Shown piece after piece: positions 1 to 64,000 of a stretch of DNA of 64,000 nt. The translations under genes and the position numbers were made by a program. The DNA comes from an uncultured Alphaproteobacteria bacterium (GTDB lineage Bacteria > Pseudomonadota > Alphaproteobacteria > Geminicoccales > Geminicoccaceae), in NCBI GenBank assembly GCA_937995535.1, contig CALKJU010000005.1:62001-126000 (forward strand), read 5' to 3'. Within the stretch, counting starts at the first letter, position 1. Every line of letters starts with the position of its first letter. The notes under the pieces were generated by a model. That model was not told where the DNA came from. It saw nothing but the letters and a program-made list of their open reading frames with translations, and did no database searches.

Positions 1-606
1 CTCTGGGGGGCGCGCGGCATGGGCAAGAGCTCGCTCGTCAAGGCGGTTCACGGCGCGCTCAACGCCGAGCACCCTGGCTGCCTCGTCCTGATCGAGATCC
101 ACCGCGAGGACATCGAGAGCCTGCCGCGCCTGCTGCAGCGCGTCGGCGGCAACGCGCGGCGCTGCCTGCTGTTCTGCGACGATCTCAGCTTCGACAGCGG
201 TGAGACCAGCTACAAGTCGCTCAAGGCGGTCCTCGAGGGCGGCATCGAGGGCAAGCCGGACAACGTGCTGTTCTACGCGACCTCGAACCGCCGCCACCTG
301 ATGCCGCGGCAGATGATCGAGAACGAGCGCGGGACCGCGATCCATCCCGGCGAAGCGGTCGAGGAGAAGGTCTCCTTGTCGGACCGGTTCGGCCTCTGGC
401 TGGGCTTCCATCCCTGCAGCCAGGACGTCTACCTGGAGATGGTCGAGGGCTATGTCCGCCATTTCGGGCTCGGGCCCGATCCCGCGACCTTGCGCACCGA
501 GGCGCTCGAATGGGCCAAGACCCGCGGCAGCCGCTCCGGCCGGGTAGCCTGGCAGTTCGTCAACGACCTCGCCGGCCGCCTCGGCCGGCGCCTCGCACCC
601 GGCTAG
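1..606 (+). CDS. DUF815-family P-loop ATPase, 3' part (5' end outside window)
   Basis: The reading frame is open from the first base, so the start lies upstream. The visible part opens with a Walker A loop (GARGMGKSS, encoded at about nt 7-33), followed by a Walker B-like RCLLFCDDLSF and then an NVLFYATSNRRHLMPR segment. This order is typical of DUF815, a family of AAA-like ATPases usually annotated as ATP-binding proteins; no precise role is established. About 200 residues are present and a few tens of N-terminal residues are probably missing. The C-terminus (R-G-S-R-S-G-R-V-A-W-Q-F) also fits the family. It converges on the NlpD-like gene and the two stop regions overlap by a few bases. The family call is firm, the function unknown. 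Confidence 0.85.
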   Translation, partial: LWGARGMGKSSLVKAVHGALNAEHPGCLVLIEIHREDIESLPRLLQRVGGNARRCLLFCDDLSFDSGETSYKSLKAVLEGGIEGKPDNVLFYATSNRRHLMPRQMIENERGTAIHPGEAVEEKVSLSDRFGLWLGFHPCSQDVYLEMVEGYVRHFGLGPDPATLRTEALEWAKTRGSRSGRVAWQFVNDLAGRLGRRLAPG

Positions 607-1505
607 GAGGTCGGCCCGCTCGGCGCCGAGCCCGCCTCGCGGTCGACCAGGTGCCGCGCCGGATCGACCGCCTTGGCGCCCAGCCGCAGCTCGAAGTGGA
701 GCTGCGGCGCGGTCACGTCACCGCTGGTGCCGACGGTGGCGATCGTCTGCCCGCGGCGCACCCGGTCGCCCACCGCGACCAGCAGCCGCTCGTTGTGCGC
801 GTATGCCGTGGTGAAGCCGTCAGCGTGCCGGATCAGCAGCATGTTGCCGAAGCCGGGGATGGTGCCGCCCGCGTAGACGACCACGCCGTGCTCGGCCGCG
901 CGCACCGGCGTGCCGGAAGCGGCCCCGATATTGATCCCGTCGTTGCGCATGCCGTTCGGCTTGTCGCCGAAGCCGTCGAGCACCTCGCCGGCGACCGGCC
1001 AGAGGAAGCCGTCGCCGGACAACGGCGCCGGCTGCATCTCGGCAGCCCGGCGGGTCGCCTCGCGTCCGGCCTCGTCCTGCACCTCCTCCGTGGCGGGCGG
1101 CGCGACGGCGAGCTGCGGCTCGCTCGCCGGGCGCGGCGCCGGCACGACGTTGAGCCGCGGCGGTTCGGGCCGCGCCGCCGCGGCCTGCCGCGACGGACCT
1201 TGCCCTGGCACGGTCAGGACCTGCCCGACATAGATCCGGTAGGGGGGGCGGATCCGGTTGAGCTTGGCGAGGTCGCCCATCCGCACGCGATAGCGCTGGG
1301 CGATCCCGGAGAGGGTTTCGCCCTCGAGCACGAGATGGCGACGGGCGGCGCTCGCCGTGCGGGGTGCCTGGGCGCCGGCGGACGGCCGGCCCAGCGCCGT
1401 CCCGTCGGGACGCTGCTGATAGTCGGTGCACGCGCTGGCGGCACCGAAGGCCAGGAGCAGCGCCGCGACGCGGGCAAGGACGATCCGGCCCCGGCTCAGG
1501 CGCAT
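603..1505 (-). CDS. NlpD-like lipoprotein: LysM plus degenerate M23 (LytM) domain
   Basis: 300 residues. The N-terminus is a lipoprotein signal ending at a lipobox-like GAASAC (Cys26). A LysM domain lies at about residues 57-100 (peptidoglycan binding), then a Pro/Ala linker, then an M23 fold at about 170-285. The zinc-ligand motif of active LytM enzymes (HxxxD) is replaced by R-N-D-G-I-N, while the later YAHN and QLHFELR segments remain. This pattern is that of amidase activators such as NlpD/EnvC rather than of an endopeptidase. It lies 57 bp downstream of surE; in many proteobacteria surE and nlpD are linked, which supports the call. No pcm gene lies between them here. Likely role: outer-membrane-anchored activator of septal amidases. 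The family is seen in the sequence; the non-enzymatic role is inferred. Confidence 0.85.
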   Translation of the reverse strand: MRLSRGRIVLARVAALLLAFGAASACTDYQQRPDGTALGRPSAGAQAPRTASAARRHLVLEGETLSGIAQRYRVRMGDLAKLNRIRPPYRIYVGQVLTVPGQGPSRQAAAARPEPPRLNVVPAPRPASEPQLAVAPPATEEVQDEAGREATRRAAEMQPAPLSGDGFLWPVAGEVLDGFGDKPNGMRNDGINIGAASGTPVRAAEHGVVVYAGGTIPGFGNMLLIRHADGFTTAYAHNERLLVAVGDRVRRGQTIATVGTSGDVTAPQLHFELRLGAKAVDPARHLVDREAGSAPSGPTS

Positions 1506-1562
1506 CGCCGCGCGCGCTAGGCGGTGGGCGGCGGGCCACAGCTCAAGGCCGTGACCATCCGC

Positions 1563-2337
1563 TCACGGGCTGACCCCCAGCGCCTGGTGCAGCGCCGAGA
1601 AGCTCGGCCGGTGGGTCATATCCATGTGCAACGGGGTCACCGACACCCAGCCGGCGTTCGTCGCGGCGATGTCGGTGCCCTCGCGCGGCGACCCGTCCTC
1701 ACGCAGGGCGCCGATCCAGACATAGGGCTCGCCGCGCGGGTCGAGCCGCTCGACGAGGTCGTCGCCGAGCTTGCGCCGGCCCTGGGAGGTGACCCGGACG
1801 CCGCGCACCGCATCCGGCGGGCAGTCGGGGAAGTTCACGTTGATCAGCACGTCCTCGGGCCACGGCATGGTGAGCACCTGACGGACGATGTCCGGACCGA
1901 ACCGCTCCGCCGTGGCCCAGTGCACCGGCTCGCCGCTGGTCAGCAGCTGGCTCATCGCGACCGCACGGATCTTGAACAGGGTCGCCTCCATCGCCGCCGC
2001 GATGGTTCCCGAATAGGTCACGTCCTCGCCGAGATTGCCGCCGTGGTTGACGCCGGAGAGGACGAGATCGACCGGGCGGTCGCGAATGATGAGCTGCAAG
2101 GCCAGCATGACGCAGTCGGTGGGGGTGCCGTCGACCGCGTAGCGGCGCTCGCCGGCGCGGCGCACGCGCAGCGGCCGGCGCAGCGTCAGCGAGTGCCCGG
2201 CGCCGCTGTTGTTGCGCTCCGGCGCCACCACCCAGACGTCGTCACTGATCCGTGCGGCGATCCGCTCGAGGACCTGGAGGCCGGGCGCGTGGATGCCGTC
2301 ATCGTTGCTGATCAGGATGCGCGGTGCCGGGCTCGCC

Positions 2338-2345
<8 letters not shown>
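1563..2345 (-). CDS. surE: 5'/3'-nucleotidase SurE
   Basis: 260 residues, the usual SurE length. The N-terminus carries the family signature [13 protein letters not shown] (Asp pair that binds the divalent metal), followed by the N-N-S-G-A-G-H-S segment and the [18 protein letters not shown] block. SurE dephosphorylates nucleoside monophosphates in the cytoplasm and is linked to stationary-phase survival. The start overlaps the end of serS by 8 bp, suggesting translational coupling, and the NlpD-like gene follows. All metal-binding residues appear intact. Confidence 0.96.
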
Positions 2346-3609
<1,264 letters not shown>

Positions 3610-3636
3610 GCGTCGCTCCTGGTTCGTCGGCCGTCG

Positions 3637-4443
3637 TCAGGACTTCAGCTCGCGCTGCAGTGCCGCCTCCGCGGCGGCCTCGCGCTCGGCCCGCCGCCGG
3701 TCGTACCACCGGACCAGCCAGATCGAGATCTCGTAGAGGCCGACGATCGGAATGGCGAGACCGACCTGACTGATCACGTCCGGCGGGGTCAGCACGGCGG
3801 CGACGACGAAGGCGATCACGATCGCGTAGCGCCGGTTGCGCGCGAGGCCCTCGGCGGTGACGATCCCGACCCGCCCGAGCAGGGTCAGGAGCACCGGCAG
3901 CTGGAAACACAGGCCGAACGCGAAGATCAGCTTCATCACGAGATCGAGGTACTCGCCGACGCGCGCTTCGAGCTCGATCGGCATCACGCCTTCGCCCGGT
4001 GCCACCTCGAAGCTGACGAAGAACCGCCACGCGATCGGGAACACGATATAGTAGACGAATGCGCCACCGGCGAAGAACAGCACGGGCGTGGCGACGAGAA
4101 ACGGCAGGAACGCCTCCTTCTCGTTGCGGTACAGCCCGGGCGCGATGAACAGCCAGAGCTGCGTCGCGACGAACGGGAAGGTCAGGAAGGCGCCGGCGAA
4201 GAAGGCGACCTTGAGATAGGTGAAGAACGCCTCGGCAAGACCGGTGTAGATCATCCGCCGCCCGGTCTGGCCCTCGTAGATCTCGGCCAGCGGGCGAACG
4301 AGGAAGGCGTAGATCTCGTCGGCGAAAGCGTAGCAGACGGCGAACCCGACCAGCAGCGCGATCACCGAGTACATCAAACGGTTGCGCAGCTCGATCAGAT
4401 GATCGAGGAGCGGCATCTCGCGGTCGTCGATGTCCTTCAGCAC
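3637..4443 (-). CDS. tatC: Sec-independent (Tat) translocase subunit TatC
   Basis: 268 residues with six hydrophobic segments. The conserved N-terminal LLDHLIELRNRLMYS stretch is present, as is F-A-L-C/G-L-C-F-Q-L-P-V in the middle. TatC is the inner-membrane receptor for twin-arginine signal peptides. The first codon is GTG, 6 bp after the tatB stop; the Glu of HLIELR that contacts the twin-Arg motif is retained. The gene is last in a tatA-tatB-tatC operon that continues into serS. The C-terminal tail is charged and cytoplasmic. Confidence 0.97.
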   Translation of the reverse strand: MLKDIDDREMPLLDHLIELRNRLMYSVIALLVGFAVCYAFADEIYAFLVRPLAEIYEGQTGRRMIYTGLAEAFFTYLKVAFFAGAFLTFPFVATQLWLFIAPGLYRNEKEAFLPFLVATPVLFFAGGAFVYYIVFPIAWRFFVSFEVAPGEGVMPIELEARVGEYLDLVMKLIFAFGLCFQLPVLLTLLGRVGIVTAEGLARNRRYAIVIAFVVAAVLTPPDVISQVGLAIPIVGLYEISIWLVRWYDRRRAEREAAAEAALQRELKS

Positions 4444-4449
4444 GCGTCG

Positions 4450-4872
4450 TCAGCCCTGGCGGGACCGCTCCTCGTCCGCCGCCGTGGCCGCATCGGCCCG
4501 GGACGCCTCGGGGCCGGCGATCGCCGGCGTCGCCGGCCGCTCGGCGGCCGCGGGCGGCAGCGCGGCCTTGGGTGCCGGCGAAGCGGCCTTGGGATCGAGC
4601 GCCTTGCCGATTTCGCCGTCGGGGTCGACGAAGCGCTCGATGGTCCCGGCGACATTGGTCCGGCTCGCCTTCTCGAGTTCGGCCTTGATGTCCTGCAGCT
4701 CGGCCTCGCGCGCCATGTCGTCGAGCGAGCGCTGGAACTCACGCGCCATGCTGCGGGCCTTGGCGCTCCAGCGGCCGATCTCGCGCGCCACGCGCGGCAG
4801 ATCCTTGGGGCCGATGACGAGCAGCGCCACGACCAGGATGATCGCCATCTCGGACCAGCCGAGATCGAACAT
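4450..4872 (-). CDS. tatB: Sec-independent (Tat) translocase subunit TatB
   Basis: 140 residues. One N-terminal membrane helix begins MFDLGWSEMAIILVVALLV and is followed by the I-G-P-K-D-L-P hinge diagnostic of TatB, an amphipathic helix (about 25-70) and a long Ala/Pro/Glu-rich tail. With TatC it forms the signal-peptide receptor complex of the Tat pathway in the inner membrane. It lies 18 bp after tatA and 6 bp before tatC. The E8 residue distinguishing TatB from TatA is present. Confidence 0.95.
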   Translation of the reverse strand: MFDLGWSEMAIILVVALLVIGPKDLPRVAREIGRWSAKARSMAREFQRSLDDMAREAELQDIKAELEKASRTNVAGTIERFVDPDGEIGKALDPKAASPAPKAALPPAAAERPATPAIAGPEASRADAATAADEERSRQG

Positions 4873-4890
4873 CGGACGAGCTCCGCGCCG

Positions 4891-5130
4891 TCAGCTGCGC
4901 ACCGTCTCGTCGGCCTTGCGCGCGGCCGGCTCCGGCGGCAACGCCTCGACCCGCTTGGGCTCGGCCGCCTCGGCCTCGCGCTTCGCCTCGTCCAGCTCGT
5001 CCCGCATCCCGGCCTTGAAGGTCTTGATGCCCTTGGCGAGGTCGCCCATCACGGTGGGCAGCTTGCCGGCCCCGAAGATGATCAGGACGATGGCCAGGAT
5101 CAGAACGACCTGCCAGAACCCGATGCTCAT
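4891..5130 (-). CDS. tatA: Sec-independent (Tat) translocase subunit TatA
   Basis: 79 residues, standard for TatA. One N-terminal membrane helix (I-G-F-W-Q-V-V-L-I-L-A-I) is followed by the F-G-A-G-K-L-P hinge, an amphipathic helix (G-D-L-A-K-G-I-K-T-F-K) and a short charged tail. It polymerises to form the Tat translocation pore for folded proteins. First gene of tatABC; the ABC ATPase gene upstream is on the same strand with a 36-bp gap, so cotranscription is possible. Confidence 0.96.
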   Translation of the reverse strand: MSIGFWQVVLILAIVLIIFGAGKLPTVMGDLAKGIKTFKAGMRDELDEAKREAEAAEPKRVEALPPEPAARKADETVRS

Positions 5131-5166
5131 GAGTGACTCCCTGCGGCGGCGCTCGGCGCGCGCACG

Positions 5167-6261
5167 CTAGCGTGCGGCGGGATACACGAACAGATGGGAG
5201 GGGTCGAGTTCGATCTCCACCTCGTCTCCGACCCCGCCGACGATGGCGCCCGTCTGGCGGACCCGGACATCGCTACCGCCCGGCAGGCCCAGATGGATGA
5301 CGTGCACCGGGCCGAGGTCGCGGCGCTGCAGGATCCGTGCCCGGACCCCGCCGCCATGGACGGGGCGGACGCGGATCGCCTCCGGCCGAACGATCGTCTC
5401 GACCTCGAGGCCCTCGGGCAGGGCACCGGCCGCCGCCTCGCCCACCGGTGTGCTCACCCGGCCGCCACGGACCCGGCCGAGGAACCGGTTCACCGGGCCG
5501 AAGAACCCGGCGACGAAGGGATCGGCCGGCCGGGCGTAGAGTTCGGCCGGCGTCCCCGCCTGGATGATCCGCCCGTCGCGCATGGCGTGGATCCGATCGC
5601 CGACGCGGACGGCTTCCTCGGCGTCATGGGTGACCAGGAGCGTCGGCGTGCCGGCCTCGCGCAGGACCGCCAGCGCCTCGTCACGGACCGCCGCGCGCAG
5701 CGACGTGTCCAGCGCGGAGAACGCCTCGTCGAGCAGCATCAGCGCCGGCTCCGGCGCCAGCGCGCGGGCGAGCGCCACCCGTTGCTGCTCGCCGCCGGAC
5801 AGCGTGTGCGGCCAGGACCGCGCATAGTCCGTCATGTTGACGCGCTGCAGCCAACGCCGCACGCGCTGCTCGCGGGTCACGCGATCGAGGCCACGCAGCC
5901 CGAAGCCGACATTGTCGGCGACGCGAAGGTGGGGGAACAGCGCGAAGTCCTGGAACATCAGGCCGACCCGCCGTTCCTCCGGCGGCAGGTCGAAGCCCGG
6001 CCGCGCGACGAGCCGGCCGCCGATCTCGATCGTCCCGGCCTGCACGGCCTCGAGGCCGGCGATCAGGCGCAGCGTCGTCGTCTTGCCGCAGCCGGACGGG
6101 CCGACGAGGCAGTGCACCTCACCCGGTGCCAGTTCGAGATCGACCGCCGCGACGACGACGCGGTCGCCGAACCGGTGGGTCAGGTCTTGGACGCGCAGGC
6201 CGACCGGCCGAAGCATCCGCGCCCCGGCGGCGCCCGGAGCGTCGGCGATCGCATGGCGCAT
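5167..6261 (-). CDS. ABC transporter ATPase of the iron(III)/spermidine-putrescine type
   Basis: 364 residues. ABC motifs are complete: Walker A GPSGCGKTT, Q-loop MFQDFALFPH, signature LSGGEQQR, Walker B LMLLDEAFSALD and H-loop VTHD. A C-terminal extension of about 120 residues with a TOBE-like segment (V-R-P-E-A-I-R-V-R-P) places it with FbpC/PotA-type importers. No permease or binding-protein gene lies nearby, so its substrate cannot be read from context. The start is uncertain: an internal ATG at nt 6216 would give a more typical N-terminus (MLRPVGLRVQDLTHRF). The ATPase call is firm, the substrate open. Confidence 0.88.
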   Translation of the reverse strand: MRHAIADAPGAAGARMLRPVGLRVQDLTHRFGDRVVVAAVDLELAPGEVHCLVGPSGCGKTTTLRLIAGLEAVQAGTIEIGGRLVARPGFDLPPEERRVGLMFQDFALFPHLRVADNVGFGLRGLDRVTREQRVRRWLQRVNMTDYARSWPHTLSGGEQQRVALARALAPEPALMLLDEAFSALDTSLRAAVRDEALAVLREAGTPTLLVTHDAEEAVRVGDRIHAMRDGRIIQAGTPAELYARPADPFVAGFFGPVNRFLGRVRGGRVSTPVGEAAAGALPEGLEVETIVRPEAIRVRPVHGGGVRARILQRRDLGPVHVIHLGLPGGSDVRVRQTGAIVGGVGDEVEIELDPSHLFVYPAAR

Positions 6262-6292
6262 CGTCGTCCGAGATCCGAGAACCGGTGGATAT

Positions 6293-6820
6293 CTACCGGT
6301 CGGGTCCCGGCTTGAAAAGCGCCGCCCCCTCCAGCTCGTCGAGGCGCGGCAGATCGGCCAGCGAGGCGAGGTCGAACTCGTCGAGGAAGCGCTGCGTGGT
6401 CACCCAGGTCACCGGCTGGCCCGGCGTGTCGCGCCGTCCAGCCGGCTTGACCCAGCCCATCTCGACCAGATGGTCGAGCGACGCAGCCGCGCCGCGGACC
6501 GCCTCGATCTCGGCACGTGTGACCGGCTGCTGGTAGGCGACGATGGCGAGCGTTTCCATCGCCGCCCGGCCGAGCGGGCGCCGGCGCTCCTCGGTACGCC
6601 TGAGGTAGGGTGCGAGGTCGGGCGCGGTGCGGAACGCCCAGCCCCGGCCGTGCCGCTCGAGCCGCACGCCGCGGCCGGCATAGTCCAGCGCCAGCGCCTC
6701 CAGGACCTCGCTCGCTCTGGCGCGGCCGCCCAGGCGGAGCTGCACCTCGGCCTCGTCGACAGGCTCCACGGCGGCGAACAGCAGCGCCTCAACGAGGCGC
6801 CTCGGGTCCGGCTCGCTCAT
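6293..6820 (-). CDS. scpB: Segregation and condensation protein ScpB
   Basis: 175 residues made of two winged-helix domains. Recognisable family segments are LVEALLFAAVEPV at the N-terminus and METLAIVAYQQPVTRAEIE followed by RGA in the second half. ScpB is the kite subunit that, with ScpA and SMC, forms the condensin complex that compacts and segregates the chromosome. Its ATG overlaps the scpA stop by 4 bp (ATGA), so production of the two partners is coupled. Last gene of the dgt-to-scpB operon. Confidence 0.95.
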   Translation of the reverse strand: MSEPDPRRLVEALLFAAVEPVDEAEVQLRLGGRARASEVLEALALDYAGRGVRLERHGRGWAFRTAPDLAPYLRRTEERRRPLGRAAMETLAIVAYQQPVTRAEIEAVRGAAASLDHLVEMGWVKPAGRRDTPGQPVTWVTTQRFLDEFDLASLADLPRLDELEGAALFKPGPDR

Positions 6821-7554
6821 GTGCGGCTCCGGATCATCACCGGCGCGAAGGGCGCCGCCTGGCTGAGCTCGATCCGGCCGGCGCGGGCGAGCTCGAGGCT
6901 GGCGACCAGGCTCGCGGCGAGCGCGGAGCGGTGATCATAGCGCTCGCGCAGGCCGATCGGCAGGAACGAGACGAGATCGCGCCACTCGTGCCCGGTGAGA
7001 GCCCGGCTCAGCACCGCCAGGGCCACATCGACGCTCATCACCCGACGTGGCGCGACGCGCAGCGTCGGCATCACCGCGCGCCGGCGCACGGCGCCGTAGG
7101 CCGCGAGCAGGGCCGCGAGGCCGGCCGTGTAGCGGGTGACGCGCTCGACTTCCGGGGGGTCGGCTTGGCCTCTGGCGAAGCGATCCACCCCGAGGCGCGG
7201 GCGGGCGGCGAGCTCACCGGCCGCCCGGCGCAGCGCCTCCAGCCGGCGCAGCCGCTCCATCAGCGCCTCGGCCAATTCCTCGGCGTCGGGCTCGTCGCGC
7301 GCCGCCGGTGGCAGGAGAAGCTGCGACTTGAGATAGGCGAGCCATGCCGCGATCACGAGGTACTCGGCGGCGATCTCCAGCCGCACGCGCGTCGGCCGTT
7401 CGAGATAGGCGAGGTACTGGTCGGTGAGGGCGACCATCGAGATCCGTGCCAGATCGATCCGGTGGTCACGGGCGAGGGCCAGCAGCAGATCGAGCGGCCC
7501 GGCGAAGCCGTCGAGCTCGACGGTGAAGGGATCGGGGCTCAGCTCAGGCGCCAT
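6817..7554 (-). CDS. scpA: Segregation and condensation protein ScpA
   Basis: 245 residues from an ATG at nt 7554. The open frame runs on upstream, but the family N-terminus (F-T-V-E-L-D-G-F-A-G-P-L-D-L-L-L) begins nine residues after this Met, which fixes the start. The A-E-Y-L-V-I-A-A-W-L-A-Y-L-K-S-Q-L-L-L-P helix and the C-terminal winged helix are both visible. ScpA is the kleisin bridging the SMC heads. It overlaps the M50 protease gene by 16 bp and scpB by 4 bp. Confidence 0.95.
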   Translation of the reverse strand: MAPELSPDPFTVELDGFAGPLDLLLALARDHRIDLARISMVALTDQYLAYLERPTRVRLEIAAEYLVIAAWLAYLKSQLLLPPAARDEPDAEELAEALMERLRRLEALRRAAGELAARPRLGVDRFARGQADPPEVERVTRYTAGLAALLAAYGAVRRRAVMPTLRVAPRRVMSVDVALAVLSRALTGHEWRDLVSFLPIGLRERYDHRSALAASLVASLELARAGRIELSQAAPFAPVMIRSRT

Positions 7555-8234
7555 CCGGTGAGAATCCCGACCAGCTCGACCAGCCAGCCGACCACGGGCA
7601 GCAGGACCATGGCGACCGGGTTGAAGGCGACGCCGAGTTCCCGCGCCAGCAGCGGCAGCACGAACAAAATCCCGATCAGCACCAGCATCCCGTAGCGCTC
7701 GGTCCGAGCGTAGCGGCGGGCCAGCGGCATGGGCAGGAGCCCGGTCAGCACGCGCCCTCCGTCGAGCGGCAGAAGCGGCAGCATGTTGAACGCCGCGAGC
7801 ACCACGTTGGCGAGGATCGCGTTGCGGAGGTTCTCCGTCAGCCACAGCGCGGCGAGGCCCGGCAGATTGACCGAGACATGCATCAGCAGCCCGGCGGCCA
7901 GTGCGAGCAGCATGTTGATGCCCGGGCCGGCCAGTGCCACCCAGATCATGTCGCGCTTCGGGTGGTTGAGCCGGTGGAAGGCGACCGGCACGGGCTTGGC
8001 CCAGCCGAACAGGAACGGCGCTTTGAGGAGCAGGAGCAGGCCCGGCACGACCAGGGTTCCGACCGGATCGACGTGACGGAGCGGGTTGAAGCTGACGCGG
8101 CCGAGGCGCCGCGCCGTGTCGTCGCCGAGGCGCTCGGCCATCCAGGCGTGCGCCGCCTCGTGGAGCGTGATCGCCGTCACGATCGGCACCAGCCAGACGG
8201 ACAGGATCCGTCCGATGTCGAGGAGATCGCCCAC
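7539..8234 (-). CDS. Site-2 protease family (M50) membrane metalloprotease
   Basis: 231 residues, mostly membrane-spanning. The zinc motif HEAAH (ITLHEAAHAWMAERLGD) sits at the end of the first membrane helix, and the second conserved block ALAGPGINMLLALAAG follows, with N-M-L-P-L-L-P-L-D-G-G-R supplying the third metal ligand. This is the minimal S2P/Rv2869-like group that cuts substrates within the membrane; the natural substrate is unknown. It sits between nagZ (3 bp) and scpA (16-bp overlap), a linkage conserved across many alphaproteobacteria. Confidence 0.92.
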   Translation of the reverse strand: MGDLLDIGRILSVWLVPIVTAITLHEAAHAWMAERLGDDTARRLGRVSFNPLRHVDPVGTLVVPGLLLLLKAPFLFGWAKPVPVAFHRLNHPKRDMIWVALAGPGINMLLALAAGLLMHVSVNLPGLAALWLTENLRNAILANVVLAAFNMLPLLPLDGGRVLTGLLPMPLARRYARTERYGMLVLIGILFVLPLLARELGVAFNPVAMVLLPVVGWLVELVGILTGWRLS

Positions 8235-8237
8235 CGC

Positions 8238-9266
8238 TCAGGCGATCGCGAGCAGGCTGTCGAGCCGCGCGAGCGCCGGCTCGAGCGGCATCGGCTCCGA
8301 GCCGACCGCGGCCGTTTCGGCAAGCAGCGAGTCGAGCGTCGCCAATGTCCGTTCGGGCAGTCGTGGTATGGCGGCGAGGACCGCGCGGGTCTCCTCCAGG
8401 CACCCGCTGCAGTGCAGGGCAAGGTCGCAGCCGGCTGCGATCGCCCGGGCTGCGCGCTCCGCGTGTCCGCCCGAGAGCGCGTTCATGCCGAGATCGTCAC
8501 TGAGCAGGATCCCGGAAAAGCCGATCCCGTCGCGGATCAGCTCCGCGATCACCCGTGGCGAGTGGGTCGCCGGACGGTCGGGATCGACCGCGGCATAGAC
8601 GACGTGCGCGGTCATCGCCAGCGGGGCGTGGCGACAACGGCGGAAGGGCACGAGGTCGCGCCGCTCCAGCTCATCGCGCGCAGCTGCCACCACCGGCAGC
8701 GCGTGGTGGCTGTCGACCCGGGCTCGACCGTGACCGGGCAGGTGCTTGACGACCGGCAGGACGCCCGAGGCGAGGAGCCCATCGATCAGCGCGGCGCCGA
8801 GCTCACCGACCAGCTCGGGGTCGCTGGCGAAGGCACGGTCGCCGATGGCGGGGGTGGTCCCCGGCTCGGCGACGTCGAGGCAGGGCGCGCAGTCGACCGA
8901 GATGCCGACCGCGTGCAGCTCGCGCCCGATGACCTCGCCGAGTTGCCGAGCAGCCGCGCGCGCAGCGGCTGAATCGGTCGCCGCCAGCCGCCCGATCCGC
9001 GCCGCGGCGGGAAGGTCGGGCCAGGAGGGCGGGCGCAGCCGCATCACCCGGCCGCCCTCCTGGTCGACCAGGATCGGCACCCGGCGGTCGGGGAAGAGCG
9101 CTGCCAGCTCCTCGGTCAAGGCGCGGAGCTGCGCCAGGCCGTGGACGTTGCGCGAAAACAGGATGAAGCCGGTCGGGGGCAGCGCACGGAACAGCGCGCG
9201 CTCGTCGTCACCGAGCCTCGCGCCGGCCAGCCCGACGATCGCCGCGACCGGCGGCGACGCCGTCAC
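8238..9266 (-). CDS. nagZ: Beta-N-acetylhexosaminidase NagZ (GH3)
   Basis: 342 residues. The GH3 signature K-H-L-P-G-H-G with the following R-V-D-S-H-H loop carries the NagZ-specific His/Asp general acid. The catalytic Asp lies in LLSDDLGMNAL. NagZ removes GlcNAc from anhydromuropeptides during cell-wall recycling in the cytoplasm. The start codon is GTG and overlaps the stop of the SPOR gene (GTGA). Grouping a wall-recycling enzyme with a SPOR protein is common in this class. Confidence 0.94.
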   Translation of the reverse strand: MTASPPVAAIVGLAGARLGDDERALFRALPPTGFILFSRNVHGLAQLRALTEELAALFPDRRVPILVDQEGGRVMRLRPPSWPDLPAAARIGRLAATDSAAARAAARQLGEVIGRELHAVGISVDCAPCLDVAEPGTTPAIGDRAFASDPELVGELGAALIDGLLASGVLPVVKHLPGHGRARVDSHHALPVVAAARDELERRDLVPFRRCRHAPLAMTAHVVYAAVDPDRPATHSPRVIAELIRDGIGFSGILLSDDLGMNALSGGHAERAARAIAAGCDLALHCSGCLEETRAVLAAIPRLPERTLATLDSLLAETAAVGSEPMPLEPALARLDSLLAIA

Positions 9267-10162
9267 GGCAGGGGCCCGACGACGAAGCAGTCGTTGCCGG
9301 CCGCCTTGAGCTGGGCGCAGGTCTGCACGGCCGCGTCACGGCTGCCGAGCGAGCCGGCCTGGAGGCGGAAGAAGGTCCCGCTCGAGGTCTGCGCGGGAGA
9401 GATGCTCGGGCGGAGATGGCCCAGCGCGCTGCGGTTGCGACGCTGCAGGTCGCTCCATGCCTGCCCGGCCGCCGCCTCGGTCCGGAATGCGCCGAGCTGG
9501 ACCCGGAAGGTGGCCCCGGCCGACGGCGCCGAGCGCACCGGCTCGACCGCCGCCGCCCGCGGCGCTGTCGGCTGCGCCGGCTCGACGGCGCGCGGCGGCG
9601 CCGACCGCTCGACGCGCGGGACCGGCGCGGGGACGGTCACCTCTCCCCCGGCGGGCGGGGCCGTCGGCAGGGGCGCCGCCTCCGGCTCGCGCGCGGCGAG
9701 CGGAGCCGGCGGGGCGGAGGCCGGTGCGGTTGCGAGCATGGTCGTGCCGGTCGGCTCCGGCGCGATGAGCGCGCGCCCGATGTCTCCCACCGCGCCGGTC
9801 GCCGGCGCGCGCTCGACCTCGGTCACGAGCTGCGGCTCGTCGAGGGGCTCCTCGGGCAGCTCGCTGATCGGCGGGTCCTGCGCCGGAAGCAGCCGCTCGC
9901 GCCGGAAGGGCTCGACCTGATCCTGGATGATCCGCTCGACCGGGGAGGCCTCGGCGACCGGCATGCCGCCCGGATCGTCGGGCGGACGCTTGAACGGTCC
10001 GGCCTCGGCGCGCACCAGCGGCGGCGGCTCGCCACCGCCGAGCCCGATCACATCGGCATAGGCGAACCACAGCACGGTCCCGAACAGCCCGAACACGACG
10101 ATCGCTGCGCCGAACAGCAGCGCGCGTCCCGAGCGGCGGCGCGAGTTCGAGCCGTATCTCAT
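9263..10162 (-). CDS. SPOR-domain inner-membrane protein
   Basis: 299 residues from an ATG at nt 10162; the frame is open further up, but this ATG overlaps the argS stop (ATGA) and directly precedes a positively charged N-tail ([13 protein letters not shown]) and one membrane helix ([20 protein letters not shown]). A long Pro/Ala/Glu periplasmic linker follows, ending in a SPOR domain at about residues 220-299 (F-R-V-Q-L-G-A-F...F-F-R-L-Q-A-G). SPOR domains bind peptidoglycan stripped of stem peptides, so a septal or cell-wall role is likely. The overall architecture is FtsN-like, but FtsN identity is not shown. Confidence 0.88.
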
Positions 10163-11907
10163 CGCAGCTCCTCGAGCGGCGTCACGCCGATGATGCCGAG
10201 GCCGGCGGCGAGCGTCGCGCGCACGGCCGCGAGCAGTGCCAGCCGGGCGCGCGTCAGCTGCGGATCGTCGGCGCGCAGGAAGCGCAGCTCCGGCTCGTCG
10301 GTGCCGCGGGTCCACAGCGCGTGGAACGCCCCGGCGAGATCGCCGAGATAGAAGGCGATCCGGTGCGGCTCACGGTGCTCCGCCGCGGCCTCGACGAGGC
10401 GCGGCCAATAGGCGACCTGACGCATCAGCGCGAGCTCGGCCGGATCGACGAGGCGGGCGGTGTCGGCCGCGGCGAGCCCGGCGGCTTCGGCCGCTAGGCC
10501 CTCGGCCGCGGCATTGCGGAACACCGAGCAGATCCGTGCATGCGCGTATTGCACGTAGAACACCGGGTTGTCCTTCGACTGCTCGGTGACCTTGGCGAGG
10601 TCGAAGTCGAGGGGCGCGTCGTTCTTGCGGGTCAGCATGATGAAGCGGACGACGTCGCGGCCGACCTCGTCGATGACGTCGCGCAGCGTCACGATCCGTC
10701 CGGCGCGCTTGGACATCTTGAGCGGCTTGCCGCCGTCCAGCAGGTTGACGAGCTGGCAGATCCGCACTTCGAGGCTCGCCGTGCCACGGCTCACGGCGGT
10801 GACGGCGGCCTGCATGCGCTTGATGTACCCCGCGTGATCCGCGCCCCAGACGTCGACGAGATGCCGCGCACCGCGCCGCACCTTGTCGAGATGGTAGGCG
10901 ATGTCGGCCGCGAAATAGGTCCAGTCGCCGGTCGAGCGCTTGAGTGGCCGGTCGCTGTCGTCACCGAACCGGGTGGCGCGGAACAGCAGCTGCGGCACCG
11001 GCTCCCAGTCCTCGGGCGGCTTGCCTTTGGGCGGCGGCAGGGTCCCGGTGTAGAGCAGGTCCTGCTCGTCGAGGATGCGCAGCGCCTCGTCGATCCGCCC
11101 CTCGGCGATCAGGCGCCGCTCCGAGGTGAGGACGTCGTGGCGAACCCCGAGCGCTGCGAGGTCGTCGCGGATCCGCCGCAGCATCGCGTCGAGCGCCATG
11201 TCGGCGAACGGACGCAGCCACTGGGCCTCGGGCCGGTCGCGCCACACAGGACCGTCACGCTCGGCGATCGCGCGTCCGACCGGGATGAGATAGTCGCCCG
11301 GGTAGAGTCCGGAAGGAATCTCTCCAATCCGCTCGCCTAGCGCCTCGCGGTAGCGAAGGTGCACCGACCGTGCCAGGGCCTCGATCTGCGCCCCGCCGTC
11401 GTTAACGTAGTACTCGCGCGTGACGCGGTAGCCGACCCGTTCGAGCAGCGCCGCGAGCGCATCGCCGAAGACGGTGCCGCGGCCATGGCCGACATGCAGC
11501 GGTCCGGTGGGATTTGCCGAGCAGTACTCGACGTTGATCGTCTCGCCGCGGCCGAGCGTGCTGCTGCCGTAGGCCGGGCCGGCGTCGATGGCCGCCGCAA
11601 CCACCCGCTGCCAGAAGCGCGCTCGCAGGCGCAGGTTGACGAATCCGGGCGGGACGACATCGACGTCGGCGATCTCCGGGTGGTCGCGCAAGATCTCGGC
11701 AAGCTTCTGTGCCAGCTCGAGCGGCCGTTGGCCGGCCGGTTTGGCGAGCACCATGGCGAGGTTCGTCGTCGCGTCGCCGAACGCCGCATCCCGCGGCGGG
11801 TCGACGGCGATCCGCGCCGGGACCAGCGCTGCCGGCAGCGCGCCGTCGGCGACCAGCCGCCGCGCGGCGGTGGCGACGATCGTCTCGAGCTCGCCGAACA
11901 GGCTCAT
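10159..11907 (-). CDS. argS: Arginyl-tRNA synthetase
   Basis: 582 residues from the ATG at nt 11907, which overlaps the dgt stop; the N-terminus [17 protein letters not shown] is typical of ArgRS. The class I motifs are present: [13 protein letters not shown] (HIGH equivalent) and K-M-S-K-R-A-G (KMSKS equivalent). The C-terminal DALR anticodon-binding domain ends at the terminus. It charges tRNA-Arg in the cytoplasm. Part of the dgt-argS-SPOR-nagZ-M50-scpAB operon, with 4-bp overlaps on both sides. Confidence 0.97.
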
Positions 11908-13142
11908 CGGCGCTGTGGCCCGAGCCGGAACAGGCGGTCGTGCTCGTCGAGGGCGTAGCGGTCGGTCATGCCGGCGATATAGTCGCGAACCGTCTCGGCG
12001 GTACGGCGCGTCTGCGGCCCGTCGGCCAACTCGCGCCAACCGTCGGGCAGGCAGTCCGGTGCCGCGAGCAGCGTCTGGACCAGCTCACGCACGATTCCGC
12101 GTGCCTTGAGCGTCATCCGATTGACCTTGTAGTGCCTGTACATTCGCTCCCGCAAGAACGCGCGGAGCGCATCGACACCTTCGGCCATCGCCGGGGCGAA
12201 GGCGGCCAGCGGCCGGCCGGCGCGGCGCACGTCGGCGACGCTCCGCGGGGCGGTCGCGGCGAGCCGCGCCCGTGTCTCGGCCACGACGTCGGTCACCATG
12301 GCGTCGATCACCCGCCGGATCGTCTCGTGCTGGCGGCGCGGCGGCTCGAGCTGCGGATGCGCCGCGTCGACCTCGGCCAGCGCCGTGCCGGCGACCGGCA
12401 GCGGCGCCAGCTCGTCGAGCGCGAACAGGCCGGCGCGCAGGCCGTCGTCGAGATCGTGCGCGCAATAGGCGATATCGTCGGCCAGCGCGGCGATCTGCGC
12501 CTCCAGCGGTGCCTGCGCGGCGAGGTCCAGGCGCCGGGCGAGATCACGCAGCGCCGGCAGCGGCGGCGGGGCGGCGACGGGACCGTTGTGCTTGAGCACA
12601 CCCTCCAGGGTCTCACCGGTCAGGTTCAGTCCGTCGAACGCCGCGTAGCGCCGCTCCAGCGCGGTCACCACGCGCAGTGCCTGGAGATTGTGGTCGAAGC
12701 CGCCGATCGTCTGCAGCTCGGCATCGAGCGCGGCCTCGCCAGCGTGACCGAACGGGCTGTGGCCGAGATCGTGGGCCAGCGCCACGGCCTCGGCGAGATC
12801 CTCGTCGACCTCGAGCACCCGGGCGAGCGTGCGCGTGATCTGCGCCACCTCCAGACTGTGGGTCAGCCGGGTGCGGAAATGGTCGCCCTCGAAGTTGGTG
12901 AACACCTGCGTCTTGTATTCGAGGCGCCGGAACGCCATCGAATGGAGGATGCGGTCGCGATCGCGCTGGAACGGCGTGCGGAACGGGCTGTCAGGCTCGG
13001 CGACGAGCCGTCCGACGCTCGCCTCGGGATGGCAGGCATAGGCGGCTCGCTTCACGTCGCGCAGCCGGCTGTTGCCCTGCACCTGTTTGACAAGGTTCGC
13101 GGGCCGCTTAGATGTGGTTGGGGCAAGACTTGTCGCCAACAT
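11904..13142 (-). CDS. dgt: Deoxyguanosinetriphosphate triphosphohydrolase-like (HD domain)
   Basis: 412 residues as drawn. The HD-type metal site is visible ([11 protein letters not shown]... then [12 protein letters not shown]), along with the [21 protein letters not shown] block of dGTPase-like proteins. The family hydrolyses dNTPs to deoxynucleosides. The start is doubtful: nt 13142 (ATG) gives about 30 extra residues with no similarity I recognise, whereas GTG at nt 13055 gives [13 protein letters not shown], the usual family N-terminus. A good -35 element for the divergent erpA lies in the disputed part, favouring the shorter form. First gene of a seven-gene operon. Confidence 0.92.
13087..13114 (+). 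promoter_or_regulatory. Candidate sigma-70 promoter for erpA
   Basis: A perfect TTGACA (nt 13087-13092) is followed after 16 bp by TAGATG (13109-13114). Transcription would begin near 13121, giving a leader of about 33 nt to the erpA ATG at 13154. The element overlaps the longest possible dgt frame and argues for a shorter dgt. Seen by eye only. Confidence 0.45.
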
Positions 13143-13153
13143 AGGTGTCGGTG

Positions 13154-13504
13154 ATGGCCGAGATCAAGCACCGGAGCGCACCCTTCGCACTGACCGAGGC
13201 GGCGGCGCGGCGCATCCGGGCGATCGTCGCCCGCGAGGGGCAGCCGGGGCTGCGCCTGCGCATCAGCGTCTCCGGCGGCGGCTGTTCGGGCTTCCAGTAT
13301 GGATTCGCCCTCGACGCCAGCGCCGAGGAGGGCGACGTCGAGGTCGAGCGGGACGGCGCCAAGGTCGTGGTCGACGCGATGTCGCTCATGTACGTGCTGG
13401 GCGCCGAACTGGACTTCGTCGAAGATCTCAACGGCTCCTACTTCCGGGTCGCCAATCCGCAGGCGACCTCCTCGTGCGGCTGCGGGCAGTCCTTCGCGAT
13501 CTGA
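13154..13504 (+). CDS. erpA: Iron-sulfur cluster insertion/scaffold protein ErpA (A-type)
   Basis: 116 residues from ATG 13154; an in-frame GTG lies three codons upstream at 13145. The A-type carrier cysteines are all present: one in S-G-G-G-C-S-G-F-Q-Y and two in the C-terminal S-S-C-G-C-G. ErpA/IscA proteins deliver Fe-S clusters to apoproteins in the cytoplasm. ErpA rather than IscA is favoured because the gene is alone next to dgt, outside any isc or suf cluster; this is a context inference. It is divergent from dgt. Confidence 0.88.
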   Translation: MAEIKHRSAPFALTEAAARRIRAIVAREGQPGLRLRISVSGGGCSGFQYGFALDASAEEGDVEVERDGAKVVVDAMSLMYVLGAELDFVEDLNGSYFRVANPQATSSCGCGQSFAI

Positions 13505-13627
13505 GCGCCCTCTCGGCGACGCCGCCCGTCATCGCCGGGGGTTGCGCCCCCCGCTTCATCATGCGTTAGTTCAGCGTTCCGTTAGGACGGTGCGCTATGC
13601 AGGCGCGCTCGTTCGAAAGGTGCGCCC

Positions 13628-15688
13628 ATGGCTACCGCGGATCCGTTCTCCGTCCCGCGTCCGGGCAACCCCTATCTCGACGCGCTGGTCTGGGGCAGCC
13701 GCTGGGATCAGGGCGGCGGGCCGATCACCTACGACATCCTCCACGAGCCCGACACCCAGCCCTGGTCGGCTGCGGAGGCCACGGCCGCCCGCGCCGCGCT
13801 GCAGGCCTGGGCCGAGGTCGCCGCCATCCAGCTCGTCGAGCGTGACGACGAGATCACCAACCTCAACCTGCTGCTGGCCGATCTGTCGGGGCTGGCGCCG
13901 GGCGTGCTGGGCGTCGCCATCCCGCCCGACGGCACCGCCTACGACGGGCTGATCATCCTCGATCCGGCGGCCCATCCGGACTGGCTGGGGCAGCTCCAGC
14001 CCGGAGGCTACTCCTTCGTCACCCTGGTCCACGAGATCGGCCACGCGCTCGGCCTCGCCCATCCGCACGACGATGGCGGCCTGTCGGGCCTGTTCCCGGG
14101 CGTCTCCTACAACGTGCCGTCCGACACCGGCACCTACGGCCTGAACAGCCAACTCTACACCATCATGAGCTACAACAACGTCGGCCAGCCGGGAGCGCCG
14201 AGCACGCCGGCGAGCTACGGATTCGCGATGGGGCCGATGGCCTTCGACATCGCCGCGATCCAGTGGATCTACGGCGTCAACACGACCACCCGCAGCGGCA
14301 ACGACAGCTACCTGCTGCCGACCGCCAACGTCGCCGGCACCGGCTATCACTGCATCTGGGACGCCGGCGGCACCGACCGGATCGCGCACGGCGGCACGGC
14401 CGCATGCCGGATCGACCTGCGCGACGCACCGCTCGTCGGGCCCCATGCCGGCGGCTATCTCAGCCGCGTCGACGGTGTGCTCGGCGGCGTCACCATCGCG
14501 CACGGTGTCCTGATCGAGCGCGCTGACGGCGGCAGCGGCGACGACGTCCTCATCGGCAACGCCGCACCCAATCTGCTGATCGGCGGCGCCGGGCGCGACC
14601 GCATGCTGGGCGGCGCCGGCAACGATCTCTACTGGGTCGACGATGTCGGCGACACGATCGTCGAGTCGGCATCCGGCGGGACCGCCGACCTCGTTCGCGC
14701 GAGCCTCTCCTACACGCTGCCCGACCATGTCGAGCGGCTGGTCCTCACCGTCCCCGCCCGCGGGACCGGCAACGGCGCAGCGAACCTGCTCTTCGGCAGC
14801 GCGGGTGCCGACACGCTGGTCGGCGGCGACGGTGACGATACGCTCGTGGGCGGCGCCGGGCCGGACGACCTCTTCGGAGGCACAGGTCTCGATCTCGTCA
14901 CCTATGTCGGCGCGGCGGCCGCGGTCTCCGTGCGCCTCGGCGGCAGCGGGGCCGGCGGCGACGCGGCCGGCGACCGCTACAGCTCGATCGAGACCGTCCG
15001 CGGCTCGGAGCTGGGCGATCACCTCCATGGCTCCGCTGCGGGCGAGACCCTGCTCGGCGGTGCCGGCGCGGACACGTTGTTCGGCCATGACGGGGCCGAC
15101 AGGCTGCACGGCAATGCCGACGACGACCGCGCCTTTGGTGGCAACGGCAACGACGCGCTCGACGGCGGCGACGGCAACGACCTCCTGCTCGGCGGCGAGG
15201 GCGACGACCGGCTGTTCGGCGGGGACGGGCTCGACCTCGTTCACGGCGGCGGCGGCGCCGATCGGCTCTATGGCGGGCTCGGGCCAGGCCGCCTCTATGG
15301 CGGGAACGGTGACGACCTGCTCTATGGCGACGCCGATCCGGACACGCTGGTCGGCGGCGACGGGGACGATCACCTCTACGGGCGGGCCGGGTCCGACGTG
15401 CTCGTCGGTGACGGCGGCGGCGATCGCCTCTACGGCGAGGCGGGGTCGGACCGCCTGCGCGGGGCGGGCGGCAACGACACCTTGGTCGGCGGCGAGGGTG
15501 ACGATGTCGCCTATTTCAACGGACCGTTCGCGGATTACGCCGTTGCCGGAACGATCGGCGGCGTGGTGACGGTCACCGACCTGGCACCGCTGACGAACGG
15601 CGACGACGGCGTCGATCGGCTGCTCGGCATCGAGCTGCTGCGCTTCGCCGACGCCACGGTTCGCGTGGCCGACCTGCTGATGGGCTAG
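13628..15688 (+). CDS. Serralysin-like secreted metalloprotease with RTX repeats
   Basis: 686 residues. The catalytic domain (about 1-240) has the full metzincin zinc motif HEIGHALGLAHP (His135, Glu136, His139, His145) and a Met-turn T-I-M-S-Y with Met180, as in peptidase family M10 (serralysins). From about residue 300 there are three blocks of calcium-binding nonapeptide repeats (GGxGxDxLx), then a hydrophobic C-terminal segment of the kind read by type I secretion. No Sec signal peptide is present, as expected for this route. No ABC exporter, membrane-fusion or TolC-like gene is in the window, so the secretion machinery must lie elsewhere. A GAAAGG ribosome-binding site precedes the ATG. 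Likely an extracellular protease; substrate unknown. Confidence 0.9.
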   Translation: MATADPFSVPRPGNPYLDALVWGSRWDQGGGPITYDILHEPDTQPWSAAEATAARAALQAWAEVAAIQLVERDDEITNLNLLLADLSGLAPGVLGVAIPPDGTAYDGLIILDPAAHPDWLGQLQPGGYSFVTLVHEIGHALGLAHPHDDGGLSGLFPGVSYNVPSDTGTYGLNSQLYTIMSYNNVGQPGAPSTPASYGFAMGPMAFDIAAIQWIYGVNTTTRSGNDSYLLPTANVAGTGYHCIWDAGGTDRIAHGGTAACRIDLRDAPLVGPHAGGYLSRVDGVLGGVTIAHGVLIERADGGSGDDVLIGNAAPNLLIGGAGRDRMLGGAGNDLYWVDDVGDTIVESASGGTADLVRASLSYTLPDHVERLVLTVPARGTGNGAANLLFGSAGADTLVGGDGDDTLVGGAGPDDLFGGTGLDLVTYVGAAAAVSVRLGGSGAGGDAAGDRYSSIETVRGSELGDHLHGSAAGETLLGGAGADTLFGHDGADRLHGNADDDRAFGGNGNDALDGGDGNDLLLGGEGDDRLFGGDGLDLVHGGGGADRLYGGLGPGRLYGGNGDDLLYGDADPDTLVGGDGDDHLYGRAGSDVLVGDGGGDRLYGEAGSDRLRGAGGNDTLVGGEGDDVAYFNGPFADYAVAGTIGGVVTVTDLAPLTNGDDGVDRLLGIELLRFADATVRVADLLMG
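14524..15511 (+). repeat. RTX calcium-binding nonapeptide-coding repeats
   Basis: Tandem 27-bp units coding for GGxGxDxLx-type nonapeptides inside the serralysin-like gene, in three blocks (about 14524-14640, 14788-14905 and 15028-15511), the last holding most of the copies. Many units share GGCGGCGA-type wording at the DNA level, so copy number could vary between strains. The two breaks between blocks code for beta-sandwich-like spacer sequence. Confidence 0.85.
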
Positions 15689-15784
15689 CGGTCGAGGCCG
15701 CGAAGCGTCGCGCCCCCCGATCCGCCGCAGCGCCCGAGCACCGGCGGAAATCGCTTGGGACAGGTTGGGATCGGCACGACCTGC

Positions 15785-15875
15785 TGGCGGAGGGAGCGGG
15801 ATTCGAACCCGCGAGGGGCTGTTAACCCCTACACACTTTCCAGGCGTGCGCCTTCGACCGCTCGGCCATCCCTCC
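15785..15875 (-). tRNA. tRNA-Ser (anticodon GGA), CCA encoded
   Basis: Reading the minus strand gives a complete cloverleaf of 91 nt: acceptor stem GGAGGGA paired with TCCCTCC, discriminator G and an encoded CCA, D-arm GCCGAGC...GAAGGC, anticodon loop CTGGAAA (anticodon GGA, reading UCC and UCU), a long class II variable arm (GGGG...CCCC stem) and T-arm GCGGG-TTCGAAT-CCCGC. The long variable arm is diagnostic for Ser/Leu/Tyr and the anticodon makes it Ser. Confidence 0.97.
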
Positions 15876-15998
15876 GCGGTGAGCGGAACTTAAGGACCGT
15901 CGCGACGCCCTGCAACGACCGGCGGGCACCCGGGGGGTTGCCGCGGGGCGAGGCGTCGGCCATCGTCCCGCGTGTTCCCGCAGCCGGACGGGGAGCGC

Positions 15999-16295
15999 AT
16001 GCGCAAGGTCGGGTTCTGGATCGGCGGCGCGCTGGCGCTCCTCGCCCTCGGGACCTTCGTCGCCCAGGTCATGGCGTGGCTCGCCGGCTCCGGGATGCTG
16101 GCCCTCGGCACGCTGTGGGCGCGGCTGCACGCCAACAGCCTGGTCGGCCTCCAGGCGCTGATCGAGAAGTCGCTCGGCCCCGGCCTCTGGCCGCCGGTCC
16201 TGCAGGTGCTCCTCGCGCCCGCCTGGCTGGTCCTCGCCGTGCCGGCGGCGCTGCTCCTCCTGCTTTGCCGGCCGCGCCGGCGCGGTTTCGACTGA
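15999..16295 (+). CDS. Small two-helix inner-membrane protein, function unknown
   Basis: 98 residues from ATG 15999, chosen because a GGGGAG ribosome-binding site lies just upstream; an in-frame GTG at 15972 would add nine residues. Two hydrophobic helices (about 4-24 and 66-88) flank a conserved-looking middle (L-A-G-S-G-M-L-A-L-G-T-L-W-A-R-L-H-A-N-S-L-V-G) and end in a basic tail RPRRRGFD. I do not recognise a named family. It lies 12 bp upstream of galM and may be cotranscribed with it. Confidence 0.7.
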   Translation: MRKVGFWIGGALALLALGTFVAQVMAWLAGSGMLALGTLWARLHANSLVGLQALIEKSLGPGLWPPVLQVLLAPAWLVLAVPAALLLLLCRPRRRGFD

Positions 16296-16307
16296 AAGCC
16301 CCGGCCC

Positions 16308-17363
16308 ATGCCCGCAGTGCGCACATCCTACGGCACACTGCCCGATGGCCGTGGCGTCGACTGCTGGACCCTCGCCAGCGCCGCCGGCGTGAGTGTCGAG
16401 ATCCTGACCTATGGCGGGATCATCGCTGCGGTCCACGCCCCCGACCGGGACGGGCGACCGGCCAATGTCGTCCTCGGCCTGCCCGACCTCGAGGCCTACC
16501 GCACCCGCAATCGCTTCTTCGGCACGATCACCGGGCGCTACGCCAACCGCATCGCCGGCGGGCGTTTCACGCTCGACGGCACCACCTATGAACTCGCGCG
16601 CAACAACGGGGCGAACGCTCTGCACGGCGGGGTTCAGGGCTTCGACAAGCGGCTCTGGGCAGCCGAGCCGACAGGCGACGCCACCATCCGGCTCACCTAT
16701 GTCAGCGCCGACGGGGAGGAGGGCTATCCCGGACGGCTCGCGGTGGCGGTCACTTACGCCTTGTCCGACGACGGTACCCTGCGCATCGACTACACCGCGA
16801 CGACCGACCGCCCGACGGTGCTCAACCTGACCAACCACAGCTATTTCAACCTTGCGGGCGAGGCCTCCGGCGACGTCCTCGACCAGGTCCTGGAGATCGC
16901 CGCGGATGCCTACCTGCCGACCGATGCGGGCGCGATCCCCACCGGCGAGGTCGCGACCGTGACCGGCACGCCCTTCGACTTCCGCGAGCCGGTGCCGATC
17001 GGCGCGCGGATCACCGAGGCGCATCCGCAGCTCGTGCAGGCCTGCGGCTACGATCACTGCCTCGTGCTGCGCAAATCCGCCCCCGGCGCGCTGGACCGCG
17101 CGGCGCGGGCCGTCGATCCACGGAGCGGCCGTACCCTGACCGTCCTGACCACCGAGCCGGGCGTCCAGCTCTACACCGGCAACCATCTCGACGGCTCCCT
17201 GGTCGGCCGCGGCCGGCGGACCTATCGTCAATCGGCGGGCTTCTGCCTGGAGACGCAGCACTTTCCCGACAGCCCGAACCGCAGGGAGTTTCCGAGCACG
17301 GTGCTGCGTCCGGGCGAGACCTTTCGCAGCACGACGATCTTCCACTTCGGGGTCGAACGATGA
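16308..17363 (+). CDS. galM: Aldose 1-epimerase (galactose mutarotase)
   Basis: 351 residues, normal length. Family landmarks are F-F-G-T-I-T-G-R-Y-A-N-R-I near the N-terminus, L-T-N-H-S-Y-F-N-L (catalytic His), the C-G-Y-D-H-C segment, and the terminal catalytic Glu region T-E-P-G-V-Q-L-Y-T-G-N. It interconverts alpha and beta anomers of hexoses. No sugar-catabolism operon surrounds it. Its stop overlaps the start of the first META lipoprotein (ATGA). Confidence 0.95.
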   Translation: MPAVRTSYGTLPDGRGVDCWTLASAAGVSVEILTYGGIIAAVHAPDRDGRPANVVLGLPDLEAYRTRNRFFGTITGRYANRIAGGRFTLDGTTYELARNNGANALHGGVQGFDKRLWAAEPTGDATIRLTYVSADGEEGYPGRLAVAVTYALSDDGTLRIDYTATTDRPTVLNLTNHSYFNLAGEASGDVLDQVLEIAADAYLPTDAGAIPTGEVATVTGTPFDFREPVPIGARITEAHPQLVQACGYDHCLVLRKSAPGALDRAARAVDPRSGRTLTVLTTEPGVQLYTGNHLDGSLVGRGRRTYRQSAGFCLETQHFPDSPNRREFPSTVLRPGETFRSTTIFHFGVER

Positions 17364-17830
17364 GCCGCACGCGTCGTGGGATGGACCGTCGCAGCAGCCT
17401 GGTCGCGCTCGGCTCCCTGCCGCTCGTCGGATGCGCCCTGGGCGCCGGCGAGCACGCCGCGGAGCCGCCGCCGCTGACCGCGCTGGCCGGGCGGCGATGG
17501 CGCGTGGTCGCGCTCGAACCGGAAACCGACGCGGCGGCGAGCTGGGAGCTGGTCGAGGCCGACCTGACGATCGACGCCGACAACGCCAACGCCTACGGGA
17601 GCGGCGGGTGCAACCGCTGGCGCGCCGCGGTGCGCAGCGAGGCACCCGGCAAGATCCGCTTCGGCAACGCCGCGTCGACGATGATGGCCTGCGCCACGCC
17701 GGGCTTCATGGAGCGCGAGAGCGCTTATCTCGGCACGTTGGCGGCGATCTCCGGCTATCGGCTCGACGGCGACGAGCTGACGCTCGAGGGGGATGGCCAA
17801 CGCATCGTGCTGCGCGCGGCCGCGCCGTGA
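17360..17830 (+). CDS. META-domain (DUF306/HslJ-like) protein, copy 1
   Basis: 156 residues. The N-terminus (R-T-R-R-G-M-D-R-R-S-S-L-V-A-L-G) followed by P-L-V-G-C resembles a lipoprotein signal, with a possible twin-Arg flavour. The META domain spans about 40-155, with the signature Y-G-S-G-G-C-N-R-W and T-M-M-A-C. In E. coli HslJ this domain is linked to heat induction and novobiocin resistance; a biochemical role is not known. It starts on the galM stop and is followed by a second, paralogous gene. Confidence 0.82.
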   Translation: MSRTRRGMDRRSSLVALGSLPLVGCALGAGEHAAEPPPLTALAGRRWRVVALEPETDAAASWELVEADLTIDADNANAYGSGGCNRWRAAVRSEAPGKIRFGNAASTMMACATPGFMERESAYLGTLAAISGYRLDGDELTLEGDGQRIVLRAAAP

Positions 17831-17879
17831 GCCGTGCCTCCATCGCACAGGATCGCCCATGTCTGTCACGGAGACGCCG

Positions 17880-18359
17880 ATGTCCCGCCCGGTCCTGCTG
17901 CTCGCGGCTCTCCTGCTCACCGGCTGTGCGGGTGATGACCCGGCGGTGCGCGGCGGGGCTGTGATGCCCGCGCCGGAGCTGGCGCTGCCGGCGGCGATCG
18001 AGGAGGTCGCCGGGCGCAAATGGGTCGTCGATGCCATCACCCCCGGCGCCGCCGACCCGTTCGACTGGTCGCGCCTCGGCATCAGCCTCGAGCTCGACCC
18101 GGCCAGCGGCACCGCGTCGGGCTATGGCGGCTGCAACCGGTGGAGCGCCGGCTTCACGAGCGGCGCTGCCGGTCGGATCGCCTTCGATCCACCCCGCGCG
18201 ACGCGGATGTTCTGCGCCGAGCCCGAGGGCGTGATGGAGCGCGAGGCGGAGTTCCTCGGCGCACTCGCCGGCACGCACCGCATGACCCTCGCCGAGGACC
18301 ATCTCTACCTGGAACGCGACGACGGCACGCGCATCACGCTGATCCTCGACGACGCGTAG
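17880..18359 (+). CDS. META-domain (DUF306/HslJ-like) lipoprotein, copy 2
   Basis: 159 residues from ATG 17880, chosen because GGAGA lies just upstream and the protein then begins with a short basic n-region, a Leu/Ala core and a lipobox LLTGC. In-frame ATGs at 17859 and 17793 would only lengthen the N-terminus. The META signature S-G-Y-G-G-C-N-R-W and a M-F-C-A segment match copy 1, so the two are tandem paralogues. Probably outer-membrane or periplasmic; function not established. Confidence 0.85.
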   Translation: MSRPVLLLAALLLTGCAGDDPAVRGGAVMPAPELALPAAIEEVAGRKWVVDAITPGAADPFDWSRLGISLELDPASGTASGYGGCNRWSAGFTSGAAGRIAFDPPRATRMFCAEPEGVMEREAEFLGALAGTHRMTLAEDHLYLERDDGTRITLILDDA

Positions 18360-18367
18360 CGGCGGCC

Positions 18368-19690
18368 TCACGGGCCTCGGCGCGGCCCCGCGCCCGTCAC
18401 CCGCCAGATCGCGTCGCCGACATCATCGGCGACCAGGAGCGAGCCGTCGGGACCGAGCGCGACGCCGACCGGGCGGCCCCACGACTCGCGCTCGTCGGGC
18501 GACAGGAAACCCGTCAGCACGTCACGCGGTGGGCCGGCCGGGCGGCCGTCCGCGAAGGGCACGTGGACGACGCGATAACCGCTCAGCGTGCTGCGGTTCC
18601 AGGAACCGTGCTGGCCCACGGCCATGCCGGCGGGAAAGCCCGGCAGCGTGCCTTCGGGCACCCAGCACAGGCCGAGCGAGGCGGTGTGCCCGCCCAGGGC
18701 GTAGTCGGGCGTCAACGCCCTGGCGACCATGGCCGGATCCTGCGGTACCCGGGAGTCGACCGTCCGTCCCCAGTAGCAGTAGGGCCAGCCGTAGAACCCA
18801 CCGTCCTGGACCGAAGTCAGGTAGTCGGGCGGGGTCTCGTCGCCGAGGCCGTCGCGCTCGTTGACCACGGTCCACAGCGAGCCGGTGGTGGGCTCCCAGG
18901 CGAGGCCCACGGGGTTGCGCAGGCCCGAGGCAAAGATCCGGGCCGAGCCTCGCTCGAGGTCGAGCTCCCAGATCGCGGCGCGGCCTTCCTCCGCGGCCAT
19001 GCCGTGCTCGCCGATGTTGCTCAGCGAGCCGACCCCGACATAGAGCCGGCGACCGTCCGGGCTCGCCAGCAGCGAGCGGGTCCAGTGGCCACCGGGCTTG
19101 AATCTGGCGATCGGCTGCCCCGGGCCCTTGACCGCCGGTCCGTCCGCCGACCAGGAAAAGGCCACCACGGCGTCGGTGTTGCCGACGTAAAACCGGTCGC
19201 CGACCAGCGCCATGCCGAACGGCTGGTTGAGCCCCTCGAGGAACGTCGCGCGGATCTCGGCCACGCCGTCACCGTCGGCGTCGCGCAGCCTGGTGATGCG
19301 GTTCGGGCTCGGGCCGATCGCGCCGGCGCGCTGCATCGTGGCGATCATGGCGTAGTCGAAGACGCTGCGGATCCCGCCGGGTACGGTCAACGCCTCGGCG
19401 ACCAGCACGTCGCCGCCCGGCAGGACGTGGATCCAGCGCGGGTGCTTGAGGCCGATGGCGAAGGCGTTGACCTGCAGCCCCGGCGCCGCCACCGGCGTGC
19501 GCCCCTCGCTCCAGCCGCGCGCGGTCGGCATCTTCAGCGTCGGCAGACTGCCCTGCGGCCGCGCCGGCGGAATCGCCGGGGCGGTGCCCAGCGCCTGCTG
19601 GCGCGGCTCGCCCCGCCGGCGCACCGCGCTCACCGCGTCGCCGACCAACGCCACCGCACGGCCGAGCACCCCGAGCGCACTCACCGCCAT
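18368..19690 (-). CDS. Soluble sugar dehydrogenase family (glucose/L-sorbosone dehydrogenase-like) beta-propeller
   Basis: 440 residues with a six-bladed propeller pattern: repeated L-P-G-G-D-V-L-V-A-E, F-A-S-G-L-R-N-P-V-G-L-A-W-E and G-P-D-G-S-L-L-V-A-D-D segments are typical of the PQQ-dependent sGDH/sorbosone dehydrogenase fold. The N-terminal 60 residues are Ala/Pro/Arg-rich with a weak hydrophobic stretch, so export is possible but not obvious. Family members often annotated as L-sorbosone dehydrogenase oxidise aldoses, but the real substrate here is unknown. Convergent with the META genes, 8 bp apart. Confidence 0.82.
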   Translation of the reverse strand: MAVSALGVLGRAVALVGDAVSAVRRRGEPRQQALGTAPAIPPARPQGSLPTLKMPTARGWSEGRTPVAAPGLQVNAFAIGLKHPRWIHVLPGGDVLVAEALTVPGGIRSVFDYAMIATMQRAGAIGPSPNRITRLRDADGDGVAEIRATFLEGLNQPFGMALVGDRFYVGNTDAVVAFSWSADGPAVKGPGQPIARFKPGGHWTRSLLASPDGRRLYVGVGSLSNIGEHGMAAEEGRAAIWELDLERGSARIFASGLRNPVGLAWEPTTGSLWTVVNERDGLGDETPPDYLTSVQDGGFYGWPYCYWGRTVDSRVPQDPAMVARALTPDYALGGHTASLGLCWVPEGTLPGFPAGMAVGQHGSWNRSTLSGYRVVHVPFADGRPAGPPRDVLTGFLSPDERESWGRPVGVALGPDGSLLVADDVGDAIWRVTGAGPRRGP

Positions 19691-19816
19691 GTCGACCGCT
19701 CCGCTCGCACCCGCGCCCTCCTCGTCCAGCGGCCAGTTCGGGCCATTGCGTCAGGATCGGCGGGCGATCGCCCGCGAAGGGCGTACCGACAGCCCTTCGC
19801 CAACCGCCGCACCGGC

Positions 19817-21310
<1,494 letters not shown>

Positions 21311-21393
21311 GGGCCCGCCTCCCCGTTGCGTGGCCACGGGTGTACGCCCCCCGACAGCAAGCCTTCAAGCACCGCCCTTGCCAGCCGTCGCCG

Positions 21394-24027
21394 CTACTCC
21401 AGGCTCCGGCTGGCGATCTCGTAGCTGTCCTTGCTCAGGCCGGTGGTGCCGAGCACCCGCTCCAGCTCGGCGCGCATCAGCGCCTGTCGGGCCTCGTCGA
21501 AGCGGCGCCAGCGGCCGAAGCTGGTGAGCAGGCGGGCGGCGACCGACGGGTTGATCCGGTCGAGCTGGAGAATGGCGTCGGTGACGAGGCGGTAGCCGGC
21601 CCCGTCGGCACGATGGAAGCCGGTGAGGTTGCCCATGGCGAAGGTGCCGAGGACGGCGCGGACGCGATTCGGATTGCGCCACACGAAGGCCGGGTGCGCC
21701 TGCAACGCCGCGACCCGCTCCACCGCGTCCTCGCTCTCGACGGCCGCCTGCAAGGCCAGCCACTTGTTGACCACCAACGGCTCGTGCGCCCAGCGGGCGT
21801 AGAAGTCGGCGAGCAGTGCTGCGCTCTCCGGCAGGCGGCTGTCGCAGACGATCCGCAGCGCCGCGAGCCGATCGGTCATGTTGTCGGCGGCGTCATACTG
21901 GGCCAAGGCGAGCTCGCGCCCCTCCCCACCCCAGACCAGCCAGGCGAGGGCCAGGTTCCTGAGCGAGCGCCGGCCGATCGCGGCCGGCTCGATCGTGTAC
22001 GGGCCGTCGGGCCGGTGGGCCTCGTAGGCGCGGCGCCAGCGCGGGGCGAGCGCGCGGCCGAGCGCTTCGCGCAGGAAGCGCTGCGCCGCGGCGATGCCCT
22101 CGACGTCGATCACGGCCATCTGCTGGGCGAGGAAGCCCGTCCCGGGCAGGGACAAGGCACGGGCGATGAAGGCGTGGTCGGCGACCTCCGCGTCGAGCAG
22201 CCGGGCGACGGCGTCGCGCAGGGTGTCGGGCAAGACGAGCGGGCGGCGCTCGCGGTGCGCCGCGATCAGCCCGAGCAGCACCCGCAGCATCAGGGTCTGT
22301 CCGGCTTCCCAGCGGTTGAAGAGGTTCTCGTCATGGGCCAGCAGCAGGCCGAGCTCCTCGTCGCTGTAGCCGGCGTCGAGCCGGACCGGGGCCGAGAAGT
22401 CGCGCAGCAGCGACGGCACCGGCTCTTCGTCGAGGCCGATGAACGTGAACCGCTGGACAGGCTCGGACAGCTCGAGGACGCGGTCGGTGCCGGCCGGGGC
22501 GTTCTCGCCCTCGAGCTGGACCGGCAGCGCCCGACCGCTGCGCCCGACCAGACCCAGCCGCAGTGGCATGTGCAGCGGCAGCTTCTCGGGCTGCCCCGGG
22601 GTCGGCGGGGTCCGCTGCGCGATCTCGAGCGTCAGCGCGCCCCGCGCCGCATCCCACTGCCGGGTGACGGTCAGCTCGGGCGTGCCCGCCTGGCTGTACC
22701 AGCGCATGAAGCGGCCGAGATCGCGGCCCGAGGCGTCGGCCATCGCGGCGACGAAGTCTTCGCAGGTGACGGCCTGCCCATCGTGACGCTGGAAATAGAG
22801 GTCGATGCCGCGGCGGAAGGCCTCGGGCCCGATCAGGGTGTGGATCATGCGGATCACCTCGGCACCCTTCTCGTACACCGTGCGCGTGTAGAAGTTGTTG
22901 ATCTCGACGTACGACTCCGGACGAATCGGATGGGCCAGCGGGCCGGCGTCCTCGGTGAACTGGGACTCGCGCAGGAGTGCGACGTCGCCGATCCGCTTGA
23001 CCGGGGCCGAGTGGCGGTCGGCGGAGAACTGCTGGTCGCGGAAAACCGTCAGGCCTTCCTTGAGAGTGAGCTGGAACCAGTCGCGACAGGTGACCCGGTT
23101 GCCGGTCCAGTTGTGAAAATATTCATGTGCGATGATGCGCTCGACGCCGAGGAAGTCGGCGTCGGTCGCCGTGTCGGCGCGCGCCAGGGTGGCCGCGGTG
23201 TTGAAGATGTTGAGACCCTTGTTCTCCATGGCGCCGAAGTTGAAGTCGGCGACCGCCACGATCATGAACAGGTCCAGATCATACTCGAGCCCGTAGCGCT
23301 CCTCGTCCCAGCGCATGGCGTGCTTGAGCGAGGCCATCGCGTGGTGACACTGCTCGATGCTTGCGGCGTCGGAGTAGATCCGCAGCGTCACGCGGCGGCC
23401 GGACGCCGTGACGAAGTGGTCCTCGAGCATCGCCAGGTCCCCGGCGACCAGCGCGAACAGGTAGGCCGGCTTCGGGAAGGGGTCTTCCCACAGCGCGAAG
23501 TGCCGCCCGCCGGGCAGATCGCCGCCGCCGAGCGGATTGCCGTTCGACAGCAGCACCGGCAGCGTGGCCTTGTCGGCCTCGATGCGCACGGTGAACCGCG
23601 CCATCACGTCGGGGCGGTCCTGGAACCAGGTGATGCGGCGGAAGCCCTCGGCCTCGCACTGGGTGCAGTAGATCCCCCCCGAGACGTAGAGCCCCATCAA
23701 CCGGGTGTTGGCGGCCGGGTCGATGCGCACGACCGTCTCGACAGTCGCGCGATCGCCGAGGCCGGCGAGCGTCATCCGGTCCTCGCTGATCGGCAGCTCG
23801 CGCAGCCGGATCGGGCGCCCATCGACGGCCACGGACAGCGTCTCCAGGTCCTCACCGTCGAGGACCAGCGGTCCGTCGCCCTGTCGGCGCACGTCCAGTC
23901 GGGTCCGGACCAGGGTCGCCCCGGGTGCGATCTCGAACGTCAGCGCGACCCGCTCGGTGGTGAAGGCGGGCGGCGCATAGTCGGCGAGCCGGGTCGGCTT
24001 CGGCGTCGCGCGAGCGGTGTCGGCCAT
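21394..24027 (-). CDS. pepN: Aminopeptidase N (M1 family)
   Basis: 877 residues, the usual bacterial PepN length. The substrate-binding motif GAMENKGLN and the zinc motif HEYFHNWTGNRVT are intact. The long helical C-terminal domain (about 540-877) is present. PepN is a broad-specificity cytoplasmic aminopeptidase in peptide turnover. No signal peptide is seen. It lies downstream of mmsA on the same strand but 83 bp away, so separate transcription is likely. Confidence 0.97.
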   Translation of the reverse strand: MADTARATPKPTRLADYAPPAFTTERVALTFEIAPGATLVRTRLDVRRQGDGPLVLDGEDLETLSVAVDGRPIRLRELPISEDRMTLAGLGDRATVETVVRIDPAANTRLMGLYVSGGIYCTQCEAEGFRRITWFQDRPDVMARFTVRIEADKATLPVLLSNGNPLGGGDLPGGRHFALWEDPFPKPAYLFALVAGDLAMLEDHFVTASGRRVTLRIYSDAASIEQCHHAMASLKHAMRWDEERYGLEYDLDLFMIVAVADFNFGAMENKGLNIFNTAATLARADTATDADFLGVERIIAHEYFHNWTGNRVTCRDWFQLTLKEGLTVFRDQQFSADRHSAPVKRIGDVALLRESQFTEDAGPLAHPIRPESYVEINNFYTRTVYEKGAEVIRMIHTLIGPEAFRRGIDLYFQRHDGQAVTCEDFVAAMADASGRDLGRFMRWYSQAGTPELTVTRQWDAARGALTLEIAQRTPPTPGQPEKLPLHMPLRLGLVGRSGRALPVQLEGENAPAGTDRVLELSEPVQRFTFIGLDEEPVPSLLRDFSAPVRLDAGYSDEELGLLLAHDENLFNRWEAGQTLMLRVLLGLIAAHRERRPLVLPDTLRDAVARLLDAEVADHAFIARALSLPGTGFLAQQMAVIDVEGIAAAQRFLREALGRALAPRWRRAYEAHRPDGPYTIEPAAIGRRSLRNLALAWLVWGGEGRELALAQYDAADNMTDRLAALRIVCDSRLPESAALLADFYARWAHEPLVVNKWLALQAAVESEDAVERVAALQAHPAFVWRNPNRVRAVLGTFAMGNLTGFHRADGAGYRLVTDAILQLDRINPSVAARLLTSFGRWRRFDEARQALMRAELERVLGTTGLSKDSYEIASRSLE

Positions 24028-24110
24028 GGGTTCGGACAGCTCCGGGGCACGCAGGCGGATGCCACGGAACTACGCGCGGCGCGGCGAAATGCAAACGGTC
24101 GTACGACGCC

Positions 24111-24461
24111 TCACGGACCGAAGAAGCGACCCTCGTCGTCGTCCTCGGCGTCCTCCTCCGCCGCGGGGTCCGGGCGGCCACGGAGCTGGCCCGAGGTCAG
24201 CGGCACTTTGGCCATCGACGTCACCTCGCCCGAGGAGACACCGCGCAGCGGGTCCGTGCAGGTGCAGGGATAGCCGAGTGGCATCGCCGGCGCGGCGCAG
24301 ATCAGATGCGTCGTGACGCAGACCGTCCCGAGCTCCGGTGCGGCGCGCGGCTGCGGCTCCAGCCGCGCCGGGCTGCGGGTGGCGGTCAACCACAGCCCTA
24401 CCAGCAGCATCCCCATCGTCAGGCCCGCCGCCAGACCGGCGAGCCAGCGGTCGCCTTGCAT
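24111..24461 (-). CDS. Small single-pass envelope protein, function unknown
   Basis: 116 residues from ATG 24461, which has a GGAG site upstream; the frame is open further but codes for Arg/Pro-rich sequence. One membrane helix near residues 8-28 (L-A-A-G-L-T-M-G-M-L-L-V-G-L-W-L) anchors a periplasmic region with a short Cys pair (Y-P-C-T-C-T-D-P-L) and an acidic tail (A-E-E-D-A-E-D-D-D-E). I recognise no family. Its gene ends 83 bp before pepN on the same strand. Confidence 0.55.
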   Translation of the reverse strand: MQGDRWLAGLAAGLTMGMLLVGLWLTATRSPARLEPQPRAAPELGTVCVTTHLICAAPAMPLGYPCTCTDPLRGVSSGEVTSMAKVPLTSGQLRGRPDPAAEEDAEDDDEGRFFGP

Positions 24462-24576
24462 CGCAGCTCGCTCCGGGGAGACGTCCCCGGCTGACTTATC
24501 GCATAGGTCGGCGCGTGTGTTTGTGACGCCGCTCACACGTGGTGATCGGGCGGGACCGGGCGGGAGAACCGACGGG

Positions 24577-24669
24577 TCAGGGACCGATCGCGAGCGGGAC
24601 CGGAGCCTCAAGCATCATCGAGACGCCGAGCAGCACGAGGAACAACCACACCGTTACGCGCGCCATCAT
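24577..24669 (-). CDS. Possible 30-residue membrane peptide
   Basis: A short frame starting with two ATG codons encodes MMARVTVWLFLVLLG and then SMMLEAPVPLAIGP, that is, a basic n-region and one hydrophobic helix ending in a small Pro-rich tail. A GGAG lies about 8 nt upstream of the first ATG. It sits in a 419-bp interval with no other clear gene. Length alone makes a chance ORF possible, but the ribosome-binding site and amphiphilic layout argue for translation. Confidence 0.35.
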   Translation of the reverse strand: MMARVTVWLFLVLLGVSMMLEAPVPLAIGP

Positions 24670-24757
24670 GGCCGACGCTCCACGCATCCGATCGGAGCGT
24701 CGCGTCCCACCGCTTCGGCTCCGTTCTTCGCGGCGAGCAGCCTAGGAGGGCCAGCGA

Positions 24758-24847
24758 ATGCCGGCAGTGACGACCGTCACCGCCCGCGCACGCCCGACGT
24801 CCGCCGCCGCCACCAGCATCACCCGGGCCCGGTTGACAGGCGGTTAA
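24758..24847 (+). CDS. Doubtful 29-residue ORF behind a perfect Shine-Dalgarno
   Basis: ATG at 24758 has AGGAGGG 8 nt upstream, the best ribosome-binding site in the region, and the frame closes with TAA after 29 codons. The product (MPAVTTVTARARPTSAAATS...) is Thr/Ala/Arg-rich with no recognisable fold. It could be a leader peptide for the following operon or a chance frame. Confidence 0.22.
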   Translation: MPAVTTVTARARPTSAAATSITRARLTGG

Positions 24848-24880
24848 CGCTGCGCCCATTGCCCGGCGAGGGAGGGCAGG

Positions 24881-25324
24881 TTGGCCTCGACGATGCAGCG
24901 ACCGCTGGACCCGCAGGTGGCGTTCCGGGCGGCGCTCGACGAGCCGCCGCTCGGCTTGGCGCGCCTCGACGGTGCTCCGATCGGCGCCAACGAGGCCCTG
25001 GTCCTGGCCCTGACGCGCCTCCCCGGGCTGGACGATCCGCGCGGCGCGGCGGAGACTGCGCGGGTTCTCCGGGCGATCGCACGGCTGCTCGACGCGGCGC
25101 ACGCCCCGGTCGCCGTCGGTCGGCAGTTCGTGGACAATGTCACCGCGGCCCTGCTCGCCCACCGCTCGCGCGGCCGGGCCCGGCCGTGGGGCGGCGAGGC
25201 GACCGTCGAGATGTTCATGGAGCTGTACGGACGGGTGCTCGGCTTCGACGATCACGGCTTCGCGCGCCTGCGCGCCACCCTCCTGGAGGCGGCCCGTGGC
25301 CCCGCGGCGCGCCCGCGGCCCTAG
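24881..25324 (+). CDS. Hypothetical helical protein preceding ydbH
   Basis: 147 residues from TTG 24881, chosen because GAGGGAGGG lies a few bases upstream; ATG 24893 is the alternative. The sequence is predicted to be mostly helical and soluble, with conserved-looking segments such as V-G-R-Q-F-V-D-N-V-T-A-A-L-L and M-E-L-Y-G-R-V-L-G-F-D. I do not recognise a family. Its 3' end overlaps the ydbH start by 29 bp and contains the ydbH ribosome-binding site, so the two are translationally linked. Confidence 0.6.
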   Translation: MASTMQRPLDPQVAFRAALDEPPLGLARLDGAPIGANEALVLALTRLPGLDDPRGAAETARVLRAIARLLDAAHAPVAVGRQFVDNVTAALLAHRSRGRARPWGGEATVEMFMELYGRVLGFDDHGFARLRATLLEAARGPAARPRP

Positions 25325-26603
25325 GCGTCACCGCCTCCGCTTCCTGCTCCTCGCGGCGCTAGCGGTCCCGGCACCGGGCGCGGCCGTCCCGGCGCTGGAC
25401 GCGCTCGGGCTGCGAGAGGTGCGGATCGACTCTCTGCGCGTCACCACCGCTGCCGGCGAGATCCGCGCACACCGCGTCGAACTCGTCGCTTTGCCCGACG
25501 GCACAGCGCGCGCCGGCGCCGGCTCGGTGCGGCTCACCGACGGACCGCTGGCGCCCGTGGAGCTGCGCGGACGCGTCACCGACGACGGCAGGCGGATCGC
25601 GTGGTCTGGCGACGTCCGGCTGCCGGGCGGTCCGCGCCTCGGCCGACTGACTGCACACCATGACCGGGCCAGCGGCACGCAGCAGGTGCGGCTCGACGCG
25701 CCGTCGATCGTGCTGGGGCCGGGCAATATCGGGCTCGACCGTCTCCTGCCGAAGGTCGCGGGCGTCGTCACCGCGGCGAGCGGCGAGATCGGTCTGCGGC
25801 TCCTGCTGGACCTCGCACGCCCGTCGGCGGATCGCGCGGAGCTCCTGCTGCGCGATCTGTCACTGACCCTCTCCGGCGTAACCATCCAACGGCTCAACGG
25901 CGTGGTGACGTTGACCGGGCTGCGTCCGCCACAGATCGCCGAGCCGCAGGAGCTGGCGGCAGCGCTGATCGACGTCGGACTGCCGCTGACCGCGGGCCTG
26001 GTCCGGTTCCGGCTTCGCACCGACGGCGGGCTCCTCCTCGATCTGCTACGGTTCGACGTCGCCGGCGGCAGCGTCATCGGCGGACCGATCGAGATCGCGC
26101 CGCCCTACCGCGCGGGCGCACTGCGCCTCACTGCCGACGGTCTCGACCTCGGGCAACTGGTAGCCGCGTTGGCCGTGCCGGACCTCAGCGCCGAGGGGCA
26201 GCTCGACGGCGACCTGCCGCTGGAAATCGGCACGGCCGGTGCGATCACCGTGTCGGGTGGGCAGCTACGGGCGCGTGGGCCCGGCACCATCCGCTGGCGG
26301 CCTGCGGAGCCGCCCGCGGCACTGGCTGCGGCCGGCGGCGGCGGCGAAATCCTGCTTCAGGCGCTCCAGGATTTCCACTACGACAGCCTGGAGATGCGGC
26401 TCGACGGTCAGACCGACGGCGAGATGCAGGCGCAGCTGGCGATCCACGGACGGAACCCGGCACTCTATGATGGCTATCCGGTGGCGTTCAACCTCAACCT
26501 CGAGGGACGGCTGGCCGCGATCGTACGCGGCGGCGTGCAGAGCTGGCAGCTTCCCGACACGATCGGCGCTCGGATCCGCGACTTCCAACGGCCACGCGGT
26601 TGA
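25296..26603 (+). CDS. YdbH-family intermembrane phospholipid transport protein (short form)
   Basis: 435 residues from GTG 25296, fixed by a GGAGG 6 nt upstream and by the export signal that follows (R-L-R-F-L-L-L-A-A-L-A-V-P). The rest is beta-rich, AsmA-like (L-R-E-V-R-I-D-S-L-R-V, L-R-L-T-A-D-G-L-D-L-G-Q-L), ending in a YdbH C-terminal block (D-F-H-Y-D-S-L-E-M-R-L-D-G). In E. coli YdbH works redundantly with TamB and YhdP to move phospholipids across the periplasm; that protein is about twice as long (about 880 residues). Identity rests mainly on the following ynbE and ydbL homologues. Confidence 0.8.
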   Translation: MAPRRARGPRRHRLRFLLLAALAVPAPGAAVPALDALGLREVRIDSLRVTTAAGEIRAHRVELVALPDGTARAGAGSVRLTDGPLAPVELRGRVTDDGRRIAWSGDVRLPGGPRLGRLTAHHDRASGTQQVRLDAPSIVLGPGNIGLDRLLPKVAGVVTAASGEIGLRLLLDLARPSADRAELLLRDLSLTLSGVTIQRLNGVVTLTGLRPPQIAEPQELAAALIDVGLPLTAGLVRFRLRTDGGLLLDLLRFDVAGGSVIGGPIEIAPPYRAGALRLTADGLDLGQLVAALAVPDLSAEGQLDGDLPLEIGTAGAITVSGGQLRARGPGTIRWRPAEPPAALAAAGGGGEILLQALQDFHYDSLEMRLDGQTDGEMQAQLAIHGRNPALYDGYPVAFNLNLEGRLAAIVRGGVQSWQLPDTIGARIRDFQRPRG

Positions 26604-26790
26604 CGGCTCGGCGCACCTCGCGCTGCCGCTCGCCGCGCTCCTGCTGCTCGGTGCCTGCCAGCCGACCGTCAGGGTCGAGGCTCCCAAGGACCCGATCGTC
26701 ATCAATCTGAACGTAAAGATCGAGCAGGAAATCCGCGTCAAGGTCGAGAAGGATGTCGAAGACCTCTTGCAGGACAGCGATCTCTTCTGA
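26602..26790 (+). CDS. YnbE-like outer-membrane lipoprotein (start codon not found)
   Basis: The mature part from Cys (codon at 26656-26658) reads C-Q-P-T-V-R-V-E-A-P-K-D-P-I-V-I-N-L-N-V-K-I-E and ends in L-L-Q-D-S-D-L-F, matching E. coli YnbE closely from memory. A lipoprotein signal (L-A-L-P-L-A-A-L-L-L-L-G-A-C) precedes it. There is no ATG, GTG or TTG in frame near the signal; coordinates given here start at the first codon after the ydbH stop. A TTG that overlaps the ydbH stop (26600-26602) is in the neighbouring frame, and one extra base in the next 15 nt would join it to the signal. YnbE is the outer-membrane partner of YdbH. Confidence 0.75.
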   Translation, partial: DGSAHLALPLAALLLLGACQPTVRVEAPKDPIVINLNVKIEQEIRVKVEKDVEDLLQDSDLF

Positions 26791-27133
26791 GCCGGCGCGC
26801 TGGCGGCGGCGACGGATGCTCGGCTTCGTCGCGGCCGCCGTGGTGCTGGCGCCGGCCGCCATCGCCGGGCCGCTCGACGCACCGAAGGCCGCGGGCCAGA
26901 TCGGCGAGCGCTGGGACGGCTACCTCGGTCTCGTCGACGCCAACGCCCCGGCGAGCGTGCGCCAACTCGTCGAGCGGACCAACCGCGAGCGCGAGGCGCG
27001 CTATGCGGAGATCGCCGCGCGCCGCGGTGTGGCCACCGCCGACGTGGCCGCCATCGCCGGCGAGAAGCTGGTCAACGAGGCCCCGCCCGGGCAGTTCGTG
27101 ATGGGCCCGGACGGGCGCTGGGTACGACGCTGA
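26753..27133 (+). CDS. YdbL-family (DUF1318) periplasmic protein
   Basis: 126 residues from ATG 26753, overlapping ynbE by 38 bp; ATG 26816 is the alternative but would remove the basic n-region R-W-R-R-R-R of the signal peptide. The mature part begins near G-P-L-D-A-P-K-A-A-G-Q-I-G-E-R and includes the DUF1318 core (V-E-R-T-N-R-E-R-E-A-R-Y-A-E-I-A...V-N-E-A-P-P-G-Q). In E. coli YdbL modulates the YdbH-YnbE interaction. Third gene of ydbH-ynbE-ydbL. Confidence 0.85.
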   Translation: MSKTSCRTAISSEPARWRRRRMLGFVAAAVVLAPAAIAGPLDAPKAAGQIGERWDGYLGLVDANAPASVRQLVERTNREREARYAEIAARRGVATADVAAIAGEKLVNEAPPGQFVMGPDGRWVRR

Positions 27134-27143
27134 CGCCCCTGGC

Positions 27144-27839
27144 TCAGAAGCGCGCGAGGGTCGCCCGCAGCGCGTCCGCGCCGGGATTGCTGCCGGCCTC
27201 GCCGCGCAGGATCCGTGCCGCCGACGCCTCGGCGCCGTAATAGGCGGCGTTCCACTCCCGCTTGGGCAGGATCGCGGCCCCGTCGAGACTGAGGCCGGCG
27301 AACAGCCCGCGGCTGCGCGCGAAGCTGTAGATGTCCTCGCCGAAGCGCGCGGTGGTGCCGGCGCCGACGCCCGGGCCGACCGGCCCGGCGGCGACGCGCG
27401 CGTCCGTCCCGAGCTTGAACTGGGTGGTGAGGATCTTGTCGATCGCCGGACGGTTCATGATGGTCAGCACGACCGCGGTCGCGGCACCGCCGATCTGCAG
27501 GCCGAAGCTGCCTTCGAACAGGGTGAAGAAGGCCGGATTGCTCCACGCCCGGCTGGTCTCGTGACGGACCAGCATGACGCCGTTGCCGCCCTCGGCCCCG
27601 ATCAGCAGCGCCGCCTTGAGCAGCTCCGGGAACACCATCACCGCCTCGGCGTTCTGCACGTAGGCGCGCATCACCTCGAAGTTCTTGTCGTCGAGGAACT
27701 CCTCGAGCGCGAGCTTGGCGCGGTCGACGAGCCGTTGCTGGTCGTTGGCGCGCGCCGGCCGCGCATAGGGCAGCACGGCGATCGCGGTCAGTCCACCGAG
27801 CAGCAGATGGCGGCGCGTCGCGCGGGGCAGCAGCGGCAT
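27144..27839 (-). CDS. SYLF-domain (Ysc84-like) lipid-binding protein
   Basis: 231 residues. A cleavable signal with twin Arg (A-T-R-R-H-L-L-L-G-G) leads a SYLF domain: F-P-E-L-L-K-A-A-L-L-I-G-A-E-G-G-N-G-V-M, then S-F-G-L-Q-I-G-G and F-A-R-S-R-G-L-F-A-G-L-S-L-D-G-A. The domain binds phosphoinositides in eukaryotes; bacterial members are periplasmic with unclear roles. It converges on ydbL (10-bp gap) and diverges from the PEP carboxylase gene. Export by Tat is possible but the motif is not a full SRRxFLK. Confidence 0.88.
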   Translation of the reverse strand: MPLLPRATRRHLLLGGLTAIAVLPYARPARANDQQRLVDRAKLALEEFLDDKNFEVMRAYVQNAEAVMVFPELLKAALLIGAEGGNGVMLVRHETSRAWSNPAFFTLFEGSFGLQIGGAATAVVLTIMNRPAIDKILTTQFKLGTDARVAAGPVGPGVGAGTTARFGEDIYSFARSRGLFAGLSLDGAAILPKREWNAAYYGAEASAARILRGEAGSNPGADALRATLARF

Positions 27840-28004
27840 GGGCGTTCCTTCGTCGGAGAGGATCGGTCCCGAGGGCGTCGCCTGCCGCTAGGCCAGCCAC
27901 CACGCAGGGTCAAGCCGGCGCGCCGCCCGGACTTCCGCTGTTGCGCCGCACCATGAAACAGGTTTTCCTGTCCCGGGGGTCGAGACGGCAGGCGGACGGG
28001 ACCC

Positions 28005-30965
28005 ATGGCATTGCGCGCGGTGGACAGGGACGAGGCCGGGGATCGGGAAGTGACGGCCGGCGGCCACTCCCTCGACCAGCTCCTCGAGACGCTGCGTGCG
28101 GAGCTCGCCGGTCTGCGCGAGCGCGCGGAGCACGACCCGCACGCCAACCCGATCCAGCTCTGCGCGCTCCGGATCGGCGAGCAGCTCCGCCGCGGGGCGA
28201 TCGACGAGACGAGTCTCGAGGCGTTGGTTCAGCGGCTCACCGTCCAGGCCTTCGGCGGCCGTGGCGAGCGCCTGCGTGCCTGGCTGGGTGAGATCGACCC
28301 GGCGCGCAACGAGCAGCGCATCGCCGCGCTGCTGCGCCGTCAGGCGCACGCCGCCGACGGCACGCTGCTGCCCTTCGCCGAGTTCGACGCACGCCTGAGC
28401 CGCATCGTCTACGGCTTCGTCATCACCGCACATCCCACCTTCAGCCTGACGCTCGACCTGCAGCGCGCCCTGCTCGAGGTGGCGGTCGGCGACGAGTCCC
28501 GCAGCAGCGCGGCACTGACCGTGGCGGAACGGCTGCCGCACCGCCCGGAAGCCCGCATCGACCTGGACACCGAGCATCATCTCGCCACGCTCGCGCTGGG
28601 CAACCTGCAGGACGCGCTGCGCCGCGTGCTGCGGATCGCCCTCGAGGTCGGACGCGAACTCTATCCGCAGGACTGGCGCAGCCTCACCCCGCGCCTGATC
28701 AGCATCGCCAGCTGGGTCGGCTACGACACCGACGGTCGCTCGGACATCGCCTGGACGACCACGTTCGCCAAGCGGCTGGTGGTGCAGATCGCCCAGCTCA
28801 ACCGCTACCGGCAGCAGGTGGCGGCGCTGGTCCTGCGGGCGGCGGGCGACGAGCGGCTCGTCTCCACGCTCGAGCTGATCGACGCGAGGCTCTCGCTGGC
28901 GATCAAGACCTGCGAGGACGAACTCACGGTGTTCGGCGCGCCGGTGGCGAATGGCGACGAGTGGTTGACGCGCCTCGCGGCGACGGCGCGGGGCATGGCC
29001 GCGAGCAAGGCGCGCCGGCTTGCCGACAGCCGGCAACTTCGCGGTCTGATCGACCGTGCGCTCGCCCACGCCAGCGACGACGAGCTGGCCCTCGACCTGG
29101 CCGTGCTGCGGGCCGAGGTGCGCACGCACGGCAACGCGCTCGCCCGGACCCACGTCCGGATCAACGCGATCCAACTGCACAATGCGATCCGCCGGACCAT
29201 CGGCATGGAGCATCCGGCCGACGACCCGTCGCACCGGCTGACCTACGTCGCGGCGGTGGCCAAGCTCATCGACACCGCCGAGCCGGCGGCGATCAGCTTC
29301 GGTTCGGTGGCGGCCGAGAAGGCCACCGCCCGCCGGGTGTTCATGACCATCGTCCAGATGCTGAAATATCTGGATGCCGCGGAGCCGATCCGCTTTCTGA
29401 TCGCCGAGTGCGAGACGCCGCTCACCCTGCTGACCGCGCTCTACTATGCGCGGCTCTTCGGGGTCGACGAGCGGATCGACATCTCGCCCCTGTTCGAGAC
29501 ACGCAAGGCGCTCGAGCGCGGCGCCTCGATCATCGAGGGCGCCTTGGCCGTGCCGGCCTACCGCGACTATCTGCGCCGCCGCGGTCGGATCTGCATCCAG
29601 ACGGGCTTCTCCGATGCCGGCCGGTACATGGGGCAGATCGCGGCGTCGATGGCGATCGAGCGGATCCGCCTGCAGCTCGCCGCGGTGCTCGCCCAGCATG
29701 GCCTCACCGACCTCGAGCTGATCATCTTCGACACGCACGGCGAGAGCATCGGCCGCGGTGCGCATCCGGAGAGCCTCGCCGACCGGTTCCGCTACTACGA
29801 CACGCCGGAGAGCCGCCGTCGACTGGCCGCGGCCGGCATCCGCCTGCGCCAGGAGTCGAGCTGGCAGGGTGGCGACGGCTACCTGCCCCTGCTCAGCGAG
29901 GCGAGCAGCCTCGCGGTCCTGGCCGGTGTCTTGGAGCACACGCTGGAGCCCGCCGACGAGGGCGAGGACCCCTTCTACCGCTCGGCGGACTACGTCGATG
30001 AATTTCTCGCCGCCGTGCGGCAGTTCAACTATGCCGTAATCGAGAACCCCTGCTATGCGGCGCTGCTCGGCGCCTGGGGCCTCAACCTGCTCTATCCCTC
30101 GGGCAGCCGTGCAATGAAGCGGCAATACGACGCCGCGGGCCCGTGGGTCAGCCTCGAGCATCCGTCCCAGATCCGCGCCATTCCGCACAACAGCATCCTC
30201 CAGCAGCTGGGCATCCTGGCGAACACGATCGGCGGGCTGGGTCAGGCGGTCGGCAAGGACCCCGACCGGTTTCAGCGGCTCTACAACGAGAGTCCGCGCT
30301 TTCGCCGTCTCATGCGGATGGTCGAGCATGCGTTCAAGTACACCGACCTCGCCGTGGTCCGCGCCTATGTCGATCTGTTCGATGCCGGGGCCTGGCTGGC
30401 CCGTGCCCAGGCGGCGCAGCGGGCCGACGAGCAGGAGGAGCTGTGCACGGTCGCCGACTATCTCGAGCGGATCGACCTGCACGACCGCTTGATGCGGATC
30501 CTGCGCGTATTCCAGCGGGACTACCTCGATCTCGCCCGGGCCTTGCGCGAGCACCGGCGGATCACCCGCGACAAGGGCGAGCAACCGATCGCCGTCGACG
30601 CCGCGACGCGCGACAACATGCACCTCCTGCACGCGATCCGCCTCGCCCTGATCCAGCGGCTCATGGTCCGCGCCGTGCACATCCCCGACTTCAGCGACCG
30701 GCACAGCGTCAACCATGCCGGCGTCGTGCAACGCCTCATGCATCTCGAGGTCGAGCCCTGCCTCGCGCTCCTCGCCGAGATCTTCCCGATCACCGAGGGT
30801 GAGACGCCGGAGCTCGACTATGGCGAGACCGCCACCTACTGCGGCGCCGGCAACCAGTCCTACGCGCAGGAGCATCGGACGATCTTCCGCCCGATCGGCC
30901 AGGATTACGACCTGGTACGCCGCATCGGCAGCGCGCTGATCCACCATGTCGGAGCGATCGGCTGA
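28005..30965 (+). CDS. Divergent phosphoenolpyruvate carboxylase homologue
   Basis: 986 residues, slightly longer than typical bacterial PEPC (about 880-930). Clear homology marks: V-I-T-A-H-P-T (His143, the equivalent of E. coli His138), P-L-F-E-T-R (metal-binding Glu), T-G-F-S-D-A-G-R (Asp537 retained; the Lys of the usual SDSxKDAG replaced by Arg540), and Q-I-R-A-I-P-H-N. However, the active-site loop normally F-H-G-R-G-G-S-I-G-R-G-G is here D-T-H-G-E-S-I-G-R-G (578-585), which lacks the first catalytic Arg, and the C-terminus ends in V-G-A-I-G rather than a canonical N-T-G. PEPC makes oxaloacetate from PEP and bicarbonate; activity here is not assured. Confidence 0.75.
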   Translation: MALRAVDRDEAGDREVTAGGHSLDQLLETLRAELAGLRERAEHDPHANPIQLCALRIGEQLRRGAIDETSLEALVQRLTVQAFGGRGERLRAWLGEIDPARNEQRIAALLRRQAHAADGTLLPFAEFDARLSRIVYGFVITAHPTFSLTLDLQRALLEVAVGDESRSSAALTVAERLPHRPEARIDLDTEHHLATLALGNLQDALRRVLRIALEVGRELYPQDWRSLTPRLISIASWVGYDTDGRSDIAWTTTFAKRLVVQIAQLNRYRQQVAALVLRAAGDERLVSTLELIDARLSLAIKTCEDELTVFGAPVANGDEWLTRLAATARGMAASKARRLADSRQLRGLIDRALAHASDDELALDLAVLRAEVRTHGNALARTHVRINAIQLHNAIRRTIGMEHPADDPSHRLTYVAAVAKLIDTAEPAAISFGSVAAEKATARRVFMTIVQMLKYLDAAEPIRFLIAECETPLTLLTALYYARLFGVDERIDISPLFETRKALERGASIIEGALAVPAYRDYLRRRGRICIQTGFSDAGRYMGQIAASMAIERIRLQLAAVLAQHGLTDLELIIFDTHGESIGRGAHPESLADRFRYYDTPESRRRLAAAGIRLRQESSWQGGDGYLPLLSEASSLAVLAGVLEHTLEPADEGEDPFYRSADYVDEFLAAVRQFNYAVIENPCYAALLGAWGLNLLYPSGSRAMKRQYDAAGPWVSLEHPSQIRAIPHNSILQQLGILANTIGGLGQAVGKDPDRFQRLYNESPRFRRLMRMVEHAFKYTDLAVVRAYVDLFDAGAWLARAQAAQRADEQEELCTVADYLERIDLHDRLMRILRVFQRDYLDLARALREHRRITRDKGEQPIAVDAATRDNMHLLHAIRLALIQRLMVRAVHIPDFSDRHSVNHAGVVQRLMHLEVEPCLALLAEIFPITEGETPELDYGETATYCGAGNQSYAQEHRTIFRPIGQDYDLVRRIGSALIHHVGAIG

Positions 30966-31065
30966 GGCCCGGGCGAACGCGGGAGCAACTACCAGGTTGA
31001 CCAACTCTTAAGCGAGTGCGACTAACTTCCGGTGATCGTCTGGCGAGCCGGGAGCTCCAAGGTCG

Positions 31066-33294
31066 ATGCCCGCCCCCGACGCGGTCCTGGCGAGCGAACG
31101 CGAGCTGCGGTTCGCGCGGCGGGTGATGTTTCCTGTCGCCAGCGCCGTGGTCGTCATGACGCTCGCCGTCGTCGGGCTGATCCTGTGGACGGCCGATCAG
31201 CAGGACCGGCTTTCGCTCGACTCGGAGCGTAAGCTCGCCGTCGGCGCGCTCACGGCGCGGGTCGGCAACGTCGCCCGGCAGACGCTCGACTATGCCGAGT
31301 GGGACGAGGCCTACCGCTCCCTGCATGAGCGCTTCGACGCAGGTTGGGCGCGCATCAACGTCGGTCCCGCGCTGCATCACAGCTTCGGTCTGGACTTCAG
31401 CTTCGTGATCGCGCCGGACGGGACGACCCGGTACGCGATGCGCGACGGGGACACGGTCGATCGCAGGGTCGACGACGAGCTCGGGGCGGGTATCGCCGAG
31501 TTGATCATGGCGAGCCGTGCCGCGCCGATCACGGATCCTCCGCGCGCCGGGCTCGTCCGCACCGGCGACGGGCTGGCGGTCGCCGCAGTGGCCGGAGTCC
31601 GCCGGCAGGACGACGCCTTCGCCCTCGACGGTGCCGACCGTACCCTGCTCGTGCTCGCCGTGCGGCTCGATGACGAGGTGTTGAGCACCATCGGCGAGCG
31701 CTTCCTCCTCCGCGACCTGCGGGTCCTGCCCGAGCCGTCAGCGTCACGCGCTTCCGTCCCGCTCGTGCTGGCCGATGGCGAGGTCGCGGCGGTGCTCGCC
31801 TGGACCCCGGACGAACCCGGCCGTGAGCTGCTCCGCCGCGTCCTGCCGGTCCTCGCGGTCGCCGTGAGCCTGCTCGGCGCGTTCGTCGCCGTGGTGCTGA
31901 CCCACAGTCGCCGCGCGGCAGCCGAGATCGCCGAGAGCGAGGCCCGGGCGCGGCACATGGCGCTGCATGATCCGCTGACCGGGCTGCCGAACCGGCTGCT
32001 CCTGGGCGACCGCATCGAGCACGCACTCGCCAGCCTGCGCCGGCAGGGGGGCCGCCTCGCCCTGCTCTATCTCGATCTCGACGGCTTCAAGGCCGTCAAC
32101 GATGTGCTCGGCCACGCGATCGGCGACCAGCTCCTGCGGGAGGTCTCCGGGCGGTTGGCCGGTGTGCTGCGCGAGACCGACACCGTGGCCCGCCTGGGTG
32201 GCGACGAGTTCGCCGTCCTGCAGACCGGCATCGCCGACGCCACGGCGGCCGAGACGCTGGCGCGGCGGATCCTCGCCGCGCTGGCGGAGCCGTTCACCGC
32301 GGACGGCGCGATCATCCCGGCCGGGGTCAGCATCGGCATCGCGGTGGCACCGGAGGACGGCACGACGCACGATCTCCTCGCCAGGCGTGCCGATGTCGCG
32401 CTCTACAAGGCGAAGGAGACCGGTCGCGCCACATACTGCTTCTTCGAGACCGCGCTCGACGCGACGCTGTCGCTACGCCGCGAGCTCGAGCATGACCTGC
32501 GCCACGCTCTGGGCGGCAACCAGTTGGAGGTGCACTATCAGCCGCAGATCGACCTGCGGACCGGCGAGATGGTCGGGGTCGAGGCGCTATTGCGCTGGCG
32601 CCATCCGACGCGCGGACTGATCCCGCCCGCGCAGTTCGTGCCGCTGGCCGAGGAGACTGGCCAGATCCGGGAGATCGGCACCTGGGTCCTCGGCCGCGCC
32701 TGTCACGACGCCGCCCGCTGGCCGGGCCTGCGCGTGTCCGTCAACATCGCGGCGGCCCAGTTCCGCGATCGCAGCCTGCCGGAGACGGTCCGCGCCGCGC
32801 TCGCCGAGGCCGGGCTCGCCGCCGGGCGCCTCGAGCTGGAGCTCACCGAGAGCGCGCTGTTCAAGAACCCCGAGGAGGCCGCGACCATCCTGGGGGCTCT
32901 GCGCGCGCTCGGCGTGACGCTCGCCATGGACGACTTCGGTACCGGCTACTCCAGCCTCGCCCAGCTCCATCGGCTGCCGTTCGACACGCTCAAGATCGAC
33001 CAGGCGTTCATCGCTCGTGTGGGCGAAGACCGGAGCAGCGCCGCGATCGTCCGGGCGGTCCTGGGCATGACCCGCGGGCTCGGCGTCCGGGCCGTGGCCG
33101 AAGGGATCGAATCCGCGGCGCAGCTCGCCTTCGTCGCCTACGAAGGCTGCGACCTAGCGCAGGGCTTCTATCTCGGCTGGCCGATGCCCGCCGCCGAGAT
33201 CGGCGAGCTGGTCCAAACCCAACAGGCGACCGATCGCGGGGCATGGCCGGTCGCGGCCATGCCTCTGCCGCGGATCAGAGCCGCCGCCGGCTGA
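31066..33294 (+). CDS. CHASE4-type sensor with GGDEF and EAL domains (c-di-GMP turnover)
   Basis: 742 residues. One membrane helix (about 19-41), a periplasmic sensor of about 200 residues that begins like CHASE4 (D-Y-A-E-W-D-E-A-Y), a second helix (about 262-284), then a cytoplasmic GGDEF domain (R-L-G-G-D-E-F, intact; H-D-P-L-T-G-L-P-N-R) and a complete EAL domain (V-E-A-L-L-R-W, L-E-L-T-E-S, D-D-F-G-T-G-Y-S-S, A-E-G-I-E). Both catalytic sets are intact, so it could both make and hydrolyse c-di-GMP depending on signal. A TTGACC-like element lies about 65 bp upstream but has no good -10. Confidence 0.93.
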   Translation: MPAPDAVLASERELRFARRVMFPVASAVVVMTLAVVGLILWTADQQDRLSLDSERKLAVGALTARVGNVARQTLDYAEWDEAYRSLHERFDAGWARINVGPALHHSFGLDFSFVIAPDGTTRYAMRDGDTVDRRVDDELGAGIAELIMASRAAPITDPPRAGLVRTGDGLAVAAVAGVRRQDDAFALDGADRTLLVLAVRLDDEVLSTIGERFLLRDLRVLPEPSASRASVPLVLADGEVAAVLAWTPDEPGRELLRRVLPVLAVAVSLLGAFVAVVLTHSRRAAAEIAESEARARHMALHDPLTGLPNRLLLGDRIEHALASLRRQGGRLALLYLDLDGFKAVNDVLGHAIGDQLLREVSGRLAGVLRETDTVARLGGDEFAVLQTGIADATAAETLARRILAALAEPFTADGAIIPAGVSIGIAVAPEDGTTHDLLARRADVALYKAKETGRATYCFFETALDATLSLRRELEHDLRHALGGNQLEVHYQPQIDLRTGEMVGVEALLRWRHPTRGLIPPAQFVPLAEETGQIREIGTWVLGRACHDAARWPGLRVSVNIAAAQFRDRSLPETVRAALAEAGLAAGRLELELTESALFKNPEEAATILGALRALGVTLAMDDFGTGYSSLAQLHRLPFDTLKIDQAFIARVGEDRSSAAIVRAVLGMTRGLGVRAVAEGIESAAQLAFVAYEGCDLAQGFYLGWPMPAAEIGELVQTQQATDRGAWPVAAMPLPRIRAAAG

Positions 33295-33313
33295 CGGGCG
33301 CGCGCGACATGTC

Positions 33314-33805
33314 TCAGCAGGCGGCCAAGTCGGTGGCGCACAGCGCCGCGTCGGGTTCGACCTGCAGCAGGGCCTCGCCGAACAGGCATTGGCTGTCGAC
33401 CAGGCAATAGGCGTAGTCGACCCGCGCGGTCACCGGCGCGTTGCGCGCGATCCGCACCGGCACGCGCAGCTCCGGCACTGCGCGCAGATAGTCGACGGAC
33501 GGATCGACCAGCTCGACGGGGGCGCCTGGGGCCGAGGCGCCGGGCACCGGCGGCAACGGCGTCACCGTGATCCCCGGATCGGCGACCAGCTTGGCGGCGC
33601 CATGGGGGGCGAGGCTGACCACCAGCTCAGCCCCCTGCGGACCGGCCTCGATGCGCCCGGTCACCGCGACCCCCCCGGTGGGCGGCGGGGCGGGCGCGAT
33701 CCGCTGCAGCAGCTCGGCCAGCGGCTCGGCGGCACCCGCCGCCGGCGCCATGAGCAGGGCCAGGGCAAGCGCGGCACGCCGCAGGACATCCGCCGCGGCG
33801 CGCAT
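33314..33805 (-). CDS. Periplasmic protein resembling the DsbD N-terminal (alpha) domain
   Basis: 163 residues from ATG 33805, which shares one base with the stop of the transaldolase-like gene; the frame is open above it only as an out-of-frame shadow. A signal peptide (V-L-R-R-A-A-L-A-L-A-L-L-M-A-P) is followed by an Ig-like region with P-V-E-L-V-D-P-S-V-D-Y and a Cys pair in A-R-V-D-Y-A-Y-C-L-V-D-S-Q-C-L-F-G-E-A, placed as in DsbD-alpha/thiol-disulfide interchange domains. Two more Cys are at the C-terminus. No membrane DsbD partner is adjacent. Family call moderate. Confidence 0.6.
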   Translation of the reverse strand: MRAAADVLRRAALALALLMAPAAGAAEPLAELLQRIAPAPPPTGGVAVTGRIEAGPQGAELVVSLAPHGAAKLVADPGITVTPLPPVPGASAPGAPVELVDPSVDYLRAVPELRVPVRIARNAPVTARVDYAYCLVDSQCLFGEALLQVEPDAALCATDLAAC

Positions 33806-34464
33806 CAGGCGATCGCCTGCCCGGTCCGCTCCCAGTCCTTGAGAAAGGCGGCGAGCCCCTTGTCGGTGAGCGGATGGTGGACGAGCTGGCGGAGCAACGC
33901 CGGCGGCATGGTCGCGACGTCGGCGCCCAGTTTCGCGGCGGCCACGACGTGCGGCGGCGTGCGTACCGACGCGACCAGCACCTCGGTCCGAATCGTGCGC
34001 GGGTAGGCGCGGTAGATCTCGACGATGTCGCGGATCAGGCCGAGCCCGTCGGCGCCCACGTCGTCGAGCCGGCCGACGAAGGGCGAGACGAACGTCGCCC
34101 CGGCCTTGGCCGCGAGCAGCGCCTGCGCCGGCGAGAAGCACAAGGTGACGTTGACCGGCGTGCCCTCCGAGGAGAGCGCCCGGCAGGCCTTGAGCCCGTC
34201 CCAGGTCAACGGGACCTTGACGCAGACATTGGGCGCGATGCGGGCGAGGCGCCGGCCCTCGCGCAGCATCCCATCAACATCGGTCGCGGTGACCTCGGCG
34301 CTGACCGGACCGTCGACCAGCCGGCAGATCTCCTCGACCACCTCGAGGAACCTCCGACCGGACTTGGCGACCAGCGACGGGTTGGTGGTCACGCCGTCGA
34401 CGAGGCCGCTGCTCGCGAGGTCGGCGATCTCCGCGACTTCCGCCGTGTCGACGAAGAACTTCAT
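33805..34464 (-). CDS. fsa: Transaldolase/fructose-6-phosphate aldolase (TalC-like)
   Basis: 219 residues from ATG 34464 ([13 protein letters not shown]), the usual start of this short transaldolase group; the frame extends upstream without family similarity. The T-T-N-P-S-L motif and Schiff-base Lys83 in C-V-K-V-P-L-T are intact. It acts either as a transaldolase in the pentose phosphate pathway or as a fructose-6-phosphate aldolase; sequence alone does not separate these. It lies 84 bp downstream of the psp operon on the same strand. Confidence 0.9.
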
Positions 34465-34548
34465 GCCCGTCCGCTCCCGCCGAACGCCCGGCTTGTGGTC
34501 AAGATAGGGGATCGCCGGGCAGTGCGAAAGCACCGCCCGGCCACGCCG

Positions 34549-34938
34549 CTACAACTCGTCGAACTGCCGGCGCAGGCGAAAGGCGGCCGAGGTCACCTGC
34601 GCCTCGGCAGCGCGCAGCCGCTCGTCGAGGGCCCGGGCGCGCGCCGCGACCTCGGCCAGCGCACCGCGCGGCTCGACCCGGGCGCGGCGCCAGAAGCGCG
34701 CCTCCCGCTCATCGCCGTCGAGCGCCTCGGGGCGCGGCTGCAGCAGCAGGCCGGCGACGAAATAGGCGATCAGAGTCGGCATGGTGAAGAACAGGAGCCC
34801 GAGCACGGCGAGGACCCGGACGAACGTCCGGCCCAGCCCGAAATAGTCGGCGAGGCCGGCGCACACCCCCATGACCACGGCGTGGCGCGGGTCGCGGTGC
34901 AACTTGAAGTGACCGAGCCCGCGCCAGTCACGATCCAT
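34549..34938 (-). CDS. pspC: Phage shock protein C (PspC)
   Basis: 129 residues. The PspC domain (H-R-D-P-R-H-A-V-V-M-G-V-C-A-G-L-A-D-Y-F-G-L) contains the V-C-A-G-L-A-D-Y signature and a membrane helix (L-A-V-L-G-L-L-F-F-T-M-P). A charged C-terminal helix follows (A-L-D-E-R-L-R-A-A-E-A-Q). PspC senses envelope stress with PspB and releases PspA from PspF. It overlaps pspB by 11 bp. Confidence 0.93.
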   Translation of the reverse strand: MDRDWRGLGHFKLHRDPRHAVVMGVCAGLADYFGLGRTFVRVLAVLGLLFFTMPTLIAYFVAGLLLQPRPEALDGDEREARFWRRARVEPRGALAEVAARARALDERLRAAEAQVTSAAFRLRRQFDEL

Positions 34939-35173
34939 GACGCTCCCTCCCGCCGAGCGCGTCGCCGTCCCGCTCGAGGATCCGCTCGACGCTGTCCATC
35001 CGCTGCTCGAGCCGCTCCAGCAACGCGTGCAGCTCGGCGAAGCGACTCTCGTCCTCCGGCTGCAGGGCGCGCGCGGCGCGCCACTTGGTCGCGTAATGCG
35101 CGACGATCCACAATGGCAGCACCACCGTGACGAGAACGAGCACGGTGGCGGCGCCGATCAGCCCGCTGATCAT
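34928..35173 (-). CDS. pspB: Phage shock protein B (PspB)
   Basis: 81 residues with one N-terminal membrane helix (I-G-A-A-T-V-L-V-L-V-T-V-V-L-P-L-W-I-V-A-H-Y) and a coiled-coil tail containing the family-typical L-E-R-L-E-Q-R-M-D-S-V-E-R-I-L. Works with PspC as membrane-stress sensor. Overlaps pspA by 4 bp and pspC by 11 bp, a tight operon. Confidence 0.92.
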   Translation of the reverse strand: MISGLIGAATVLVLVTVVLPLWIVAHYATKWRAARALQPEDESRFAELHALLERLEQRMDSVERILERDGDALGGRERHGS

Positions 35174-35868
35174 TCGTGCGGCCCGCCCGCGACACCGCTC
35201 CGGCGGACCTTGGCCTTGAGCGCCTCGAGCTCGGCCTCGACCACGTCGGCGTTGGCGAGTTCGGCGAGCTCGGCCTCGAGGCCGCGACCGCGCGCACCCT
35301 CGCGGCCGAGGTCGTGCGCCTCGACCTCACCCTCGAGCCGCTCGACGCGGCGTTGCATCTGCTCGAAGCGCGTGAAGGCATCCTCGATCCGCCGGTCGTC
35401 GACGGTGCGGCGGACCTTGAGGCGGTGGGTCGCGGTCTCCTGGCGAGCGAGGATCGCCTTCTGCCGCGCCCGTGCCTCGTCGAGCTTGGCCTGCAGGCGG
35501 CCGATGTCGGCCTCGTAGCGGGCAAGCCCATCGTCGAGCGCGACCAGTTCCTCGTCGATCGCGGCCACCATCGCCGCGAGCCGCGCCTTCTCGGCCAGCG
35601 CACCGCGGGCCAGGTCCTCGCGATCACGGCGCAAGGCCAGCTCGGCCTTGCCCTGCCAGTCGGCGATGGTCGCGTCGAGCTTGGCGCGACGACGCCTCAG
35701 GCCCTTGGCGTCGGCGATCAGCCGCGCGGCGCTGGCCCGCGTCTCGACCAGCGTTTCCTCCATCTCCTGGATCATCAGGCGGATCGTCTTGGCCGGATCC
35801 TCGGCGCGGTCGAGAACGGCGCTGAGGTTGGCGTTGATGATGTCGCTCAGGCGCGAGAAGATTCCCAC
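35170..35868 (-). CDS. pspA: Phage shock protein A (PspA)
   Basis: 232 residues, nearly all coiled coil. The N-terminus G-I-F-S-R-L-S-D-I-I-N-A-N-L-S-A-V-L-D and the E-D-P-A-K-T-I-R-L-M-I-Q-E-M-E block are diagnostic of PspA/IM30/Vipp1. PspA binds and inhibits PspF, and on stress coats the inner membrane to limit proton leak. Second cistron of the operon by my reading, 14 bp after a 45-residue gene. Confidence 0.96.
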   Translation of the reverse strand: MGIFSRLSDIINANLSAVLDRAEDPAKTIRLMIQEMEETLVETRASAARLIADAKGLRRRRAKLDATIADWQGKAELALRRDREDLARGALAEKARLAAMVAAIDEELVALDDGLARYEADIGRLQAKLDEARARQKAILARQETATHRLKVRRTVDDRRIEDAFTRFEQMQRRVERLEGEVEAHDLGREGARGRGLEAELAELANADVVEAELEALKAKVRRSGVAGGPHE

Positions 35869-35882
35869 GGCGTCCCCCTCCC

Positions 35883-36020
35883 TCAGCCGATCGCCAGACC
35901 GAGCGCCAGCCCGGCCACGAACATCAGCCAGTGCTCGGTCGGCCGCGTGCGCAGCCAGCCGAGCAGATCGTCACCCAGGCGGGCGAGCCCGCCGCGCGTG
36001 CCCCGGACATCCTCGTACAT
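35883..36020 (-). CDS. 45-residue membrane peptide, first cistron of the psp operon
   Basis: An ATG at 36020 with GGAGACGAGG directly upstream opens a 46-codon frame that closes 14 bp before pspA. The product starts MYEDVRGTRGGLARLGDDLL, continues G-W-L-R-T-R-P-T-E-H-W and ends in a hydrophobic helix L-M-F-V-A-G-L-A-L-G-L-A-I-G. Its position between the sigma-54-type promoter and pspA, good ribosome-binding site and TM-like tail all argue that it is translated. It could be a PspD-like peripheral or membrane accessory, but I recognise no named family. Confidence 0.72.
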   Translation of the reverse strand: MYEDVRGTRGGLARLGDDLLGWLRTRPTEHWLMFVAGLALGLAIG

Positions 36021-36056
36021 CCTCGTCTCCCGAAGGCGTGTGAGCATCCACCGCTA

Positions 36057-36072
36057 TTCAAACGCCATGCCA
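36057..36072 (-). promoter_or_regulatory. Sigma-54-type (-24/-12) promoter of the psp operon
   Basis: On the minus strand the sequence reads TGGCATGGCGTTTGAA: TGGCA at -24 and TTGA at -12, spacing identical to the TGGCACG-N4-TTGCW consensus, with one deviation (GA for GC at -12). Transcription would begin near 36046, about 26 nt before the first start codon. The enhancer-binding activator PspF is encoded divergently. Confidence 0.7.
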
Positions 36073-36169
36073 AGCGGCCTGGCCGACCAAGCCTCTGATT
36101 CCAAAGCAGATGGAGTCCGCGCTACGGAGAAGATATGGTGAAGGCGACCAACAAATGTGATCAACGAAC

Positions 36170-37147
36170 ATGTCACCCGAACCGCGACCGCTGCCCGAGC
36201 TGGTCGGCCAGTCGCCGGCCGTGCTCGCCACGCTCGATCGTGTCAGCACGCTCGCCGCCATCGACCGGCCAGTGCTCATCGTCGGCGAGCGCGGGACCGG
36301 CAAGGAGCTGGTCGCGGCGCGCCTGCACTACCTCTCGCCGCGATGGGCGCGCCCGTTCGTGCGCCTGAACGTGGCGGCCGTCGCCGAGAGCCTGCTCGAC
36401 AGCGAGCTGTTCGGGCACGAGGCGGGGGCCTTCACCGGCGCGGTGCGCCGCCACGAGGGACGGTTCGAGCGCGCCGATGGCGGCACCCTGTTCCTCGACG
36501 AGATCGGCACCGCGAGCCAGCCCGTCCAGGAGAAGCTCCTGCGGGTCATCGAATATGGCGAGCTGGACCGGGTCGGCGGCCGGAGCACGCTCAGCGTCGA
36601 CGTGCGGGTGATCGCCGCCACCAACGCCGACCTGACCCACCCGGGGAGCGGCTTCCGGGCCGACCTCCTCGACCGGCTGGCGTTCGACGTGATCCACGTG
36701 CCGCCGCTCCGCCGACGCGGCGACGACGTGATCCTGCTCGCAGAGCATTTCGGCCGCGCCATGGCGGCCGAACTGGGCTGGGCGACGTTCCCGGGCTTCT
36801 CCGCGGGCGTGCACGCGGCCCTGCGCACGCATCCTTGGCCCGGCAATGTGCGCGAGCTGCGCAACACCGTCGAGCGGTCGGTGGCGCATTGGTCGGACCG
36901 CCGCAGGCCGGTGGGCAAGCTGCTCAACGAGCCGTTCCGGGCACCGTGGGGCGACGACCCACCGCCCGAGGCGCCCGACGTGCCCGAGCCCGGCGAGGGC
37001 ACGCTCGAGGCCCAGGTCCGCGGCTTCGAGCGGCGCGCCATCGAGGCGGCGCTCCGCGCCGCGCGCTTCAACCGCCGCCGCGCGGCCGAGCGGCTCGGCC
37101 TGTCCTACGAGCAGCTGCGCGTCCGGCTACGCCGTCACGGCCTGTGA
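36170..37147 (+). CDS. pspF: Sigma-54-dependent activator PspF
   Basis: 325 residues, no receiver domain, as in PspF. The AAA+ core has Walker A G-E-R-G-T-G-K-E (39-46), the sigma-54-contact loop GAFTGA (86-91), Walker B G-G-T-L-F-L-D-E and the R-finger region. The C-terminus is a Fis-type helix-turn-helix (A-A-E-R-L-G-L-S-Y-E-Q-L-R-V-R-L-R-R-H). It activates the divergent psp promoter and is held in check by PspA. Starts 97 bp upstream of the -24 element. Confidence 0.95.
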   Translation: MSPEPRPLPELVGQSPAVLATLDRVSTLAAIDRPVLIVGERGTGKELVAARLHYLSPRWARPFVRLNVAAVAESLLDSELFGHEAGAFTGAVRRHEGRFERADGGTLFLDEIGTASQPVQEKLLRVIEYGELDRVGGRSTLSVDVRVIAATNADLTHPGSGFRADLLDRLAFDVIHVPPLRRRGDDVILLAEHFGRAMAAELGWATFPGFSAGVHAALRTHPWPGNVRELRNTVERSVAHWSDRRRPVGKLLNEPFRAPWGDDPPPEAPDVPEPGEGTLEAQVRGFERRAIEAALRAARFNRRRAAERLGLSYEQLRVRLRRHGL

Positions 37148-37175
37148 CGCAGGTCGCGACGGGGCCAACCAGCCG

Positions 37176-37505
37176 TCAGTTGCTGTAGCGCGAACCCGGC
37201 AGATAGCGGCCGTCCTTCAGGTCGCCGAACAGCTGCGGGACGCCGGGATGGCCGATCGGGCCGCCGCTCGGGTCGGGCTGCAGGTTCTGCTCCGACACAT
37301 AGGCGACGTAGTAGCTCTCGGCGTTCTCGGCGAGCAGATGGTAGAAGGGCTGGTCCTTGCGCGGCCGGATCTCCTCGGGGATCGCCTGGTACCACTCCTC
37401 GGTGTTGTTGAACTCGGGGTCGACGTCGAAGATCACCCCGCGAAACGGGAAGACACGATGCTTGACCACCTGGCCGATCGTGAACTTCGCCTGCCGTCGT
37501 TCCAT
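37176..37505 (-). CDS. hspQ: Heat shock protein HspQ
   Basis: 109 residues from ATG 37505 (MERRQAKFTIGQVVKHR), the standard N-terminus; in-frame codons above it lack similarity. Family blocks F-R-G-V-I-F-D-V-D-P-E-F, the Q-P-F-Y-H-L-L-A-E motif and S-E-Q-N-L are intact. HspQ is a hemimethylated-DNA-binding and Lon-specificity-enhancing protein induced by heat. It sits alone, behind a probable heat-shock promoter and a leader hairpin, convergent with pspF. Confidence 0.94.
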   Translation of the reverse strand: MERRQAKFTIGQVVKHRVFPFRGVIFDVDPEFNNTEEWYQAIPEEIRPRKDQPFYHLLAENAESYYVAYVSEQNLQPDPSGGPIGHPGVPQLFGDLKDGRYLPGSRYSN

Positions 37506-37532
37506 CGCAGACCTCAGTAGCGTCCGTGGCGC

Positions 37533-37559
37533 GGTCGGGCCTGACAGCAGCACCCGACC
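37533..37559 (-). other. Stem-loop in the hspQ 5' leader
   Basis: A perfect 7-bp GC stem (GGTCGGG/CCCGACC) closes a 13-nt loop in the predicted hspQ leader, just downstream of the promoter. No T-run follows, so it is not a typical terminator; an RNA thermometer or stability element is possible. It does not match SRP RNA. Confidence 0.4.
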
Positions 37560-37567
37560 AGCCCAGG

Positions 37568-37595
37568 ATTTGGGACGTCGGACACGCCTTGCAAG
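37568..37595 (-). promoter_or_regulatory. Candidate heat-shock (sigma-32-type) promoter of hspQ
   Basis: On the minus strand CTTGCAA (-35, nt 37589-37595) and CCCAAAT (-10, nt 37568-37574) are separated by 14 bp, close to the CTTGAAA-N14-CCCCAT heat-shock consensus. Transcription would start around 37560, giving a leader of about 55 nt to hspQ. The gene product fits. Confidence 0.5.
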
Positions 37596-37617
37596 ATACG
37601 CGCCGGCTGCGCTCCCG

Positions 37618-38487
37618 TCACCGCTCCGTCAGGTTGGTGATCAGGCTCGAGGTGTCCCAGCGGCCGCCGCCTTTCTGCTGAACCAACCGATAGAGCTGGT
37701 CGACCAGCGCGGTGACCGGCAGCGGCGCGCCGTTGCGGCGTGCCTCCTCGATCGCGATGCGCAGATCCTTGCGCATCCAGTCGACGGCGAAGCCGAAGTC
37801 GAAGCGCCCCTCGGCCATGGTCTTCCAGCGGTTCTCCATCTGCCAGGACTGCGCCGCACCCTTGGAGATCGTGGCCAGCACGAGATCGGTGTCGAGCCCG
37901 GCGCGCTTGGCGAAGTTGATCGCCTCGGCGAGCCCCTGGACCAGCCCGGCGATGCAGATCTGGTTGACCATCTTGGTCAGTTGCCCCGAGCCTGCCGGCC
38001 CCAGCAGGGTGACCGCCTTGGCGTAGGCGCGGATCACCGGCTCGGCGCGGGCGAAGGCGTCCGGCTCGCCACCGCACATCACCGTGAGCGCGCCGTTCTC
38101 CGCTCCGGCCTGCCCGCCCGAGACCGGTGCATCGATGAAGTGGCCGCCGCGCTCGGCCGCAGCCGCCGCCAGCTCGCGGGCGACGTCCGCCGAGGCGGTG
38201 GTGTGGTCGACCAGGACCGCGTCGCGGGCGAGGCCGGCCAGGGCACCCTGGTCGCCGTAACAGACCGCGCGCAGGTCGGGGTCGTCGCCGACCATGAGGC
38301 AGACGATCTCGGCCGCGGCGGCCGCCTCGCGCGGGGTCGCCGCAACGGCGCCGCTGTGCTTCGCCGCCCACGCCTCGGCCTTTTCCCGGGTGCGGTTCCA
38401 GACCGTCACCTCGTGCCCCTTGGCGCGCAGATGCCCCGCCATGGGAAAGCCCATCACCCCCAGCCCGATGAACGCCGTCCGCGCCAT
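37618..38487 (-). CDS. NAD(P)-dependent beta-hydroxyacid dehydrogenase (HIBADH/tartronate-semialdehyde reductase family)
   Basis: 289 residues. Rossmann motif F-I-G-L-G-V-M-G-F-P-M, V-D-H-T-T-A-S (substrate block), D-A-P-V-S-G-G-Q-A-G-A-E-N-G and the catalytic Lys region G-S-G-Q-L-T-K-M-V-N-Q are all present. The group covers 3-hydroxyisobutyrate dehydrogenase, 2-hydroxy-3-oxopropionate reductase and related enzymes; the sequence does not settle the substrate, though valine-pathway mmsA lies in the same window. Same strand as hspQ but separated by 112 bp with a promoter. Confidence 0.88.
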   Translation of the reverse strand: MARTAFIGLGVMGFPMAGHLRAKGHEVTVWNRTREKAEAWAAKHSGAVAATPREAAAAAEIVCLMVGDDPDLRAVCYGDQGALAGLARDAVLVDHTTASADVARELAAAAAERGGHFIDAPVSGGQAGAENGALTVMCGGEPDAFARAEPVIRAYAKAVTLLGPAGSGQLTKMVNQICIAGLVQGLAEAINFAKRAGLDTDLVLATISKGAAQSWQMENRWKTMAEGRFDFGFAVDWMRKDLRIAIEEARRNGAPLPVTALVDQLYRLVQQKGGGRWDTSSLITNLTER

Positions 38488-38634
38488 GCCCGTCTCCTCC
38501 CGTTGCGCGGGCGGAGGCTAGTGGTCGCTCGCACCGCCGACAACGCCACGCGTTCCCGGCGCGCGCGCCGATGCTTGCCGAGCCGCCGCCGTGCGCCGAC
38601 ATAGCGCGCCTGAATCGTCGACGTTCGAGGAGCC

Positions 38635-39183
38635 ATGCGGAGGGATCGAGCCGACACCATGACGGTACGACGCGAGCTCACCGACGCCATCGATCGCTGG
38701 CGGGTGCTCACCCTCTACCAGCGCTTCGAGCGACTCGTCCTGCTCGCGCTGAGCGGGCTCATCATCGTCGTCGTCCTGGCGGCGTTGTGGAACCTGCTGC
38801 TGCGGGTGCTGTCGCTGGCCCTCAGCGACACCCTCGACCCGACCCGCTACGAAGTCTTCCAGGCCGTCTTCGGCGCCATCTTCACCGTCATGATCGCGCT
38901 CGAGTTCAAGCGCTCCATCCTCGTCTCGGTGGAGCGGAGCGAGACGGTCTTCCAGGTGCGCACGGTGATCCTGATCTCGCTGCTCGCCATTCTCCGTAAG
39001 TTCATCATCCTCGACCTGCAGACGACCGAGGCGATGAAGGTGCTGGCGCTGAGCGCCGCCGTGCTGACCCTGGGGGCCGCCTACTGGGCGGTCCGCGACC
39101 AGGACATCCGGCTCGAGCGGGTGCGGCGCGACGGCCGCACCGGACACACGCCTCAGGCGCAGGCTGGCATCGACGACCGCTGA
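38635..39183 (+). CDS. PsiE-like phosphate-starvation-inducible membrane protein
   Basis: 182 residues with four membrane helices (E-R-L-V-L-L-A-L-S-G-L-I-I-V-V-V-L-A-A-L, then F-G-A-I-F-T-V-M-I-A-L-E-F and two more) and R-K-F-I-I-L-D between them, the arrangement of PF06146 (PsiE). The role in E. coli is unknown beyond phosphate-starvation induction. GAGGAG precedes ATG 38635; ATG 38659 is a possible alternative. Divergent from the dehydrogenase gene, 147 bp apart. Confidence 0.75.
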   Translation: MRRDRADTMTVRRELTDAIDRWRVLTLYQRFERLVLLALSGLIIVVVLAALWNLLLRVLSLALSDTLDPTRYEVFQAVFGAIFTVMIALEFKRSILVSVERSETVFQVRTVILISLLAILRKFIILDLQTTEAMKVLALSAAVLTLGAAYWAVRDQDIRLERVRRDGRTGHTPQAQAGIDDR

Positions 39184-39200
39184 GCGATCGGGCGGGCGCG

Positions 39201-39821
39201 CTACGCGGCGCGATAGAGCCAGGGCTGGGCGGCGCGCTGGCGCGCCTCGAAGGCGTCGATCGCCGCCACCTTGGCCAGGGTCGTGCCGATCTCGTCCAGA
39301 CCCTGGAGGAGCTTGGCGCGATTCGCCGGATCGACGCGGAACGGCAGGGGGGCGTTGCCGGTCGGGCGATGGATCAGCTGCGCCTCGAGGTCGACCGTGA
39401 AGGTCGGGTCGGCCGCGGTCTCCGCTTCCTTCATCAGGAGATCGACCTGGTCCTGCGGCAGGGTGATCGGCAGGATCCCGTTCTTGTAGCAGTTGTTGTG
39501 GAAGATGTCGGCAAAGCTGGGCGCGATCACGCAGCGGATGCCGAAATCCAGGAGCGCCCAGGGCGCGTGCTCGCGCGAGCTGCCGCAGCCGAAATTGTCG
39601 CCCGCGATGAGGATCACCGCCCTGCGGTAGGGCTCGCGGTTGAGCACGAAGTCCGGCCGCTCACGGCCGTCGCCGTCGAACCGCAGCGCTTCGAACAGCC
39701 CGGCGCCGAGCCCGGTGCGCTTGATCGTCTTCAGCCAGTGCGCGGGGATGATCTTGTCGGTATCGACATTGATCAGCGGCAGCGGCGCGGCGATGCCGGT
39801 GAGCGTCGTGAAGGGCTGCAT
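39201..39821 (-). CDS. leuD: 3-isopropylmalate dehydratase small subunit
   Basis: 206 residues. Typical blocks are [12 protein letters not shown] (N-term), [11 protein letters not shown] and F-A-D-I-F-H-N-N. LeuD pairs with LeuC to isomerise 2- to 3-isopropylmalate in leucine synthesis. Unusually it is not next to leuC: a molybdopterin-fold gene and a plus-strand Uma2 gene lie between them, 1.3 kb in all. Confidence 0.96.
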
Positions 39822-39914
39822 ATGTGCTCTCGAGCGAAGGTCGCTGCGAGGGATTTCTAGGCGCCCCCGCCCGCACGGTCCACCGCGGACCGCGCGGGTG
39901 GGTGGCGCGGCGCC

Positions 39915-40394
39915 TCAGCGCAGCGTGAGCGACTTGAGCTGCCAGATCGAGCGGGCGACGTAGGCGTCGCCCGACAGCTCGGGCGCGCTGTCGTAGTCGT
40001 AGACGATCCAGAACGGGCCGAACTCGTCGGGCGCGAGCGGCTGGCCGTTCATCGCGACCGCGAGCCGTGCCTTGCCGGTGCGGAAGTCCTCGACCGGGAT
40101 CTCGACCGTGTAGCCGTCGTTCGCGGTGGCAGCGACGACCTCGCCGCGGTCGCCGATCGCGGCCAAGAGCCGCTCGCCCGGGACCGCCTCGAAGACCACC
40201 TTGCCGTCGATCCAGGCGGTCGTGGTGTCGAAGGTGACGAGCCCGAGGCCCTTCAGCTGATCGAGGTCCAGCGCCTGGACGGCGCCGCCCTCGATCGCCA
40301 GCACCGGCAGCTCGTCGGCGGCCAGCGGCAGGGTCAGGGCGAGAGGGACAAGGGCCGCGCCGACGAGGGCGCCGAGAAAGGTGCGCTTGCGCAT
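39915..40394 (-). CDS. Small periplasmic molybdopterin-fold (sulfite-oxidase-like) protein
   Basis: 159 residues from ATG 40394 (MRKRTFLGALVGAALVP), which gives a clean signal peptide; the frame is open further upstream without similarity. The mature part has the L-G-L-V-T-F-D-T-T-T-A-W segment, E-F-G-P-F-W-I-V-Y-D-Y-D and a C-terminal R-S-I-W-Q-L-K-S-L, as in short proteins assigned to the oxidoreductase molybdopterin-binding fold. It contains no Cys, so the usual Mo ligand is missing and cofactor binding is doubtful. An AT-rich promoter region lies upstream. Confidence 0.65.
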   Translation of the reverse strand: MRKRTFLGALVGAALVPLALTLPLAADELPVLAIEGGAVQALDLDQLKGLGLVTFDTTTAWIDGKVVFEAVPGERLLAAIGDRGEVVAATANDGYTVEIPVEDFRTGKARLAVAMNGQPLAPDEFGPFWIVYDYDSAPELSGDAYVARSIWQLKSLTLR

Positions 40395-40584
40395 GGTCCG
40401 ACCCGGTATGGTGAACGGTCGGTTAAACAATAAGGCGAAAACTTCGTTAACGCACGCAAAACCTATGGTTAATGGCGCCATCACGTACGTACAGCGTGGC
40501 GGATCGCCTGGCGACGCGGCTGGGCCAGCCTCGTCGACGGCTGTACAGTCAACCTCCGTCGGTACGCGCCCGGAGTGATCGCGG

Positions 40585-41145
40585 ATGGCCGAGCCCGCCC
40601 GTCCTTTGCCCGACCTACCCGACGCGGCGGCGTTCCGCGCCTGGGCCGATGCGCAGCCCGAGAGCTGGGAATTCGCCGATGGCCGTCTGGTGATGATGGG
40701 CCGCGCGAGCCGTCCGCATGTGCGTCTTGCCGGCAACCTTGTCGCCGAGCTGCGCAGCCGTCTGCGCGGCCAGCCCTGCCAGCCCTATCAGAGCGACCTC
40801 GCCGTGCGGGTGGACGCGCGCAACGAGTTCCTGCCGGACGTCGTGGTGGATTGTGGCGCGGCACGCGAGGAGGCGGACCAGCCCGTCTTGATCGCCGAGG
40901 TGCTGTCGCCGTCGACGGAGGACTACGATCGCGGGCGGAAGTGGGCGGCCTACCGGCGACTGCCCAGCCTGCATCACTACCTGCTGCTCGCGCAGGACAG
41001 GATTCTCGTTGAGCTGTACAGCCGCCGCGGCGACGGCTGGACCCTACACGTCATCGAGGACGGAGATGCCGAGGTCGTGCTCGACGCGCTCGGCGTGACG
41101 CTGCGGGTGCGCGAGCTTTACGACGGCGTCGAGCTGCCGCCCTGA
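40585..41145 (+). CDS. Uma2-family (DUF820) putative endonuclease
   Basis: 186 residues. The PD-(D/E)xK-like core is seen in E-F-A-D-G-R-L-V, L-P-D-V-V-V-D and V-L-I-A-E-V-L-S-P-S-T-E-D-Y-D-R-G-R-K. Members are numerous in cyanobacteria and some proteobacteria and are predicted nucleases of unknown biological role. It sits on the strand opposite its neighbours, 4 bp from the end of leuC, and looks like an insertion into the leu region. Confidence 0.88.
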   Translation: MAEPARPLPDLPDAAAFRAWADAQPESWEFADGRLVMMGRASRPHVRLAGNLVAELRSRLRGQPCQPYQSDLAVRVDARNEFLPDVVVDCGAAREEADQPVLIAEVLSPSTEDYDRGRKWAAYRRLPSLHHYLLLAQDRILVELYSRRGDGWTLHVIEDGDAEVVLDALGVTLRVRELYDGVELPP

Positions 41146-41149
41146 TGTC

Positions 41150-42550
41150 TCACACCAGCGTCCGGACGTCGGTGAGCCGTCCCGTCACCGCCGCCGCGGC
41201 GGCCATCGCCGGTGAGAGCAGATGGGTGCGGCCGAGCTTGCCTTGGCGACCCTCGAAGTTGCGGTTGCTGGTCGAGGCGCAGCGCTCGTAGGGCCGGAGC
41301 TGGTCAGGGTTCATCCCGAGGCACATCGAACAGCCGGGCTCGCGCCAGTCGAAGCCGGCGGCCTTGAAGATCCGATCCAGCCCCTCGGCCTCGGCCTGCT
41401 CCTTCACCAGCCCGGAGCCCGGGACGATCATCGCCTCGACCGTGCCCGCCACCTTGCGGCCGGCGACGACCTTGGCGACCGCGCGAAGATCCTCGATCCG
41501 GCCGTTCGTGCAGGAGCCGATGAACACCCGGTCGACGCGGATCTCCTGCAAGGGCGTCCCCGGCTCGAGGCCCATATAGGCGAGCGCCCGCTCCATCGCC
41601 ATGCGACGGTCTTGGCTGGGTGCCGCCACAGGGTCGGGCACGCGCCCGCTGATCGGCGCCACGTCCTGCGGCGAGGTTCCCCAGGTCACCTGCGGCTCGA
41701 TGTCGGCGGCGCGCAGCGCGACCTCGCGGTCATAGCTGGCGCCCGGATCCGAAGGCAGAGTCCGCCAGTAGGCCAGCGCCTGCTCGAATGCTCCAGCCTT
41801 GGGCGCCATCGGCCGGCCACGCACATAGGCGAACGTGGTCTCGTCCGGGGCGATCAATCCCGCCCGCGCCCCGGCCTCGATCGACATGTTGCAGATCGTC
41901 ATCCGGCCTTCCATCGACAGGCTGCGGACGACCGACCCGGCGTACTCGACGACATGGCCCGTGCCGCCGGCGGTGCCGATCTGGCCGATGATGGCGAGGA
42001 TCACGTCCTTCGCGGTCACGCCGAAGCCGAGCTCCCCGTCGACGCTGATCCGCATCGTCCGCGGCCGCGTCTGGACCAGTGTCTGGGTCGCCAGCACATG
42101 CTCGACCTCGGAGGTACCGATACCGAAGGCGAGCGCGCCGAAGGCACCATGGGTGCTGGTGTGGCTGTCGCCGCAGACGATCGTCATGCCCGGCAGCGTG
42201 AAGCCCTGCTCGGGTCCGATGACGTGAACGATGCCCTGGCGGACGTCGTGCATGCCGAACAGCGGGATGCCGAATTCGGCGCAGTTGCGCTCCAGCGTCT
42301 CGACCTGGATGCGCGACGTCTCGTCGGCGATGCCCTTGCGGCGATCGCTGGTCGGCACGTTGTGGTCGGGCACGGCGAGCGTCGCATCGGGGCGGCGGAC
42401 GGCGCGGCCGGCCACCCGTAGCCCCTCGAAGGCCTGCGGGCTGGTCACCTCGTGGACGAGGTGCCGATCGATGTAGAGCAGGCAGGTCCCGTCGGCGTTC
42501 TGCTCGACGACGTGGCCGTCCCAGATCTTGTCGAACAGCGTGCGCGCCAT
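41150..42550 (-). CDS. leuC: 3-isopropylmalate dehydratase large subunit
   Basis: 466 residues from ATG 42550 ([15 protein letters not shown]); upstream open frame is spurious. The three cluster Cys are in G-S-C-T-N-G-R and [10 protein letters not shown], and the [16 protein letters not shown] block is present. With LeuD it isomerises isopropylmalate. It follows rplS by 25 bp, so it ends the ffh-rpsP-rimM-trmD-rplS-leuC run. Confidence 0.97.
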
Positions 42551-42575
42551 GACCACCCGCCTCCCGCTCGCCGGC

Positions 42576-42968
42576 TCAGCGTTGCGGCGTCGCCGCCTCG
42601 GCCGAACGCTCGTCACGCCGCTCGGTGATCCGTGCCGCCTTCCCGGTCCGCCCGCGCAAATAGTAGAGCTTGGCACGGCGTACCCGGCCCTTGCGCACGA
42701 CCTCGATGCTGTCGATGCGCGGGCTGTACAGCGGAAAGACGCGCTCGACCCCCTCGCCATAGCTGATCTTGCGGACCGTGAACGAACTGTTGATGCCACG
42801 GTTGCGCCGGGCGATGACCACGCCCTCGAAGGCCTGCACCCGCTCGCGGTTGCCTTCGATCACCTTGACGTTGACCCGCACCGTGTCGCCGGCGGCGAAC
42901 TCGGGCACCGGCCGCTCCGCGCGCAGGCGCTCGACCTGCTCGGCCTCGAGCTGCTGGATCATGTTCAT
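42576..42968 (-). CDS. rplS: 50S ribosomal protein L19
   Basis: 130 residues; core [28 protein letters not shown] and R-R-A-K-L-Y-Y-L-R are the L19 signature. It lies at the 30S-50S interface. The C-terminus has a short Ala/Glu extension common in this class. Order trmD-rplS is the conserved one. Confidence 0.97.
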
Positions 42969-43026
42969 CGGATCGTCCTCGCCTTTCCCAGAGACCGGCC
43001 CGCCGGCGACGGGCGCGGGAGTTTGC

Positions 43027-43728
43027 TCAATTCACCGGCGCACGCAAGAGGTCCGGCCGCCGCGCCTTGGTCACCGCGAGTGCCTGCTCCTGCCGCCAGG
43101 CCTTGATCTTGCCGTGATGCCCGGACAGCAGGACCTCGGGCACCGCACGCCCTTCCCAGACCTGCGGCCGGGTGTAGTGCGGATATTCCAGAAGGCCTTG
43201 GGCGAAGCTCTCCTCGACCAGCGACTCCGGCGCACCCACGACCTCGGGCAGGAGGCGCACGCAGGCGTCGAGCAGCGCCAGCGCGGCGATCTCGCCGCCC
43301 GACAACACGAAGTCACCGAGCGACAGCTCCTCGAGCCCGCGCGCCTCGATCACCCGCTGGTCGACACCCTCGTAGCGTCCGCAGAGCAGCACGACCCCTG
43401 GACCGGCGGCGAGCGTCCGGACCCGCGCCTGGGTCACCCGCGCGCCGCGCGGGCTGAGATAGATCGCCGGACGCGGATCGTCGGGCCCGTGCACGGCGTC
43501 GAGCGCCGCGGCCACCACATCCGGCCGCAGCACCATCCCAGCCCCGCCGCCGAACGGCGTGTCGTCGACGCTCTGATGGCGGTCCTTGGCGAAGCTCCGG
43601 ATGTCGACCGCGTCGAGGCGCCACAGGCCCCGCTCGAGCCCGCGGCCGGCCAGCGACAGTCCCAGCGGCCCGGGGAACATCTCGGGGAACAGGGTCAGCA
43701 CGCTGGCGTGCCAGGGGACCCGGCTCAT
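43027..43728 (-). CDS. trmD: tRNA (guanine37-N1)-methyltransferase
   Basis: 233 residues from ATG 43728, overlapping the rimM stop (ATGA). SPOUT-family motifs: [32 protein letters not shown] and [11 protein letters not shown]. It makes m1G37 to hold the reading frame. 58 bp before rplS. Confidence 0.97.
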
Positions 43729-44252
43729 GCCGCCTCCCCTTCCCAACGCAGCTCCACCGGGGGCGCGACCACGATGCGCCCGCCAGCGAGGTCGACCTGC
43801 GGCACGGCGGCGTGGGTGAACGGCACGAGGAGCGGGGGCGCGCCCGGCCGCGCGATCTCGATCACATCGCCAGCGCCGTGGTTGGTCACGGCGCTGACCC
43901 GCCCCAGCGGGCGGCCTTCCGGGTCCAGCACCGCGAGCCCGATCAGGTCGGCATAGTAGAACTCGTCTTCGCCGGGCGCCGGCAGCGCCGCACGCGGGAC
44001 GAAGAGCTCGCGGCCACGCAGCGCTTCCGCCTGCTCGCGGCTGGTCACGCCGGCGGCCGCGACGATCACCCCGCCCTTGGCCCGGCCGATCACCCGGACG
44101 GCGAACAGCTCCGTGCCGTCGCGGTCGTGGAGCGGCCCGTAGGCCGCCACGCTCGCCGGGTCGGCCGTGAAGCAACGCAGGCGCAGCGCTCCGCGCACAC
44201 CGTGTGGCGCGGCGACGGCGGCGATACAGACCAGATCGGCTCGGGTGGCCAT
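43725..44252 (-). CDS. rimM: 16S rRNA processing protein RimM
   Basis: 175 residues from ATG 44252. The RimM N-domain ([16 protein letters not shown]) and the PRC-barrel linker ([11 protein letters not shown]) end in [14 protein letters not shown]. Helps 30S maturation with S19. Part of rpsP-rimM-trmD-rplS. Confidence 0.95.
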
Positions 44253-44280
44253 GACGGTGTCGGGCCCATCCGGATCGGCC

Positions 44281-44616
44281 TCAGGCCGACGCTGCGGCGG
44301 CCTCGGCCTTCTTCTTGGCGATCTCGGCGGCGCGCTTGCCGGTGCCGCGCATGCGCGTGGCACCCGGCAGGATGCCGGCCCGGTCGAGGAACCGGGCCAC
44401 CCGGTCGGTGACCTGGGCACCATGGCCGAGCCAGTGGCGGATGCGCTCCTCGTTGAGCACCACACGCTTGTCGCTGTCGCCCGGGAGCAGCGGGTCGTAG
44501 GTGCCGAGCTTCTCGAGGAAGCGACCGTCGCGCGGGCTGCGCGAGTCGGCAGCCACGATGCGATAGAACGGACGCTTCTTGGCGCCGGCGCGGGCGAGGC
44601 GGATCTTGACGCTCAT
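44281..44616 (-). CDS. rpsP: 30S ribosomal protein S16
   Basis: 111 residues. The N-terminus [20 protein letters not shown] is diagnostic, as is [10 protein letters not shown]. The C-terminal Ala/Lys tail is common in alphaproteobacteria. 46 bp downstream of ffh. Confidence 0.97.
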
Positions 44617-44662
44617 CTCGGAAGGGCTCTCGTGGTGGGAACGGGGTGTCGGGGGGACGGGC

Positions 44663-46027
44663 TCAGCGTGGGAACAGGCCGGGCGGAAGCTGCGGCATGC
44701 CGCGACCGCCGAGCAGGCTCTGCAGCCCGCCCTGCTTCTTCATCCGCTTCATCATGTCCTGCATCTGCCGATGCTGCTTGAGCAGGCGGTTGATGTCGGG
44801 GACGCCGGTGCCGGACCCGGCGGCGATGCGCCGTTTGCGCGACGCCTGGATGATGTCCGGGTTGCGCCGCTCCTTGGGGGTCATCGAGTTGATGATCGCG
44901 ATCTGCCGCTTGATCATCGTCTCGTCGACGTTCGCCTCGGCCATCTGCGCCTTGATCTTGGCCACGCCCGGCAGCTTGGCGAGGATGCCGCCCATGCCGC
45001 CCATCTTGGTCACCTGCTGCAGCTGGGTGCGCAGGTCGTTCAGGTCGAACGCGCCCTTGGCCAGCCGCTTGGCGAGCTTCTCGGCGTCCTCTTTGTCGAC
45101 CAGGTCGGCCGCCTTCTCCACCAGCGAGACGACGTCGCCCATGTCGAGGATGCGCGAGGCGACCCGCTGCGGATGGAACGGCTCCAGCGCATCGAGCTTC
45201 TCGCCGACGCCGACGAGCTTGATCGGCTTGCCGGTGATCGCGCGCATGCTGAGCGCCGCGCCACCGCGTGCGTCGCCATCCATGCGCGTCAGCACGATCC
45301 CGGTCAGCGCCACCCTCTCCTTGAAAGCATTGGCGACATTCACGGCGTCCTGGCCGGTCAGCGCGTCGACGACCAGCAGCGTCTCGTGCGGTTTGGCGAG
45401 GTTCTGGACGGCGACCAGTTCGTCCATCAGCGCCGGATCAACATGCAGGCGGCCGGCGGTATCGAGGATCACCACATCGACACCCTCACGGCGCGCGGTG
45501 TCGAGCGCGCGCCGGGTGATCTCCAGAGGGCCCTGTCCCGGCACGATCGGCAGGCTCGCCACCTCGGCCTGGCGCGCCAGCACCTCGAGCTGCTCCTGCG
45601 CCGCCGGCCGCCGGGTGTCGAGCGAAGCCAGCAGGACCTTCTTCTTCTCCTTGAGCTTGAGCCGGCGGGCGAGCTTGGCCGAGGTCGTGGTCTTGCCCGA
45701 GCCCTGCAGGCCGCACATCAAGATCGGCGCGGGTGGGCTGCCCAGCTCGAGCGCCGCCGTCTCGCTGCCGAGCAGCTGGACGAGATGGTCGTGGACGATC
45801 TTCACGACCATCTGGCCCGGGGTGATGCTGCGGATCACCTCCTGGCCGATCGCCTTCTCGCGCACCGCAGCGATGAAATCGCGCACGACCGGCAGCGCCA
45901 CGTCGGCCTCGAGCAAGGCCACGCGCACGTCGCGCATCGCCTCCAGCACGTCCGCCTCGCCGAGCGCTCCGCGGCGCTTCAGACGGTCGAAGACGTTGCC
46001 GAGCCGGGTGGTGAGACTCTCGAACAT
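44663..46027 (-). CDS. ffh: Signal recognition particle protein Ffh
   Basis: 454 residues from ATG 46027 ([16 protein letters not shown]). The NG GTPase domain shows G-L-Q-G-S-G-K-T-T (P-loop), D-T-A-G-R-L and [11 protein letters not shown]; the Met-rich M domain ends with [10 protein letters not shown]. It targets membrane proteins to SecYEG with 4.5S RNA. First gene of the rpsP operon and divergent from dapF. Confidence 0.97.
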
Positions 46028-46207
46028 CACTCCACGCCAAACGGCGCCGCGGCCCGGGAGCCGGCGCACCAACTAAACTCAGGTCGGGCTGCCCGCCCAC
46101 GCCCGGGGCGGCACACCAAACGATCCCCGGCTTCTAGGCGTCGGCGCGGCGCGCCGTCAAGGCTCGCACCCTTCCGGCCAGCGCGCCGCCTCTCTATATC
46201 CGCCGCC

Positions 46208-47038
46208 ATGCAGGCGCTGCCGTTCCGCAAGATGCACGGGCTGGGCAACGACTTCGTGGTCCTCGATGCCCGCACGCGACCCCTCGCCCTCTCGCCGGAG
46301 GCGATCCGGCGCATCGGCGACCGCCATCGCGGTGTCGGCTTCGACCAGCTCGTCGTCATCGAGCCGGCGCGCAACGGCGGCGACGCGCGGGTCAGCTTCT
46401 ACAACCCGGATGGCGGCGAGGCCGGCGCCTGCGGCAACGGCACCCGCTGCGCCGCGCGCCTCTTGCTGGACGAGCTGGGTCGCGACCGGATCATCCTCGA
46501 ATCCGCGCCGGGACCGCTGCCCGCCGAGCGCCTCGCCGACGGGCGCGTCCGGGTGGCGATGAGCGTGCCACGCTTCGGCTGGCGCGACATCCCGCTGGCG
46601 GTGCCCTGCGACACGCTGAGCCTGCCCCTCGACCGCCCGCCGCTGCCGCGGCCCGCCGCGGTGAGCATGGGCAACCCGCACGCCGTGTTCTTCGTCGAGA
46701 ACGTCCGCGCGCTCGACGTCGCGGCGCTCGGCGCCGAGCTCGAGGTGCACGCGATGTTTCCCGAGCGGGCCAACATCGGCTTCGCCCAGATGCACGGCCG
46801 CCGGGTGATGCGGCTGCGGGTCTTCGAGCGCGGCGCCGGGCTGACGCTGGCCTGCGGGAGCGGCGCCTGCGCTGCCGTCGCCGCCGCCGTCCGGCGTGGC
46901 CTCGCCGAGCCGGCGGTGCGGGTGTTCGTCGACGGCGGCGAGCTGCTGATCGAGTGGTCGGGCGAGGGACCGGTGCTGATGACCGGCCCGGCCACGCTCG
47001 CCTTCGAGGGCGTGCTGAGCCCGGAGCTGCTCGCGTGA
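46208..47038 (+). CDS. dapF: Diaminopimelate epimerase
   Basis: 276 residues from ATG 46208. The two catalytic Cys are in G-A-C-G-N-G-T-R-C-A-A-R and T-L-A-C-G-S-G-A-C-A-A; F-R-K-M-H-G-L-G-N-D-F is the family N-terminus. It makes meso-DAP for lysine and peptidoglycan. The stop overlaps the mtaB GTG start (GTGA). Confidence 0.96.
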   Translation: MQALPFRKMHGLGNDFVVLDARTRPLALSPEAIRRIGDRHRGVGFDQLVVIEPARNGGDARVSFYNPDGGEAGACGNGTRCAARLLLDELGRDRIILESAPGPLPAERLADGRVRVAMSVPRFGWRDIPLAVPCDTLSLPLDRPPLPRPAAVSMGNPHAVFFVENVRALDVAALGAELEVHAMFPERANIGFAQMHGRRVMRLRVFERGAGLTLACGSGACAAVAAAVRRGLAEPAVRVFVDGGELLIEWSGEGPVLMTGPATLAFEGVLSPELLA

Positions 47039-48294
47039 GCCCGGCGCCGACGGTGGTCACCTTCGGCTGTCGGCTCAACGCCTACGAGTCCGAGGTGATC
47101 CGCCGCCACGCCGTCGCCGCGGGCCTCGCCGACACGGTCATCGTGCACACCTGCGCGGTCACGGCCGAGGCCGAGCGGCAGGCGCGCCAGACGATCCGCC
47201 GCGTCCGCCGCGAGCAGCCAGATGCCCGCATCGTCGTCACCGGCTGCAGCGCCCAGGTGGCGCAGGGCGTCTACACCGCCATGCCCGAGGTCGACGCGGT
47301 GGTGGGCAACGCGGAGAAGCTGCGCGCCGAGACCTGGCGAGCGTTGGCTGGCGACGGCGCGCCGCGCGCCCAGGTCGCCGACATCATGACGGTCAAGGCG
47401 ACCGCCGGGCATCTCGTCGCCGGCTTCGACGGGCGCACCCGCGCCTTCCTCCAGGTCCAGAACGGCTGCGATCATCGCTGCACGTTCTGCATCATTCCTC
47501 ATGGCCGTGGGCCGAGCCGCAGCGTGCCGATCGCGGACGCGGTGGCCGAAGCCCACGCGCTGGTCGGCGCCGGCTATCGCGAGATCGTGGTCACGGGCGT
47601 CGACATCACCTCCTGGGGCAAGGACCTGCCGGGCACGCCGAGCCTCGGCGTGCTGTGCCGCGCCATCCTCGCCGCCGTGCCTGAGCTGCCGCGCCTGCGC
47701 CTCTCCTCGCTCGACCCGGCCGAGCTCGATCCCGAGCTGCGCCGGCTGATCAACGACGAGCCGCGGCTCATGCCGCATCTGCATCTCAGCATCCAGGCCG
47801 GCGACGACCTGGTCCTGAAGCGGATGAGGCGCCGCCATGGGCGTGACGACGTGCTGCGGCTCGCCGAGGAGTTGCGCCGGCTGCGACCGGACATCGTGCT
47901 CGGCGCCGACCTCATCGCCGGGTTCCCGACCGAGGACGAGGCGATGTTCCGCCGCACCGAGGCGCTGATCGACCAGGCCGGACTCACCTACCTCCACGTC
48001 TTCCCTTACAGTTCGCGGCCGAACACGCCCGCGGCCCGGATGCCGCAGGTGCCCGTGGCGGTGCGGCGCGAGCGCGCCGCCCGCCTCCGCGCCGCCGGGG
48101 AACGGGCACTTGAGCGCTATTTGCGGAGCCAGCTTGCCCGGCGGCAGCGCGTTCTCGTCGAGCAGGGCGGCGTCGGCCGCACCGAGGGCTTCGCGACCTT
48201 CCGCTTCGCCGAGCGGCCACCACCGGCGGGCCGGATCGTCGCCGCGGTGGCCACCACCGCCGCCGCCGGGATGCTGGTGGGGACGGCCCACTGA
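47035..48294 (+). CDS. mtaB: tRNA t6A37 methylthiotransferase MtaB
   Basis: 419 residues from GTG 47035 on the dapF stop. The UPF0004 domain (T-F-G-C-R-L-N-A-Y-E-S-E) comes first, then the radical-SAM core with C-D-H-R-C-T-F-C and I-P-H-G-R-G-P-S-R-S, and a C-terminal TRAM-like region. This is the MtaB/e-MtaB group that makes ms2t6A from t6A. Coupled to dapF, a pairing found widely in alphaproteobacteria. Confidence 0.92.
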   Translation: MSPAPTVVTFGCRLNAYESEVIRRHAVAAGLADTVIVHTCAVTAEAERQARQTIRRVRREQPDARIVVTGCSAQVAQGVYTAMPEVDAVVGNAEKLRAETWRALAGDGAPRAQVADIMTVKATAGHLVAGFDGRTRAFLQVQNGCDHRCTFCIIPHGRGPSRSVPIADAVAEAHALVGAGYREIVVTGVDITSWGKDLPGTPSLGVLCRAILAAVPELPRLRLSSLDPAELDPELRRLINDEPRLMPHLHLSIQAGDDLVLKRMRRRHGRDDVLRLAEELRRLRPDIVLGADLIAGFPTEDEAMFRRTEALIDQAGLTYLHVFPYSSRPNTPAARMPQVPVAVRRERAARLRAAGERALERYLRSQLARRQRVLVEQGGVGRTEGFATFRFAERPPPAGRIVAAVATTAAAGMLVGTAH

Positions 48295-49532
48295 AAGGCC
48301 TTCCGCCGGTCTGGTCGCCGCCGCTCGGGCCGGCTGCCCCACGCGGCCTGTGCACCGACTGTGGCGTCTCGCGGATGCAAGAGCCCAAGCGCTGCGGACG
48401 CGCTTGCCAGTTCATCCGGCCCGACTACCCGGCGCTGGAGGCGCAGGTGCACGGCCGCGTGCGCGACCCGGGGCGTCCGGACGAGCTGCATTTCGGGCCC
48501 TTCCGGCGGATGCTGCGGGCGTCGCTGCGCCCGCCACGCGACGGTGCGCAATGGACCGGTATCGCGACCCGGCTGGGCGAGCGGCTGCTCGAGACCGGCG
48601 CGGTCGAGGCGGTGCTGACCGTGGCACCCGATCCCGCCGACCGCTGGCGGCCGATGCCGGTGCTGGTGACCGAGCCCGCCGCAATGGCCCAGGCGCGCGG
48701 GATGCGGATGGGTTATGCGCCACTCCTGGCGCTCCTCGAGCCGGCGCGAGCCCGGGGCATGACCCGCATCGCCGTGATCGGCATTCCGTGCCAGGTGTAC
48801 GCGCTCCGGGCGCTGCAGGCTGAGCTGGGTCTCGCCCGGCTCGACGTCATCGGCACGCCCTGCTCCGACAACACCACGACCGAGCGCTTCCACGCGTTCC
48901 TCGCACTGCTGTCCGATCGGCCGGAGACCATCACCTATCTCGAGTTCCGCGCCGACTACCATGTCGAACTGCGCTTCGCCGACGGCCGCCGGCGCGAGAT
49001 TCCGTTTCTGCAGCTCCCGCTCTCGCGGCTCCCGCCGGACTTCTTCCCGCTGACCTGCCGCACCTGCGTCGACTACACCAACGTCCTGGCCGACCTCACC
49101 GTCGGCTACATGGGTGGCGAGGGCGAACAGTGGCTGCTCGTCCGCAACCAGCGCGGCGAGGATTTACTGGCGCTGCTGGGCGAGGAGTTGCGCACCAGCG
49201 AGCCGGGCAGCCGCGGCAAGCGGGCCGCTCATGTCCGTGGCTTCCTCAAGAACGTCGAGCGCGCCGCCGGTGGGCTGCCGCTGCGCCGGATGCCCGGCTG
49301 GCTGCGCCCGCTCATGGGCTGGCTGATGCCGCGGATCGGCCCGCGCGGGCTCGAGTTCGCCCGCGCCCGGGTCGAGATGAAGGCGGTCGAGACGATCGTC
49401 CATCTGCGCCGCGAGCTGCCGGCTCGGCTGCGCACGATGGTCCCCGACCATGTCTGGCGCCTGGTCGAAGGCTACGACCTCGCACCCCGCCGCGGCGAGG
49501 CACGCGTCGATCAGCAGCCGCGTCGTCCTTGA
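48291..49532 (+). CDS. F420 hydrogenase/dehydrogenase beta-subunit (FrhB) family protein
   Basis: 413 residues if it starts at CTG 48291, which overlaps the mtaB stop (CTGA). An in-frame ATG occurs only at 48375, which would cut away the first two Cys of the N-terminal Fe-S motif (L-C-T-D-C-G-V-S-R then K-R-C-G-R-A-C). No ATG, GTG or TTG lies between. The FrhB domain shows M-G-Y-A-P-L-L-A-L-L, I-G-I-P-C-Q-V-Y-A-L-R, and T-C-R-T-C-V-D-Y-T. The family reduces or oxidises F420 or other flavin-type substrates; the electron partner here is unknown. Overlap suggests coupling to mtaB. Confidence 0.8.
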   Translation: MKGLPPVWSPPLGPAAPRGLCTDCGVSRMQEPKRCGRACQFIRPDYPALEAQVHGRVRDPGRPDELHFGPFRRMLRASLRPPRDGAQWTGIATRLGERLLETGAVEAVLTVAPDPADRWRPMPVLVTEPAAMAQARGMRMGYAPLLALLEPARARGMTRIAVIGIPCQVYALRALQAELGLARLDVIGTPCSDNTTTERFHAFLALLSDRPETITYLEFRADYHVELRFADGRRREIPFLQLPLSRLPPDFFPLTCRTCVDYTNVLADLTVGYMGGEGEQWLLVRNQRGEDLLALLGEELRTSEPGSRGKRAAHVRGFLKNVERAAGGLPLRRMPGWLRPLMGWLMPRIGPRGLEFARARVEMKAVETIVHLRRELPARLRTMVPDHVWRLVEGYDLAPRRGEARVDQQPRRP

Positions 49533-49572
49533 CCCGGGGCGCCCCGGGAGTACCCTTCCCTGCGCCAGTCGA

Positions 49573-49775
49573 TCCCTCCGGGAGAGTTCGCGTCCGGCCC
49601 GCCGGACGCGACGCCGAAGGAGCAACCGCCCCGGAATCTCTCAGGCAAAGAGGACCGGAGGGAGATGGCACGCTGGAGAGCGGGTGCGCCGGCACCCCAC
49701 CGAAGGGGAGGTCGTTCGCGGCGGCACAGGTCGTCGTGCATGGCCGAAGCTCTCAGGTCCGGGACAGCGGGGGCT
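49573..49775 (+). promoter_or_regulatory. Tandem glycine riboswitch of the gcv operon
   Basis: Two similar aptamers lie back to back. Aptamer I (49573-49663) is closed by TCCCTCCGG/CCGGAGGGA, and aptamer II (about 49671-49769) by CGCTG/CAGCG. Each has GGAGAG near the 5' side and CTCTCAGG near the 3' side, the conserved core of this class. It lies 43 nt upstream of gcvT, the usual arrangement, in which glycine binding turns expression on. Confidence 0.95.
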
Positions 49776-49817
49776 GACACCAGGCGCTAGCCGGGTGCCG
49801 TCCAGCCGTCGGAGCAC

Positions 49818-50921
49818 GTGTCCTTGGCCGAGCCGAAACGAACGCCCCTGTTCGACCTGCACCGCGAGCTCGGTGCCCGGATGGTCGACTTCGTCGGCTG
49901 GGAGATGCCGGTCCAGTATCCGCAGGGCGTCCTCCAGGAGCATCTCTGGTGCCGCGCCGAGGCCGGGCTGTTCGACGTGTCGCACATGGGCCAGGTGCAC
50001 ATCCTGAACGGCGACGCGCCGGCGGCGCTGGAGCGCCTGGTACCCGGCAACATCGTCGGCCTCGCCCCGGGCCAGGCGCGCTACACGATCCTCACCGACG
50101 ATGCCGGCGGCATCCTCGACGACCTGATCGTGACGCGCACCGAGGCCGGGCTGTTCGCGGTCGTCAACGCCGGCTGCCGTGACGCCGACATCGCTCATCT
50201 GCGCGCTGCGCTTGAGCCCATCTGCCGCGTCGCGGAGCTGACCGACCGGGCGCTCCTCGCCCTGCAGGGACCGGCCGCCGTCACCGTGCTCACCCGTCTC
50301 GCCCCGGCATGCGCCGGTCTGCGCTTCATGCAGTCCGCCGAGATGCCGGTCGACGGCATCCCCTGCCGCGTGTCGCGGCTCGGCTACACGGGCGAGGACG
50401 GGTTCGAGATCTCCCTCCCCGCGGACGACGCCTCCCGGCTCGCGCGCACACTCCTCGCTGTGCCGGAAGTCCGGCCGATCGGGCTTGGCGCGCGCGACTC
50501 GCTGCGCCTCGAGGCCGGCTTGTGCCTCTACGGGCACGACATCGACCGGACCACGACGCCGGTCGAGGCGGGCCTAGCCTGGACCATCGCCAAGCGCCGC
50601 CGCGAGGAAGGCGGCTTTCCCGGTGCGGCCACGATCCTCGCGCAACTGCGCGACGGGCCGCCGCGCCGCCTCGTCGGTCTGCGCCCCGAGGGCCGAGCTC
50701 CGGCGCGTGAGCACACCGAGATCCAGGACCGGCACGGTCGGCGGATCGGCGCGGTCACCAGCGGCGGCTTCGGGCCGACGGTCGGGGCACCGATCGCCAT
50801 GGGTTATGTCGAGCCGGCGCACGCCGCGCCCGGTACGCCCGTGCAGCTCGTCGTGCGCGGCAAACCCTTGCCGGCCAAGGTCGTCGAGCTGCCCTTCGTC
50901 CCACACCGCTACCAGCGCTGA
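49818..50921 (+). CDS. gcvT: Glycine cleavage system T protein (aminomethyltransferase)
   Basis: 367 residues from GTG 49818 with a GGAG site. Folate-binding GcvT signature: [13 protein letters not shown], the D-V-S-H-M-G-Q motif and the catalytic Asp region [10 protein letters not shown]. It transfers the methylene group from H-protein aminomethyl-lipoate to tetrahydrofolate. First gene of gcvTHP. Confidence 0.96.
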
Positions 50922-50930
50922 GAGGAAGCG

Positions 50931-51305
50931 ATGGCCACGCGCTACACCAAGGATCACGAATGGGTTCGCGTCGACGGCGAACTCGCCGTGGTCGGGATCA
51001 GCGAGCACGCCCAGGAGCAGCTCGGCGACATCGTGTTCGTCGAGCTGCCCGAGCCGGGCCGGGCGCTGAAGCAAGGGGATCAGGCCGCGGTCGTAGAGAG
51101 CGTCAAGGCGGCCAGCGACATCTACGCGCCGATCTCGGGCGAGGTCGTCGAGAAGAACAGCGCGCTCGAGGACAACCCGGCGCTGGTCAACGAATCGGCC
51201 GAGGACGCGGCGTGGTTCTTCAAGCTGCGACCGGCCGACCCCAAGGAGCTGGACGTGCTGATGGATGCGGAGGCCTATCGCGCCTTCGTCGAGACCCTGA
51301 CCTGA
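50931..51305 (+). CDS. gcvH: Glycine cleavage system H protein
   Basis: 124 residues with the lipoylation site E-S-V-K-A-A-S-D at Lys59. N-terminus Y-T-K-D-H-E-W-V is standard. It carries the aminomethyl intermediate between P and T proteins. AGAGGAAG precedes ATG. Confidence 0.97.
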
Positions 51306-51322
51306 CCCCACCGGAGCCGCGC

Positions 51323-54210
<2,888 letters not shown>

Positions 54211-54214
<4 letters not shown>

Positions 54215-54555
54215 AACCTGGGTCGCCCTTCCATCGCGCGGCCGGCGTGCTGGTCGTGATCGCCGTGCTGGCTCTGCTCGGCGCCGGCGCCACCATGGTG
54301 CGACACGCCTACGCGGCACAGGCACCCCAGACGGAGCCCCTCGCCGCGCACGCCTGCTGCCCGAGCCCGCCGACCGTCGACCACCGTCGCCCCTGCTGGC
54401 ACCAGCTGCTCCACCTCGGTGCGCCGGTGCCGAGCGCCGCGGCACCCCTGCCGCGGGAGCAGGCGAATGCCGGCCAGCCGGCCCCGAAGCGGCGGCTGCG
54501 CGGCCGCCAAGTGCGCCCGCCGACCCCGCCGCCACGTCCGGTCGCCTTGGCCTGA
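54211..54555 (+). CDS. Small membrane-anchored Cys/His-rich protein
   Basis: 114 residues from GTG 54211, on the gcvP stop (GTGA). An N-terminal hydrophobic helix (about 11-30) is followed by a short cluster of H47, C49, C50, H58, C62, H64 and H68 and a Pro/Arg-rich tail. Spacing suggests metal binding and the next gene is Met-rich, but no family is recognised. A direct role in glycine metabolism is unlikely; it may simply share the gcv transcript. Confidence 0.55.
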
Positions 54556-54614
54556 CCCGGCCGCCGCACCGGCGGCTCCGATCCCCACCACATCCGATGC
54601 GATGGAGACAAGCC

Positions 54615-55136
54615 ATGCGCACACTTACGATTGCCGGCGCCCTCGGCGCCGCGCTTCTCGCCGCAACCGCCCTGGCCCAGACGCCCGAGCCGACGCCGAA
54701 GCCCGGGCCGATGGGCATGATGCAGCACCACGGCGACAAGCCCAATCCCGGTCCGATGGGTCCTGGGATGATGGGGCCCGGAATGATGGGTCCCGGAATG
54801 ATGCAGGGCATGCCGCCCGGCCCCGGCGCGATGGCGCCGGGCATGATGTCCGACGGCATGGGCATGGGCCGCGGTCCGACCGATCCGGTGGTGGCCGCCT
54901 TCGAGGCGATCAACCGTCGCATGCACCGCGACATGATGCCGGCCGAGGGCGACAGCGCCGACGTCGCCTTCGTCAAGGGCATGATCCCGCACCATCAGGG
55001 CGCCATCGACATGGCCAGGGTGGTGCTGGGCTTCGGCAGCGACCCGGAGATCCGCAAGCTCGCCGAGGCGATCATCGCCGCCCAGGAGCAGGAGATCGCG
55101 CAGATGCGCGCCTGGCTCGAGCGGCAGCCCAAGTAG
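54615..55136 (+). CDS. Met-rich DUF305 periplasmic protein (CopM-like)
   Basis: 173 residues from ATG 54615 (GGAG upstream). A signal peptide (1-21) precedes a Met/Gly/Pro segment (31-84) with repeated G-P-G-M-M units, then a DUF305 domain with [11 protein letters not shown] (123-133). DUF305 proteins of this build bind copper, silver or iron in the periplasm. Copper ATPase and CsoR genes are 4 kb away. Confidence 0.85.
54758..54802 (+). repeat. Tandem GPGMM-coding repeat in the DUF305 gene
   Basis: Three 15-bp units near GGTCCTGGGATGATG encode G-P-G-M-M three times in a row. The near-identical wording makes slippage plausible. Confidence 0.7.
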
Positions 55137-55140
55137 CCGC

Positions 55141-55178
55141 GCACCGCGGGCGACGGGTTCGGCCGTCGCCCGCGGTGC
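55141..55178. terminator. Perfect 16-bp hairpin between convergent genes
   Basis: Arms GCACCGCGGGCGACGG (55141-55156) and its exact complement (55163-55178) enclose a 6-nt loop. It lies between the converging DUF305 and cytochrome b561 genes and leaves no room for much else. There is no T-run, but the symmetry and position suggest a bidirectional terminator. Confidence 0.6.
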
Positions 55179-55181
55179 CGG

Positions 55182-55748
55182 TCAGGCATGTTCCGCCGCA
55201 CGTTTGCGGCCGGTGATCATCGCCCGCACGAGGTTCTCGCCGTGGGCGATGCTGCCGAGCAGCACGCCCAGGACGTGCAGGCCGACGAGCAGCAGCGTCG
55301 CGTTCGCGATGGCCTCATGCAGCTCCTCGAGCCAGTCGCCACCGGGACGGGCATCGAGTGCCAGCCAGCCGGTGACGCCGGTGACCGCCAGCATGACGAG
55401 GAGCGCCACGACCATCAGCCCGCCCGCCGGGTTGTGGCCGAGATAGCGGCGGGCCCGACCGCTACCGAGGTCGCGCAGATAGGCGAGCGCCGCGCGCGGC
55501 CCGCGGACGAAATCCGTGAACCGCGCATGCTGGGGCCCGACCACCCCCCAGATCACCCGAAAGGCGACGAGCCCCAGCACGACGTAGCCGGCCGCTTCGT
55601 GCAGCCACATCACGTCCTCGCTGAACCAGGCGGTGAAGAAGGCGACGGCCAGGGACCAGTGGAACAGCCGGACCAGTGGATCCCAGACCGGGACCTCGGC
55701 CGGGCGCAAGCTGCGCCCGGCCGGCTCCATGAGCGTCGCGTCGCTCAC
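55182..55748 (-). CDS. Cytochrome b561-type di-haem membrane protein
   Basis: 188 residues with four helices. Haem-ligand candidates lie in L-F-H-W-S-L, M-W-L-H-E-A-A-G-Y and E-L-H-E-A-I...G-L-H-V-L-G. The family carries electrons between quinone and periplasmic partners. Its ATG overlaps the stop of the PepSY gene (ATGA), so the two form an operon; the pairing of PepSY with cytochrome b is common. Confidence 0.88.
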   Translation of the reverse strand: MSDATLMEPAGRSLRPAEVPVWDPLVRLFHWSLAVAFFTAWFSEDVMWLHEAAGYVVLGLVAFRVIWGVVGPQHARFTDFVRGPRAALAYLRDLGSGRARRYLGHNPAGGLMVVALLVMLAVTGVTGWLALDARPGGDWLEELHEAIANATLLLVGLHVLGVLLGSIAHGENLVRAMITGRKRAAEHA

Positions 55749-56023
55749 GACTTGCTCTTCATCTTGACCAGCTCACCCGTCGCCGGATCGAAATAGGCCT
55801 CGACCGGCCTGCCGTCCTTGAGCCCCTTGATCTCCCAGCAGCCATCGTCCTCCTTGATTCCGCGGACCTCGAAGCCCTGGCTCTCCGCCTTGGCCTTCAT
55901 CGCCTCCAGGCTGAGCCACTGCTCGCGCGGGTAGCTCTTGCAGTCGTCGCTGGCCACTGCCGGCAGCGTGGCGCCGACGGTCAGGATGGCGGCAGCACCG
56001 AGAAGCATGGTAGGCAGACGCAT
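55745..56023 (-). CDS. PepSY-domain periplasmic protein
   Basis: 92 residues with a signal peptide ending A-V-A-S and a PepSY fold (L-S-L-E-A-M-K-A-K-A-E-S-Q-G-F-E-V, then W-E-I-K-G-L-K-D-G-R-P-V-E-A-Y-F-D-P-A-T-G). One Cys pair (C-K...D-G-C-W). Function of this short form is unclear; it is the first gene of the PepSY-cytochrome b561 operon and diverges from the second PepSY gene. Confidence 0.82.
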   Translation of the reverse strand: MRLPTMLLGAAAILTVGATLPAVASDDCKSYPREQWLSLEAMKAKAESQGFEVRGIKEDDGCWEIKGLKDGRPVEAYFDPATGELVKMKSKS

Positions 56024-56090
56024 GGTCGTCTCCGGTTACGGTTCGCGCACGGACGCCATGCCCGTGCAACGCGGTCATAGGCGAGCCGCC

Positions 56091-56129
56091 CTGAGCCGAG
56101 CCTGAAGGCGCCGTTCAGCCAGGGTTCAG
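56091..56129. promoter_or_regulatory. Symmetric CTGAR/TTCAG four-site array (likely response-regulator operator)
   Basis: CTGAG (56091-56095), CTGAA (56102-56106), TTCAG (56114-56118), TTCAG (56125-56129): two direct repeats 11 bp apart arranged as mirror images about nt 56110. Spacing of one helical turn is typical of OmpR-type binding. It lies between the divergent PepSY genes, and the plus-strand operon encodes the regulator. Confidence 0.6.
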
Positions 56130-56156
56130 CGGCCGCGGCGACAATGCGCGATCACG

Positions 56157-56462
56157 ATGCGCCCGTGGCCTCTGCTCCTGGTTTCCCTGCTGCTGCCGGT
56201 GCCGGCCGGTGCCGACAGCGGCCATGACCGGGCGCTGGCCGCGCGCCGTGCCGGCGAGGTCGTTGCGCTCGACCGCATCCTGACGACGGTGGCGGCGGTC
56301 GTGCCCGGCACGGTGCTCGAGGTCGAGCTCAAGGAGCGCAAGGGTCGCTACGTCTACGAGCTGGAGATCCTGACCCCCGAGGGTCTGCTGGTCGAGGTCA
56401 AGGTCGATGCGCACGATCAGCGGATCCTGAAGACCGAGACGGAGCGGCGGAAGCGCGACTGA
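56157..56462 (+). CDS. PepSY-domain protein preceding a two-component system
   Basis: 101 residues. A signal peptide (L-L-L-V-S-L-L-L-P-V-P-A-G-A) then a PepSY fold including V-V-P-G-T-V-L-E-V-E-L-K-E-R-K-G-R-Y-V and an acidic/basic C-term. It ends 3 bp before the response regulator, so it may be the periplasmic input of this system. Divergent from the other PepSY gene. Confidence 0.85.
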   Translation: MRPWPLLLVSLLLPVPAGADSGHDRALAARRAGEVVALDRILTTVAAVVPGTVLEVELKERKGRYVYELEILTPEGLLVEVKVDAHDQRILKTETERRKRD

Positions 56463-56465
56463 GGC

Positions 56466-57128
56466 ATGCGGGTGCTGGTCGTCGAGGACGAGCCGCGGAT
56501 CGCGGCGGCGCTGGCCGAGGCCCTGGAGGGCGCCGGCTACGCGGTGGACCGCGCGGCCGACGGCGAGCAGGCCGAGTTCCTGGGCGCGACGGAGCCTTAC
56601 GACGCGATCGTCCTCGACCTCGGGCTGCCACGCCTCGACGGCATGTCGGTGCTGCGCCGCTGGCGAGCCGCCGGGATCACGACGCCGGTCCTCATTCTGA
56701 CCGCGCGCGGGAGCTGGCGCGAGCGCGTCGAGGGCATCGACGCCGGCGCCGACGACTACCTCGTCAAGCCGTTCGCGATGGAGGAGCTGGTCGCCCGGGT
56801 GCGCGCCCTGCTCCGGCGTGCCGCGGGCCGCGCCTCGCCGGTGCTGCGCCACGGCGCCCTCGAGCTCGACACGCGCAACGCGCGCCTGACGCTCGACGGT
56901 GCCCCGGTGCCGCTCACCGCGCTGGAATACCGCATCCTCGCCTTCCTCATGCACCATGCCGACCGGGTCGTGTCGCAGCACGAGCTCACCGAACATGTCT
57001 ACGCGCAGGACTTCGAGCGCGATTCCAACACCATCGAGGTCCTGATCGGACGGCTGCGGCGCAAGCTCGGCCGCGAGCGCATCGTCACCATCCGCGGTCT
57101 CGGCTATCGGCTGGGCGCGCCTTCGTGA
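56466..57128 (+). CDS. OmpR/PhoB-family response regulator
   Basis: 220 residues. Receiver domain with E-D-E near the start, phosphoacceptor Asp51 (I-V-L-D-L-G-L-P) and Lys101 in D-Y-L-V-K-P-F, then a winged helix (I-E-V-L-I-G-R-L-R-R-K-L...G-Y-R-L). Stop overlaps the kinase gene (4 bp). Probably binds the symmetric array 340 bp upstream. Confidence 0.94.
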   Translation: MRVLVVEDEPRIAAALAEALEGAGYAVDRAADGEQAEFLGATEPYDAIVLDLGLPRLDGMSVLRRWRAAGITTPVLILTARGSWRERVEGIDAGADDYLVKPFAMEELVARVRALLRRAAGRASPVLRHGALELDTRNARLTLDGAPVPLTALEYRILAFLMHHADRVVSQHELTEHVYAQDFERDSNTIEVLIGRLRRKLGRERIVTIRGLGYRLGAPS

Positions 57129-58483
57129 ACCCTTCGGGCTCGCTGCGCGGCCGTCTCCTGCTCGGCGGTGGCCTGTGGATCGCGGCGGCCCTGCTCGTCA
57201 CCTGGCTCGCCCTCGGCGCCCTGTTCCGCGCCCACGAGGTGGCGCAGCACGAGGCCGAGCTGCGCCGGGTGCTCGACCAGCTCACCGCGGGACTGGCGGT
57301 CGACGCCGACGGGCTGCGGCTCACCCGCGAGCCGGCGGACGCGCGGTTCGAGCGCGCCTATGGCGGCCGCTACTGGCAGGTCGCCGCCGGCGGCGTCACG
57401 TTGCGCTCGCGCTCGCTGTGGGACCAGGAGCTACCCGCGGCGAGCGCTCGGCCGCTCGGCGCGATCGGCGTGACACTGGTCGAGGTGCCGGGGCTCGGCC
57501 TGCTGCGGCAGCTCTCGCGCACGGTCGCCTTCGCCGGGGCCACCGAGGAGCCGATCGAGGTCGCCGTGGCGATGCCCGAGGCCGAGATCGACGCGGTCGC
57601 CCGCCGCTTCAACGGATTGACGGCTATCGCGCTCGTGCTCCTCGGAGCCGTGCTGCTGGTGGCGGCACTGGTCCAGGTCGAGCTCGGCCTGCGCCCGCTG
57701 GCCCGCCTGCGCCGCGAGGTCGCACGGATCCGCACCGGCGAGGCGCCAAGCCTGCCGGCGGCGCAGCCGGCCGAGATAGGCCCACTCGTCGAGGAGCTGA
57801 ACCTGCTGCTCGGCGAGAACGCCGCCCTGGTCGAGCGCAGCCGCCGCCGTGCCGCCGATCTCGCCCACGGGCTGCAGACCTCCCTGCAGGTGGTGGCGAT
57901 CGAGGCGGCCAAGCTCGGCAACGAGGCCACGGCGACGATCACGGCCGAGGTGGCACGGATGCGCGACGTCGTGGCCCGCGAGCTTGCCCGCGCCCGGACC
58001 GGCGGGCCGCGGTCGGGGCGCGCGGAACCGACCGACGTCGCCGCTGTCGCCGGACAGGTCGCGCGCGCGATCCGCGTGCTCGCCGCCGACCGCGGCGTGT
58101 CCATCACGACGCAGGTCGATCCGGCGCACCGCTTCGTGGGCGACGCCGCGGACCTCGCCGAGATCCTCGGCAACCTCCTGGAGAACGCCGCCAAGTGGGC
58201 CAAGCGCCAGGTCCGCCTCGCGAGCGGTGTCGAGGACGGCCGGCTGGTGGTGCTCGTCGAGGACGATGGTCCGGGCCTCGCGCCGGAGCGTCGTGAGGAG
58301 GCGTTCGAACGCGGCGTCCGGCTCGACGAGCGTCGTCCCGGTAGCGGGCTCGGCCTCGCCATCACCCGCGACCTCGTCGCCGCCTATGGCGGCACGGTCA
58401 CGCTCGGCACCGCCGCGCTCGGCGGGCTTCAGGTTCGTGTCGAGCTGCCGCTCGCGACCTCACCCCTCGCGGCGCGCCAATAG
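57125..58483 (+). CDS. Sensor histidine kinase (EnvZ/PhoQ-like)
   Basis: 452 residues, two helices (about 10-33 and 165-185) around a periplasmic domain of about 130 residues, HAMP-like linker, DHp with His248 in D-L-A-H-G-L-Q-T-S-L, and a HATPase (N-L-L-E-N-A-A-K, D-D-G-P-G-L-A, G-S-G-L-G-L-A-I). The usual acid after the His is replaced by Gly. Convergent with and overlapping csoR by 24 bp. Confidence 0.92.
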   Translation: MNPSGSLRGRLLLGGGLWIAAALLVTWLALGALFRAHEVAQHEAELRRVLDQLTAGLAVDADGLRLTREPADARFERAYGGRYWQVAAGGVTLRSRSLWDQELPAASARPLGAIGVTLVEVPGLGLLRQLSRTVAFAGATEEPIEVAVAMPEAEIDAVARRFNGLTAIALVLLGAVLLVAALVQVELGLRPLARLRREVARIRTGEAPSLPAAQPAEIGPLVEELNLLLGENAALVERSRRRAADLAHGLQTSLQVVAIEAAKLGNEATATITAEVARMRDVVARELARARTGGPRSGRAEPTDVAAVAGQVARAIRVLAADRGVSITTQVDPAHRFVGDAADLAEILGNLLENAAKWAKRQVRLASGVEDGRLVVLVEDDGPGLAPERREEAFERGVRLDERRPGSGLGLAITRDLVAAYGGTVTLGTAALGGLQVRVELPLATSPLAARQ

Positions 58484-58735
58484 GTCCAAGAGCTCCTGTA
58501 CTTTCTGCCGCTGCTCGGCGGCGTCGCCGCTGGCGATCGCGTGCTCGACGCAGTGCGCGACATGGTCGCCCAGCACCGCGTCCTCGACCCGCCGCAGCGC
58601 CGCACGGACGGCCCGAAGCTGGGTCAGGATGTCGATGCAGTAGCGGTCCTCGGCGACCATCCGGGCGATCCCGCGCACCTGGCCCTCGATCCGCCCGAGC
58701 CGCTGCGCGCAGGCCCGTTTCGTCGCGTCTTGCAT
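58460..58735 (-). CDS. csoR: CsoR-type copper-sensing repressor
   Basis: 91 residues from ATG 58735. Cys33, His58 and Cys62 have the exact spacing of the Cu(I) ligands of M. tuberculosis CsoR (36, 61, 65). DUF156 fold with R-L-G-R-I-E-G-Q-V-R-G. It represses the divergent copper ATPase and probably itself through the operator between them. Confidence 0.92.
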   Translation of the reverse strand: MQDATKRACAQRLGRIEGQVRGIARMVAEDRYCIDILTQLRAVRAALRRVEDAVLGDHVAHCVEHAIASGDAAEQRQKVQELLDLLARREG

Positions 58736-58738
58736 GGC

Positions 58739-58766
58739 TTGATACCCTACCCTGCTAGGGTATATG
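58739..58766 (+). promoter_or_regulatory. Promoter of the copper ATPase overlapping a CsoR operator
   Basis: TTGATA (58739-58744) and TATATG (58761-58766), 16 bp apart. The inverted repeat ATACCCTA-N6-TAGGGTAT (58742-58763) fills the spacer, so repressor binding would block polymerase. Pattern resembles known CsoR boxes (TACCC...GGGTA). Confidence 0.75.
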
Positions 58767-58799
58767 GGAGCGATCGAGCTACGACGGCAAGTCCAACCG

Positions 58800-61154
58800 A
58801 TGGACGACCACCCGAAAGCCCACGCCTGCTGCCATGGGCATGCCGCACCTGCCGCGGCCACGGCGACCATGAAGGATCCCGTCTGCGGGATGGCGGTCGA
58901 TCCACGGACCAGCAGGTACCGGCACGAGCACGGCGGCGTCACCTACCATTTCTGCAACCCGCGCTGCCGCGAACGGTTCATCGCCGATCCGCGACGCTAC
59001 CTGGAGCCGGCGCAGGTCCCATCGCCGGGCTCGGTTCCCGCCGGCACCACCTACACCTGCCCGATGCACCCCGACGTCCGCCAGATCGGACCGGGAAGCT
59101 GCCCGATCTGTGGCATGGCACTCGAGCCGCTCGAGGTCGGCGCCGCGACCGGACCCGACCCCGAGCTGATCGACATGAGGCGCCGGCTGTGGCTCGGCGC
59201 GACGCTCACCCTGCCGGTGCTGGTGCTGGAGATGGGTGGCCATCTCACCGGCCTCCATCAAGCGCTCGGCCAGCAGCTCTCGAACTGGCTCCAGCTCGCG
59301 CTTGCGACGCCGGTCGTGCTCTGGGCCGGGTGGCCGTTCTTCGTCCGCGGCTGGCGGTCCGTGGTCAGCCGCAACCTCAACATGTTCACGCTGATCGCCC
59401 TCGGCGTCGGCGTGGCCTGGGCCTACAGCCTCGTCGCCACCGCGCTGCCCGCGGCGTTCCCGCCGGGCTTTCGCGGGCCCGACGGCAGCGTCGCGGTCTA
59501 TTTCGAGGCGGCGGCCGTCATCACCGTGCTCGTACTGCTGGGCCAGGTGCTCGAGCTGCGGGCGCGCGAGCAGACCGGTAGCGCCATCCGCGCCCTGCTC
59601 GACCTCGCCCCCAAGACGGCGATCCGGGTCCGCGAGGACGGCGGCGACGAGGAGGTGCCGGTCGACGCGATTCGGGTCGGCGATCGGCTGCGCGTCCGCC
59701 CGGGCGACCGTGTGCCGGTCGACGGCGAAGTCGTCGAGGGCCGCAGCGCCGTCGACGAGTCGATGCTCACCGGCGAACCGCTGCCGGTCGAGAAGGTCGC
59801 GGGCGCGAGGGTAATCGGCGGCACCCTCAACCAGCGTGGCAGCTTTGTCATGCGCGCGGCCCGTGTCGGCAAGGAGACGATGCTCGCCCGGATCGTGCAG
59901 ATGGTGGCCGAGGCGCAGCGCTCGCGCGCGCCGGTCCAGCGCCTCGCCGACCGCGTCGCCGGCTGGTTCGTCCCGGTCGTGGTGGTGATCGCGGCCATGG
60001 CGTTCGTCGCCTGGGCGGTCTGGGGTCCGAGCCCGTCCCTGTCCTACGCGCTGATCGCCGCCGTCTCGGTGCTGATCATCGCCTGCCCCTGCGCGCTCGG
60101 GCTGGCCACGCCGATGTCGATCATGGTCGGCGTCGGTCGCGGTGCCCAGCTGGGCGTGCTGATCAAGAACGCCGAGGCGCTCGAGCGGCTGGAGCGGGTC
60201 GACACGCTGGTGGTCGACAAGACCGGCACGCTGACCCGGGGCCGGCCGGAGGTGACTGCCGTCGTATCGCTCGGCGTGGCGGACGAGCACGAGATCCTGC
60301 GCCTCGCCGCGGCCCTCGAGCGCCCCAGCGAGCATCCGCTGGCCGCGGCCGTCCTGGCTGCGGCCCATGCGCGCGGTCTCGCGCCGCCCACCGCCGCCGG
60401 CTTCGAGTCACAGACCGGCAGGGGCGTGCTGGGGACGGTCGAGGGCCGCCGCGTCGCCCTGGGCAACGCCGCGCTGATGCGGGCGGTTGGTGCGGAGCCC
60501 GCCGCCGCGGCGGAGCGCGCCGAGACGCTCCGCCGCGACGGGGCGACGGTGCTCCACCTCGCCGTCGACGGGCACCTGCTCGGCCTGCTCGCCGTCGCCG
60601 ATCCGATCAAGCCGACCACCCCGGCGGCACTGGCGGCCCTCCGCGCCGAAGGCGTGCGGATCGTCATGCTGACCGGCGACAACCGCACCACGGCCGAGGC
60701 CGTCGCGCGCCGGCTCGGCATCGAGGCGGTCGAGGCCGAGGTGCTGCCGGAGCACAAGCGCGCCGTCGTCGAGCGACTGCGCGGCGCGGGGCACGTCGTC
60801 GCGATGGCGGGCGACGGCGTGAACGATGCCCCGGCGCTGGCTGCGGCCGATGTCGGCATCGCCATGGGCAGCGGCACGGAAGTGGCGATCGAGAGCGCCG
60901 GGGTCACGCTGGTCAAGGGCGATCTCGGCGGGATCGTCCGCGCCCGCCGGCTGAGCCGGCTGACGATGCGCAACATCCGGCAGAACCTGTTCTTCGCCTT
61001 CGTCTACAACGCCGCCGGCGTGCCGATCGCGGCGGGCGTGCTCTACCCGTTCCTCGGCGTCCTGCTGAGCCCGATCGTCGCCGCCGCGGCGATGTCCTTG
61101 AGCTCGGTCTCGGTGATCGGCAACGCGCTTCGGCTGCGGCGCTTGACCCTCTGA
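58800..61154 (+). CDS. copA: Copper-translocating P1B-type ATPase with YHS and heavy-metal-binding N-domain
   Basis: 784 residues from ATG 58800; ATG 58764 sits in the promoter and is excluded. N-terminus is His/Cys-rich (H-A-C-C-H-G-H), then a YHS domain (25-70, D-P-V-C-G-M...F-C-N-P-R-C) and a metal-binding domain (84-112, T-C-P-M-H-P...C-P-I-C-G-M) in place of classical MXCXXC HMA domains. Core: C-P-C-A-L-G, D-K-T-G-T-L-T, T-G-E-P, G-D-G-V-N-D-A. Exports Cu(I) across the inner membrane; regulation by CsoR is inferred from the operator. Confidence 0.93.
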
Positions 61155-61336
61155 GCGGGCCCGACGCGCATCCCGGTATCGCGCTCCCTCCGCGCCCACG
61201 GCGCGAGCGGTCGCGACCGTATATGAGATGTAAGGGAAAGCCGTGGCCGCCCGCGGATCGTACCGTGGGTTGAAGGGCGCGCTGGCCTTGGGCGGCCGGC
61301 ATGCCGTACCAAGGGCCGGGGATGGGAGTAAACGCC

Positions 61337-62116
61337 ATGGCGTGGCACCGGCACGCGCTGTCGCTCGTGGTCGCGTTGACTTGGTCGGTCGCTGCGGTGG
61401 CCGCGCCGGTCGAGTTGCTGTCGCATCGCGCCGCCTACCGGCTGAGCCTCGCCAACCCGCCCGCGGCGGGCGGGTTCCTCAGCGTGCGCGGTGCCCTCGT
61501 CATGGAGTGGCGCTCGAGCTGCGAAGGCTGGCTCAGCGCGCAGCAGCTCGGCTTCGTCGCCCAGACCAGCGAGGGCAGCGACGTCACCTTCGATGTCCGC
61601 TTCTCGAGCTGGGAGTCGCTCGACAACACCCAGCTCCGCTTCAACATCCGCTCGTTCGACGGCAGCGGCGCGAGCGAGGAGTTCCGCGGCCAGGCGGTGC
61701 TCGACGCACCCGGCGGTCCCGGTCTCGTCCGCTACGCAGTGCCCGCGGGCACGACCATCCGCCTGCCGAGCGGTACCGTGTTCCCCACCGAGCATCTCCG
61801 TCGCCTGATCGACTCGGCGCGCGACGGCCAGCGCTTCGTCGCGCACGAGGTGTTCGACGGCTCCGGGCCCGAGGCGTTGACGCGGGTCGCCGCGGTGATC
61901 GGGGCGCCGCGGCAGGGTGACGGTGCGATCCGCCGCTGGCCGGTGCATCTCGCCTACTACGTGCTCGACGACACCGACGCGACGCCGCAGTTCGAGCTGA
62001 CCTTCCAGCTCGCCGAGGACGGGGTCCTCCACGACGTGCTGCTGGACTACGGCGACTTCGCGCTGCGCGCCGACCTCGAGCGGGTCGAGCGGCTGGCCGA
62101 GCCGCAGTGCCAGTAA
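61337..62116 (+). CDS. eipB: EipB-family cell-envelope integrity protein (DUF1849)
   Basis: 259 residues from ATG 61337, chosen for GGGAG upstream and the signal peptide A-L-S-L-V-V-A-L-T-W-S. Beta-spiral DUF1849 pattern: V-E-L-L-S-H-R-A-A-Y-R-L-S, then S-C-E-G-W (Cys62), V-A-H-E-V-F-D-G-S, and a Cys258 at the C-term. In Brucella EipB the equivalent pair forms a disulfide. Periplasmic, needed for envelope stability. A 12-bp palindrome CGGTCGCGACCG lies upstream at 61208-61219. Confidence 0.9.
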   Translation: MAWHRHALSLVVALTWSVAAVAAPVELLSHRAAYRLSLANPPAAGGFLSVRGALVMEWRSSCEGWLSAQQLGFVAQTSEGSDVTFDVRFSSWESLDNTQLRFNIRSFDGSGASEEFRGQAVLDAPGGPGLVRYAVPAGTTIRLPSGTVFPTEHLRRLIDSARDGQRFVAHEVFDGSGPEALTRVAAVIGAPRQGDGAIRRWPVHLAYYVLDDTDATPQFELTFQLAEDGVLHDVLLDYGDFALRADLERVERLAEPQCQ

Positions 62117-62120
62117 GGGC

Positions 62121-62318
62121 GTGACCGCCGGCACGTCACCACCCTGCCGGCTCCGGCCGGCGTGCGCCGGCGCGGCCCCCGCGCTGCCCGTGCTGACCGA
62201 CCCGAACGCCGCAAGCTTCGACGAGCGGCAGGGCGCCTGCCGGATCGGCGAGGCGCCCTCGGACGCGGGGATCCCGGGCCGGATGCTGCCGGTCTACGCG
62301 ATCGACTGCGCCGCCTGA
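62121..62318 (+). CDS. Doubtful 65-residue ORF after eipB
   Basis: GTG 62121, 4 bp after the eipB stop, with only a weak site. The product is Pro/Ala-rich and has four Cys, including G-A-C-R-I-G-E and a terminal I-D-C-A-A. No family recognised; a chance frame or decayed gene is possible. Confidence 0.3.
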   Translation: MTAGTSPPCRLRPACAGAAPALPVLTDPNAASFDERQGACRIGEAPSDAGIPGRMLPVYAIDCAA

Positions 62319-62337
62319 GCGCCCGCGCTCGCCGCGG

Positions 62338-64000
<1,663 letters not shown>

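Follow-up and report, generated by a model that had tools for sequence, protein, structure and literature searches.

A 39-bp array of four half-sites, lying between two divergent operons of an uncultured member of the Geminicoccaceae, is most probably a bidirectional operator of an autoregulated system made up of a PepSY protein, a response regulator (RR) and a histidine kinase (HK), from which two outward-facing dimers would activate both operons in the class II manner. We put the probability of this reading at about 0.8. Within the window (the whole 64,000-nucleotide stretch that was analyzed), the array occupies 56091-56129 and, read directly from the sequence, is CTGAG-N6-CTGAA-N7-TTCAG-N6-TTCAG, centered at 56110, with spacers of 6, 7 and 6 bp and half-site periods of 11, 12 and 11 bp. 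The leftward pair, on the minus strand, consists of an outer half-site at 56091-56095 (CTGAG, or CTCAG on the minus strand, one mismatch from TTCAG) and an inner one at 56102-56106 (CTGAA, minus strand TTCAG). A central spacer of 7 bp (56107..56113, no strand) separates it from the rightward, plus-strand pair, with TTCAG at 56114-56118 (inner) and 56125-56129 (outer). Tandem half-sites spaced by about 11 bp are the arrangement of class II operators for OmpR/PhoB-type regulators. A preliminary description of this DNA had placed the four pentamers, their spacers and their center exactly; the interval that it gave for them, 56024-56465, was too wide, also spanning the whole rightward PepSY gene. 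It had also named the genes on both sides correctly: PepSY_2 and cytochrome b561 leftward, and PepSY, OmpR-type RR and HK rightward.

The leftward operon, on the minus strand, begins with a gene for a small exported PepSY_2 protein (55745..56023; PF13670, Pfam E = 9.3e-24), which overlaps by 4 bp the start of a gene for a cytochrome b561-like membrane protein (55182..55748; Ni_hydr_CYTB, PF01292, Pfam E = 4.7e-25). The rightward operon, on the plus strand, encodes a small exported PepSY protein (56157..56462; Pfam PepSY E = 1.3e-11), an OmpR/PhoB-type response regulator identified with Pfam (56466..57128), which is the proposed binder of the array, and a sensor histidine kinase (57125..58483). 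The kinase was assigned to the SK1 type from its sequence, a motif survey and the published SK1 definition (PMC2909971). Its H-box is DLAHGLQTSL, and it carries the periplasmic SK1 motifs as GGRYWQ and RSRSLWD (variants of SGVYWQ and RSRSLWD); the survey found RSRSLWD in 45 of 83 relatives. With the gene for an exported PepSY protein immediately preceding those for RR and HK, the segment at 56157-58483 is, as judged from sequence, a PepSY-RR-HK module of the SK1/Orf1, DbfQRS and BqsPQRS kind, in which the PepSY gene takes the Orf1/DbfQ/BqsQ position and has a predicted near-leaderless start. Metal-related genes flank the two operons at 54615-55136, 58460-58942 and 58764-61154, encoding a DUF305 protein rich in Met, a metal-sensitive repressor of the CsoR/RcnR type and a P-type ATPase that carries YHS and heavy-metal-binding domains. 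Within the flanks examined, the relatives' loci showed no such DUF305, CsoR-like or P-type ATPase neighbors, and copper as the signal is for this reason kept only as a lead.

A search of the window for TTCAG-N6-TTCAG with at most one mismatch returned two matches, both of them pairs of the array, against 0.75 expected; one pair alone is therefore unremarkable. The preliminary description had proposed a scan of the genome for such pairs. This yielded two perfect ones, of which one belongs to the array and the other (G000:C20, L005) overlaps the end of an open reading frame, is not at a promoter and was dropped as a second operator. By inference, a single pair would arise by chance about once in a genome of this size and composition, and these two pairs are what can be said for regarding the array as an accident, or as the by-product of an inverted repeat such as a terminator-like hairpin, with no regulatory role. 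The complete layout is another matter. A gene-blind search with a strict four-site pattern of 16 fixed bases matched nine of 398 genomes of the phylum, and the reversed control gave one match; five of the nine, including that in the window, adjoin this same regulator family. The four-site array is far beyond chance.

The geometry of the array is conserved in relatives. Loci with orthologues of the regulator were gathered from named genomes and from the window's family, and 432 arrangements (converging, diverging or direct half-sites, spacers of 2-10, gaps of 0-15) were compared in the DNA upstream of 95 orthologous regulators. The inverted N6/N7/N6 arrangement ranked first, with 34 of the 95 loci at 17 or more matches out of 20, against 2 for the runner-up, in a set of loci selected by similarity to the window's regulator and not phylogenetically independent. 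When the half-site variants TTCAG, GTCAG and TTCAT were allowed, both pairs were present in 56 loci, 41 of them non-redundant. Column information in these 41 arrays averaged 1.48 bits in the half-sites versus 0.37 in the spacers. The central gap, measured by locating both pairs without assuming a distance, measures 7 bp in 48 loci and 6 bp in two; one further locus has 18 bp and another 25 bp. The footprint covers alphaproteobacteria (Rhizobium, Ciceribacter), betaproteobacteria (Azoarcus, Polaromonas, Alcaligenes) and gammaproteobacteria (Thiorhodococcus, Thiocystis); the Enterovibrio/Grimontia relatives (L068, L075, L078, L083) yielded no four-site array. Relatives that keep the gene order thus support the preliminary proposal that one regulator, the 56466 protein, acts on both transcripts, as they keep the geometry, the half-sites and the central gap, while the sequence of the spacers, the central one included, is not conserved. 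Spacing that is kept while spacer sequence drifts points to a constraint imposed by protein binding. Found in three classes and accompanied by a fixed offset to the -10 elements, it makes an array without regulatory role so improbable as to be negligible.

Both sides of the array lead into predicted promoters. A predicted -10 element, TATGAC, lies on the minus strand at 56074..56079, 11 bp beyond the outer minus half-site; it keeps TA at its first two positions and ends in C where T is expected. Rightward, the predicted -10 element GACAAT lies on the plus strand at 56140..56145, 10 bp past the outer plus half-site; L018, L023, L025 and L045 have similar hexamers (CACAAT, CAGAAT) at the same position. 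With offsets counted from the end of the outer half-site, a leftward -10-like xAnnnT occurs at offset 11 in 78% of the 41 non-redundant arrays (next best offset, 7%); rightward, it occurs in 39% at offset 11 and in 59% over offsets 10-12, and other offsets are mostly at or below 10%. No -10-like element appears on the minus side of loci that lack the minus pair. The pairs cover the -35 region, and the promoters have no conserved -35 element of their own. A downstream half-site about 10-11 bp upstream of the -10 element, as found on both sides, is the spacing of class II activation by OmpR/PhoB-type regulators. Members of this family can also repress, and dimers overlapping the -35 region, which the pairs cover, might shut off both promoters, or activate one and repress the other. 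We regard this as improbable, because each -10 element lies at the distance typical of class II activators and neither promoter has a conserved -35 of its own, and because the related BqsR and DbfQRS systems are activated by their regulator. Activation of both promoters remains the preferred reading.

The rightward promoter also predicts an unusual transcript. In 26 of the 41 non-redundant loci an in-frame ATG or GTG of the PepSY gene lies 22-25 nt past the outer half-site, compared with at most 7 loci (mean 3) for other 4-nt windows, and the same is true of 15 of the 20 loci that have the rightward pair only. Since the -10 element spans offsets 11-16, a start codon at 22-25 falls at the expected +1. 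The PepSY-RR-HK mRNA is accordingly placed, as a prediction from these positions, as leaderless in most relatives; in the window the PepSY ATG is at offset 27, for a predicted leader of about 5 bases.

The two halves of the array differ in their distribution. Almost every PepSY-RR-HK operon is preceded by the rightward pair. The minus pair was present in 46 loci with and 10 loci without a divergent redox gene, and absent from 3 loci with and 16 without one (Fisher p = 3.5e-7, uncorrected for phylogeny). The leftward pair is thus retained at loci that have a divergent redox operon and has mostly disappeared from those that have none. That operon takes several forms: PepSY_2 with b561 (the window, Rhizobium and others); DUF1924/SHP with a diheme cytochrome c and b561 (Polaromonas, Hydrogenophaga, Azoarcus, Limnohabitans); SHP with a diheme cytochrome and a ferric-reductase-like protein (L029, L034); and an operon with b561 first (L008, L012, L015, L022). 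An SHP gene is present in relatives such as L019, L029 and L045; the SHP profile (DUF1924, PF09086) gave no match in the window's genome, which is 93.6% complete, and none in the control genomes either. Among the ten minus-pair loci without a recognized redox gene, a divergent gene of another kind, in most cases for an exported protein, is present in at least six, and in the three loci that have a redox gene and lack the minus pair, no such pair could be scored. In L050, L054, L062 and L065 the gene that the leftward pair faces codes for an exported protein with long repeats rich in Asp, Ser and Gly; in L062 and L065 this gene sits between the array and the PepSY_2-b561 operon.

We propose that the phosphorylated 56466 regulator would bind the array as a back-to-back pair of head-to-tail dimers, with all half-sites on one face of the helix and each dimer pointing outward. 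Each dimer, its outer half-site 10-11 bp upstream of a -10 element, would recruit RNA polymerase in the class II manner. The rightward dimer would thereby activate the PepSY-RR-HK operon, giving positive autoregulation from a transcript with little or no leader, and the leftward dimer would activate the PepSY_2-cytochrome b561 operon. One sensor system probably switches on itself together with a set of membrane electron-transfer proteins, as mirror-image sites are kept at fixed spacing in alpha-, beta- and gammaproteobacteria. A bolder version, to which we give slightly under even odds, is that the fixed 7-bp gap reflects contact between the dimers, which would bind as one cooperative tetramer, so that both operons fire as an obligate unit and the sensor mRNA is leaderless. 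From the model follow two specific mechanistic predictions, an invariant gap and a leaderless start.

Several known systems resemble parts of this arrangement. BqsR/CarR of P. aeruginosa activates from TTAAG-N6-TTAAG sites whose downstream pentamer overlaps the -35 (PMC4682146), and in the bqsPQRS operon PepSY genes lie upstream of RR and HK (PMC12666569). The window shares the pentamer repeat, the 6-bp spacer, a downstream pentamer next to the -35 and PepSY coding sequence before RR and HK. The third base of the pentamer differs at the same spacing, and clusters of four pentamers at some BqsR promoters are direct repeats serving one promoter, whereas the TTCAG pairs of the window are mirror images serving two. 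The ExxE iron motif of BqsS was not apparent when the N-terminal periplasmic helix region of the window kinase was read, and Fe(II) as the signal by analogy to BqsS is for that reason not supported. In Vibrio cholerae the orthologous DbfQRS system has the same PepSY-RR-HK operon order; there the PepSY protein binds and controls the kinase, and the operon is positively autoregulated (PMC12714742). Unlike in the window, no divergent cytochrome operon is described for DbfQRS. The nearest literature match to the half-site pair is the candidate FeuP motif of Sinorhizobium meliloti, TTCA-N7-TTCA, which has the same 11-bp period and is reported as single pairs upstream of feuN and of further genes that depend on FeuP (PMC3616915); feuN lies upstream of feuPQ, and the small periplasmic FeuN restrains the kinase (PMC3616915, PMC12486126).

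The closest precedent for the gene arrangement is that of Meyer et al. (2010), who assigned the regulation of SHP operons to the SK1 kinase, an RR and Orf1, gave the SK1 motifs, and suggested a divergent promoter and functional coupling in Rhodospirillum, where homologous small exported proteins start both operons (PMC2909971). The SK1 motifs in the kinase and a cytochrome b in the partner operon are common to that cluster and the window; the window's partner operon differs in holding only PepSY_2 and b561, with neither SHP nor a diheme cytochrome. The available portion of that paper identifies no operator. A literature search, mostly outside subscription papers, found no description of a mirror-image four-site operator, a fixed gap or a leaderless start, and searches on TTCAG with response regulators, PepSY with cytochrome b561, and leaderless PepSY operons likewise found no prior description. 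The parts are of known kinds; a fixed four-site operator common to both operons was not found described. The array thus gives the shared divergent promoter suggested in 2010 the form of a testable model at the level of bases, and provides a concrete, predicted operator for a widespread sensor system, by which the regulon can be located in any relative. In many proteobacteria the operator also ties this system to heme proteins of the membrane and periplasm (cytochrome b561, SHP, diheme cytochromes, ferric-reductase-like proteins).

In the window's own genome, a scan for TTCAG-N6-TTCAG plus a -10 element found nothing convincing beyond this site. Within two mismatches it returned only the leftward side of the array, the rightward -10 being one base nearer, and the reversed control gave more matches than the pattern itself, so no wider regulon is proposed in this genome. 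A second PepSY_2-b561 operon (G000:C91:4946-5188, L127) has no TTCAG array upstream. With no other credible site in the scan and this second operon lacking one, the results suggest that the site is unique in the genome and its regulon local.

Both domains of the 56466 protein have P. aeruginosa CarR/BqsR as their best match among solved structures; the protein reaches no NCBIfam equivalog cut-off, its nearest models being PmrA and QseB. We infer that this regulator binds the array. GTCAG half-sites mark a single clade of relatives and TTCAG the remainder, and recognition-helix residues 189/193 covary with the first base of the half-site (Fisher p about 1e-17 and below). The change of half-site and of residues 189/193 is a single switch on the tree, and the covariation, set aside as independent proof of the binder, is therefore only suggestive. 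It is very unlikely, a shade more so than repression, that the main binder is instead another regulator of the PmrA/QseB group and the array a generic OmpR-family operator: most arrays studied travel with the 56466 RR family, their half-site variants run with its clades, and no array precedes the second PepSY_2-b561 operon, which is far from the 56466 gene. What speaks for such a binder is three other matches of the four-site pattern (L121, L122, L123), very similar arrays that immediately precede genes for EptA phosphoethanolamine transferases, two at loci that include parts of another OmpR-type two-component system. These parts beside EptA-linked arrays suggest that a PmrA-like regulator may use the same operator layout at those loci.
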